Source of the DNA: Bacteroidales bacterium
Lineage (GTDB): Bacteria; Bacteroidota; Bacteroidia; Bacteroidales; VadinHA17
Length of the DNA: 43,495 nt
Reading direction: 5' to 3'
Assembly: GCA_021157415.1 (NCBI GenBank)
Contig: JAGGWN010000008.1
Coordinates: 1 to 43,495, forward strand
In this document: positions 1 through 43,495 of the stretch, in pieces
How the letters are laid out: the number at the start of each line of letters is the position of its first letter
Position numbering within the stretch: position 1 is the first letter of the stretch
The notes under the pieces: generated by a model
Database searches by the model: none
Told to the model about the DNA's origin: nothing
The model's input: the letters and a program-made list of their open reading frames with translations, nothing else
Program-made: the position numbers and the translations under genes

Positions 1-3000
1 ACCACATCATCAATCTGTTCCATTTCTCCTTTCCATGACTCGAAGGTTTCATTGAGGATGGCTTTTTGCTCGGTCATAGGCTTGGTGCTGACACGCAGGA
101 GAAGCTCTTTCAATGCTTTATATTTTAACTTTTTACCCTGGGGGCCCCCAAATTGATCGGCATATCCATCGGAAAAGATATAGAAAGCATCCCCGGGCAG
201 GATCTCAACTTTGTGGTTGGTAAAAGGATCCATACGCACATGGATGGCCACCGGCATCTTATCCCCCTTAATCTCGAAAAGTTCTCTGTTACGGATGTAG
301 TACAGGGGGTTGTTGGCGCCTGCAAAATGCAGAATGTTTTTCTTCTTGTCGATTACGCATAAAGCCATATCCATGCCGTCTTTGGCTTCTCCGGGCTGTC
401 CTTTTTGTTGCAGAGCCTCGATGACATGATAGCGGAGCTTGTTGAGGATGAGATCGGCTTTCAGCACCCGGTTTTCACGCACCACCTCATTGAGGAAGGC
501 GATGCCCAGCATGCTCATGAAAGCTCCGGGTACGCCATGACCGGTACAGTCGGCGGCCGCCACAATGATCTTGTCTTTCACTTCCGCCGCCCAGTAAAAG
601 TCGCCGCTGACAATATCCCTCGGTTTGAAAAGGATAAAATACTCCCTCATGAGTTGTTTCAGCTTTTCCTGCCGGGGTAAGAGAGAGTGCTGAATCCGTT
701 CGGCATACAGGATGCTGTCGGTAATCTCTTTCTTCTGGATGGCGATCTGGTCGCGCTGTGCTTCTGCCAGATCACGTTGTGCCTGTATCTCTTTATTGGC
801 TTCTTCCAGTTCACGGGTGCGCTCGCGTACCTGTTGCTCGAGAAGCTTTTTTTGGCGTTCTATGGTTTTAACCCGCCATTTATACAGGGCAAAGATGATC
901 AACAGGGAGACAAGTATGGCGAGAAGCCGGAACCATCCCGTTTGCCAGAAAGGCTTGCGTATCTCAAACGGAAAACTGCGTGTGTAGCTCCAGATATTGT
1001 CCTTGCCTTTGGCACGGTACACAAACGTGTATTCTCCCGGCTTCAGGTTGGTGTAATAAGCTTTGTAATCTTTTCCCCTGCGGATAATATCGAAGCTGCC
1101 TTTGTTTACACGCAGATAGTACTCATATTCGATAGACCGTTCGTCTGAGAAAAAGAGTCCGGACACCTCGAACACCAGATTGTTCTCATTGTATTTCAGA
1201 CGTATGCCGGGAATCCTTTCGATCTCCTTTCCGTTTACGGTGATTTTCTCGAGATAGCACCGCGGAGAATAGCCGGTCTCTCTTTTCACTTTGATGTTAA
1301 AGTTGGATACGCCATGGTAAGTACCTGCCCATAGCAATCCGTTGGCATCTACAAAAAGCCCGTTGCTGGTGATCTCATCGCCCGAGAGTCCTTCTTTTGA
1401 GTTGATAAGAAATTCTTCTTTCAGGGTCTCCTTGTTGAAATACATGAATCCTATATTGCTGCCTATCCACAGATGGTTCCGGTTTTTGGCAGGGAGGATG
1501 TCTTTTACGATCACATGCTCCTGAGCGAGGGGTATATCCCTGAACTGTCCGTCTTTGAATAGCTCCAACCCTTTTTCCGTACCGACCCATAAGGCATCTT
1601 CATCCAGGCAAAGAGACCATACGGAGGAATTCATCGGAACAAAGGGGATGAAACGTTTTCCGTCGAATTTTATCAGCCCCAGGTTACTGCCTCCGATAAT
1701 TTTCCCCTGATACTCCGTAAGCTGATATACGTTGGCTGTTTCCTTCCCCCGCAGGGTCAGAGGACTTGCTCCAAAGGACGGGAAATAATACACGATTCCC
1801 TTTTTCCCGGTCAGCAGGAAGATCTTACCGTCCGGGGACACATAAATATTTTCCAGGCCGATCAGTAACTGCTTTTTGTTTTGACGGATAATGTGTAGCG
1901 TATTGACATCGAGTTCGAAGATCCCTTCGGAGGTAGCCAGCAGAATATTTTTATCGGGCAGAATGGCCGTGATTACCTTGCCCGGGGATATGGGGATGTG
2001 TGAAGTGAAATTGACCAGATGCTCCCGGTAATAATACACCCCGTCATTGGTGCCGATCCAGATTCTTCCCGCTTTATCCTGCGTGATCGAATAGATGTAA
2101 TTGTTGATCTTTTCCGGATAGAAATTACGCAGATTCTTGGTGTTGATGATCCGTTGCAGACCGCCGGAGAAACCGATCCACAGATTTCCTTCGTTGTCTT
2201 CACAATAAGAAAGCAGGGTGTTGTTGATAAGTTCCCCTCCTGCTTTGTAGGTTACTGCTTTCTGGTCCATAGAGACCAGCTGATACAGATGTGAATCGTT
2301 CATGAACCAGATTGACCCGGATGTGCTCTGGCTGATGGCTTTGATCACCGTTACGGGGATGCCGAATTGATGGTTGAGAGGGGTTCCCTTGTTCCCTTTC
2401 AGGAAGGCCTGTACCGGATTACTGAAAAGGCCTTCGGGGGTGGACAGCCACAAACGGTTGTGTTTATCCGTAAACACGGCATAACAGTGATCTTTCAACA
2501 ATTGGGAAACTTTCCCGTTTTTTGTCAGGAGATAAAGTCCTGCAGGAGAAGCAAAGAAGAACCGGTTCCGGGATGTATCCTCGGTCATCGTATTGATATT
2601 GGCAGGCAGAGCCGGATAAAGATCCTGGATACGCAACACTTTTCCGACGGAGTCTATTTTGTAAGCCCCCTCATTGCTCAGCAGCCATTTTCCGTTATCC
2701 TTGTCGATATAGATTTTATTAAAAGACACATTTTGCATGATGCGGGATACCACAGAATCTTTGGAAATCACGGACACTCCTTTGGAGGTAGCCAGGTAGA
2801 TAAGACCGTCACGGTCCTGCCGGATATCGGACACTGTATTGTCGCTCAGTCCTTTTCTCACATCAAACACTTCCATCTCCCGTCCGTTGTAGCGTACCAC
2901 GCCTGAATTGGTGGCGAACCACATGTATCCTTTCCGGTCTTGCAGGATGGCCGTCACGTCTTCCTGAGGGAGTCCGTTTTCCACACTGAACAGGATATAG

Positions 3001-4649
3001 GGCAGCTTCCCTGTTTGAAAGTGTTCATAGTAGCTCTGGAGAAAATCCTGCGGATTGACAAAGGTATTGCCCCTTTGCACCCGGTTCAGAACATTAAGCA
3101 GTCCTTTGGTTTTCGATTCGGCCAGAAAATGTTTAACCGTTTCCTCCAGCATAGGCTGATCTTTTCGCAGGGCCCAGCAGACATCATTACGGCCTACGAC
3201 AATGCGTGGCGTCAGTCGGGGATAGAGGAAGGCATTGTCGATAATGGTATAATCCGCTTTTTGGTCGATCACATCCCGTACGAACTTCCCTGTGGAGTTG
3301 GCGTAATAGAAGCTGTCTATGCCTTGATTCAGCAACCACTCTTCATAACTGGTGCCGCGGCCTGTCACCCCGTACAGTTTTTTCAGGTCCTCTGTGGTGT
3401 GCACCTCGGTTTCCGGGCGTGTCAGCACAACATCTTCGGTGGCATACACCGGGATGAGGTTGACCTTTTTCTTGCGCCACGGCAACGGGGCCATCATATC
3501 ACAGGCGATGTCAAAATAATGAAATATTTCAGGGGTGTAAATACTGTCTTTTACGATCTTACCCCGGCTGTCTTCCCAATATTTGGCAAAGGTAGGTACC
3601 AGCACAAACTCCATCTGCACACCCAGATAGTCGGCAAATTCTTCGGCCAGGGCCTGCATGAACTGTTTGGTGTTTCCTTTGTGATAGATAAAGTCGCGGT
3701 CACGAAGAGCCACCACGATCTTTTTGGATTTAAGGATCTCGTCCAGGTCCCGGTGATAAGGCTGTATCGGAGTGTGTGGGTTGATGTTTTCCACAAAAAC
3801 AGAATATTTCTCTCCGAATTTCTGAAAGAAAATGCGGTCGAGCACGCCGTTGTTGGAAATGGTACGGAAGAAATTCTCCACCTCGTCTTTCAGTTTATTT
3901 CCTTTTTCCACCCCCCAGGCCGAGTTGGTAATCTTACTGATAGGAAAGACGATTTCCACCTGACCGGGATGCTCCTTGCGGAAGAGCAAGGCCTCGTCCG
4001 CATCCAGAATGACCCCGTCGGCCAGGCCTTGCAGTACCATATTTTTTGAATCTTCTGTGGTGGAAGTTTTGATCATTTTGATTCCTCCACCCACCTTGTC
4101 GTTGATGGCTGACAGATGGGTGACAAAGCTGGTACCGTCCATCAGGGCAATCTTCATATTATTAAGACCATCCAGGTCATGGGGGATGGTCACATCTTTT
4201 CTCATGACCAGTAATTCGGCCGATTTCAGGGTCTCGGCAAAATCGAACAGTCTTTTTCGCCAGTCGAGGATGGAGATGGTGCTACAGACAATGTCGGCTT
4301 TATGAAAAACGTCAGGAGTAAAATGATAAGCAGGATTGGTTTCCAGGTCGGGAGGTCTCTTTCCGTTTTGGCTGAAGAGCTCATCCCAGTCGATGATCAC
4401 CTCCACCAGATCCAGTTTCAGATATCTGGCAAACTCGTAGGCTAGCGGATAATTGATTGAGTTAACGTCGGTATGTTCAAAGGCAACATATATTTTCCCG
4501 CTGCGTTGGATTTCTTCGAGTGTACGTGCTGCTGATTCCGGACCGGCAAGAAAGAGTGTCAGCATAAAAACAGACAGGAGCAGGTGGGTATGTCTGATAA
4601 AACGAAACAAGAAGTTATTTTTCTGCAGAAAGCAACAGGTGTGATGCAT
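1..4649 (-). CDS. Dual solute-binding / beta-propeller / SpoIIE phosphatase sensor, C-terminus cut by window edge
   Basis: About 1549 codons are present and the frame is still open at base 1. In order: a signal peptide (residues 1 to ~40, hydrophobic LLLSVFMLTLFLAG), two periplasmic solute-binding (SBP_bac_3-like) domains at ~42-295 and ~300-540, a two-component-regulator-type propeller with repeated 'G.lWigT..G' blades (~550-1120), a Y_Y_Y domain (~1125-1222), one membrane helix (~1237-1257), a coiled coil, and a SpoIIE/PP2C phosphatase (~1310 to end). The phosphatase keeps SGDFYW, AADCTGHGVPGAFMS, FSDGYADQFGG and the terminal QIDDVV, so only a few residues should be missing. I chose ATG at 4649 because it supplies the whole signal peptide; ATG 4565 is the alternative. 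The likely role is to couple periplasmic ligand binding to cytoplasmic serine phosphatase signalling; ligand and target are unknown. It diverges from ispG. Confidence 0.88.
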   Translation of the reverse strand, partial: MHHTCCFLQKNNFLFRFIRHTHLLLSVFMLTLFLAGPESAARTLEEIQRSGKIYVAFEHTDVNSINYPLAYEFARYLKLDLVEVIIDWDELFSQNGKRPPDLETNPAYHFTPDVFHKADIVCSTISILDWRKRLFDFAETLKSAELLVMRKDVTIPHDLDGLNNMKIALMDGTSFVTHLSAINDKVGGGIKMIKTSTTEDSKNMVLQGLADGVILDADEALLFRKEHPGQVEIVFPISKITNSAWGVEKGNKLKDEVENFFRTISNNGVLDRIFFQKFGEKYSVFVENINPHTPIQPYHRDLDEILKSKKIVVALRDRDFIYHKGNTKQFMQALAEEFADYLGVQMEFVLVPTFAKYWEDSRGKIVKDSIYTPEIFHYFDIACDMMAPLPWRKKKVNLIPVYATEDVVLTRPETEVHTTEDLKKLYGVTGRGTSYEEWLLNQGIDSFYYANSTGKFVRDVIDQKADYTIIDNAFLYPRLTPRIVVGRNDVCWALRKDQPMLEETVKHFLAESKTKGLLNVLNRVQRGNTFVNPQDFLQSYYEHFQTGKLPYILFSVENGLPQEDVTAILQDRKGYMWFATNSGVVRYNGREMEVFDVRKGLSDNTVSDIRQDRDGLIYLATSKGVSVISKDSVVSRIMQNVSFNKIYIDKDNGKWLLSNEGAYKIDSVGKVLRIQDLYPALPANINTMTEDTSRNRFFFASPAGLYLLTKNGKVSQLLKDHCYAVFTDKHNRLWLSTPEGLFSNPVQAFLKGNKGTPLNHQFGIPVTVIKAISQSTSGSIWFMNDSHLYQLVSMDQKAVTYKAGGELINNTLLSYCEDNEGNLWIGFSGGLQRIINTKNLRNFYPEKINNYIYSITQDKAGRIWIGTNDGVYYYREHLVNFTSHIPISPGKVITAILPDKNILLATSEGIFELDVNTLHIIRQNKKQLLIGLENIYVSPDGKIFLLTGKKGIVYYFPSFGASPLTLRGKETANVYQLTEYQGKIIGGSNLGLIKFDGKRFIPFVPMNSSVWSLCLDEDALWVGTEKGLELFKDGQFRDIPLAQEHVIVKDILPAKNRNHLWIGSNIGFMYFNKETLKEEFLINSKEGLSGDEITSNGLFVDANGLLWAGTYHGVSNFNIKVKRETGYSPRCYLEKITVNGKEIERIPGIRLKYNENNLVFEVSGLFFSDERSIEYEYYLRVNKGSFDIIRRGKDYKAYYTNLKPGEYTFVYRAKGKDNIWSYTRSFPFEIRKPFWQTGWFRLLAILVSLLIIFALYKWRVKTIERQKKLLEQQVRERTRELEEANKEIQAQRDLAEAQRDQIAIQKKEITDSILYAERIQHSLLPRQEKLKQLMREYFILFKPRDIVSGDFYWAAEVKDKIIVAAADCTGHGVPGAFMSMLGIAFLNEVVRENRVLKADLILNKLRYHVIEALQQKGQPGEAKDGMDMALCVIDKKKNILHFAGANNPLYYIRNRELFEIKGDKMPVAIHVRMDPFTNHKVEILPGDAFYIFSDGYADQFGGPQGKKLKYKALKELLLRVSTKPMTEQKAILNETFESWKGEMEQIDDV

Positions 4650-4672
4650 TATTTGACGCTTTTTCCCGTTTT

Positions 4673-4680
4673 TCAAAGTA
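4673..4680 (-). promoter_or_regulatory. Near-consensus -7 element of the sensor gene
   Basis: The minus strand reads TACTTTGA 24 bases upstream of the ATG at 4649. It is one base short of the Bacteroidota box TAnnTTTG. It abuts, on the other strand, the ispG box at 4679-4686, so the two divergent promoters would overlap. Confidence 0.35.
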
Positions 4681-4686
4681 TATTTG
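4679..4686 (+). promoter_or_regulatory. -7 promoter element of ispG
   Basis: TATATTTG matches the Bacteroidota -7 consensus TAnnTTTG exactly. It covers the in-frame TTG at 4684, which therefore would not be in the mRNA. This favours ATG 4717 as the ispG start. Confidence 0.6.
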
Positions 4687-4716
4687 CGAAAAGTTGTAGC
4701 AATTTATTTCCTTTTT

Positions 4717-6552
4717 ATGGAAGAACAAAATCTGAGGAAGATATTTATCAACATGATGAGGACTCCGGGCCGGAAAAGAACCCGGGAGATATATATCGGA
4801 AAGGTTCCCCTCGGTGGAAAATATCCGGTGCGGATACAGTCTATGGCCAGCAGTCCCACTTCGGACACGGCAGCCTGTGTGGAAGAAAGCATTCGCATCA
4901 TCCGGGCCGGCGCCGATTATATTCGTTTTACGGCACAAAATACCCGGGAGGCCGGGAACCTGGCGGATATCAGAGACCATCTTCGTCGCAGAGGCTATCA
5001 TACGCCCATCATTGCCGATGTACATTTCAACCCGAAGATTGCCGAGACGGCAGCCCGTATCGTGGAAAAAGTACGTATAAACCCGGGAAACTTCGCACGC
5101 ATTGTTCCACCGGGCAAAGGGATGGCAACAGAAAAGGAGGAGGCCTGTTATATTGAACAGTTGCGTGAACAGTTGGTGCCGCTGCTGAATATCTGTAAAA
5201 AACATCACACGGCGTTGCGGCTGGGGGTGAATCACGGTTCACTCTCAAAAAGGATCCTGGAGAAATACGGAGACACTCCGCAGGGTATGGTAATCTCAGC
5301 GATGGAGTACCTGCGTATTTGTAAAGAGGAGGACTTTCATGAGGTGGTACTTTCGATGAAATCCAGTAACACACGTGTGATGGTGCATGCTTATCGCCTA
5401 TTGGTCGCCACCATGGCTGCTGAAGGAGAGCTGTATCCCCTGCATCTGGGGATCACAGAAGCGGGAGAAGGAGAAGACGGCCGTATCAGGTCGGCTGCAG
5501 GCATCGGGGCTTTGCTGGCAGACGGGCTGGGGGATACTATCCGGGTGTCTCTGACGGAACCTTCTGAAAAGGAGGTCCCCGTAGCCCGGTACCTGGTACA
5601 TTATTTCTCCCGGGAAAAAGAACCCGCACCGGAGGTGCAAATTCCTGCATCTTTTGATCCGTTTGAATATGTACCGGTACAGGAGACGATGGCAGTAGCC
5701 GGGTTCCCGAAATTGCCGGTGGTGGTAAGCACAGGGATGTATGATTCAAAGCAGGAGCCCCGGCCCGATTTAACGGTACGGGAAGATGTGGAGCCCAAGC
5801 TGCTTTCATCTGCCGGAGAAAAACAGTCTTTTGTAAAGGTTCCGGCAGGAGAAGAGGGGGTTCGGCATCTATTGCAATGGCAGGTGCAGAACCCGGCCAC
5901 AGTTGTGGTTGCTGAAGCCGGCGAAACGGATTCGGTCCGGGAAATACGTTCTTTCTTCTTTCGCCTGCAGGAGACCGGGATACGCTACCCTGTGATCCTG
6001 AAAAAAACGTATTCAAGTGAAACGATGGAACAGTTTTGGATTGAGGCGGCAGCCGATATGGGGCCTTTGTTCCTGGATGGATTTGGGAACGGATTATGGC
6101 TGGAGTATGATAAGGATAAGGCAAGAAGCACCCCTCTTCACCCTACGGGTTACGGCGGACAAGAAAGTCAGAAAACCGGGGGAGATTCGGGAAACCCGGA
6201 TATTGCGGTGGCAACGGCGTTCGGTATCCTGCAAGCCGCCAGGGTGCGTTCTTTCCGGCCTGAGTATATTTCCTGTCCTTCCTGTGGCCGCACGCTCTTT
6301 AACATTCAGAAGGTGACAGCCGAAATACGGAAACGTACCTCACATCTGAAAGACATCCGGATCGCCGTGATGGGGTGTATCGTCAATGGCCCCGGCGAAA
6401 TGGCCGACGCGGACTACGGATATGTGGGATCGGGAAAAGACCGGATTACGCTGTACCGGAACCGGCAGATCGTTAAACGAAACATTCCTGCAAAAGATGC
6501 CGTGGAAGAATTGATAAAACTGATTAAGGAAAACGGAGACTGGCAGACGTAA
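4717..6552 (+). CDS. ispG: 4-hydroxy-3-methylbut-2-enyl diphosphate synthase, large form
   Basis: IspG (GcpE) converts methylerythritol cyclodiphosphate to HMBPP in the MEP isoprenoid pathway, using a [4Fe-4S] cluster. The N-terminal TIM-barrel is clear (IGKVPLGGKYPVRIQSM, IIADVHFNPKIA, RLGVNHGSLS). The C-terminal cluster domain carries ISCPSCGRTLFNIQ and GCIVNGPGEMADADYGYVG with the three expected cysteines. At about 611 residues it is the long form known from Bacteroidota, Chlamydiae and plants, which has an insert domain between the barrel and the cluster domain; the usual bacterial form has about 370 residues. ATG 4717 is preferred over TTG 4684 because the latter lies in the -7 box; ATG 4753 is also possible. 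It converges on trpS. Confidence 0.96.
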   Translation: MEEQNLRKIFINMMRTPGRKRTREIYIGKVPLGGKYPVRIQSMASSPTSDTAACVEESIRIIRAGADYIRFTAQNTREAGNLADIRDHLRRRGYHTPIIADVHFNPKIAETAARIVEKVRINPGNFARIVPPGKGMATEKEEACYIEQLREQLVPLLNICKKHHTALRLGVNHGSLSKRILEKYGDTPQGMVISAMEYLRICKEEDFHEVVLSMKSSNTRVMVHAYRLLVATMAAEGELYPLHLGITEAGEGEDGRIRSAAGIGALLADGLGDTIRVSLTEPSEKEVPVARYLVHYFSREKEPAPEVQIPASFDPFEYVPVQETMAVAGFPKLPVVVSTGMYDSKQEPRPDLTVREDVEPKLLSSAGEKQSFVKVPAGEEGVRHLLQWQVQNPATVVVAEAGETDSVREIRSFFFRLQETGIRYPVILKKTYSSETMEQFWIEAAADMGPLFLDGFGNGLWLEYDKDKARSTPLHPTGYGGQESQKTGGDSGNPDIAVATAFGILQAARVRSFRPEYISCPSCGRTLFNIQKVTAEIRKRTSHLKDIRIAVMGCIVNGPGEMADADYGYVGSGKDRITLYRNRQIVKRNIPAKDAVEELIKLIKENGDWQT

Positions 6553-6664
6553 TGTTTATCCCAAACCGGGTTTATAAAATTCGGGAGCTACAGCGGAGAG
6601 ACACAGCACTATAGGACAAGGAGCTCTCTTTTCATTTTATCGTTTCAGCGCTTCACCGGTATTC

Positions 6665-7654
6665 TCAAAACGGTTTAAACCCAATGATCTCCCTGACCTC
6701 GCGTATAGTCTTAGCCGCACTCTCCCTGGCTTTTTCAGCTCCCGAACGTACCACTTTCCGCAAATATTCATTGTCATTATGAATCTCCTCTGCTTTCTCG
6801 CGGATGGGTGTGGTGAACAGGATGATGTCTTCGGCCAGTTGTTTTTTCAGATCGCCGTATCTGATCTTACAACGGTTATACCTGTCCCTGAAATACCGGA
6901 CTGTATCCGGTGAAGAAACAACTTCCATGATCGTGAAAAGGTTTTGTACCGGTTCGCTCATTTCCTGATTTTCTTTTGTGGGGCCGCTGTCGGTGACGGC
7001 GCGCATCACTTTTTTACGAATGACTTCAGGCGTGTCGGTGAGATACAGGGCGTTGCCTTCGCTCTTACCCATCTTCCCGCTGCCGTCGAGGCCGGGGATC
7101 TTTATCAGTTGTTTGCCGAAATTAAAAGCGGTGGGCTCAGGGAAATAATCTACGCCGTACAGGGTGTTGAAGCGGCGGGCAAAGCGCCGGGTCATCTCCA
7201 GATTCTGCTCCTGATCTTTCCCTACCGGTACCTTGGTGGCTTTGTGGATGATGATGTCGGCAGCCATCAGCACAGGATAGGTCAGCAAACCGGCATTGAT
7301 ATTGTCGGGTTGCTTCCGCACTTTTTCTTTGAATGAAGTGGTGCGGGTCAGTTCGCCAATGTATGCGTTCATATTTAAAAGAAGGTATAGCTCGGTCACT
7401 TCCGGGACATCGCTCTGCAGAAACACAGTCGCTGACTCAGGGTCGATACCGCAGGCCAGATATTCCGACAGGATCTGTCTGACGTTTTCATGCAGGTTCT
7501 TGGGTGTGGGATGGGTGGTCAGGGAATGATAGTCCGCAATGAAAAAATAACAGTTATATTCCTGCTGCATCTTCAGATAATTAACCACCGCTCCGAAATA
7601 ATTACCCAGATGCAGATTTCCCGTTGATCGTATTCCGCTGACAACCGTTTCCAT
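6665..7654 (-). CDS. trpS: Tryptophan--tRNA ligase
   Basis: Class I aminoacyl-tRNA synthetase charging tRNA-Trp, 329 residues from the chosen start, normal for bacterial TrpS. The HIGH-type motif is TGNLHLGN near residue 11 and the KMSKS-type loop is GKMGKS near residue 190. TTG at 7678 is in frame, but it falls inside a consensus -7 box (7676-7683), so ATG at 7654 (METVVSGIR...) is the likely start. It is convergent with ispG and divergent from rbfA; no operon partner is seen. Confidence 0.96.
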   Translation of the reverse strand: METVVSGIRSTGNLHLGNYFGAVVNYLKMQQEYNCYFFIADYHSLTTHPTPKNLHENVRQILSEYLACGIDPESATVFLQSDVPEVTELYLLLNMNAYIGELTRTTSFKEKVRKQPDNINAGLLTYPVLMAADIIIHKATKVPVGKDQEQNLEMTRRFARRFNTLYGVDYFPEPTAFNFGKQLIKIPGLDGSGKMGKSEGNALYLTDTPEVIRKKVMRAVTDSGPTKENQEMSEPVQNLFTIMEVVSSPDTVRYFRDRYNRCKIRYGDLKKQLAEDIILFTTPIREKAEEIHNDNEYLRKVVRSGAEKARESAAKTIREVREIIGFKPF

Positions 7655-7675
7655 ACGTGAAAGATTTGATTTCTG

Positions 7676-7683
7676 CAAAACTA
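7676..7683 (-). promoter_or_regulatory. -7 promoter element of trpS
   Basis: The minus strand reads TAGTTTTG, an exact TAnnTTTG match. It ends 21 bases before the ATG at 7654, which implies a very short 5' leader. Confidence 0.5.
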
Positions 7684-7936
7684 TAAAAGATTCATGAAAA
7701 GAGAATCATTGTGAAGCATTAATCCCAACTAACGCATCGGTGCAACTCTTTCGGGTTTTTCTAATGGATCATTTGGGTATTTGAATCGTTTCTCCTTCGC
7801 AGTAGATAAAAAGTCAGCATGCCCGGAACGGAATCATGGCCTTATGCTCGCAGATATCGCAGAAAGCTCTCTTTTTTTCATTGGGTTTTCTATATTTTCC
7901 AATCTCTCACTATTCTAATATTCCATTTAAATATCT

Positions 7937-7944
7937 TACCTTTG
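7937..7944 (+). promoter_or_regulatory. -7 promoter element of rbfA
   Basis: TACCTTTG matches the Bacteroidota -7 consensus and lies 22 bases upstream of the rbfA ATG at 7967. The rest of the 7684-7936 spacer between trpS and rbfA shows no gene or clear structure. Confidence 0.6.
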
Positions 7945-7966
7945 CGGAGGGGAAAAATGTTTGTTT

Positions 7967-8302
7967 ATGGAATCGACCAGACAAAAAAGAGTTGCCAAAT
8001 TGGTGCAAAAAGAGCTCGGGGATATTTTCCTGAAAGAGAGCAAGAGCATGTTTGCCGGAAAAATGATCACGGTCACACAGGTAAGGATGAGTCCGGATCT
8101 GTCGCTGGCCCGGGTATATCTGAGTGTCTTTCCGGCGGTGACAAAGGAGGAATTTCATTCGCTGGTTGATGAACAAAAGAAAAAAATAAGGTTCGAATTA
8201 TCACGGCGTATCCATAATCAATTACGGTCCATGCCCGAGTTGGCTTTTTTTCTGGATGACTCACTGGATTATATCGAACGCATTGATAAATTACTGGAAT
8301 AA
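7967..8302 (+). CDS. rbfA: Ribosome-binding factor A
   Basis: A 111-residue protein beginning MESTRQKRVAKLVQKELGDIF, the typical RbfA opening. RbfA is a KH-fold cytoplasmic factor that binds the 30S subunit and helps mature the 5' end of 16S rRNA, notably in the cold. The family signature region (ITVTQVRMSPDLSLARVYLSV, then IRFELSRRIHNQLR.MPEL.F..D) is intact. A TTG two codons upstream (7961) is possible but ATG 7967 matches homologues. The next gene begins 12 bases after the stop, so the two are probably cotranscribed. Confidence 0.95.
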   Translation: MESTRQKRVAKLVQKELGDIFLKESKSMFAGKMITVTQVRMSPDLSLARVYLSVFPAVTKEEFHSLVDEQKKKIRFELSRRIHNQLRSMPELAFFLDDSLDYIERIDKLLE

Positions 8303-8314
8303 TCCGGAGAGAAT

Positions 8315-9124
8315 ATGCAATATGACCCGATAAAAAGGACGCTCGGGAAGGTCTTTAACAGGACTCCCGGACTAAGGCGGCTGTTTTACAGACTGTTGGA
8401 TTTGTTATTGTTAAGAGCCTGGTATGTCAAACGAGAAATAAAAGCTTCTCTGAAAGATCATAAGCAACCGGTTAAGATCCTGGATGCCGGTTCCGGTTTC
8501 GGACAATATACCTATTTCCTGTTTCGCCGTTTTCCGGCGGGAGAGATTGAGGGGGTGGATGTAAAGACGGAGCAGATCGAAGACTGTACCCGTTTTTTCA
8601 GCAAAATCGATCCGGACAAACGGGTACGTTTCTCTACAGGGGACCTGACCCGTTTTGTTCAACCGGAGACTTACGATTTTATTCTTTGCGTGGATGTGAT
8701 GGAACATATTGAAGAAGATACAAAAGTCTTCCTGAATTATTACCGGTCTCTGAAACCGGGTGGTTTATTGCTTATCTCCACACCGTCCGACCAGGGCGGC
8801 TCGGATGTACACGATCACGAAGGGGAGAGCTTTATCGAAGAACATGTGCGCGACGGCTATAACAGAACAGAGATCAGTGAGAAACTGAAAAAGGCAGGGT
8901 TTTCACACATAGAGACATATTATTCGTATGGTAAGCCGGGGCAGATCGCATGGAAGCTTTCCATGAAAATCCCTATTATGATGCTCAATGCGTCAAAGTT
9001 GCTGTTTATCCTGCTCCCTTTTTATTATCTGGTGGCTTATCCGACAGCTTTTATCCTAAATAGTGTGGATGTTCATAACTCTCACAAAACTGGCACGGGT
9101 TTGATCGTAAAAGCCTGGAAATAA
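8315..9124 (+). CDS. Class I SAM-dependent methyltransferase, membrane-associated
   Basis: A 269-residue protein with the Rossmann motif I ILDAGSGFGQYTY (residues ~55-67), an acidic end of strand 2 (IEGVDVKTEQI) and the post-motif DVMEHIEEDTKVF followed by LKPGGLLLISTPS. These place it in the Methyltransf_11/25-like superfamily. A hydrophobic stretch near residues 222-247 (LLFILLPFYYLVAYPTAFIL) suggests attachment to the inner membrane, so a lipid, quinone or glycan intermediate could be the substrate, but nothing fixes it. It is likely cotranscribed with rbfA. Confidence 0.8.
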   Translation: MQYDPIKRTLGKVFNRTPGLRRLFYRLLDLLLLRAWYVKREIKASLKDHKQPVKILDAGSGFGQYTYFLFRRFPAGEIEGVDVKTEQIEDCTRFFSKIDPDKRVRFSTGDLTRFVQPETYDFILCVDVMEHIEEDTKVFLNYYRSLKPGGLLLISTPSDQGGSDVHDHEGESFIEEHVRDGYNRTEISEKLKKAGFSHIETYYSYGKPGQIAWKLSMKIPIMMLNASKLLFILLPFYYLVAYPTAFILNSVDVHNSHKTGTGLIVKAWK

Positions 9125-9128
9125 TTTA

Positions 9129-9136
9129 TATTTTTG
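9129..9136 (+). promoter_or_regulatory. Possible -7 element upstream of the tRNA-like RNA
   Basis: TATTTTTG, an exact TAnnTTTG match just after the methyltransferase stop, about 85 bases before the cloverleaf at 9220. A TTTG at 9100-9103 could serve as the upstream element, though the spacing is long. It could drive the RNA, the permease gene, or both. Confidence 0.35.
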
Positions 9137-9219
9137 CCATGATTTTTATCCCGGCATGGATGAAGGGAAAACTTAAAAGAGTCTGAAAAAGAGAGAAGAG
9201 AGGAGTGTCATTTTTAGTC

Positions 9220-9308
9220 AGAAGGTCTCTGTGGTTTAATTGACAGAACGTCCCGGGGTTTCCGGGAAGGTGCAGGTTAAAGTCCATGCCGGAGGCCTTC
9301 TTTTTTTT
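9220..9308 (+). ncRNA. tRNA-like cloverleaf RNA closed by a 12-bp stem and T-run
   Basis: Bases 9225-9296 (72 nt) fold as a canonical tRNA: 7-bp acceptor (9225-9231 with 9290-9296), two-base linker, D-arm with 4-bp stem and loop AATTGACA, 5-bp anticodon stem TCCCG/CGGGA with 7-base loop GGGTTTC, 4-base variable region, and T-arm with loop TTAAAGT and one bulged A (9286). U8, A14, R15/Y48, G18, A21, U54, U55 and A58 are kept. U33 is G, and both members of the G19-C56 pair are A. Read as a tRNA, the anticodon would be GTT (Asn), but without U33 it is unlikely to decode. The acceptor stem extends by 5 bp (9220-9224 with 9297-9301) and runs into eight T (9301-9308), like a self-terminating transcript. 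It may be a degenerate tRNA, a non-translational tRNA or a tRNA-derived small RNA. No CCA is encoded. Confidence 0.5.
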
Positions 9309-9555
9309 ATGATGATTTGATGTGCATTATTTTATGGCTATTAACCTGATGCTATCATAGAGTCCCGGAGTTCTGGCGGCATTTTGGCGGTTAGACGACG
9401 CACAAGAACAAAATGAACAACCAGGAGAATAATATAATGGATTAGGGAATATATTATGGCTTATGGTTTTCAGGCTGTATTTTGAAATAAGGGAACCCGT
9501 AGTCCCGGGGATTGCACGGGTTGGAGCAAGGTTATAAGAAATAATTTAATAAACA
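9309..9555 (+). other. Leader/spacer upstream of the permease gene
   Basis: No coding region is visible. It contains an AT-rich inverted repeat (ATAATATA at 9429-9436, TATATTAT at 9450-9457), a near-consensus -7 box TATTTTG (9478-9484), and a hairpin AACCCGT/ACGGGTT (9494-9500 with 9516-9522, 15-base loop) that ends 33 bases before the TTG start. The hairpin lacks a T-run, so it is more likely a leader structure than a terminator. Confidence 0.35.
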
Positions 9556-10782
9556 TTGAACTTTCCGTTCTACATAGCGAAGCGCTACCTGGTTGCCAAA
9601 AAGTCACACAATGTTATCAACCTTATTTCCTTCATTTCCGTTGTCGGGGTAATGGTTGGGACCATGGCACTGGTGGTGGTGTTATCGTCATTTAACGGTT
9701 TTGATGATCTGGTACATTCCCTGTTCAATTCTTTTGATCCCGACCTGAAAATTATGCCGGCCAAAGGCAAGACCTTCCCGGATACGCTGGCGGTGATAAA
9801 GCGGGTGAAACATTTGCCGGAGGTGATGCATGCGGCTGATGTGATTGAGGAAAATGCCCTGTTACAATACCGGAAAAGACAGTATATTGCAACGGTGAAG
9901 GGGGTCAGTGATGAATATACCGCCATGAGCGGCATTGATTCCATGATGGTGGACGGAGCTTTTGTGCTGCATTCCAAAGGGGCCCCTATGGCTGTGCTTG
10001 GACAAGGCATTGCGATGAACCTGGGGGTAGGACTTAATTTTATCTCTCCCATAAAGATTTATGTGCCTCGCCGCACGGGCCATATCTCCCTGAATCCCGA
10101 AAGAGCATTCAACAAAAAATATATTTTCCCATCCGGCGTGTTTGCCATCCAGCAGGATTTTGACCTGAAGTATATGATCGTACCCCTGAAATTTGCCAGG
10201 GGACTGTTTGGATATACGAATGAACTCAGTGCCGTGGAGTTGAAACTGAAGCCTGGAGTGCGGGAAAAACAGACTGAGGATAAGATCAAAGAGATCCTGG
10301 GCCCTGATTTTCTGGTAAAAAACCGGTATGAACAACAGGCTTTGCTCTACAGAATCATGAAAACCGAAAAATGGGCCATTTTCCTGATTCTGTCTTTTAT
10401 TCTGGTCATTGCCTCCTTCAATGTGATCGGTTCGCTGTCCATGCTGATCATCGAGAAAAAGGAGGATATCATGACTTTCCGCAACCTCGGCGGAGATCAT
10501 TCGCTCATCCGAAGGATATTTCTGTTGGAAGGATGGATGATTACCATTGTGGGGGCGGTGGCAGGTATCGCTCTCGGGTTGTTTATCTGCTGGCTGCAAC
10601 TGCATTTCGGGATCGTGAAAATTCCCGGCAGCGGATCGTTTGTGATAGACACCTACCCCGTGAAGATTCAACCGACGGATGTCTTTCTGGTTTTCCTTAC
10701 GGTCCTGGCGATAGGTTATGGCGCTGCCTGGTATCCCGTACGTTTTATCATTGGCCGACTGGTAAGGAACGGTGACCGTTGA
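9556..10782 (+). CDS. LolC/LolE-type ABC transporter permease (FtsX/MacB fold)
   Basis: A 408-residue inner-membrane protein opening LNFPFYIAKRYLVAKKSHN..., as in the LolC/LolE family that extracts lipoproteins for delivery to the outer membrane. One N-terminal membrane helix (~21-46) is followed by a large periplasmic MacB_PCD-like domain and three C-terminal helices (~272-293, 318-340, 376-396). The start is TTG 9556: an in-frame TAA lies at 9550-9552, and the first internal ATG would fall inside the first membrane helix. A partner ATPase (LolD) is not in the window. The substrate is inferred from the family only. Confidence 0.85.
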   Translation: MNFPFYIAKRYLVAKKSHNVINLISFISVVGVMVGTMALVVVLSSFNGFDDLVHSLFNSFDPDLKIMPAKGKTFPDTLAVIKRVKHLPEVMHAADVIEENALLQYRKRQYIATVKGVSDEYTAMSGIDSMMVDGAFVLHSKGAPMAVLGQGIAMNLGVGLNFISPIKIYVPRRTGHISLNPERAFNKKYIFPSGVFAIQQDFDLKYMIVPLKFARGLFGYTNELSAVELKLKPGVREKQTEDKIKEILGPDFLVKNRYEQQALLYRIMKTEKWAIFLILSFILVIASFNVIGSLSMLIIEKKEDIMTFRNLGGDHSLIRRIFLLEGWMITIVGAVAGIALGLFICWLQLHFGIVKIPGSGSFVIDTYPVKIQPTDVFLVFLTVLAIGYGAAWYPVRFIIGRLVRNGDR

Positions 10783-10825
10783 CCGGGAAATCCCGAACGA
10801 AAACAAGGTGTACAGTTGAACGAAC

Positions 10826-10847
10826 CTACGTAGGAGCCTACGTAGGA
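10826..10847. repeat. Tandem palindrome CCTACGTAGG x2
   Basis: Two copies of the 10-bp perfect palindrome CCTACGTAGG (10826-10835 and 10838-10847) are separated by AG. In RNA they can form a 9-bp stem with a GAGC loop. It lies 43 bases after the permease stop, with no T-run behind it. It could act as an mRNA 3'-end stabiliser or a dyad protein-binding site. Confidence 0.6.
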
Positions 10848-10910
10848 GCAGGTTTGTAATAGACTCCTTCCGTGTAGGTTGGCGGGGTATGTGAAAATCA
10901 TCTGAAAATA

Positions 10911-11327
10911 TTACAGGTAGTTCCAGAAAAGCAATAGCCTGCCAAAACAGGAGGTAAAAAGAATCACGGAAACGAGAATATCCGCCAGTAAGAGTTTATT
11001 ATAAGGGATCTTTTCTTTTTGCAGGGAGAAAAAAGCAACGGCCCGGAAGATCCATTCCAGGAAGAAAAAAAGAAAGATACGGATTCCGAAAGGATTCAGG
11101 TCTTTTGCACCGTGGAGATTCCCCCGCATAATGGCCGAAAAACTATGGGAAAGTCCGGTGGTGGGAGATTGCCTCCCTGGCATGTAACGGTTGTAAAAAG
11201 AGGGGATGGGATAATGGGGTTTCTCCGGGGGAAAAACGGCCGCATAGACAAATACCAGCGACAGAAGAATAAAAAAAACAATATTCACGGTCTGGTAAGA
11301 TCTGTGATTGCAGAGAACCGGCTTCAA
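10911..11327 (-). CDS. DUF2752-like small membrane protein lacking the family cysteines
   Basis: A 138-residue membrane protein with hydrophobic segments near residues 15-33, 82-100 and 109-128. The stretch SPTTGLSHSFSAIMRGN...LNPFG aligns with the DUF2752 core CP.CGLTR.f.al..Gd...A...NP.g. Both core cysteines (CPxCG) are replaced here by S and T (SPTTG). Function is unknown. The only start codon near the expected N-terminus is TTG 11327; the frame is open further upstream, so the start is uncertain. It follows the DUF4190 gene by 16 bases and is probably translated from the same transcript. Confidence 0.65.
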   Translation of the reverse strand: MKPVLCNHRSYQTVNIVFFILLSLVFVYAAVFPPEKPHYPIPSFYNRYMPGRQSPTTGLSHSFSAIMRGNLHGAKDLNPFGIRIFLFFFLEWIFRAVAFFSLQKEKIPYNKLLLADILVSVILFTSCFGRLLLFWNYL

Positions 11328-11343
11328 AATGCAGGGATTTGTC

Positions 11344-11856
11344 TTATTTGCGGTTGAGAGTGTCTTGTTCTATGTTTATCATCGAATCTCCCCCTTCCAG
11401 TTCTTCCAGTTTTTTTACCAGACTGTCCTGGGTGGAACTGTGTGTTTTTTTGATGGTGATGGTATAGGTTCCTTCCCCTTCCTCAATATTTCTCTCTATT
11501 TTTTTATCCAGGTTATCCAGTTCTTTGGTCAGATCGTCCATGTTGATCACATTTCTGAAAGTTTTCATCATGTTGTTGGTCATGACCGCCGGTGTTGAAA
11601 TAGCCAGCACCCAGACGGTGGAGATGGCTGACCCGAGAGAAGCCAGTACCAGCGCAATAATGATCATCGCTTTGGCTCCGTTGTTTTGATTGGCTTGCAC
11701 CAGGGCAATGACGGCAAAGATAATCCCCAGAATCCCGGGGATCAGGGCTATGATCCCGATGCAGGGGATGACAGCGGTGATAAACGCAATGATACCCAGT
11801 ATCAGTGCGGCGATCCCGAACCCCTGCCCTGCGTTTGTCTGTACATTTTCTTCCAT
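11344..11856 (-). CDS. DUF4190-type membrane protein
   Basis: A 170-residue protein. Residues ~10-90 hold Gly/Ala/Ile-rich membrane segments of the DUF4190 type (GFGIAALILGIIAFITAVIP, then LIPGILGIIFAVIALVQA). The C-terminal half (~105-170) is charged and helical (DDLTKELDNLDKKIERNIEEGEG...). Function is unknown; such proteins often sit beside DUF2752 and TM2 proteins in Bacteroidota. The ATG is four bases after the stop of the thioredoxin-like gene and the DUF2752-like gene follows, giving a compact three-gene unit. Confidence 0.75.
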   Translation of the reverse strand: MEENVQTNAGQGFGIAALILGIIAFITAVIPCIGIIALIPGILGIIFAVIALVQANQNNGAKAMIIIALVLASLGSAISTVWVLAISTPAVMTNNMMKTFRNVINMDDLTKELDNLDKKIERNIEEGEGTYTITIKKTHSSTQDSLVKKLEELEGGDSMINIEQDTLNRK

Positions 11857-11860
11857 AATA

Positions 11861-12394
11861 TTATTCTTTTGTTAAAATATTTTTCATGTCTGTTTCCAGG
11901 CTGACCTCCGGCCTTTCAATGATTCTTCCGGTTTCTTTTCCGGAAAAATAAAAAATTAAAGTAGGCACACGCTCGATATTGAGTTTTGCAAGATCGATTC
12001 CGGGAGCGGTTTTGTCCCGATCGACAAAGATGACCCTAATATGATTCTCCGGGATCTTCAGGGCATCAGCCACTTTGAAAAAACGCGGGACTTCCCGCCG
12101 GCTGTCAGAGCACCAGGTGCCCAGGACAACGGTGATGTACACATCGGAGAAACGGATGGAGGCCATCATGCTTATCAAAGTATCATTCAGCTGATAAGCG
12201 CTGTACTCCTGGTCAAACCACCGGTTGAATGGTTCCTGTTCCATTCCTTCGCGGTTACCATAACCGATCAGGATCTCCTGGTTAGCCCCGGTGGAAAATA
12301 TCCTTTTGTTCAGCTCCTGGGCCCGCAGCAGAGAAGGCCCTGTCAACCATAATGTCACCAAAAAAAGGATACCCGGTAACAATCTTTTTTTCAT
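11861..12394 (-). CDS. Exported thioredoxin-fold protein with a CxxS site
   Basis: A 177-residue protein with a signal peptide (MKKRLLPGILFLVTLWLTG, cleavage expected near residue 25) and a thioredoxin-like domain (~85-175). The active-site region is LGTWCSDSRREVPRF: Cys95 is followed by Ser98, so it is a monothiol CxxS site rather than CxxC. The cis-Pro loop RVPTLIF (Pro144) is intact. Monothiol sites suit isomerase, trapping or thiol-binding roles rather than disulfide transfer. It is the first gene of a minus-strand unit with the DUF4190 and DUF2752-like genes. Confidence 0.75.
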   Translation of the reverse strand: MKKRLLPGILFLVTLWLTGPSLLRAQELNKRIFSTGANQEILIGYGNREGMEQEPFNRWFDQEYSAYQLNDTLISMMASIRFSDVYITVVLGTWCSDSRREVPRFFKVADALKIPENHIRVIFVDRDKTAPGIDLAKLNIERVPTLIFYFSGKETGRIIERPEVSLETDMKNILTKE

Positions 12395-12671
12395 AGGGTT
12401 TGTTTTGGTTATTCAAAACAAGATAAAATTAATCAAATTAATTAATAACCCCGCTTAAAAATAAAAAATCCTTTTTAGAAATGACGTAAGAAAAACACAG
12501 ATGTTGCATGAGATAGGTTGTCGCGCTGCATTGTTTTTCAACGTTCCTGAAAGCAGACTGTTTATTGTAAGGTTCCCTGATAAAAACTTGCAGGGTCATG
12601 TTGTAATGTGATGGATATTGCTTTCCCGTGTTCCGGTATATTTTTTTTTATATGGACCGTTGCAATTTTTC
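12395..12671. other. Non-coding spacer between mutB and the thioredoxin-like gene
   Basis: AT-rich near 12420-12480 and otherwise unremarkable. It holds the upstream region of the thioredoxin-like gene and the 3' end of the mutB transcript. I find no gene, no exact TAnnTTTG box on the minus strand and no convincing terminator. Confidence 0.4.
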
Positions 12672-14831
12672 TTATGCTTTTTCTTTTTCCAGGAGTATGT
12701 TCAGGATACGTATGGCAGTGTCGGTGACGGGGCTTCCCGGGCCGAAAACAGCCACTACTCCCAGGCGGTACATATATTTATAATCCTGTCGCGGGATGAC
12801 GCCTCCGGCCACGACCATGATATCTTCCCGGTCCATTTTCCGGAGATCTTCCATCACCTGTTTGATAAGGGTTTTGTGTCCTCCTGCCAGGGAAGAGATG
12901 CCCAGCACATGCACATCGTTCTCAACGGCTTGTTTGGCTGCTTCGGCCGGGGTCAGGAACAACGGGCCGATGTCCACGTCGAAGCCGATATCGGCAAAGC
13001 CGGTAGAGATAACTTTGGCGCCGCGGTCGTGGCCGTCCTGGCCCATCTTGGCTACCATGATGCGGGGCTGACGGCCGGTAAGGTTTGCGAATTCACGGGT
13101 GAGACGGCGGGCTTCGGCGAATTTTGTATCGGTTTCCGATTCGGCAGAGTAAATTCCCGATATTGAGCGGATTACAGCTTTGTATCTGCCGCAGACTTTT
13201 TCTATGGCCAGGGATATTTCTCCCAGGGTGGCCCTTCTTCCGGCGGCCTCAACCGCCAGTTCCAGCAGATTTCCTTTTCCTGTGCGTGCTGCCTGGGTGA
13301 TGGCATCCAGAGCTTCCTGTACCGCCACATGGTCCCGTTCTCGCTTCAGTTTCTCCAGCCTCTTAATCTGGGCTGTACGTACTGCCGTGTTATCCACTTC
13401 CAGGATTTTCATAGGTGTTTCGTTTTCGGGTCGCCAGCGGTTGACGCCGACAATAATGTCTTTTCCCGCATCAATACGTGCCTGTTTGCGGGCGGCAGCT
13501 TCCTCGATACGCATTTTGGGCAGGCCTTTTTCGATGGCTTTGGTCATACCGCCCATTTCTTCGATTTCTTGTATCAGCTTCCAGGCTTTGTGTGCAAGTT
13601 CGTGGGTAAGTTTTTCGACATACCAGGATCCGCCCCATGGATCCACTGTGCGGTGTATCTGCGTTTCTTGCTGCAGATAAATCTGCGTGTTGCGGGCTAT
13701 GCGGGCGGAAAATTCGGACGGCAGAGCGATGGCTTCGTCCAGGGCGTTGGTATGTAATGACTGGGTGTGGCCATGTACGGCCGCCAGCGCTTCGATGCAG
13801 GTGCGGGCGATATTGTTGAAAGGATCCTGTTCCGTGAGACTCCAGCCCGAGGTTTGAGAATGGGTGCGCAGGGCCATGGACTTGGGGTTGGAAGGGTTGA
13901 AGTCTTTCACGATGCGCGCCCACAGGAGACGGGCAGCCCGCAGCTTGGCGATCTCCATGAAATAGTTCATGCCGATGCCCCAGAAGAAAGAGATACGCGG
14001 GGCAAAACGGTCGATGTCAAGGCCGGCTTTCAGACCGGTGCGTAAGTATTCCAGACCGTCGGCCAGGGTGTAAGCCAGCTCAAGATCAGCGGTGGCGCCG
14101 GCTTCCTGCATATGGTAACCCGAAACACTGATCGAATTGAACTTAGGCATGTGTCGGGCCGTATAGGCAAATATATCACCCACGATACGTATGGACATCT
14201 CCGGAGGATAGATATAGGTGTTACGCACCATAAACTCTTTGAGGATGTCGTTTTGTATGGTGCCGGAGAGTTTTTCCAAAGGGACCCCCTGCTCCAGTCC
14301 CGCGACAATATAAAAAGCCATAATGGGCAAAACAGCTCCGTTCATGGTCATAGACACGGTCATTTTGTCGAGGGGGATGTCATCAAACAGAATCTTCATA
14401 TCCAATACCGAATCCACGGCCACACCTGCTTTGCCGACGTCTCCCACCACCCGCTCATGGTCGGAGTCGTAACCACGGTGTGTGGCCAGGTCGAAAGCCA
14501 CCGAGAGACCCTTCTGTCCGGCAGCCAGATTACGACGATAAAAAGCATTGGATTCTTCGGCGGTGGAAAAACCGGCATACTGACGAATTGTCCAGGGACG
14601 CGTGACGTACATGGTGGAATAAGGCCCGCGCAGGAAGGGCGGGATCCCGGCCACAAAATCAAGATGCTCCAGACTGTCCATGTCGTCCGGGGTATAGATA
14701 TCCTTCACCGGGATCCCTTCGGGGGTCTCCCGTGGAACAGAACTTTCTTTCCCCTCCTTGCCGGAATCCCTTTGTGAAACAGAACGGGTCAGCTCTTGCC
14801 AGGAATATTTGGTAAAATCCGGTTTTTTCAT
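12672..14831 (-). CDS. mutB: Methylmalonyl-CoA mutase, large (catalytic) subunit
   Basis: A 719-residue subunit interconverting succinyl-CoA and (R)-methylmalonyl-CoA by a B12 radical mechanism, the central step of the propionate/succinate pathway. The N-terminal catalytic barrel is complete ([44 protein letters not shown]). The C-terminal cobalamin domain has [11 protein letters not shown] with His601 as the cobalt lower ligand, plus [12 protein letters not shown] and VVAGGVIP. It starts 7 bases after the mutA stop, so the two are cotranscribed as a heterodimer. Confidence 0.97.
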
Positions 14832-14838
14832 ACGCCTT

Positions 14839-16692
14839 TCAAATCAGGTTTACAGCTTTCTGAAGATCTTTGAGCAGGGCAGGAACATTTACCTGGTTAT
14901 GCAGAAAATAACGAATGCCTTGCTCTTTTAGCTCCTTGGCAATATTTTCGGGATAACCGGCAACGCCCAGTACCGGTTCATATATTAGCTCTTTTTTCAG
15001 TTTTGCGGTCATCTCCGGATATTTTTCGTCATCGCCACAAAGAAACACGAAGTCCGGTTTTAAACGGTTGATCCTATCCACGTGCTGTTCCGGAGAGATG
15101 CCGGGTGCGTTCTCTGCAAATGAAAATCCGGCACAGCCTACGAGGTTAATAACGAAGTTCTCACGTGCACTGCGTATCGAAGACGTTCCAAACCCGAAAA
15201 GATATACTACCGGGTTTTTCTGTGACAGTTCGGTGGTCAGGCGCAAAGACTCCATCTCTTCGGACAGACGACGAATGTCAACGGGCCGGACCCGCTTTGT
15301 TGCCGGGCTCCATGACATATTCAGATGATCCATCTTTTTTTCTGCGGTGATATTTTCTTCCGGGTTAGGATAATGATTGGTGCCCACCAGAATCTCTTTA
15401 CGTGTAGCTATATTTTTCAGATGCCGGTTTAATGATGTGGCAAGCGAATCTTGTATGCTTCCTTTCCCCAGGGCTTTGCGGTATCCGCCTTCTTTTTCAA
15501 CGGAACGGAAGATATCCCAGGCTTTATCTGCCAGTTGACGGGTCATGGATTCAATGTAATAAGCCCCTGCCATGGGGTCGGTAACGGTATCGAAGCGGGA
15601 TTCATATTTAAGGATAAGCTGAATGTTCCGTGCCAGGTGTGCGGAGGTTTCGTTATATGCTCTCAGCATGCTGTCATGAGGCCGTACCGTCAGAGAGTCG
15701 GCTCCGCCCAGGATGGCAGACATAGACTCGGTGGTAGCCCGCAGGATATTTACGTAAGGATCATACAGGGTTTTGTTACGCAAGGTGGTGGTGGCATGTA
15801 TGTGAGTGATCAGGCTATCGGGATGGTTGGGTTTCCATCCTTTGACAATTGCCGGCCACAGCATACGAAAAGCCCTGAATTTGGCAACTTCCATGAAAAA
15901 ATTGCCGGATACGGCGAATAAAAAAAGTAGATTTTTGGTTATCTCATCGACCGGAGTACCGTTTTCAGTATAAAAAGAAAGGTATTCATTTCCGACAGCC
16001 AGTGCATAGCCTATTTCCTGTGCGGCGGTGGCGCCTGCATGGTTGAATATGTCGGCATGAACAGCCAGGGTATGAAGGTGAGGGAAAAGCGTCCCTGACT
16101 CTTCCATTACCTCTTTGCCCCACTGGAAAGTGTCTTTTTCCGTCGAGGGATAATCGCCATGAACGGTCAGAAACCCCAGCGGATCAAAGGAGATTGCTCC
16201 CCGGAATTTATCATAAGGTACGCCGGAAGCCGAAAGGGCTTTTTTCAATCCTGTGAATAATAAATACGGATGCAGGTTGTTTTCAAAAAAAACGGGGACA
16301 GTGGACAGGTCAATATTGTCCAGCAATCCATCCATACCGATACAGGGCTCAGGATGGTCGGGATAAATGAAACCCAAGGCTTCAGCGCCTCCTTTCAAAG
16401 CTTTTTGTGCCTGTCTGTTGGCCTCTTTCGATTGGCTTACCGTAATATCCTGACCTATGATCCAGGGACGGCCGGAACGGTAGCCCCGGAGATAAGGAAA
16501 TTCCCCGGGCAAAGAATCCGTTTCGGATGATGCCCCGGTATTTTCCCGGGTGTAGGCCGGTTCTATGGGGATCCCTTCAGGACTCTCCCAGATAAGCTTT
16601 TCATAAGGAAGTCCTTTCAGATCCTGGATCATCCGATTTATCCACTGCCGGCGGGTAACCGGTTCAAAATCGGAAAATAAGTGTTCTTCCAT
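14839..16692 (-). CDS. mutA: Methylmalonyl-CoA mutase, small subunit
   Basis: A 617-residue partner of MutB, with the usual size and the same two-domain plan. The barrel domain has diverged and the C-terminal B12-like domain lacks the DxHxxG cobalt-ligand motif (the region reads [10 protein letters not shown]), as known for the non-catalytic subunit. The ATG at 16692 gives a typical N-terminus ([27 protein letters not shown]). A near-consensus -7 box (TACTTTG, 16709-16715) lies 16 bases upstream, so mutAB may be transcribed separately from ribD. Confidence 0.95.
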
Positions 16693-16708
16693 GGATGGAA
16701 ATTTTTCA

Positions 16709-16715
16709 CAAAGTA
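16709..16715 (-). promoter_or_regulatory. Possible -7 element of mutAB
   Basis: The minus strand reads TACTTTG, one base short of TAnnTTTG, 16 bases before the mutA ATG. The same variant precedes the sensor gene at 4673-4680. The spacer up to ribD (16716-16844) also has ATTGCGAT twice, but no gene. Confidence 0.3.
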
Positions 16716-16844
16716 AGAATTTATATGGGAACCGGGGAAATGATAAATATCAGATTGAAATCAAAATGTATCCGGATTCATTACATTGCGATCATTATTG
16801 CGATAAGGAATCATAAAAAATTAATACATTACAAGCCAGACAAG

Positions 16845-17906
16845 CTAGAAGAAATTAGCACTGAAGAAGAGATGATAGGTTGAATCTCCCGTATGGATGA
16901 TCCCGGAGGGTTGTCGTTTCAGTACAGGGGCTTTCACGCCGGCATGAAAATAGTGGTTTCCCTTGAAAACCCGGGCTTCATCCCACATGCCGGATTCAAT
17001 GTATTGCCGGAGGGTATAGGCACCTCCCTCCACAATCATAGACTGTATCTGGCGGCTGTAAAGTTCTTCTGTTATTTGCGGGATAATGGGTTTGCTAAAA
17101 TCGATCCTGACCGGTTCGGGATGGGTATGTTTTTCTTCCCGGAGGTTATTGAAGATGATGGTAGGGGCTTCGTCATCGAACAGTTGCAGGCCGGTAGGCA
17201 AAGTCAGTTCCCGGTCGATAACCAGCCGTAAGGGATTCCGGCCGTACCATTCGCGTGCTGTCAGGGCCGGGTTGTCTATCAGGGCCGTTTTCCGGCCTAC
17301 GAGAATAGCCTGTTCTTCGCTGCGCCATTTATGCACCAGTTGCCGGCCCAGCGGACCGCTGATCCAATGGGGGCCCTGCTGTCCGGCGATACGTTCCTCG
17401 TCAAGGTATCCGTCGGCGCTCTCAGCCCATTTCAGGATGATGTAAGGGCGCTTTTTCTCATGATAGGTGAAAAAGCGGCGGTTGATAAACCGGGACTCCT
17501 GTTCCCGTATGCCGGTGATCACCTCAATGCCCCCTTCTTGCATGGTCCGGATGCCTTTCCCATGTACTTTTTCGGTTGTGTCCGGGGTTCCCACAACGAC
17601 ACGGGGAATGCCTGTTTTCACGATCAGGTCGGCACAGGGTGGGGTTTTTCCATAATGGGAGCAGGGTTCGAGGTTGACATACAAAGTGGCCTGTTTCAGC
17701 AGCTCCCTGTTTTTTACCGAACGAATAGCCAGCACCTCGGCATGCGGCTCACCGCTGCGGTGGTGAAAGCCTTCACCGATGATCTTATCTTTCCAAACAA
17801 TCACCGCGCCGACAAGAGGATTGGGGTATGTAGTTCCCAGTCCCTGGATGGCCAGGTCGAGGCAACGCTGCATATATACAGTATGTTCGTTTTCTTTGTT
17901 CATCAT
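16845..17906 (-). CDS. ribD: Bifunctional riboflavin deaminase/reductase
   Basis: A 353-residue enzyme for the second and third steps of riboflavin synthesis. The N-terminal cytidine-deaminase-like domain has the zinc site HAEV (His55, Glu57) and PCSHYGKTPPC (Cys82, Cys91). The C-terminal reductase domain (~150-353) has AESADGYL, GRKTALIDNPALTAR and MIVEGGAYTL. It begins with two ATG codons (17906 or 17903). It diverges from prmC with only 26 bases between start codons. mutA follows 152 bases downstream. Confidence 0.96.
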   Translation of the reverse strand: MMNKENEHTVYMQRCLDLAIQGLGTTYPNPLVGAVIVWKDKIIGEGFHHRSGEPHAEVLAIRSVKNRELLKQATLYVNLEPCSHYGKTPPCADLIVKTGIPRVVVGTPDTTEKVHGKGIRTMQEGGIEVITGIREQESRFINRRFFTYHEKKRPYIILKWAESADGYLDEERIAGQQGPHWISGPLGRQLVHKWRSEEQAILVGRKTALIDNPALTAREWYGRNPLRLVIDRELTLPTGLQLFDDEAPTIIFNNLREEKHTHPEPVRIDFSKPIIPQITEELYSRQIQSMIVEGGAYTLRQYIESGMWDEARVFKGNHYFHAGVKAPVLKRQPSGIIHTGDSTYHLFFSANFF

Positions 17907-17932
17907 CCGATCCTTTGTATCTTTATCCGGTT

Positions 17933-18826
17933 ATGCAGTCCCGGGAAACACTCGACATGATGGTACGCAGGCTGACAGCGATCCTTGAACCGGATCACGG
18001 CCCGGCGGAAGCCCGCAGCCTGGCTCTTCTGGTAGTCCGTTATGTTACAGGACTTTCGCCGGTAATCCTGTTGCGGGATGCCCATAAGCCGTTTCCCAAA
18101 GAACGGTTGCCGAAAGTTAATAATATTCTCCGGCAATTGAAAGAGAGAATGCCTGTTCAATACGTGTTGGGAGAAACGGAATTTTACGGGTGCCGGATCC
18201 GGGTCTCTCCTGCCGTACTGATCCCGCGGCCTGAAACGGAAGAACTGGTGCATGAATTGTTGCATATAGCCGGGGAAGAAACAGTTCCTTTCAGGATCCT
18301 GGATATCGGTACCGGCAGCGGATGTATCGCGGTTGCTCTGGCCAAAGCACTACCGGAAGCTGAGATTGATGCTTCGGATGTGTCGGAGGAGAGCCTGCAA
18401 CTGGCCCGGGAGAATGCGAAAGAAAATGGGGCAATAGTGCATTTTTTCAGGGAGGATGTCCTTAATCCGGGGCATAGGCCGGGGGTGACCTATCGGTATA
18501 TCGTATCCAATCCTCCCTATGTACCCGAATCGGAAAAAAAGAGTATGCAACCGGAAGTGGTGCATTATGAGCCTCCAGGGGCCCTGTTCGTGCCCGATGA
18601 TGATCCGTTGCTGTTTTACCGGGCTCTCCTTGATTATGCCTCTGAACACCTGGATAACGGGGGTTGGCTGATGGTGGAGGCACACGAAAAATTTGCCCGG
18701 AAAGTAAAAGATCTGTTTGAGGCTTGCGGTATGAGTAAGGTGGAGGTAAAAACAGATATCAATGGGAAAGAACGGTTTGTGAAAGGGGTTTGGTGTGAGG
18801 GGGAGCAGAGGAGACGGGGAGACTAA
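17933..18826 (+). CDS. prmC: Peptide chain release factor N5-glutamine methyltransferase
   Basis: About 297 residues. PrmC methylates the Gln of the GGQ motif of RF1 and RF2. It has the SAM motif ILDIGTGSGCIAVALAK and the diagnostic NPPY (NPPYVPESEKKSM, near residue 193), with RPETEELV in between. ATG 17933 is preferred; TTG 17915 is in frame but poorly placed. Its substrate RF2 is encoded about 1 kb downstream (prfB), with recX between. Confidence 0.95.
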   Translation: MQSRETLDMMVRRLTAILEPDHGPAEARSLALLVVRYVTGLSPVILLRDAHKPFPKERLPKVNNILRQLKERMPVQYVLGETEFYGCRIRVSPAVLIPRPETEELVHELLHIAGEETVPFRILDIGTGSGCIAVALAKALPEAEIDASDVSEESLQLARENAKENGAIVHFFREDVLNPGHRPGVTYRYIVSNPPYVPESEKKSMQPEVVHYEPPGALFVPDDDPLLFYRALLDYASEHLDNGGWLMVEAHEKFARKVKDLFEACGMSKVEVKTDINGKERFVKGVWCEGEQRRRGD

Positions 18827-19016
18827 AATCAGGACGAGTCAGGGAGACGAAGCGTTTAAGGAATAAGCAACCTGTCAGTGTTCCCAGGAGAGGCAGACAA
18901 TGTTGTTTTTTGGAACAGAAAATATAGTACGAAGAGGAGGTTGATTACGCTGGTATTCCGGTGTCAAATATTCAGATTGTAAACTGAATAGAAATCCTAA
19001 TGGTTTTTCATCTCCG

Positions 19017-19050
19017 ATTTTACATTCTACATTTTAAATTCTACATTTAT
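19017..19050 (+). repeat. AT-rich short direct repeats ahead of recX
   Basis: The phrase ATTCTACATTT occurs twice (with TTAA between the copies), preceded by a similar TTTAC tract and just before the recX start. The rest of the 18827-19065 spacer holds no gene that I can recognise. Confidence 0.4.
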
Positions 19051-19065
19051 CATTCAAAATATATT

Positions 19066-19545
19066 ATGTCCGTTATGCCGTACGATAAGGCCTTGGAGCG
19101 TATCAGCCGAATCTGCAGCCGGCAGGAGAAATGCAGTCATGATGTGAAGGAGAAACTGCAATCCTGGGGGGTGAAGGAGGCGGATATACTTAAGATTCTG
19201 CAATGGTTGCAGGAGCGGCAGTTTGTGGATGACGGTCGCTATGCCCGGGCATATGTCCGGGACCGGCATCATTTCAGGAAATGGGGCAAAATCAGGATCA
19301 GGATGATGTTGCGGAAGAAAAAAATCCCCGATGAGCTGATAGATAAGGCCATGGAGCGTCTCGACGAAAAAGAATACCGGGAGACCCTGAGAAAAGAACT
19401 GCAACGTAAACGGAAAACACTTAACCCGAAAAACCGGTATGACCTGATGGCTCGCCTGCAGCGGTTTGCCTGGTCAAGAGGATATGAGGCTGAAGTGGTG
19501 AGGGAGGTACTGGAAGAGGTGATGGAAGGTGAAAGAGACGGATAA
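19066..19545 (+). CDS. recX: Regulatory protein RecX
   Basis: 159 residues from ATG 19066 (ATG 19075 also possible). RecX binds and modulates RecA filaments. The three-helix RecX repeats are visible: ALERISRICSRQEKCSHDVKEKLQSWG, then QWLQERQFVDDGRYARAYVRDRHHFRKWGKIRIRMMLRKK and a third C-terminal unit. An upstream extension to a possible start at 19000 would be encoded by low-complexity AT-rich DNA and is unlikely to be translated. recA is not in the window. Confidence 0.88.
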   Translation: MSVMPYDKALERISRICSRQEKCSHDVKEKLQSWGVKEADILKILQWLQERQFVDDGRYARAYVRDRHHFRKWGKIRIRMMLRKKKIPDELIDKAMERLDEKEYRETLRKELQRKRKTLNPKNRYDLMARLQRFAWSRGYEAEVVREVLEEVMEGERDG

Positions 19546-19697
19546 ACGGTTGCCGTATCGGGCGAAATGTGCTGTTCGATGAAAAGATGAAGCGATCCTG
19601 AGGCACCCGGCCGCTTCCCGGGGCACGGTTTGATAAGTTATGGTCAGAGGGATGACAATGCCTGTTATAGAATATAAATTTTTCCGTCAGATTTTTC

Positions 19698-19705
19698 TAC
19701 CTTTG
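19698..19705 (+). promoter_or_regulatory. -7 promoter element of prfB
   Basis: TACCTTTG, an exact TAnnTTTG match and identical to the rbfA box. It ends 26 bases before the prfB ATG at 19732. Confidence 0.55.
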
Positions 19706-19731
19706 CCTGAAACGAAAAGTGTAGAGAAAAC

Positions 19732-20824
19732 ATGTTTCAACCGGAAGCAGTGAATGAATTGGTAAAGCGCATGAATGCGCTGAGGAGGCATCTTTGACAT
19801 TGATGGCAAACGTCAACAAATTACCGAAGAAGAAAAGATCACCCGTGCACCCGACTTCTGGGACGACCCAAAGAAAGCGGAAACGCAGCTCAGGAAAATC
19901 TCCGAACTGAAAAAGTGGACTGAAGCCTATGATGAAGCACAGTCATTTGTGGAAGACTTGCAGGTGCTGGCTGATTTTCTGAAAGAAGGGGAGTCGAGTG
20001 AGGAGGAGGTGGAGAAGCAATACAGGCAGGCTCTGCAAAAAATTGAAGATCTGGAGCTCAGGAATATGCTGCGCCACGAGGAAGACCGGCTGGGAGCACT
20101 TCTGAAGATCAACTCAGGGGCAGGTGGCACCGAGAGTCTCGATTGGGCCGAGATGCTGATGCGTATGTATATACGATGGGGCGAGAAAAACAGTTATAAG
20201 GTAAGGGAGGTAGAGTATCATCCCGGTGACGAGGCCGGCGTGAAATCGGTCACCCTGGAATTTGACGGAGAATTTGCCTATGGCTACCTGAAAAGCGAGA
20301 ATGGAGTGCACCGTCTCGTGCGCATCTCTCCCTTCAATGCTCAGGGTAAACGGCAGACCACTTTTGCTTCGGTTTTTGTCTCCCCCGTGATTGATGAAAA
20401 GATCGAGATCGAAATCAACCCGGCGGATATTACCTGGGAAACCTACCGGTCGAGTGGCGCCGGAGGACAGAACGTAAACAAGGTGGAGACCGCCGTGCGT
20501 TTGCGGCATATCCCTACGGGGATCGTCGTGGAGAACCAGGAGACACGCTCACAACTAAAAAACAAGGAGAACGCCATGCATATTCTCAAATCGCAGTTGT
20601 ATGAGTTGGAGCTTAGGAAGAAAAAAGAAGAACAGGCCAAGATCGAGGGAGAAAAGAAAAAAATTGAATGGGGGTCACAGATCCGCAGCTATGTGCTGCA
20701 TCCGTATAAAATGGTGAAAGACCTGCGTACCGGTTATGAGACCTCCAATGTACAGTCGGTTCTCGATGGGGAGCTGAATGACTTTATAAAAGCCTTTCTC
20801 ATGCAATTCGGTGCTAATGTTTAA
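19732..20824 (+). CDS. prfB: Peptide chain release factor 2, with programmed +1 frameshift
   Basis: RF2 terminates translation at UGA and UAA. Translation begins at ATG 19732 ([21 protein letters not shown]), reaches CTT TGA at 19792-19797, and must slip +1 to read GAC at 19796 ([14 protein letters not shown]...). The slip site has the classic AGGAGG stimulator (19783-19788) three bases before CTT. The product is about 363 residues, normal for RF2. The stop-recognition tripeptide SPF (~198-200) and the catalytic GGQ (244-246) are intact. The frameshift autoregulates RF2 level. Annotation starting at 19949 would lose the N-terminus. Confidence 0.96.
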
Positions 20825-20829
20825 AAGAT

Positions 20830-21024
20830 ATGGCAGAGATTATTATTTATCATCACCCCGGGTGCCGGAAAAACGGTGCAGGACTGACTTATCTGCAGGG
20901 AAAAGGAGAGGATAACACCATCCGTCCCTGCCGCAAAGAGTCTTTTACAAAGGAGGCGTTGCCGGATGATTTGAAGAAACCGGGCATACCGGCTTCGGGG
21001 ATGATACGTACACAGGAAGCTTAA
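20830..21024 (+). pseudogene. Truncated ArsC/Spx-family (YffB-like) reductase remnant
   Basis: 64 codons, reading MAEIIIYHHPGCRKNGAGLTYL... up to IPASGMIRTQEA and a TAA. Full-length ArsC/Spx-like proteins have about 115 residues and continue past this IRT.E region. The N-terminal half, with the active-site-type cysteine in GCRK, is present; the C-terminal half is absent, since fumC starts 50 bases later. It lies five bases after prfB, so it is probably cotranscribed. A decayed gene is the best reading; a functional mini-protein cannot be excluded. Confidence 0.6.
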
Positions 21025-21073
21025 TGTATTATAATACTGTTCAAGAAATATTAACCATTAAAACCTTAGGATC

Positions 21074-22468
21074 ATGAATGTGAGAATTGAACATGATACG
21101 ATGGGTACGGTTGAGGTCCCTGCCGACAAGTATTGGGGGGCACAAACCCAGCGTTCAAAAAACAACTTTAAGATCGGCGAACCGGCTTCGATGCCGATCG
21201 AGATCATACATGCTTTTGGTGTGCTGAAGAAAGCGGCAGCCATGGCCAATATGGATTTGGGAGTATTGCCCGAAGAAAAAGGCAAGCTGATCATGCAGGT
21301 GTGTGACGAGATCATCGGGGGAAAGCTGGATGACCAGTTTCCGTTGGTAATCTGGCAGACCGGTTCCGGGACCCAGTCCAATATGAATGTCAACGAGGTG
21401 GTGTCCAACCGGGCCCATGTATTGCACGGAGGCAAGCTGGAGGACGATAAAAAGTTCATTCATCCCAATGATGATGTGAACAAATCGCAGTCTTCCAACG
21501 ACACCTTCCCTACGGCCATGCATATTGCTGCCTACAAGATGTTGATGGAAGTGACCATCCCGGGGGTAACGAAATTGCGGGATACCCTGGCGAAAAAATC
21601 CGAAGAGTTCAAGGATATTGTCAAGACAGGGCGTACGCACCTGATGGATGCCACACCACTGACCCTGGGGCAGGAGTTCTCGGGTTATGTAGCCCAACTG
21701 GATCACGGACTGAAGGCCCTGAAAAATTCGCTGGATCATCTCTCCGAGCTGGCGCTGGGAGGTACCGCCGTAGGTACCGGGCTGAACACTCCGAAAGGGT
21801 ATGATGTGCTGGTGGCGAAAAAGATCTCGGAATTGACCGGTTATCCTTTCAAAACAGCTCCGAACAAGTTCGAGGCACTATCGGCGCATGATGCCGTTGT
21901 GGAGTCGTCAGGGGCGCTGAAGACACTGGCTGTAAGCCTGATGATGATTGCCAACAACATTCGTTTCCTGGCTTCCGGACCGCGGTGCGGTATTGGCGAA
22001 CTCAACCTGCCGGCCAACGAACCCGGGTCATCCATCATGCCGGGGAAAGTCAATCCGACACAGAACGAAGCGATGACCATGGTGTGCGCTCAGGTGATCG
22101 GCAATGATGCCGCCATCAATGTAGGGGGTATGCAGGGACACTTTCAGTTGAATGTCTTCAAACCGGTGATGATCTATAATTTCCTGCAGTCGGCACGTTT
22201 ACTGGGCGATGCCTGTGTCTCTTTTGCGGATCATGCCATCGCCGGCGTAGAGCCTAATCTCAAAAATATAGCAAAGCATCTGCAAGACTCCCTGATGCTG
22301 GTGACAGCCCTGAACCGTTATATCGGCTATGAAAATGCTGCTAAGATTGCCAAAAAAGCTCATGCAGAAGGCAAGACGCTGAAAGAAACTGCCGTAGAAC
22401 TGGGATTGGTAACTCCCGAACAGTTTGACGAGTGGGTAGATCCGAAGAAGATGATCGGCTCGTTTTGA
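21074..22468 (+). CDS. fumC: Class II fumarate hydratase
   Basis: A 464-residue oxygen-stable, iron-free fumarase interconverting fumarate and malate. It shows [48 protein letters not shown] and the superfamily signature [13 protein letters not shown] (~318-330). These match FumC; aspartase shares the signature, but the overall sequence ([24 protein letters not shown]) is fumarase-like. Together with MutAB it fits a succinate/propionate route. It ends at a strong bidirectional terminator shared with recJ. Confidence 0.95.
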
Positions 22469-22622
22469 TAAAAAACCATGAGTCCGGTCTAAAAAGGATC
22501 TTTGTTGTCAAACTCTTCGTTGTCAAGAATTATTGAAACCTCCTTAACAATAAGTTCACTACGGTTGCAAAATTCTCTCCGCCTCGATTTTAATGAAAAT
22601 CCATCTTTTTAGACTCGACGCA

Positions 22623-22663
22623 ACCATAAAAAAAAGCTGCTGCATGCGGCTTTTTTTTATGGT
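22623..22663. terminator. Bidirectional intrinsic terminator, 18-bp stem
   Basis: An uninterrupted 18-bp stem (22623-22640 with 22646-22663, one G-T pair) with a 5-base loop TGCAT. The stem contains A8 on the left arm and T8 on the right, so it serves fumC (plus) and recJ (minus). The recJ stop codon (22657-22659) lies inside the stem. Confidence 0.9.
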
Positions 22664-24378
22664 GATACTTTTATGTCTTTTATATTGAGCTGAAGGGTTT
22701 TTGTACCTCTGAACTCATTCTCGGTAATGGTATAACAGATATCAAAAAATTTCCCTTCACGTATCAGTTCGTAACGGTGAGACTGGTTAAAGGCGATTGC
22801 CGGGAAAGGGTGTATGGTCTTTCCATCCTGGGTGAGGTCAAGCTTGAGATGGCCTCCGTTGTTGCCCACCACTCTTCCGGTGCCGGCATCTCTGACATGA
22901 CGGGTAACAAATACGGGGGGCATATTGCCGGGACCGAAAGGTTCCATCTGATTCAGGATATCTGCAAACTTATCCGTGATTTCATCCAGGTCCAGCTCGT
23001 CATCAATATCTATGCTGGGGATCATTTGTTCAGGGGTGATTCTGGCATCCACAATCTCCTCAAAACGGGAGCTGAAAGCTTCAAAGTTTTCTTTTTTCAG
23101 GGTCAGTCCGGCAGCGTACATGTGTCCTCCGAAAGTCTCCAGCAGATCGCTGCAGGCTTCGAGGGCCTGATAGAGGTCGAAACCCTCGACCGAACGGGCG
23201 GATCCCGTCAGAAAGCCGTTCGATTCGGTCAGTACGATGGTGGGACGGTAGTAGGTCTCAATCAGGCGGGAGGCCACGATGCCGATCACCCCCTTGTGCC
23301 AATTTTTACTGTAAACCACCGTACTTTTTCTGTTTACCTGCATGGAATCCTCCGAGATCATGCTCAGTGCCTCTTTGGTGATTTTCTGATCCTCTTCTCT
23401 ACGTTCCAGGTTGAAATTGTTGATCTCGCCACTGATCAGGACGGCATCTTTACTATCTTCCGACACCAGAAGGTCCACTGCCTTACTTCCCGATTTCATT
23501 CTGCCGGCAGCATTGATACGCGGCCCGATGCGGAAGACGACATCTTCTACGGTTACCTTTTTATTGTCCAGGCCGGCCGAATGCATGATAGAACGCAGGC
23601 CGGTACGGGGATTGTTGTTCAGTTGTTGCAGCCCGTGATACACCAGGATCCGGTTCTCGCCGGTGATAGGTACGATATCCGAAGCGGTGCTTACGGCCAC
23701 CAGGTCGAGATAAGGAATCAGGTTCTCGAAAGGCACATCGTTGATACGGGCATATCCCTCTATCAGTTTGAAACCCACTCCGCAACCGGAGAGTTCTTTA
23801 TAAGGATAATCACATCCGGGTTGTTTTGGATCGAGAATGGCCACTGCCTCCGGGATGGTGTCTCCGGGCAGGTGATGATCACAAACAATAAAATCAATTT
23901 TTTTCCGGCTGGCATATTTGACCTCTTCCACCGCCTTGATGCCGCAATCCAGGGCAATAATCAATGAATAATTATTTTCTTTGGCATAGTCAATACCCCG
24001 GAGAGAGATTCCGTACCCTTCCGAGTACCTGTCCGGGATGTAGTATCCCAGATTGGTGTAAAACTCCCTGAAAAAAGAATATAACAAAGCCACCGAGGTG
24101 GTGCCGTCAACATCGTAATCTCCGTAAATCAGTATCCGTTCGTTTTTGGTGATGGCTGTCGTGATGCGGTCGATAGCCCTGTTCATATCTTTCATCAAAA
24201 AAGGATTGTGCAGATCCTGCAAAGAAGGACGGAAAAAAGTTTTGGCTTCTTCGTAAGTTTTTATGCCTCTTTGAACCAACAGGTTGGCGAAATGAGGATT
24301 TACATTTATGGCCGCTGAAAGCTGCTCAATGACCCCGTTGTCACCAGGTTTTTTTATATGCCATTCTTTTTCCATCAT
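22657..24378 (-). CDS. recJ: Single-stranded-DNA-specific exonuclease RecJ
   Basis: A 573-residue 5'-3' exonuclease of recombination and mismatch repair. It has the DHH-superfamily metal motifs YGDYDVDGTTS (Asp87, Asp89, Asp91), ALDCGI and CDHHLPG (Asp167, His168, His169), and the DHHA1 region with GGHMYAAGLTL. The length is typical. Its ATG overlaps the lipB stop by four bases (ATGA), so it is translationally coupled to the lipoate genes. The stop lies within the terminator stem. Confidence 0.95.
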   Translation of the reverse strand: MMEKEWHIKKPGDNGVIEQLSAAINVNPHFANLLVQRGIKTYEEAKTFFRPSLQDLHNPFLMKDMNRAIDRITTAITKNERILIYGDYDVDGTTSVALLYSFFREFYTNLGYYIPDRYSEGYGISLRGIDYAKENNYSLIIALDCGIKAVEEVKYASRKKIDFIVCDHHLPGDTIPEAVAILDPKQPGCDYPYKELSGCGVGFKLIEGYARINDVPFENLIPYLDLVAVSTASDIVPITGENRILVYHGLQQLNNNPRTGLRSIMHSAGLDNKKVTVEDVVFRIGPRINAAGRMKSGSKAVDLLVSEDSKDAVLISGEINNFNLERREEDQKITKEALSMISEDSMQVNRKSTVVYSKNWHKGVIGIVASRLIETYYRPTIVLTESNGFLTGSARSVEGFDLYQALEACSDLLETFGGHMYAAGLTLKKENFEAFSSRFEEIVDARITPEQMIPSIDIDDELDLDEITDKFADILNQMEPFGPGNMPPVFVTRHVRDAGTGRVVGNNGGHLKLDLTQDGKTIHPFPAIAFNQSHRYELIREGKFFDICYTITENEFRGTKTLQLNIKDIKVSP

Positions 24379-25082
24379 GGTTGTCCGGTTAGCTGAATCT
24401 GAAAAACCTCTTCAAATTGTTTTCGTACCTTTTGTTTCATTTCTTCAAAATTCCACTGCCGGCCGGTTTCCTTTTCTACAGAGGTAACGCCTTTATCTGT
24501 AAATCCGCATGGGTTGATATAGTCAAAAAAACGCAGATCGGTATTGACGTTGAATGCAAAACCGTGCATCGTGATCCCACGGCTGACACGTACACCGATG
24601 GCACATATCTTTTGCGGCATCTGTTTCCCGTCGAGGTGCGTCCACACCCCGGTAGCCTTGTTCAGTCTTCCTGCTTTAAGTCCGATCTCAGCGAGGGTAC
24701 GAATGATGGTTTCTTCAATCAGAGTAATGTATTTTTTTACGCCTGTCTGCAAAAGGTCCAGGTCAATGATCGGATAACCCACAATCTGGCCCGGGCCGTG
24801 ATAAGTGATATCGCCGCCACGGTTGGTGTGGAAATAGGAAATATGCTCCTGGGACAGTCTTTCCGGGGGAATGAGCAGGTTATTTTCCTTGCCGCTGCGT
24901 CCCAGGGTATATACATGCGGGTGTTCGCAGAAGAGCAGGTAGCCACCGTCCGGGATATCCTTTTCCCCCTCCGTAAGATGCAGTTTCTTTTCCTGCAACT
25001 GTTTCAGCAACTGTTCCTGGTAGTCCCAGGCTTCTTTGTAAGGGGCAGGTCCCAGGTCTTCAAAGACAACTTTCGGTTTCAT
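24375..25082 (-). CDS. lipB: Octanoyl-ACP:protein N-octanoyltransferase
   Basis: A 235-residue enzyme that transfers octanoate from ACP to lipoyl domains, the first step of lipoate assembly. The motif RGGDITYHGPGQIVGYPIIDL is complete, with catalytic Lys158 (MPQKICAIGVRVSRG) and Cys192 (INPCGFTDKGVTS). It overlaps lipA upstream and recJ downstream by four bases each. Confidence 0.96.
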   Translation of the reverse strand: MKPKVVFEDLGPAPYKEAWDYQEQLLKQLQEKKLHLTEGEKDIPDGGYLLFCEHPHVYTLGRSGKENNLLIPPERLSQEHISYFHTNRGGDITYHGPGQIVGYPIIDLDLLQTGVKKYITLIEETIIRTLAEIGLKAGRLNKATGVWTHLDGKQMPQKICAIGVRVSRGITMHGFAFNVNTDLRFFDYINPCGFTDKGVTSVEKETGRQWNFEEMKQKVRKQFEEVFQIQLTGQP

Positions 25083-25966
25083 GATCTTCCGTTTACGGTT
25101 ACGACAGCATGGATATGCTTTTCGGCATGATAGGAAGAACGTACCAACGGACTACTTTCTACGAACTGGAAGCCTTTGTCCAGGCCGATTGTCTTATACC
25201 CGGAGAATGTTCCCGGTCTGACGTATTCTTTTACCGGATAATGCCTGGGCGAAGGTTGCAGGTACTGGCCGATGGTCATCACCTGGCATCCGGCGTCCAG
25301 CAGGTCATCCATGGTCTCCAGCACTTCTTCCCGGGTCTCTCCCAGCCCCAGCATGATACCGGATTTGGTGATTACCCCGCGGGAAGAAATGTATTGCAAC
25401 ACCTTCAGACTGCGATCATAAATGTTTTTATTCCGTACTTCCGGGGTCAGTCTTCTGACGGTCTCCACATTGTGGGAGATCACTTCCGGTCCTGCATCAA
25501 TCACCTGTTGCAGCAATGCTTCTCTTCCCTGGAAATCCGGGATCAGGGTTTCGATAGTTACCTCCGGGTTGATTTTTTTTACGGTACGTATCGTTTCTGC
25601 CCAGAAGGAGGCACCCAGGTCGGGCAGGTCATCCCGATCGACAGAGGTGATGACGCAATGCCGGATACCCATGAGTTTTACAGACTCAGCCAGTCGCCGG
25701 GGCTCTTCCGGATCGGGGGACAGAGGTCTGCCTGTTTTTACGTTACAAAACTTGCAGGCCCGCGTGCAGATATCTCCCAGGATCATAAAAGTAGCTGTCC
25801 CTGCATTCCAGCATTCTCCGATGTTGGGACACTTTCCGCTGGTACATATGGTGTGCAGATGGTTTTTCTGAACCAGGTTTTTCACTCTCGAGTAGGTCTC
25901 TCCCCGGGGCATCTCCATTCTCATCCAGTCGGGCAGCCGTCTTCTCCTTGTTCTTCCTTCCTCCAT
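25079..25966 (-). CDS. lipA: Lipoyl synthase
   Basis: A 295-residue radical-SAM enzyme that inserts two sulfurs into octanoyl groups. The auxiliary cluster motif CTSGKCPNIGEC (Cys41, Cys46, Cys52) and the radical-SAM motif CTRACKFC (Cys67, Cys71, Cys74) are intact, and the C-terminal RSSYHAE carries the serine ligand. It starts at ATG 25966 behind a consensus -7 box on the minus strand, is first of lipA-lipB-recJ, and diverges from lysS. Confidence 0.97.
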   Translation of the reverse strand: MEEGRTRRRRLPDWMRMEMPRGETYSRVKNLVQKNHLHTICTSGKCPNIGECWNAGTATFMILGDICTRACKFCNVKTGRPLSPDPEEPRRLAESVKLMGIRHCVITSVDRDDLPDLGASFWAETIRTVKKINPEVTIETLIPDFQGREALLQQVIDAGPEVISHNVETVRRLTPEVRNKNIYDRSLKVLQYISSRGVITKSGIMLGLGETREEVLETMDDLLDAGCQVMTIGQYLQPSPRHYPVKEYVRPGTFSGYKTIGLDKGFQFVESSPLVRSSYHAEKHIHAVVTVNGRS

Positions 25967-25987
25967 TTACCTGATCTTTTAAGAGTG

Positions 25988-25995
25988 CAAAAATA
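25988..25995 (-). promoter_or_regulatory. -7 promoter element of lipA-lipB-recJ
   Basis: The minus strand reads TATTTTTG, an exact TAnnTTTG match, 21 bases upstream of the lipA ATG. The divergent lysS box lies only 31 bases away. Confidence 0.55.
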
Positions 25996-26026
25996 CATGA
26001 AATAAATCAGCCCACCTCATTTTTTT

Positions 26027-26034
26027 TATCTTTG
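26027..26034 (+). promoter_or_regulatory. -7 promoter element of lysS
   Basis: TATCTTTG, an exact match, ending 15 bases before ATG 26050. It overlaps the in-frame TTG at 26032, which excludes that codon as the start. Confidence 0.6.
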
Positions 26035-26049
26035 CAAAAATTAATTCCC

Positions 26050-27774
26050 ATGAGTAATATACAATTATCAGAACAAGAGATTATTAGAAGAAAAGCGCTG
26101 GAAGAATTACGGGCCTTGGGTATTGATCCGTATCCTCCGGAGGCCTTCCCGGTGACTGCATACTCGGATGAAATCCTGTCGCAATATGACCCGGAGAAGA
26201 ATAATTTTCAGGACATAAGCCTGGCAGGTCGTATTATGACACGGCGGATCATGGGTAATGCTTCTTTCGTTGAGTTGCAGGATAGCAGGGGACGGATACA
26301 GGCTTATTTCCGCCGCGACGATATCTGCCCGGGCGAAGACAAAACCATGTATAACCGGGTGTTTAAAAAACTGTTGGACATCGGTGATATTATCGGCATC
26401 AAAGGTTTTGTCTTTATCACCAAAATGGGTGAGATTACGGTGCATGTCCAGGAGTTCAGGCTCCTGAGCAAGTCGCTGCGCCCTCTGCCTGTGGTCAAGG
26501 AAAAAGACGGAAAGATCTATCATGCCTTTACCGACCCGGAGCAGAGGTACCGGAACCGTTCACTTGATATGATCGTTAATCCTGAGGTGAAACAGATCTT
26601 TATCAAACGTACACAGATTGTCAACACGATGCGTGAGTTTATGAATGCCCGGGGCTATCTGGAGGTGGAGACCCCTGTGCTTCAGCCTGTTTATGGCGGA
26701 GCAGCAGCCCGTCCCTTCAAAACCCACCATTTCCGTCTCGACCAGACCCTATATCTGCGTATTGCCAACGAACTGTACCTGAAAAGACTCATAGTAGGAG
26801 GCTTTGACGGGGTGTATGAGTTTTCCAAGGACTTCAGGAATGAAGGGCTGGACCGTTATCATAACCCCGAGTTCACACAGATGGAGATTTATGTCGCATA
26901 CAAGGATTATTACTGGATGATGGATTTCTTCGAAGAGATGATCGAGAAGGTAGCGGTAACCTTGCATGGTACCACCAGGGTGACGATTGATGACCGGGAG
27001 GTGGATTTCAAGAGACCCTGGACGCGGATGACCATGTTCGAAGCCATTGAAAAACATGCCGGAGTGGACATCTCACAGATGGAGGAAAAGGAGCTGCGCA
27101 AGACAGCTGAGAAACTGGGGGTAAAGACCGATCCGACCATGGGCAAAGGGAAGATCATTGATGAGATCTTCGGGGAAACCACAGAACCTAACCTGATTCA
27201 GCCGACCATCATTATGGATTATCCGGTGGAGATGTCTCCCCTTTCCAAAAAACACCGGTCCAAACCCGGATTGGTTGAGCGTTTTGAGGTGATTGTCAAT
27301 GGCAAGGAACTGGCCAACTCTTTCTCCGAGCTGAATGATCCGATAGATCAGCGAGAACGTTTTGAACAGCAGATACTGCTGGGTAAACGAGGGGACGAGG
27401 AAGCGATGATGCTGGATGAAGATTTCCTGCAAGCGCTGGAATTGGGCATGCCCCCCACATCAGGCCTGGGCGTGGGTATAGACCGACTCACAATGCTTAT
27501 GACAGGAGCACACTCTATCCAGGATGTTATTTTCTTCCCGCAGATGCGACCGGAAAAGAAACAAACGGTTGACCCCAAAGAGAATTATATAACCCGCGGG
27601 ATTCCGGAAGAGTGGGTGCCCGTGTTGCAGACTTTGGGAATACTGCAGGCGGGACAATTGAAAGATCAAAAACCCGGGAAACTGTTTAACGACCTGTGTG
27701 GCTATAATAAAAAGCATAAACTCGGATTGAAAAATCCTACACAGGAAGAGGTAAAAGCCTGGGTGGGGAAGTGA
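26050..27774 (+). CDS. lysS: Lysine--tRNA ligase, class II
   Basis: A 574-residue class II synthetase. The N-terminal OB-fold anticodon domain ([19 protein letters not shown]) is followed by motif 2 ([23 protein letters not shown]) and motif 3 ([13 protein letters not shown]). The sequence continues about 70 residues past motif 3 ([23 protein letters not shown]...), a C-terminal extension seen in Bacteroidota LysRS. The stop TGA at 27772-27774 opens directly into a 7-bp tandem repeat. Confidence 0.96.
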
Positions 27775-27849
27775 GTGATGAGTGGTGAGTGGTGAGCAAT
27801 GAGAAATGAGTGATGAGAAATGAGTGATGAGTGATGAGTGGTGAGGAGG
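27773..27849 (+). repeat. Tandem 7-bp repeat GAGNNNT at the lysS stop codon
   Basis: Ten consecutive heptamers of the form GAGNNNT (27773-27842: GAGTGAT x4, GAGTGGT x3, GAGAAAT x2, GAGCAAT x1) and a degenerate eleventh unit. The array begins inside the lysS stop codon and ends about 45 bases before pgi. It looks like a simple-sequence array prone to length change. All frames carry stops, so it is not coding. Confidence 0.85.
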
Positions 27850-27893
27850 GGGAAGAGTGATTTAGAGAATAGTAGATTTAAAATAATATACAC

Positions 27894-29243
27894 ATGAAAA
27901 AAGCATTAGCATTGAATATTGATCACGTCAGGTCTTTTATTTCTGAAAGTCAGATATACAAACTTTCCTCTGCGGTGAAGGAAAAACTGGAGATGGTGCA
28001 TCGGAAGAGCGGACCAGGAAGTGATTTTTTGGGTTGGGTGGACATGCCATCTTCCATATCGGAACAGGATTTTGAGAAGATCGAACAGGCAGCCACCGAT
28101 ATGCAAAAAAAAACAGAGGCGGTTGTGGTAATCGGTATCGGAGGATCGTACCTCGGTGCCAAAGCTGTGATTGAAGCTTTGTCTCATGGTTTTATAAGCC
28201 GTCCTTCCGGGGGAAAGTATCCGGAAATCTATTTTGCCGGTAACAATATATCTGAAGATTACCTGTCAGAATTAGTGGATGTGCTGGAGGATAAAGAATA
28301 CGGACTGGTGGTGATCTCCAAGTCGGGGACGACTACCGAGCCGGCCATTGCATTCCGTATTCTGAAAAGTCATCTGGAAGAGAAGATGGGAAAGACAGAA
28401 GCCGGAAAACGGATCATCGTCATCACGGATGCGCATAAAGGAGCTTTGCGTTCACTGGCCGACCGGGAGGGATACAAATCCTTTGTGATTCCCGATGATG
28501 TGGGAGGGCGTTATTCGGTGCTGACACCGGTAGGGCTGGTACCCATTGCCATAGCCGGTTTTAATATCAGAGCCCTGGTTGAAGGTGCCAGGGAAATGGA
28601 AGAAAAAACCGGGGTGGAGCATGGGCTGGATGACAACCCTTCGGCCCTGTATGCGGCGGTGAGGTATCTGTTGTATCAGTCGGGTAAAAAAGTGGAAATC
28701 CTGGTGAATTATCATCCTAAACTGCATTTTTTTGCAGAGTGGTGGAAGCAGCTGTTTGGCGAGAGTGAAGGGAAAGACGGAAAGGGGATCTTCCCGGCAG
28801 CTGTTGATTTTACTACGGATTTGCATTCGATGGGTCAATATATTCAGCAGGGGGAGCGGATCCTTTTCGAGACGGTAATCTCCGTTGAGCACTCCGAGCG
28901 TACCCTTAAAATACCGGAAGACCCTGCCAACCTGGATACATTGAATTACCTGGCCGGCAAACGTATTGATGAGGTGAACAAAATGGCTGAGCTGGGGACG
29001 CTCCTGGCGCATGTGGACGGGGGCGTGCCGAACCTGAAGATAGCCCTGGAAAGACTGGATGAAAGGTGTCTGGGACAACTGATTTATTTTTTTGAAAAAG
29101 CATGTGCCGTCAGTGGATACCTGCTGGGTATCAATCCTTTCGACCAACCCGGGGTGGAGGCTTACAAACACAACATGTTCGCTTTACTGGGCAAACCGGG
29201 CTTTGAGAAAGCAACCCGGGAGATCAGAAAGAAGATATTATAA
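27894..29243 (+). CDS. pgi: Glucose-6-phosphate isomerase
   Basis: A 449-residue cytosolic enzyme interconverting glucose-6-P and fructose-6-P. The phosphosugar-binding motifs are clear: [35 protein letters not shown] and the C-terminal family signature around [24 protein letters not shown]. The length matches the shorter bacterial Pgi type. It ends 40 bases from the convergent channel gene, with a hairpin between. Confidence 0.96.
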
Positions 29244-29248
29244 ATTGC

Positions 29249-29273
29249 AAGGGCACAGGTCCTTTGTGTCCTT
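29249..29273. terminator. Hairpin between convergent pgi and channel gene
   Basis: A 9-bp stem with one wobble pair (AAGGGCACA with TGTGTCCTT) and a 7-base loop in the 40-base gap between two convergent stops. There is no T-run, so intrinsic termination is uncertain. Confidence 0.4.
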
Positions 29274-29283
29274 ACATTGTCGG

Positions 29284-30091
29284 TTACAACTTCCCGCCAC
29301 AGTATTTACAATATTCCGCGTCGGCATCATGTCCTTCCCGCAGGCAGTGGGGACAAACCTGTGTGGTTACGGTTTTCGACTGACGGGCCCGTGAATATTC
29401 TACCGTGACAATGCCGGTAGGGACGGCGATGATACCATAACCCAGAATCATCACCAGGCTGGCGATGAACTGTCCCAGGTTGGTGGAGGGGGCGATGTCG
29501 CCATAACCCACGGTAGTCAGGGTGACGATGGCCCAATAAATACCTTTGGGGATACTGGTGAAGCCGTTTTCCTCACCTTCAACCATATACATGAGTGTTC
29601 CCAGGATGATCACCAGCGTAACGACGGTTAGAAGGGAACACGCTGATCTTGGCACGGCTGGCTTTCAGAGCCCGCATCAGGGTCTCCCCTTCGCTGATAT
29701 AACGGCTGAGCTTAAAAAGGCGGAAGATACGAAGCAGACGCAAAGCCCGGACGATGACCAGCCCATGGGCTCCGCCGACAAACAAACCGATATAGCTGGG
29801 TAAGACTGCCAACAGGTCAATGATTCCATAAAAACTGAAGATGTATCCGGTAGGTTTTTTTACCACCCATATACGCAGAAAATATTCAAGGGTGAAGAAA
29901 AAGGTGATGGTCCATTCGATGATTGTAAACCCTTCTGCAAAAAGGTTGTGATATGCCGGGACACTCTCCATCATGACAGCCAGGATGCTGATGACAATCA
30001 TGATCAGCAGGAGGATATCAAAAAGCTTGCCTGCCGGCGTGTCTGCCTCGAAGATGATCTCATACAGTTTTTTACGGACAGAAGAGTTCAT
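29284..30091 (-). pseudogene. Voltage-gated K+ channel, broken by a single-base frameshift
   Basis: Two overlapping frames make one Kv-type channel of about 268 residues. The N-terminal part (from ATG 30091) has S1-S4 with an Arg-rich S4 (VIVRALRLLRIFRLFKLSR) and the linker ALKASRAKISVF. The C-terminal part has S5, the pore IYWAIVTLTTVGYGD, S6, and a zinc ribbon CPHC...CKYCGG. The frame changes at a GGG run (29634-29636 plus strand): dropping one base restores AKISVFLLTVVTLVIILG. As written, the first frame ends soon after S4 without a pore. It could be real inactivation, phase variation or a sequencing error. Confidence 0.8.
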
Positions 30092-30244
30092 AGGGGAAAG
30101 GTTTTCAGGATAAAACTACGGGTTTTTTATGAATTTTCCGTGAATTTGGGAAAACAAGAAACATTATTTATCTTTAAAAAGTCTGAAGAGAAGGATTCTT
30201 GCAGGAGATCTTCAGGCGTCATTGTTCCATTTTATCTATTTTTC

Positions 30245-31783
30245 ATGTTAGTAAAAACCTATGGTAGTGCTGTTCATGGTATTCGTGCTATTACGGTTAC
30301 CGTGGAAGTGAATGTCTCTACCGGCATTCGTTATTTTCTGGTGGGGTTGCCGGACAGCGCCGTAAAAGAGAGCCAGCACCGGATACAATCGGCCTTACAC
30401 AGCAATGGTCTGAAATGGCCGGGAAAACAGATTGTGATCAATATGGCGCCCGCTGATGTGCGCAAAGAGGGGTCGTTGTATGACCTGACCATTGCCATTG
30501 GGATCCTGGCTGCCTCCGAGCAGTTGCCTTCCGGTAACCTGGGACGTTACATGATCATGGGCGAGTTGTCGCTGGACGGGGGGCTTCAGCCGATCAAGGG
30601 AGCGTTGCCCATAGCCCTGCAGGCACGGGAAGCCGGCTTCGAGGGGATCATCCTGCCGAAGAAAAATGCCCTGGAAGCAGCCGTGGTGGAAGGACTGAAA
30701 GTTTATGGAGCAGAAAATCTGCGAGAAGTGGTGGCTTTTGTGAGTACGGGAAATACCCTGCAGGAGACCCGGGTGGATGTGCAAAGTCTGTTCATGTCGA
30801 AGATGAACCGTTATTCTTTTGACTTTGCCGACGTGCGGGGGCAGGAAACCGTAAAAAGGGCCTTGGAGATCGCGGCCAGCGGAGGGCACAATGTCCTGAT
30901 GATCGGGAGTCCGGGTGCGGGGAAAACAATGCTCGCCAAACGTCTGCCCACCATCCTGCCGCCCTTGTCGCTGGATGAAGCCATAGAAACCACAAAAATT
31001 CACAGTGTGGCGGGCAAGATCGGGGATGCCACCTCGCTGATGACACGCCGTCCTTTCCGCAGTCCTCACCATACCATTTCCGATGTCGCCCTGGTCGGTG
31101 GAGGGACTTATCCGCAGCCGGGAGAGATTTCCCTGGCTCACAATGGTGTTTTGTTCCTCGATGAGCTTCCCGAATTCAAGAGACAGGTGCTGGAGGTGTT
31201 GCGACAACCCCTGGAAGACCGGGAGATCACGATCTCCAGAGCCAAATTTACCGTGAAATATCCGGCCAGCTTCATGCTGGTAGCTTCTATGAACCCCTGT
31301 CCCTGCGGGTATTATAACCATCCTACCAAAGCCTGCGTCTGTACCACCGGTATGATCCAGAAATACCTGAGCAAAATCTCAGGACCGCTGCTCGACCGGA
31401 TTGACATGCACATCGAAGTAATCCCCGTGGAATTTGATAAGCTGGCAGGTACCAGACCGGCCGAGACCAGCGGGATGATCCGTGAAAGAGTAATACATGC
31501 CAGAGGTATCCAGGCCCAAAGGTATGCTTCTTATCCCGGGGTTCACAGCAATGCCCAGATATCCAGGAAAATGATCGAGAAGTTCTGCCGGATTGATGAA
31601 CAAGGTCAGCAACTGCTGAAGAATGCCATGGAAAAACGGGGGTTGTCAGCCCGGGCCTACGACCGGATTCTGAAAGTGGCCCGTACCATTGCCGACCTGG
31701 AAGAATCGGAGAATATACAAAATAACCATCTGGCCGAAGCCATACAGTATCGAAGTCTGGATCGCGAAGGATGGGGAGGGTAA
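30245..31783 (+). CDS. comM: YifB-family Mg chelatase-like AAA ATPase
   Basis: 512 residues from ATG 30245 ([24 protein letters not shown]). An N-terminal Lon-protease-like domain ([27 protein letters not shown]) is followed by an AAA domain with Walker [11 protein letters not shown] (~220), LFLDELPEF as Walker B and [14 protein letters not shown] with the C-terminal cysteines. ComM promotes branch migration during natural transformation in other bacteria. The frame is open upstream but that part is antisense to the channel gene, so I set the start at 30245. A near-consensus box TATCTTTA lies at 30169-30176. Confidence 0.93.
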
Positions 31784-31878
31784 AGAAGCATGGTTGATGA
31801 AGAATAATAAAGGGAAGGCATTACCCGGCATAGATGTCACCTGAACGAAAAGGGTGCTTAAAATATAAATATTTAAAT

Positions 31879-31906
31879 ATGTAATTAAATATTTATTTAA
31901 ATACAT
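31879..31906. repeat. AT-rich inverted repeat in the comM-barrel spacer
   Basis: Two 13-base arms (ATGTAATTAAATA and TATTTAAATACAT), complementary at 12 of 13 positions, separated by TT. It lies 64 bases upstream of the next -7 box. It could be an operator or a cruciform site. Confidence 0.45.
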
Positions 31907-31969
31907 ATATTGCGAATGAAAAATATTCAAGTGGATCATTATTTTAAGCAAAATATCCCCGGGGCTGTG

Positions 31970-31977
31970 TATATTTG
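31970..31977 (+). promoter_or_regulatory. -7 promoter element of the PorT-like gene and nadE
   Basis: TATATTTG, an exact match, with the ATG at 32014, 36 bases downstream. nadE follows the barrel gene by 10 bases and probably shares this promoter. Confidence 0.55.
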
Positions 31978-32013
31978 TGGTGATAAAAGGTATTTTGTTA
32001 GTATGGGGTTGTT

Positions 32014-32715
32014 ATGAGTTTTGGAAAAGCAATGCGATTGAAGTGGCAGTATTATTCTGTTTTGGTTTTACTGTTTTTGTTTTGCGGGATACGGACAGAG
32101 GCACAGGGTTTGCGTTTTATGCTGGATTTTACGCCTCAATTGAATTGGTTTCAGTCCAATAACCCTGCCAGGGTGCATACCAAAGGGAGCACTTTCGGTT
32201 ATGATGTAGGACTGCAGTTCAATTATTTTTTCAGTCAAAATTATGCTTTTGTCACCGGAATCAAAATATTTCACACGGGGGGCAGGTTATCCTATGCGGA
32301 TACGATTGAACTGGCTGTGAGCGACAGGACTCTTACGGTACCTGCGAACACGCCGGTTACATACAGAAATGAATATGTGCATCTTCCCCTGGGTATTCAC
32401 CTGGAGAGCGTGGAGATCGGATATCTTTCCTTTTATTTTGAAACGGGAGCAAGTCTGCTGTTTCGTTTCAACACCTGGATTAATGTTGATGGTATTACGG
32501 ATATCAAGGAAAACGGGACTGAAGATATAAACATGTTCAATCTGGCATATTTTGCACGGGGGGGCGTGATGTATTCGCTCGGGGGGAAAACAGCGATCAC
32601 AGGAGGGGTTTCATATGTCCACGGATTGATGGATATGACAAAAGATCCCGGAGGAGGACCGGAGGACCGCTTGATTTTTCATTCACTCGGACTCCGGTTG
32701 GGTATTGTTTTTTAA
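32014..32715 (+). CDS. PorT-like outer-membrane beta-barrel protein
   Basis: A 233-residue protein with a signal peptide (hydrophobic YYSVLVLLFLFCGI, cleavage expected after TEAQ, near residue 31). It then has alternating amphipathic strands (LRFMLDFTPQLNWF, YDVGLQFNYFFSQNYAFVTGIKIF, YLSFYFETGASLLFRF, TAITGGVSYVHG) and a terminal strand ending in Phe (LGLRLGIVF). This is the OmpA-like/PorT small-barrel type of Bacteroidota. The function is unknown; no other type IX secretion genes are nearby. Confidence 0.8.
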   Translation: MSFGKAMRLKWQYYSVLVLLFLFCGIRTEAQGLRFMLDFTPQLNWFQSNNPARVHTKGSTFGYDVGLQFNYFFSQNYAFVTGIKIFHTGGRLSYADTIELAVSDRTLTVPANTPVTYRNEYVHLPLGIHLESVEIGYLSFYFETGASLLFRFNTWINVDGITDIKENGTEDINMFNLAYFARGGVMYSLGGKTAITGGVSYVHGLMDMTKDPGGGPEDRLIFHSLGLRLGIVF

Positions 32716-32725
32716 AACCAGAAAT

Positions 32726-34384
32726 ATGAAAATCACACTTGCCCAGTTGGATTATTTTATTGGTGATTTCAGGGGAAACGCTGAGAAGATCAAAAACACC
32801 ATTCTACAAGCCCGGGACAGGGGGTCGGATCTGATTGTTTTTTCTGAGCTGACGGTTTCGGGGTATCCTCCGCTGGATCTGCTGGAAAGAAAAGAGTTTG
32901 TTGAGCAATGTCTCCGGACGGTGGAAGCGTTGACGCCGTGGTGCCGCGATATCGCCGCTCTTATCGGAAGTCCTTCTATCAACCCGGCGTCCGAAGGGAA
33001 AAATCTTTATAATTCCGCCTTTTTGCTGTATGATGGCAAAGTACAGGACGTGGTACACAAATCTCTGTTGCCCACGTATGATATTTTTGATGAATACAGG
33101 CATTTTGAGCCCAATACGGACGTTCATGTGATAGCCGTGGGAGGGAAAAAGATTGCTTTGACTATTTGTGAAGACCTGTGGGACGAACAACCTATCGAGA
33201 TGGAGTTTGGCAAAAGCCGGTTGTATTCTTTTTCGCCGATGAAAGAACTGGCCCAATCAGCCCCGGATTTGATCATCAATATTGCTGCATCCCCGTTTGC
33301 TTATAACCGTATCGGTGCCAAAAGGGAGGTTTTTACAAAAAAAGCCAGGGACTACGGCATTCCCGTATTTTTTGTTAACCAGGTGGGGGCGCAGACCGAG
33401 TTGATTTTTGAAGGGGGGTCTCTGGTGGTAAACCCACGCGGAGAGATTGTGGCCGAGTTAAAACGCTTTGAAGAAGATGTCAGGGATTTCGGGCTGGAAA
33501 AAGTGATCAAAACGACAAAGGTCGTTTCTGTGTCCGAACCTGACGATTATATCCCGGAAGTTCATGACGCCCTTGTGCTCGGATTGAAGGATTATTTTGA
33601 AAAGACAGGCTTTACCGATGCCATTCTCGGAGTGTCGGGAGGGATTGACTCGGCCGTGAGCCTGGTACTGGCCAAAGAAGCGCTGGGGGCAGATCATGTT
33701 CATTCCCTTCTTTTACCTTCACAGTTTTCCACCGATCATTCGGTAACGGATGCTGAAAAATTGTCCCGTAATCTGGGAGTGCCTTATCATATTGTACCTA
33801 TTAAAACGGCCTATTCGGAATTTGAAAAACTCTTGCAGCCTTACTTTAAGGATCTGCCTTTTGATGTGACCGAAGAAAATCTGCAAGCCCGTATCCGTGC
33901 CGTATTGTTGATGGCTTTTTCCAATAAGTTCGGGTATATCCTGTTGAACACTTCCAACAAGAGTGAGGCTGCCGTGGGGTATGGTACCCTGTACGGGGAT
34001 ATGGCCGGGGGATTGTCGGTGTTGGGAGATATTTACAAATCGGATGTATATAAACTGGCCCGTTATATCAACAGGGAAGGGGAAGTGATTCCTGAGAATA
34101 TTTTGATTAAGCCGCCTTCAGCCGAATTAAGCCCGGGGCAGAAAGACTCGGATACACTGCCGGATTATTCCTTACTGGATCAGATTCTGTATCAGTATAT
34201 CGAGTTGCAGATGCCGGTAAAAGAGATTATTGAAAAAGGGTATGAGGCCGATATGGTAAAGAAAACGATCCGTCTGGTCAACAGGAATGAGTATAAACGT
34301 TATCAGGCTCCCCCTATCCTGCGCATCTCTTCCAAGGCTTTCGGAGCAGGCCGCCGGCTGCCCCTGGTAGCGAGTTATGATTAA
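32726..34384 (+). CDS. nadE: Glutamine-dependent NAD+ synthetase
   Basis: About 552 residues from ATG 32726. The N-terminal nitrilase-type glutaminase domain carries the triad Glu41 (VFSELTVSGYPP), Lys112 (HKSLLPTYDIF) and Cys148 (TICEDLWD). The C-terminal NAD synthetase domain has the ATP pyrophosphatase loop LGVSGGIDSAVS (~303-314) and NTSNKSEAAVGYGTLYGD. It amidates deamido-NAD using Gln-derived ammonia. It follows the barrel gene by 10 bases. Confidence 0.96.
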   Translation: MKITLAQLDYFIGDFRGNAEKIKNTILQARDRGSDLIVFSELTVSGYPPLDLLERKEFVEQCLRTVEALTPWCRDIAALIGSPSINPASEGKNLYNSAFLLYDGKVQDVVHKSLLPTYDIFDEYRHFEPNTDVHVIAVGGKKIALTICEDLWDEQPIEMEFGKSRLYSFSPMKELAQSAPDLIINIAASPFAYNRIGAKREVFTKKARDYGIPVFFVNQVGAQTELIFEGGSLVVNPRGEIVAELKRFEEDVRDFGLEKVIKTTKVVSVSEPDDYIPEVHDALVLGLKDYFEKTGFTDAILGVSGGIDSAVSLVLAKEALGADHVHSLLLPSQFSTDHSVTDAEKLSRNLGVPYHIVPIKTAYSEFEKLLQPYFKDLPFDVTEENLQARIRAVLLMAFSNKFGYILLNTSNKSEAAVGYGTLYGDMAGGLSVLGDIYKSDVYKLARYINREGEVIPENILIKPPSAELSPGQKDSDTLPDYSLLDQILYQYIELQMPVKEIIEKGYEADMVKKTIRLVNRNEYKRYQAPPILRISSKAFGAGRRLPLVASYD

Positions 34385-34420
34385 AGAGACAAAAACAGAT
34401 GTGTTGTAAAACATTTTTTT

Positions 34421-34428
34421 TATCTTTG
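34421..34428 (+). promoter_or_regulatory. -7 promoter element of the Crp/Fnr gene
   Basis: TATCTTTG, an exact match identical to the lysS box, 33 bases upstream of ATG 34462. Confidence 0.6.
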
Positions 34429-34461
34429 TTTCGTCTTTAATCAAAACAATATTTTTCCCCG

Positions 34462-35169
34462 ATGGCACCAACAAATCATGAAGTAGCATGTGATTATTTT
34501 CTGAATAATCCGGATTCGGTATTTTATCCTTTGACGGACGAAGAAAAAGGGGGATTATTTAATAATCATGTCTGTACGATCTATAAGAAAGGGGAGATTA
34601 TTTTCAGAGAGGGAGATAAACCTGCAGGATTGATCTGTCTGGCAAACGGGAAGGTTAAGATATTTAAGGAGGGGGTAGGAGGCCGTGAGCAGATCGTAAG
34701 GATGGCCAGTCCTTTGGGATTTATCGGATACCGTGCTTTGTTTGCCGAACAGAATTACTCGGGTTCGGCAGTGGCTTTGGAAGATTCTGTGGTATGTATT
34801 CTTGAAAAGGAGTCCCTTTACAAAGTGATGCGTACAAATGCCAACCTGACCATGCGGATGATGAAAAAGATGGCCACCGAACTGGGTATTTCCAACACAC
34901 GTACCGTTAGTCTGACGCAAAAACACATACGTGGTCGTCTGGCCGAATCACTTCTGTTACTGGTGGATACCTATGGACTTGAGGAAGATAAGATGACGAT
35001 AAAGGCCTATCTGTCACGGGAAGATCTGGCTAACTTGTCGAACATGACCACCTCCAATGCCATACGAACCCTTTCCACATTTGCCGGGGAAAATCTAATC
35101 GCTCTGGATGGCCGTAAAATCAGCATCCTCGATATGAAAAGGCTGGAACGGGTGAGCGATATGGGATGA
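34462..35169 (+). CDS. Crp/Fnr-family transcriptional regulator
   Basis: A 235-residue regulator: an N-terminal cyclic-nucleotide-binding beta-roll (~35-125; YKKGEIIFREGDKPAGLICLANGKVKIF), a long dimerisation helix (~130-150) and a C-terminal winged helix (~165-225; YLSREDLANLSNMTTSNAIRTLSTF). Cysteines occur at scattered N-terminal positions but not as an obvious Fnr-type cluster. It is not part of the nadE transcript, since it has its own -7 box. The effector and targets are unknown. It converges with the acyltransferase-like gene. Confidence 0.9.
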   Translation: MAPTNHEVACDYFLNNPDSVFYPLTDEEKGGLFNNHVCTIYKKGEIIFREGDKPAGLICLANGKVKIFKEGVGGREQIVRMASPLGFIGYRALFAEQNYSGSAVALEDSVVCILEKESLYKVMRTNANLTMRMMKKMATELGISNTRTVSLTQKHIRGRLAESLLLLVDTYGLEEDKMTIKAYLSREDLANLSNMTTSNAIRTLSTFAGENLIALDGRKISILDMKRLERVSDMG

Positions 35170-35184
35170 TAAAAAGGCAGAAAG

Positions 35185-35201
35185 GGTTCGATATCTGAAC
35201 C
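35185..35201. terminator. Small hairpin between convergent genes
   Basis: A 5-bp stem (GGTTC/GAACC) with a 7-base loop in the 51-base gap between the Crp/Fnr and acyltransferase-like genes. It is weak and has no T-run. Confidence 0.25.
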
Positions 35202-35220
35202 GGATAAAGAAAAAATACCT

Positions 35221-36327
35221 TTAAATTTTTATAAAAAGCTTTCGTTTGTACATCCACCAGGTGATGTACCAGAGGGAGGTCCATATCAGTATGGCGGTGA
35301 GAATGTTCTCGACGGACTCTCCGGTCCAGGCAAACAGCGCATGAGTAAAAGGATAAAGAATGTGCAGGATAAAACTGCTTCCTCCCACATGGGCAAAAAG
35401 ATAGATAAACAAGGGATTCATGCCTACAACGGCAAAAAAGAGAACCCAGCTGCGGGATTTCTTAATATCGATCAGCCAATAAGAGAAGGCCAGTACCAGT
35501 AAGGCATATCCACCGCTGACGATCACAAAAGAGGAAGTGGCAATTCTCTTGATGACAGGGGTTACCGGGCTTAGTGCATAACCGGCCAGGATGCCGATCA
35601 TTCCTGCAAGGGCCAAAATCCGGAATTTTTTCATGGGGGATTTGTCGCTGATCAGAATATTTCCTGCCAAAACTCCCCAGATGGTATGAGCCGTGGTGGG
35701 GATGGCATTGAAGGATACCCAGTGACCGCTCAGGTCCTCCCCGCCGTATTGCAGGTCGAGCCAGGTACCGAAATTTTCATTGGGGGTAAAAGGATGGTTA
35801 AATCCGGGCACCCAGAAAAGCCGGTACAAGAGTTCCGTAACCAGCAAAAAAGCAAAAGATACCATTAACTGATAACGGAAGGATTTATTTCGAATCAAAA
35901 AGGCAATAAGATAAGTAACAGAAAGTTGTGCCAGCACATTCTGAAACCGGAAAGTAATCTTTCCCGGGACGATGCAATACAGGGCCCATCCCAGAATAAG
36001 TAACAGTACAGAACGTCTGATGGCATGGTGCAAAAGATCCCGGGACGACTGTCCCTGCCTGACTCTTTTGGCCACGGAGAAAGGAATAGCTACGCCGACA
36101 ATAAACATAAAGAAGGGTTGTACCAGGTCCCAGAAATGAAGTCCCTGCCAATGCTGGTGATGGAATTGCATAAACAGGGCGTGAAGGATTGTTCCTTCAG
36201 GGGTTGCATGCGTGAGATAAGAAAAAAGACCTGTGAATTCTCCGATCAGAAGGAACATGGTTGCCCCCCGGAAGAAATCCAGAGAGAGTAATCTTCCTTC
36301 AGGAATGTAAGGTTGTGATGTTTTCAT
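35221..36327 (-). CDS. Acyltransferase-like multi-pass membrane protein (DUF5009/HGSNAT type)
   Basis: A 368-residue inner-membrane protein with about ten hydrophobic segments. It starts RLLSLDFFRGATMFLLIGE, the R..SLD..RG opening of the heparan-alpha-glucosaminide N-acetyltransferase-like and DUF5009 proteins, and contains HWQGLHFWDLVQPFFMFIVGVAIPFS, GVLAGNIL and VVGMNPLFIYL. These move acetyl groups to glycans across membranes in characterised relatives. Here the substrate is unknown. It is the last gene of the thr-araB unit, 24 bases after araB. Confidence 0.85.
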   Translation of the reverse strand: MKTSQPYIPEGRLLSLDFFRGATMFLLIGEFTGLFSYLTHATPEGTILHALFMQFHHQHWQGLHFWDLVQPFFMFIVGVAIPFSVAKRVRQGQSSRDLLHHAIRRSVLLLILGWALYCIVPGKITFRFQNVLAQLSVTYLIAFLIRNKSFRYQLMVSFAFLLVTELLYRLFWVPGFNHPFTPNENFGTWLDLQYGGEDLSGHWVSFNAIPTTAHTIWGVLAGNILISDKSPMKKFRILALAGMIGILAGYALSPVTPVIKRIATSSFVIVSGGYALLVLAFSYWLIDIKKSRSWVLFFAVVGMNPLFIYLFAHVGGSSFILHILYPFTHALFAWTGESVENILTAILIWTSLWYITWWMYKRKLFIKI

Positions 36328-36351
36328 AAAAAAATGGATTGGCAGTTTATT

Positions 36352-37983
36352 TCAGGTTAGTTGTTCTTCAATGAAGGTACCAAGTGTCAGATAATTTTTA
36401 TATAGTTTTTCATATAATTTGACGTTTTCCGGAATGGGCAGGTATTTTTTTTCGAAGCCGTTTCCCATGTTGTTTTGTGCTTCTTCGAATGAATCGTATA
36501 TCCCGGCGACAACAGCGGCGGCCATGGCGGCACCCAGGGCAACTGTCTGTTCGGCCCGGGCGATCTTGATCGGGCGGTTCATTACATCAGCCAGGATCTG
36601 CATAACGAAGGGTGATTTTTTGGCGATCCCTCCCAGGGCGATAACGCCTTCGAAGTCAATACCTTCTTCTACGAAACGATCTGCAATTCTTCTGGATCCA
36701 TAGGCTGTAGCTTCTACCAGGGCTCTGAACACTGCTGGGGCATCTGAACCCAGAGATAATCCGGTGATGGCTCCTTTCAGGAGGTGATTGGCGTCGGGTG
36801 TGCGGCGGCCATTGAACCAGTCGAGAGCCAGGATGCCGGATTGTCCGGGAGATGTTTTCTCTGCTTCTGAGGTGAGTCTGGCAAGGATATCTTCTTCCAG
36901 GGTCAGGTTGCCTTTGACATGGTTCAGGGGCCATGACAACAGATTTCTGAACCAGGCATATACATCACCAAAAGAAGACTGTCCTGCTTCGAGGCCCACC
37001 ATCCCGGGGATGATGGATCCGTCCACCTGGCCGCTGATGCCACGCACCATTTTATGGCCGTAACGCTCTGCCGGGACCACCATCATGTCGCAGGTTGAAG
37101 TACCCACTACTTTACTAAGGTACCCGGGTTTGATTTCACCGCCGACGGCTCCAAGATGTGCATCAAAGGCGCCGGTACCCACGACGGTCGCGGGGGTGAG
37201 TCCCAGGCGTGCAGCCCATTCTTCCGAGAGGGCCCCGGCCGGTATGTCTGCTGTGTAAGTAACAGAATAAAGATGTTCCCGAAGACCTTTCAGCATAGGA
37301 TCCAGACGTGTCAGAAACTCTTCTGACGGAAGCCCTCCGAACTCTTCATGCCACATGGCTTTGTGCCCTGCAGCACAGCGGCTTCGTTTTAAGGTTAGAG
37401 GGTCGGTGTTACCGGTGAGCAGAGCCGGCATCCAGTCACAATGTTCTACCCACGACCAGGCTGCTGCCCGCACTTTTTTATTGGTACGTAACGTATGCAG
37501 GATTTTAGCCCAGAACCACTCAGAGGAGTAAATACCTCCTGAGTATTTGGTGAAATCCGTACCTCCCCAGGTATGAGCCAGGTGGTTGATCTCTTCAGCT
37601 TCATTCACCGAAGAATGGTCTTTCCACAGGATGAACATAGCGTCCGGATCATCTTTGAATTCGTCGGTAAGCACCAGAGGAGTACCTGCACGGTTAACGG
37701 CTACAGGGGTTGAGCCGGTGGTATCGATGGTCATCCCCGCCACCTCTTCAGGATGTGCCCCTGTTTTATGCATTGCTTCACGTATGGTTTGTTCCAGTCC
37801 TTCCAGATAATCCAGTGGATGCTGGCGAAAACGGTTGGCACCAGGATCACAATACAGGCCTTTCTTCCAGCGGGGATACTCAAAGACCGCTGAGATCAGT
37901 TCCTGACCGTTGGTTGCATCAATCAATACCGAACGGACCGAATCGGTGCCGTAATCAATGCCAAAAACGAGTACCCGTTTCAT
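36352..37983 (-). CDS. araB: Ribulokinase (FGGY family)
   Basis: A 543-residue carbohydrate kinase. GIDYGTDSVRSVLIDATNG at the N-terminus, YPRWKKGLYCDPGANRFRQHPLDYLEGL, VVGTGAFDAHLGAVGG and VGTSTCDMM are typical of AraB, which phosphorylates L-ribulose to L-ribulose-5-phosphate. The C-terminal half has the second FGGY signature region (ALGGIAKKSPFVMQILADVMNRPI). No araA, araD or arabinose regulator is in the window. Its ATG overlaps the thrC stop (TAATG), and the acyltransferase-like gene follows 24 bases later. Another pentulose is also possible as substrate. Confidence 0.9.
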   Translation of the reverse strand: MKRVLVFGIDYGTDSVRSVLIDATNGQELISAVFEYPRWKKGLYCDPGANRFRQHPLDYLEGLEQTIREAMHKTGAHPEEVAGMTIDTTGSTPVAVNRAGTPLVLTDEFKDDPDAMFILWKDHSSVNEAEEINHLAHTWGGTDFTKYSGGIYSSEWFWAKILHTLRTNKKVRAAAWSWVEHCDWMPALLTGNTDPLTLKRSRCAAGHKAMWHEEFGGLPSEEFLTRLDPMLKGLREHLYSVTYTADIPAGALSEEWAARLGLTPATVVGTGAFDAHLGAVGGEIKPGYLSKVVGTSTCDMMVVPAERYGHKMVRGISGQVDGSIIPGMVGLEAGQSSFGDVYAWFRNLLSWPLNHVKGNLTLEEDILARLTSEAEKTSPGQSGILALDWFNGRRTPDANHLLKGAITGLSLGSDAPAVFRALVEATAYGSRRIADRFVEEGIDFEGVIALGGIAKKSPFVMQILADVMNRPIKIARAEQTVALGAAMAAAVVAGIYDSFEEAQNNMGNGFEKKYLPIPENVKLYEKLYKNYLTLGTFIEEQLT

Positions 37984-39290
37984 TACATTTCTTTTTTTGT
38001 TTGGAGGAGGAAGTCTTTCAGTGCTCCGTAGTCATTCCCCATACGGATGGTCTGTTTTTCCCGGTTCATACACTTTGCGAGTCTTTCCGGGATATCAGGG
38101 AGTTTCCCGGTTTCTTCGGCCACTACGTCCTTGAATTTAGCCGGGTGAGCGGTGGCGAGAAATATGCCGGGAGTGTCTTCATCTTTTTGGTTGGTTATCA
38201 ATCCCAGGTAGCCGATCGCACTGTGAGGATCCAGTATATATCCGGTATTTAAATAAACCATTCTGATGGTATTTCTTATTTCTTGTTCATCAAAGAAACA
38301 ACCGGTGACATCCCTGCGTATTTCATGGATTTTGTCATCATACATATGCCTTATGCGTGCCAGGTTACTGGGATCTCCGACATCCATTGCATTGGCGATC
38401 GTCTGAATTGACGGGTGCGGGGTATATATGCCTGTTTCAAGATATTCCGGAACCACCTTGTTTATATTGGTAGCAGCCACAAATCCTGTTACCGGCAATC
38501 CCATTTTTTTGGCCATCAATCCCGAGGTGAGGTTTCCAAAATTGCCACTGGGAACGGATATGACCGGTTTAACCTCCGGATTGCCAAGTTGTGCCCAAGC
38601 GTACAAATAGTAGAAGGATTGGGGCAATAATCGTCCAATATTGATTGAATTGGCGGAAGAAATGTTGATCCGGCTGCATAAATCATCGTCAGCAAAGGCA
38701 GATTTTACCATACGCTGGCAGTCATCGAAAGTCCCGTCAATTTCCAGCGCGGTAATATTTTCTCCCAGGGTGGTAAATTGTTTTTCCTGCAAATCACTTA
38801 CTTTCCCCTTCGGATAAAGAATGACCACATCCACTCCTTCCACGCCCAAAAAACCATGGGCAACGGCACTGCCCGTATCTCCGGAGGTAGCTACCAGGAT
38901 GGTTATTTTTTCTCCCTGTTTTGCCGTAAAGTAGGCCAGGCAACGTGCCATAAAACGTGCGCCCACATCTTTAAATGCCAGGGTTGGTCCGTGAAAGAGT
39001 TCCAGGATATGGTATTGGTCATGGAGGTGTATCAGGGGGATATTAAAATTGAGTGCATCGGTAATGATACTCCACAGGGCATCGTCGGGCAGATCATTCT
39101 CTGTGTAAGGCCGGGCTACTTTGAACGCAATCTCAGCCCAGCTCAGGTTCGGAAGTTCCCTGAAAAAAACATCAGGGAAAACAGGGATTCCTTCGGGAAC
39201 GAATAAACCCTTGTCGGGAGCCTGGCCAAGAAGGACTGCCTCTCGAAAAGAAACAGAAGGTGTTGATCTGTTCGTGCTGATGTATCTCAT
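37983..39290 (-). CDS. thrC: Threonine synthase
   Basis: A 435-residue PLP enzyme converting O-phosphohomoserine to threonine. It has the PLP-lysine region GPTLAFKDVGARFMA, the phosphate-binding ATSGDTGSAVAHGF and the Gly-rich SVPSGNFGNLTSGLMA. The N-terminus MRYISTNRSTPSVSFREAVLLGQAPDKGLFVPE is typical. It lies 32 bases after thrB; its stop overlaps the araB start. Confidence 0.96.
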   Translation of the reverse strand: MRYISTNRSTPSVSFREAVLLGQAPDKGLFVPEGIPVFPDVFFRELPNLSWAEIAFKVARPYTENDLPDDALWSIITDALNFNIPLIHLHDQYHILELFHGPTLAFKDVGARFMARCLAYFTAKQGEKITILVATSGDTGSAVAHGFLGVEGVDVVILYPKGKVSDLQEKQFTTLGENITALEIDGTFDDCQRMVKSAFADDDLCSRINISSANSINIGRLLPQSFYYLYAWAQLGNPEVKPVISVPSGNFGNLTSGLMAKKMGLPVTGFVAATNINKVVPEYLETGIYTPHPSIQTIANAMDVGDPSNLARIRHMYDDKIHEIRRDVTGCFFDEQEIRNTIRMVYLNTGYILDPHSAIGYLGLITNQKDEDTPGIFLATAHPAKFKDVVAEETGKLPDIPERLAKCMNREKQTIRMGNDYGALKDFLLQTKKEM

Positions 39291-39322
39291 GATCAGCTGT
39301 AAATTTAATTAAACTGAAAATA

Positions 39323-40249
39323 TCATGAAATTATTTTTACTCCTTGTGTAGCAATTTTTGAAAAATAGGCGTTAAAATTGATTTCTGTATCCTGGTAAGC
39401 CTGTGTCATCGCAGTTTTTACCTTTGCTGCAACTTTCGCTCCGCGCATGAGTGCAAAAACCGACGGTCCCGATCCGGAGATGCCGCATCCGAGGGCTCCG
39501 TTTTCCATGGCAGCATTTTTTAATTTATGATAGCCCGGGATCAGCAATGAGCGTACGGGTTCCGCTACTACATCCTTCATGGATCTGGCTATAAGGTCAT
39601 AATCTTTTTTCAGGAGGCCGGTGACAAGACCGGCCACATTTCCCCATTGTTGTATGGCTGCATCCAGTGCCAGAGTTTTTTTAAGGATATCCCGGGCATC
39701 GCGTGTTCTGATTTCCACCAGAGGATGAAAAACAGTGCAGTAAAGATCCTCCGGATAGTCCAGCCGTATAATATCCAGGGGGTCGTAGCTGCGTATCAGG
39801 ACGAATCCTCCGTAGATTGCCGGAGCCACATTGTCTGCATGCCGGGTTCCGGAAGCGCTCATTTCCCCCAGCATAGCATAAGGGATCAGTTCTCTTTCGG
39901 TGTATTTCTTTTTCAGCAGGATGTTAACGGCGAATGCAGTACCGGCGGCACTGGCTCCGCTGGATCCTATCCCGCTCCCCGGGACAATGCCTTTATCCAG
40001 TTCAATTTCCAGGCCGAAGGGCATGCCATTATCTTCCAGCATTTTATGAGAAACTATGCCTGCAATGTTTTGGTTGGTATCGAGGGGAATATTGTCAGCT
40101 CCGCTAATGCGGGTAATACGGATTTCTTTGTTTTCCGTTTTCCGGAAAGTCATAATATCTCCCGGGGCTTCAACGGGAAATCCCAGGATGTCAAAACCGC
40201 AGGTTACATTTGACACGGTAGCAGGGACAAATATTTTCAATGATTCCAT
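39323..40249 (-). CDS. thrB: Homoserine kinase
   Basis: A 308-residue GHMP-family kinase that phosphorylates L-homoserine. It has the ATP-binding loop IVPGSGIGSSGASAAGTAFA, MLGEMSASGTRHADNVAPAIYGGFVL and the C-terminal GCGISGSGPSVFAL. It lies 27 bases after thrA. Confidence 0.96.
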   Translation of the reverse strand: MESLKIFVPATVSNVTCGFDILGFPVEAPGDIMTFRKTENKEIRITRISGADNIPLDTNQNIAGIVSHKMLEDNGMPFGLEIELDKGIVPGSGIGSSGASAAGTAFAVNILLKKKYTERELIPYAMLGEMSASGTRHADNVAPAIYGGFVLIRSYDPLDIIRLDYPEDLYCTVFHPLVEIRTRDARDILKKTLALDAAIQQWGNVAGLVTGLLKKDYDLIARSMKDVVAEPVRSLLIPGYHKLKNAAMENGALGCGISGSGPSVFALMRGAKVAAKVKTAMTQAYQDTEINFNAYFSKIATQGVKIIS

Positions 40250-40276
40250 GGATAAAAACTTTTAGGATGGCACATA

Positions 40277-42718
40277 TTAATGAACGGTACGCATGATGTC
40301 TCCGAACACTCCGGCGGCAGTGACCTCGGCACCAGCGCCAGCCCCCTGGATCACCAGGGGCTGGGATTTATATCTTTCAGTGGTGATAATCAGAATATTA
40401 TCTTTTCCTGCCAGATGATAAAACGGGTGAGCATGATCTATTTTTTTCAGGCCGATAGAGGCATTTTGTCCGTCATATTCCGCCACATAACGAAGGCTTA
40501 AGCCTTCATTTTCGGCATCTTTTCTTACTTGTTCGAAGGAATCATCATAGTTTTCCAGCAAGAGGAAAAACTCATCCAGATCCCTGGCCCGGGCGCATTC
40601 TTCCGGGAGTAAAGAATCTCTTTTCACTTCATCAATGTTCATAACGGCTCCTGCTTCCCGGGCCAGGATCAGGATCTTTCGGGCGACATCTTCTCCGCTG
40701 AGGTCTATCCTCGGATCAGGCTCGGTGAGACCTTTCTGCATGGCCTCGCGCACTGTCTGTGAGAAGGGTTGTTCCGGACCGAAAGTATTGAAGATATAGT
40801 TCAACGTACCTGACAATACCGCTTCGATGCGCAGAATTCTGTCGCCGCTTTGTACCAGGTCATTCATGGTCCTTATCACGGGCAGGCCGGCGCCGACGTT
40901 GGTTTCAAAGAGCAGGGAGACATTCCTTTTACGTGCCAGGACCCGGTTTTGCTGATAAAAGGGATAGTCTGCAGCAATACCGGCTTTATTAGAGGCTACC
41001 ACGGAAATGCTGGTATCCAGAATCTCTTTGTACCATCCCGGAATTTCCGTGCTGGCTGTATTATCAACAAAAACACTGTTGCGGAGATTGTAGTTTTTCA
41101 TCTTTTTTACGAAGGAAGCCATATCCGTCGGAGAACCCTCAACCTTGAGTTGTTCTTCCCATGTGTCAAGGTTTATGCCTTCATAGTTTAACAACATTTT
41201 CCTGCTATTAGCCACGCCCGCGAGATTAAATTCGATAGAAAATTCTTCACGCAGGTATTTTCGTTGTGCTGCAATTTGTTGCATGAGCGTCTTTCCCACA
41301 TTGCCTACTCCCACGATAAACAAATTGACTTTTCTGTATTGTGACAGGAAGAATGTCTCATGCAGGACATTCATGGCTTTTTTCAGGTCTTTCCGGTTGA
41401 TAACCACCGATATGTTTTTTTCGGTGGATCCCTGTGCGATGGCAATGACATTGATTCCGTTGCGTCCCAATGCGGCGAAAGTTTTTCCGGACAATCCGAT
41501 GCTACGTTTCATATTGTTGCCGACCAGGGCAACCATGGCAAGATTGGTTTCCACTTCAACGGGATTAATGCGGTTGTATTTCATCTCCAGGGAGAACTCA
41601 TCACGTATCAGGGTGATCACCAGGTCGAGGTGATCTTCCGGGATGCCGAACGTGATGGAGTATTCGGAAGAGGCTTGGGTAAGGAAGACCACGTCCACGG
41701 ATTGGTTGCTCAGAAGGCGGAATAGACGGGCTGCTATCCCGGAAGGGCCGGAGATACTGGTGCCGGAGAGAGTAAGCAGGACCAACTGATCTATACCCGA
41801 TATTCCCTTTACCGGATGAGCGTTGGGGAGTGTTTCGCTGGTGATAAGTGTCCCCGGATCGTCAGGGGAAAAAGTGTTGAGGATATGGACGTTTATGTCT
41901 TCCCTTAGTAGCGGTTGTATCGCGGGAGGATGGATGATCCGTGCGCCAAAGGTAGAAAGCTCCATGGCTTCTTCGTAGGTGAGATGCTCAATGGGGCGGG
42001 CTTGTTTGACGATCCTCGGATCAGCCGTCATCACACCGGAGACGTCCGTCCATATCTCCAGTTGTCCGGCTTTCATAGCTCCGGCAACCAACGCGGCCGT
42101 ATAATCAGAGCCGTTTCGTCCGAGAGTGGTTGGTATGTCGGTCATGGTCGATGCAATAAAACCGGGGAGTAAATAATTGTTTCCTTTCTTTATATGACGG
42201 CGTAATAGTTTGTATGTGATTTCCATGTTTACCACCGCCTGACCGAACTTGTCGTCGGTACGGATCAGTTCACGTGCATTGAGAAGCGTGACGGGGAATT
42301 TATCTGTTTTCAGGGTTTTGTATAAAATGAAGGAAGAAAGGATTTCTCCGAATCCCAGTAGTTTATCACGGGTTTTTACAGAGAGGTCACGAGTCAGAAA
42401 GATGCCGTTGGTCAGGTCTTCCAGTTCATTCAGGGTTCTTTTTACATTGGAGAGTATGCGGCTTTGTACGGTTACAGGTATCAGTTCGTATATCCATTGG
42501 AGATGAAGGTTTTCAATTTCTTTCAACTCTTCTGCATACCGTTCGTTTCCTGCTGCGGCCATTTCCCCCGCCCTGGTTAGGTGGTCCGTAGTGTCTCCTA
42601 TGGCCGATAACACCACTACCATGCCTGCGGGGTTGGCACGGCTGAGGATAATCTGTTTCACTCTTCTTATGCATGTGGCACAAGCCAGAGATGATCCGCC
42701 AAATTTTAATATTTTCAT
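40277..42718 (-). CDS. thrA: Bifunctional aspartokinase/homoserine dehydrogenase
   Basis: An 813-residue fusion. The aspartokinase part (~1-290) has KFGGSSLA, TLGRNGSDYTAALVAGAM and EIWTDVSGVMTADPRIV; tandem ACT domains (~300-460) provide feedback sensing; the homoserine dehydrogenase part (~465-813) has VGVGNVGKTLMQQI and FETNVGAGLPVIRTMNDL. It catalyses the first and third steps of the threonine/methionine branch. A 246-base leader separates it from the upstream promoter and contains a threonine-rich leader ORF (42865-42963). Confidence 0.96.
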   Translation of the reverse strand: MKILKFGGSSLACATCIRRVKQIILSRANPAGMVVVLSAIGDTTDHLTRAGEMAAAGNERYAEELKEIENLHLQWIYELIPVTVQSRILSNVKRTLNELEDLTNGIFLTRDLSVKTRDKLLGFGEILSSFILYKTLKTDKFPVTLLNARELIRTDDKFGQAVVNMEITYKLLRRHIKKGNNYLLPGFIASTMTDIPTTLGRNGSDYTAALVAGAMKAGQLEIWTDVSGVMTADPRIVKQARPIEHLTYEEAMELSTFGARIIHPPAIQPLLREDINVHILNTFSPDDPGTLITSETLPNAHPVKGISGIDQLVLLTLSGTSISGPSGIAARLFRLLSNQSVDVVFLTQASSEYSITFGIPEDHLDLVITLIRDEFSLEMKYNRINPVEVETNLAMVALVGNNMKRSIGLSGKTFAALGRNGINVIAIAQGSTEKNISVVINRKDLKKAMNVLHETFFLSQYRKVNLFIVGVGNVGKTLMQQIAAQRKYLREEFSIEFNLAGVANSRKMLLNYEGINLDTWEEQLKVEGSPTDMASFVKKMKNYNLRNSVFVDNTASTEIPGWYKEILDTSISVVASNKAGIAADYPFYQQNRVLARKRNVSLLFETNVGAGLPVIRTMNDLVQSGDRILRIEAVLSGTLNYIFNTFGPEQPFSQTVREAMQKGLTEPDPRIDLSGEDVARKILILAREAGAVMNIDEVKRDSLLPEECARARDLDEFFLLLENYDDSFEQVRKDAENEGLSLRYVAEYDGQNASIGLKKIDHAHPFYHLAGKDNILIITTERYKSQPLVIQGAGAGAEVTAAGVFGDIMRTVH

Positions 42719-42845
42719 GAGTTATAACTTTCCTATGATTTGACCTAAATGGTTATGTTATTTATAAATCTTTGACCATGTTCTAACAATATGATAAACG
42801 CATTGCAACGAACAGGCAGTTAATAAATATATATGTATTGCGGAT

Positions 42846-42877
42846 AAAAAATCATGAAAACCCCTTACGGGGTCATG
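42846..42877 (-). terminator. Candidate thr attenuator hairpin
   Basis: On the minus strand CATGACCCC (42877-42869) pairs with GGGG then TCATG (42864-42853), with loop GTAA and a 3-base TTT bulge on the right arm, followed by A and six T (42851-42846). The leader ORF stop TAA sits in the loop. An alternative pairing of CCCTTAC (42890-42884) with GTAAGGG (42868-42862) would exclude it, as expected of an attenuator/antiterminator pair. Confidence 0.5.
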
Positions 42878-42963
42878 GTCAAGGTAAGGGTAGCAGCATT
42901 AAAGCCACGCATTCGGCTTTCACAACCGACAGAACTGTTTACCATAAGTGTATAAACATTCAT
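42865..42963 (-). CDS. Candidate thr operon leader peptide (32 codons)
   Basis: A short ORF beginning ATG at 42963, about 18 bases after the -7 box at 42981-42988, and ending in ATLTLTMTP and TAA. Thr occupies four of the last eight codons (all ACC, alternating with Leu, Leu, Met), with another Thr at codon 5. A 6-bp hairpin AAAGCC/GGCTTT (42901-42920) lies inside the ORF and a terminator-like hairpin overlaps its end. This is the layout of a ribosome-stalling leader upstream of a threonine operon. The name rests on position and composition only; other in-frame ATGs are codons 7 and 18. Confidence 0.6.
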   Translation of the reverse strand: MNVYTLMVNSSVGCESRMRGFNAATLTLTMTP

Positions 42964-42980
42964 AATGATCTTTCTGTCAA

Positions 42981-42988
42981 CAAATATA
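42981..42988 (-). promoter_or_regulatory. -7 promoter element of the thr operon
   Basis: The minus strand reads TATATTTG, an exact TAnnTTTG match. It is directly followed by the leader ORF, so the 5' untranslated leader would be short. The region 42719-42845 between the attenuator and thrA is AT-rich with no other clear structure. Confidence 0.6.
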
Positions 42989-43004
42989 TATCAGAATTTA
43001 TCAA

Positions 43005-43020
43005 ATGAGGTAATCCTCAT
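43005..43020. terminator. Short hairpin between barrel gene and thr promoter
   Basis: A perfect 6-bp stem (ATGAGG/CCTCAT) with a 4-base loop, 33 bases after the barrel gene stop. On the minus strand it is followed by TTTGATAAATT, so it may be a weak terminator for the barrel gene. Confidence 0.3.
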
Positions 43021-43053
43021 AGAAATTTAAATTGTTTCTAAATAAGTTCTTGC

Positions 43054-43495
43054 TTAATACGGACAGTATATGGCTCCGTTATTATGTTTATCAGGAAAAT
43101 TATAGATGATTGAGACAGAGAGCAGATACATAAAATCGTTTGCTTCGGAATAGGGTGAAGAAAAACCGTCTGTATAATCGGAAAAAACAAATTGTGGCAT
43201 CAATTCTCCTCTGACAGCGAGGCTTTCGGAGATACCATACTGAACACCGACACCAAAAGGAATGGCAAGGGAGATATTCTTCAGTTTTGACGGGTCAGTC
43301 GGAGAAAAGTTATTGCCCGGAGCAACGACAGCATACGGAAAGGAGAGGCCTCCTATCACATCTACCCGCCAGCGGTCCCAGTATCTTACCAGTTTTTTTT
43401 TGTTATAACCTCTGTGTTTATCGACAAAAAAAGAATAAACAGCCTGAACGGAAGGCTGCCACAGCACAGACCGATAGGCATAATTGCGGCTGGAA
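43054..43495 (-). CDS. Outer-membrane beta-barrel protein, N-terminus cut by window edge
   Basis: The C-terminal ~146 residues of a protein whose frame is open to the right edge. It shows alternating strand patterns (WRVDVIGGLSFPYAVVA, ISLAIPFGVGVQYGIS, LAVRGELMPQFVFSDY, FMYLLSVSIIYNF), typical of small Bacteroidota outer-membrane barrels. The last residues PDKHNNGAIYCPY extend past the last obvious strand. GTG at 43467 is an internal codon, not the start, because the upstream sequence continues in frame (NYAYRS). Function is unknown. Confidence 0.6.
   Translation of the reverse strand, partial: SSRNYAYRSVLWQPSVQAVYSFFVDKHRGYNKKKLVRYWDRWRVDVIGGLSFPYAVVAPGNNFSPTDPSKLKNISLAIPFGVGVQYGISESLAVRGELMPQFVFSDYTDGFSSPYSEANDFMYLLSVSIIYNFPDKHNNGAIYCPY

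Follow-up and report, generated by a model that had tools for sequence, protein, structure and literature searches.

The window analysed here (the whole stretch of DNA, 43,495 nucleotides, belonging to a 3.3 Mb assembly of 128 contigs) carries the thrABC operon on its minus strand, preceded in order by a -7 promoter box, a threonine-rich open reading frame (ORF), a hairpin with CCCC and GGGG arms (H1), and a run of six T. The features of the region, from upstream to downstream, are listed with their basis in brackets:

42981 to 42988, minus strand: Bacteroidota -7 promoter box TATATTTG (match to the TAnnTTTG consensus only)
42965 to 42974, minus strand: 5' arm of a possible long-range helix P0 (GAAAGATCAT), just before the leader ATG (duplex energy against shuffles)
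42865 to 42963, minus strand: putative threonine leader peptide ORF, 32 codons plus TAA (sequence and ORF list; counterparts in relatives)
42893 to 42908, minus strand: small upstream hairpin P1 (GTGGC/GCTGC), within the ORF (consensus fold of the genus)
42868 to 42891, minus strand: regulatory Thr codons (four ACC) through the last Pro codon (sequence)
42846 to 42877, minus strand: full terminator-like structure, CATG-ACCCC-GTAA-GGGGTTTT-CATG and then ATTTTTT (RNAfold)
42861 to 42872, minus strand: core hairpin H1, CCCC-GTAA-GGGG (stop codon in the loop)
42829 to 42838, minus strand: ATACATATAT, a possible counterpart of the CATAT element (conservation in congeners)
40277 to 42718, minus strand: thrA, bifunctional aspartate kinase / homoserine dehydrogenase I (NCBIfam NF006959, 977.6 bits against a cut-off of 726)
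39323 to 40249, minus strand: thrB, homoserine kinase (NCBIfam NF002288 and TIGR00191, above cut-off)
37983 to 39290, minus strand: thrC, threonine synthase (NCBIfam TIGR00260, above cut-off)

The original prediction of an attenuator-like anatomy ahead of thrABC is supported, with the operon genes confirmed by curated families, and its account of the individual parts is largely borne out. The consensus -7 box is present as TATATTTG at 42988-42981, and both the sequence and the ORF list contain the 32-codon ORF, which runs from an ATG at 42963 to a TAA at 42867-42865 and encodes MNVYTLMVNSSVGCESRMRGFNAATLTLTMTP with the C-terminus ATLTLTMTP. Four ACC codons fall among its final eight (ACC CTT ACC TTG ACC ATG ACC CCG), and the TAA lies, as described, inside the GTAA loop of the stem, between the arms 42872-42869 (CCCC) and 42864-42861 (GGGG). 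H1 can be extended by pairing of CATG at 42877-42874 with CATG at 42856-42853, followed by an A and the six T (42851-42846), and the extended structure has a predicted energy of -12.1 kcal/mol (RNAfold, 52 nt). The predicted span of 42846-42988 was right for the core of the element; the conserved ATACATAT at 42838-42831 lies just beyond it, about 25 nt after H1. Among the neighboring genes on the same strand, an ORF at 43054-43467 that ends just upstream of the leader promoter had no match in a Pfam search, and close behind thrC lie a ribulokinase gene (36352-37983) and a gene for a NagX-like transmembrane acyltransferase (35221-36327), the NagX match being below cut-off.

The comparison of relatives' thrA upstream regions that had been proposed as a check demonstrates that the ORF, the Thr codons and the hairpin are kept in five congeners (L003-L007; ThrA identity 71-92%). 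Congener leaders have the -7 box, an ATG about 20 nt further on, and an ORF of 32-33 codons with a Thr-rich tail and a Pro, the tails ranging from ATATMTMTP to ITTTTTTP. The -7 box TATATTTG is identical and in the same place in all five, takes the form TATCTTTG in a second genus (L008), where the leader ends MTNMTP* within the same hairpin, and is also present in most of the phylum leaders displayed; this conserved consensus points to a candidate promoter upstream of the leader ORF. The hairpin segment ACCCCGTARGGGGT, with the stop codon in its loop, is kept in all five congeners, and ATACATAT is kept in L003, L004, L006 and L007 (L005 has TACACATAT). The N-terminal half of the peptide diverges among the congeners, and codon-position substitution counts there are weak and uninformative. 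H1-type leaders occur at 10 of 29 thrA loci in the order sample, and the sister genus g12 (L016-L031) is mostly without such a leader. Many g12 loci have a short GCATCYTTTGAGATGC-like hairpin right after the -7 box, about 20 nt before the thrA start.

Consensus folding of the genus (RNAalifold) gives H1 as a 6 bp helix and detects no conserved competitor of its core. The upstream hairpin P1 (5 bp, 96.7% of cells paired in the genus, with changes on one side only) was not seen outside the genus, and is compatible with H1 and hence not an antiterminator. The competing pairing of CCCTTAC (42890-42884) with GTAAGGG (42868-42862), which the original prediction had placed at the Thr codons, is present in the window and absent in the closest relative, L003, which reads CACTGCCACC there; the pairing is therefore probably accidental and was rejected as an antiterminator. 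The helix P0 would join the segment just before the leader ATG to 42855-42846 (ATGATTTTTT), the U-tract segment just after H1. Its duplex energy in the window is -10.8 kcal/mol (2% of shuffles are as low), in L006 these regions also pair, through different bases (UCCUGAAAUA/UAUUUCAGGA), at -15.3 (none of 100 shuffles as strong), and L183 and L185 fall at or below 5% of shuffles, while the same test of duplexes against shuffles detects no P0 in L004 or L005. If it forms, P0 would compete for the U-tract and cover the leader start, making it a possible part of leader shut-off or of antitermination.

Evidence that threonine is the relevant amino acid comes from 80 named Bacteroidota thrA loci, chosen solely by ThrA similarity and scanned for Thr-rich ORFs without any hairpin anchor. 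With a Thr run defined as five or more Thr within ten codons, 52.5% of these upstream regions contain one, compared with 0.8% of first-order Markov shuffles; for none of the other amino acids are runs comparably enriched in the 80 regions. Thr-rich leaders were found in records of Flavobacteriaceae, Chitinophagaceae, Cytophagales and Bacteroidales. In a set of 106 leaders anchored on the hairpin (the Thr counts of which are partly selected, because this anchor favors upstream ACN codons), the stop codon lies within the hairpin in 64 and no more than 12 nt beyond it in 40, together 104 of 106 with the window included. Only one reading frame carries the threonine signal: across about 100 leaders, the 11 codons preceding the stem contain on average 4.78 ACN codons in frame, and the two alternative frames 0.15 and 0.08. 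Each of the four synonyms is used (ACT 181, ACA 166, ACC 94, ACG 37), and the second most frequent residue is Ile (16.5%), which is itself made from Thr. C-termini vary (P*, R*, L*, PLG*, PFGV*, LWGC*, LRG*) while ACCC-loop-GGGT and its overlap with the stop persist, which points to selection on the RNA element alongside the peptide. Covariation was discarded as structural proof of H1 pairing, because the CCC/GGG core is invariant in 24 aligned relatives.

A covariance model (R1) built from 24 leaders other than that of the window, and run over 393 phylum genomes at E values up to 0.05, has matches in 54 of them, exactly one per genome; this is a lower bound, since R1 misses the window's own leader. 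All 30 of the matches that were examined sit 89-200 nt before thrA. One family represented among the matches belongs to a class other than that of the window; it may be Balneolaceae, because L034 (named Balneolaceae) and L162 encode the same leader peptide. The combination of hairpin and CATAT was rejected as a general attenuator signal, the other matches in 18 genomes being scattered coding sequence, and a search of the same genomes for a similar His leader by a His-run pattern gave only coding sequence among the matches read.

Downstream of H1, the leaders take two forms. A run of six or more T within 22 nt of H1 follows 7 of 18 Bacteroidales leaders (1 expected) versus 1 of 82 others, so the six T noted after the stem are a Bacteroidales variant and not the form of the phylum at large. 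The stem extensions beside the U-run differ (CATG/CATG in the window, GCAAC/GTTGC in L185), as would be expected of working terminators. The other form is the motif [CT]ATAT, often reading CATATNAYC, found 6-14 nt after H1 in 73 of 82 non-Bacteroidales leaders (6 expected) versus 2 of 18 from Bacteroidales. The window has no CATAT at 6-14 nt after the hairpin and has ATACATAT instead, the homology of which to the CATAT element is uncertain because of its greater distance from H1. Flavobacteriaceae, Chitinophagaceae and Balneolaceae-like leaders often have, behind CATAT and 15-45 nt past H1, another small hairpin that varies in sequence and lacks a U-run. The missing U-run is not a property of the phylum, since Bacteroid-trp in two Flavobacterium genomes has an ordinary U-run terminator. 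At two further loci (L174 and L175), a Thr-rich ORF is followed by a separate ordinary terminator upstream of thrA, GCCATCC/GGATGGC-TTTTT in L174 and GCGCCTTTC/GAAAGGCGC-TTTT in L175; the L175 arrangement is close to the textbook one, its terminator loop containing CTCAACT, which could base-pair with AGTTGAG close to the end of the ORF.

It is considered likely, from the sequence comparisons, that this leader is a ribosome-mediated transcription attenuator of thrABC that senses charged threonine tRNA. Because many Bacteroidota have the same device ahead of these genes, a stalling ribosome is probably how they detect a lack of threonine. Judging from the -7 box and the ORF, transcription would start some twelve bases upstream of the leader ATG, and translation of the leader would accompany its synthesis. 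When threonine is ample, the ribosome would quickly arrive at the stop codon in the loop of H1 and depart, and H1 would fold; in the window's lineage, the extended stem, which is predicted to abut the six U, would then end transcription. When threonine is scarce, the ribosome would stay on the last ACC codons, in or just before the left arm of H1, and the blocked hairpin would allow RNA polymerase to continue into thrABC, a step that the footprint arithmetic favors. The search for a conserved antiterminator having found none, the switch would be a direct competition between ribosome and hairpin. Other orders retain the peptide and H1, with CATAT about 10 nt after H1 in place of the U-run; this element may mark a pause or a termination site of another design.

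In a simple footprint calculation, the ribosome was taken to span from 12 nt upstream of the P-site codon to 12 nt counted from the first base of the A-site codon. On that basis H1 cannot form with codon 28 or any later one in the A-site, and A-site codons up to and including 27 leave it free. Stalls at ACC codons 29 and 31 would therefore permit readthrough and stalls at codons 25 and 27 would not, so that the earlier claim of slowed ribosomes covering the left arm stands for the later pair of codons and not for the earlier pair. Early-codon stalls would be reconciled with the model if a slow ribosome arrived while the polymerase waited near H1, and a Rho-based form, with the C-rich Thr run as loading site, would likewise reconcile them. 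In Flavobacterium leaders the Thr runs extend a good deal further upstream, an arrangement that simple occlusion does not fit unless a paused polymerase makes timing important. The lack of a U-run in most non-Bacteroidales leaders, and of such a leader in most of sister genus g12, likewise counts against the attenuator reading. The wider proposal, that the phylum shares an attenuator without an antiterminator in which the ribosome competes with a hairpin that includes the final Thr codon and the stop, and which in most of the phylum acts via CATAT rather than a U-run, is put forward as possible but doubtful.

The Rho-dependent version supposes that slowed ribosomes shield the Thr run and that, on their departure, Rho loads there and ends transcription at an H1/CATAT pause. 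The ACN repeats are C-rich, G-poor and unstructured, resembling a Rho loading site, and such a process would explain why most lineages can do without a U-run and what benefit long Thr runs bring. H1 also lies about 10-13 nt before CATAT, and hairpin-stabilised pauses have a similar spacing between hairpin and pause. However, the ACN composition results from coding Thr anyway, and the U6-U7 after H1 in the window and several Bacteroidales would be needless for Rho; this version is thought unlikely. A classical three-state attenuator whose antiterminator is specific to the lineage, be it CCCTTAC/GTAAGGG or P0 (the 5' end with the U-tract), is rather unlikely, although the former pairing exists in the window, P0 has substitutions in both arms within the genus and is matched by few shuffles in the window, L006, L183 and L185, and the L175 leader with its separate terminator is nearer the textbook layout. 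Each candidate is missing from close relatives (CCCTTAC/GTAAGGG from L003, P0 from L004 and L005), and P0 also covers the leader start region and could equally limit leader translation.

The peptide could also be a real Thr leader that controls thrA translation or RNA stability, with no regulated termination, as might be supposed from leaders in most non-Bacteroidales lineages, where a terminator is not recognisable and a second small hairpin often follows CATAT. The distance between hairpin and thrA, from less than 60 to more than 200 nt, is nevertheless too loose for translational coupling, U-runs are enriched in Bacteroidales, and the phylum does use termination (compare the regular U-run terminator of Bacteroid-trp in Flavobacterium), all of which makes this explanation quite improbable. 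That the ORF is fortuitous and sits beside an ordinary 5' hairpin, with no threonine regulation, is scarcely credible: the poorly conserved N-terminal half and the weak codon-position test in the genus are what would be expected in that case, but the threonine-only enrichment across the phylum, the single frame and the one thrA-linked match per genome contradict it. Ribosome-mediated attenuation is retained as the preferred reading of the locus.

The Bacteroidota thrA leader appears to be covered by no Rfam family, and its parts differ from those of the textbook E. coli version. Searching the window against Rfam gave no family at the gathering threshold, including the Thr leader (the E. coli family, RF00506), Bacteroid-trp and T-box. 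The Thr leader family likewise had no gathering match in 13 relatives, with no thr family at E values up to 10, and Bacteroid-trp (RF01692) had no match in the window's genome or its congeners. Attenuation, though a mechanism found in every textbook, is known chiefly from the enteric bacteria. A comparative attenuator survey from 2010 (Lopatovskaya et al.; a 2010 survey of bacterial attenuation is cited in PMC4833913) may include Bacteroidota threonine leaders, and some of the leaders described here may have been predicted earlier. Bacteroid-trp has been described as a Bacteroidota attenuator (PMC2864571, PMC6414381), and it was the sole one found in a literature search that returned no paper on a Bacteroidota threonine leader. 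Start signals and RNA control in Bacteroidota are little studied, and a single element, present once per genome and always before thrA in the matches examined, offers a clean, testable threonine sensor in a major phylum, in which the U-run and CATAT outputs could reveal how Bacteroidota RNA polymerase pauses and terminates.

Bacteroid-trp RNA resembles the thrA leader in being a Bacteroidota leader peptide attenuator with regulatory codons in the left arm of a hairpin, but it carries Trp codons, precedes trp genes, and has a long hairpin followed by a separate canonical terminator (GGGCTTGTC/GACAAGCCC plus a T run). The E. coli pheA and hisG leaders share the short peptide and the run of the cognate residue near its end with few residues after it; unlike the thrA leader, they have classical antiterminators and are not known to place their stop codon in the terminator loop. 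The distal leader segment of E. coli trpL has been proposed to pair with the leader start region and so limit its own translation, which P0, if real, would parallel, although P0 is supported in few species only. As for the E. coli thr attenuator (ThrL), its terminator lies downstream, whereas the hairpin described here takes in the final Thr codon and the stop, with no conserved antiterminator found and no Rfam match. Both have a leader peptide rich in Thr and Ile before thrABC, and in both the position of the ribosome is proposed to decide whether the terminator forms; as far as anatomy tells, the Bacteroidota leader would work like its E. coli counterpart.
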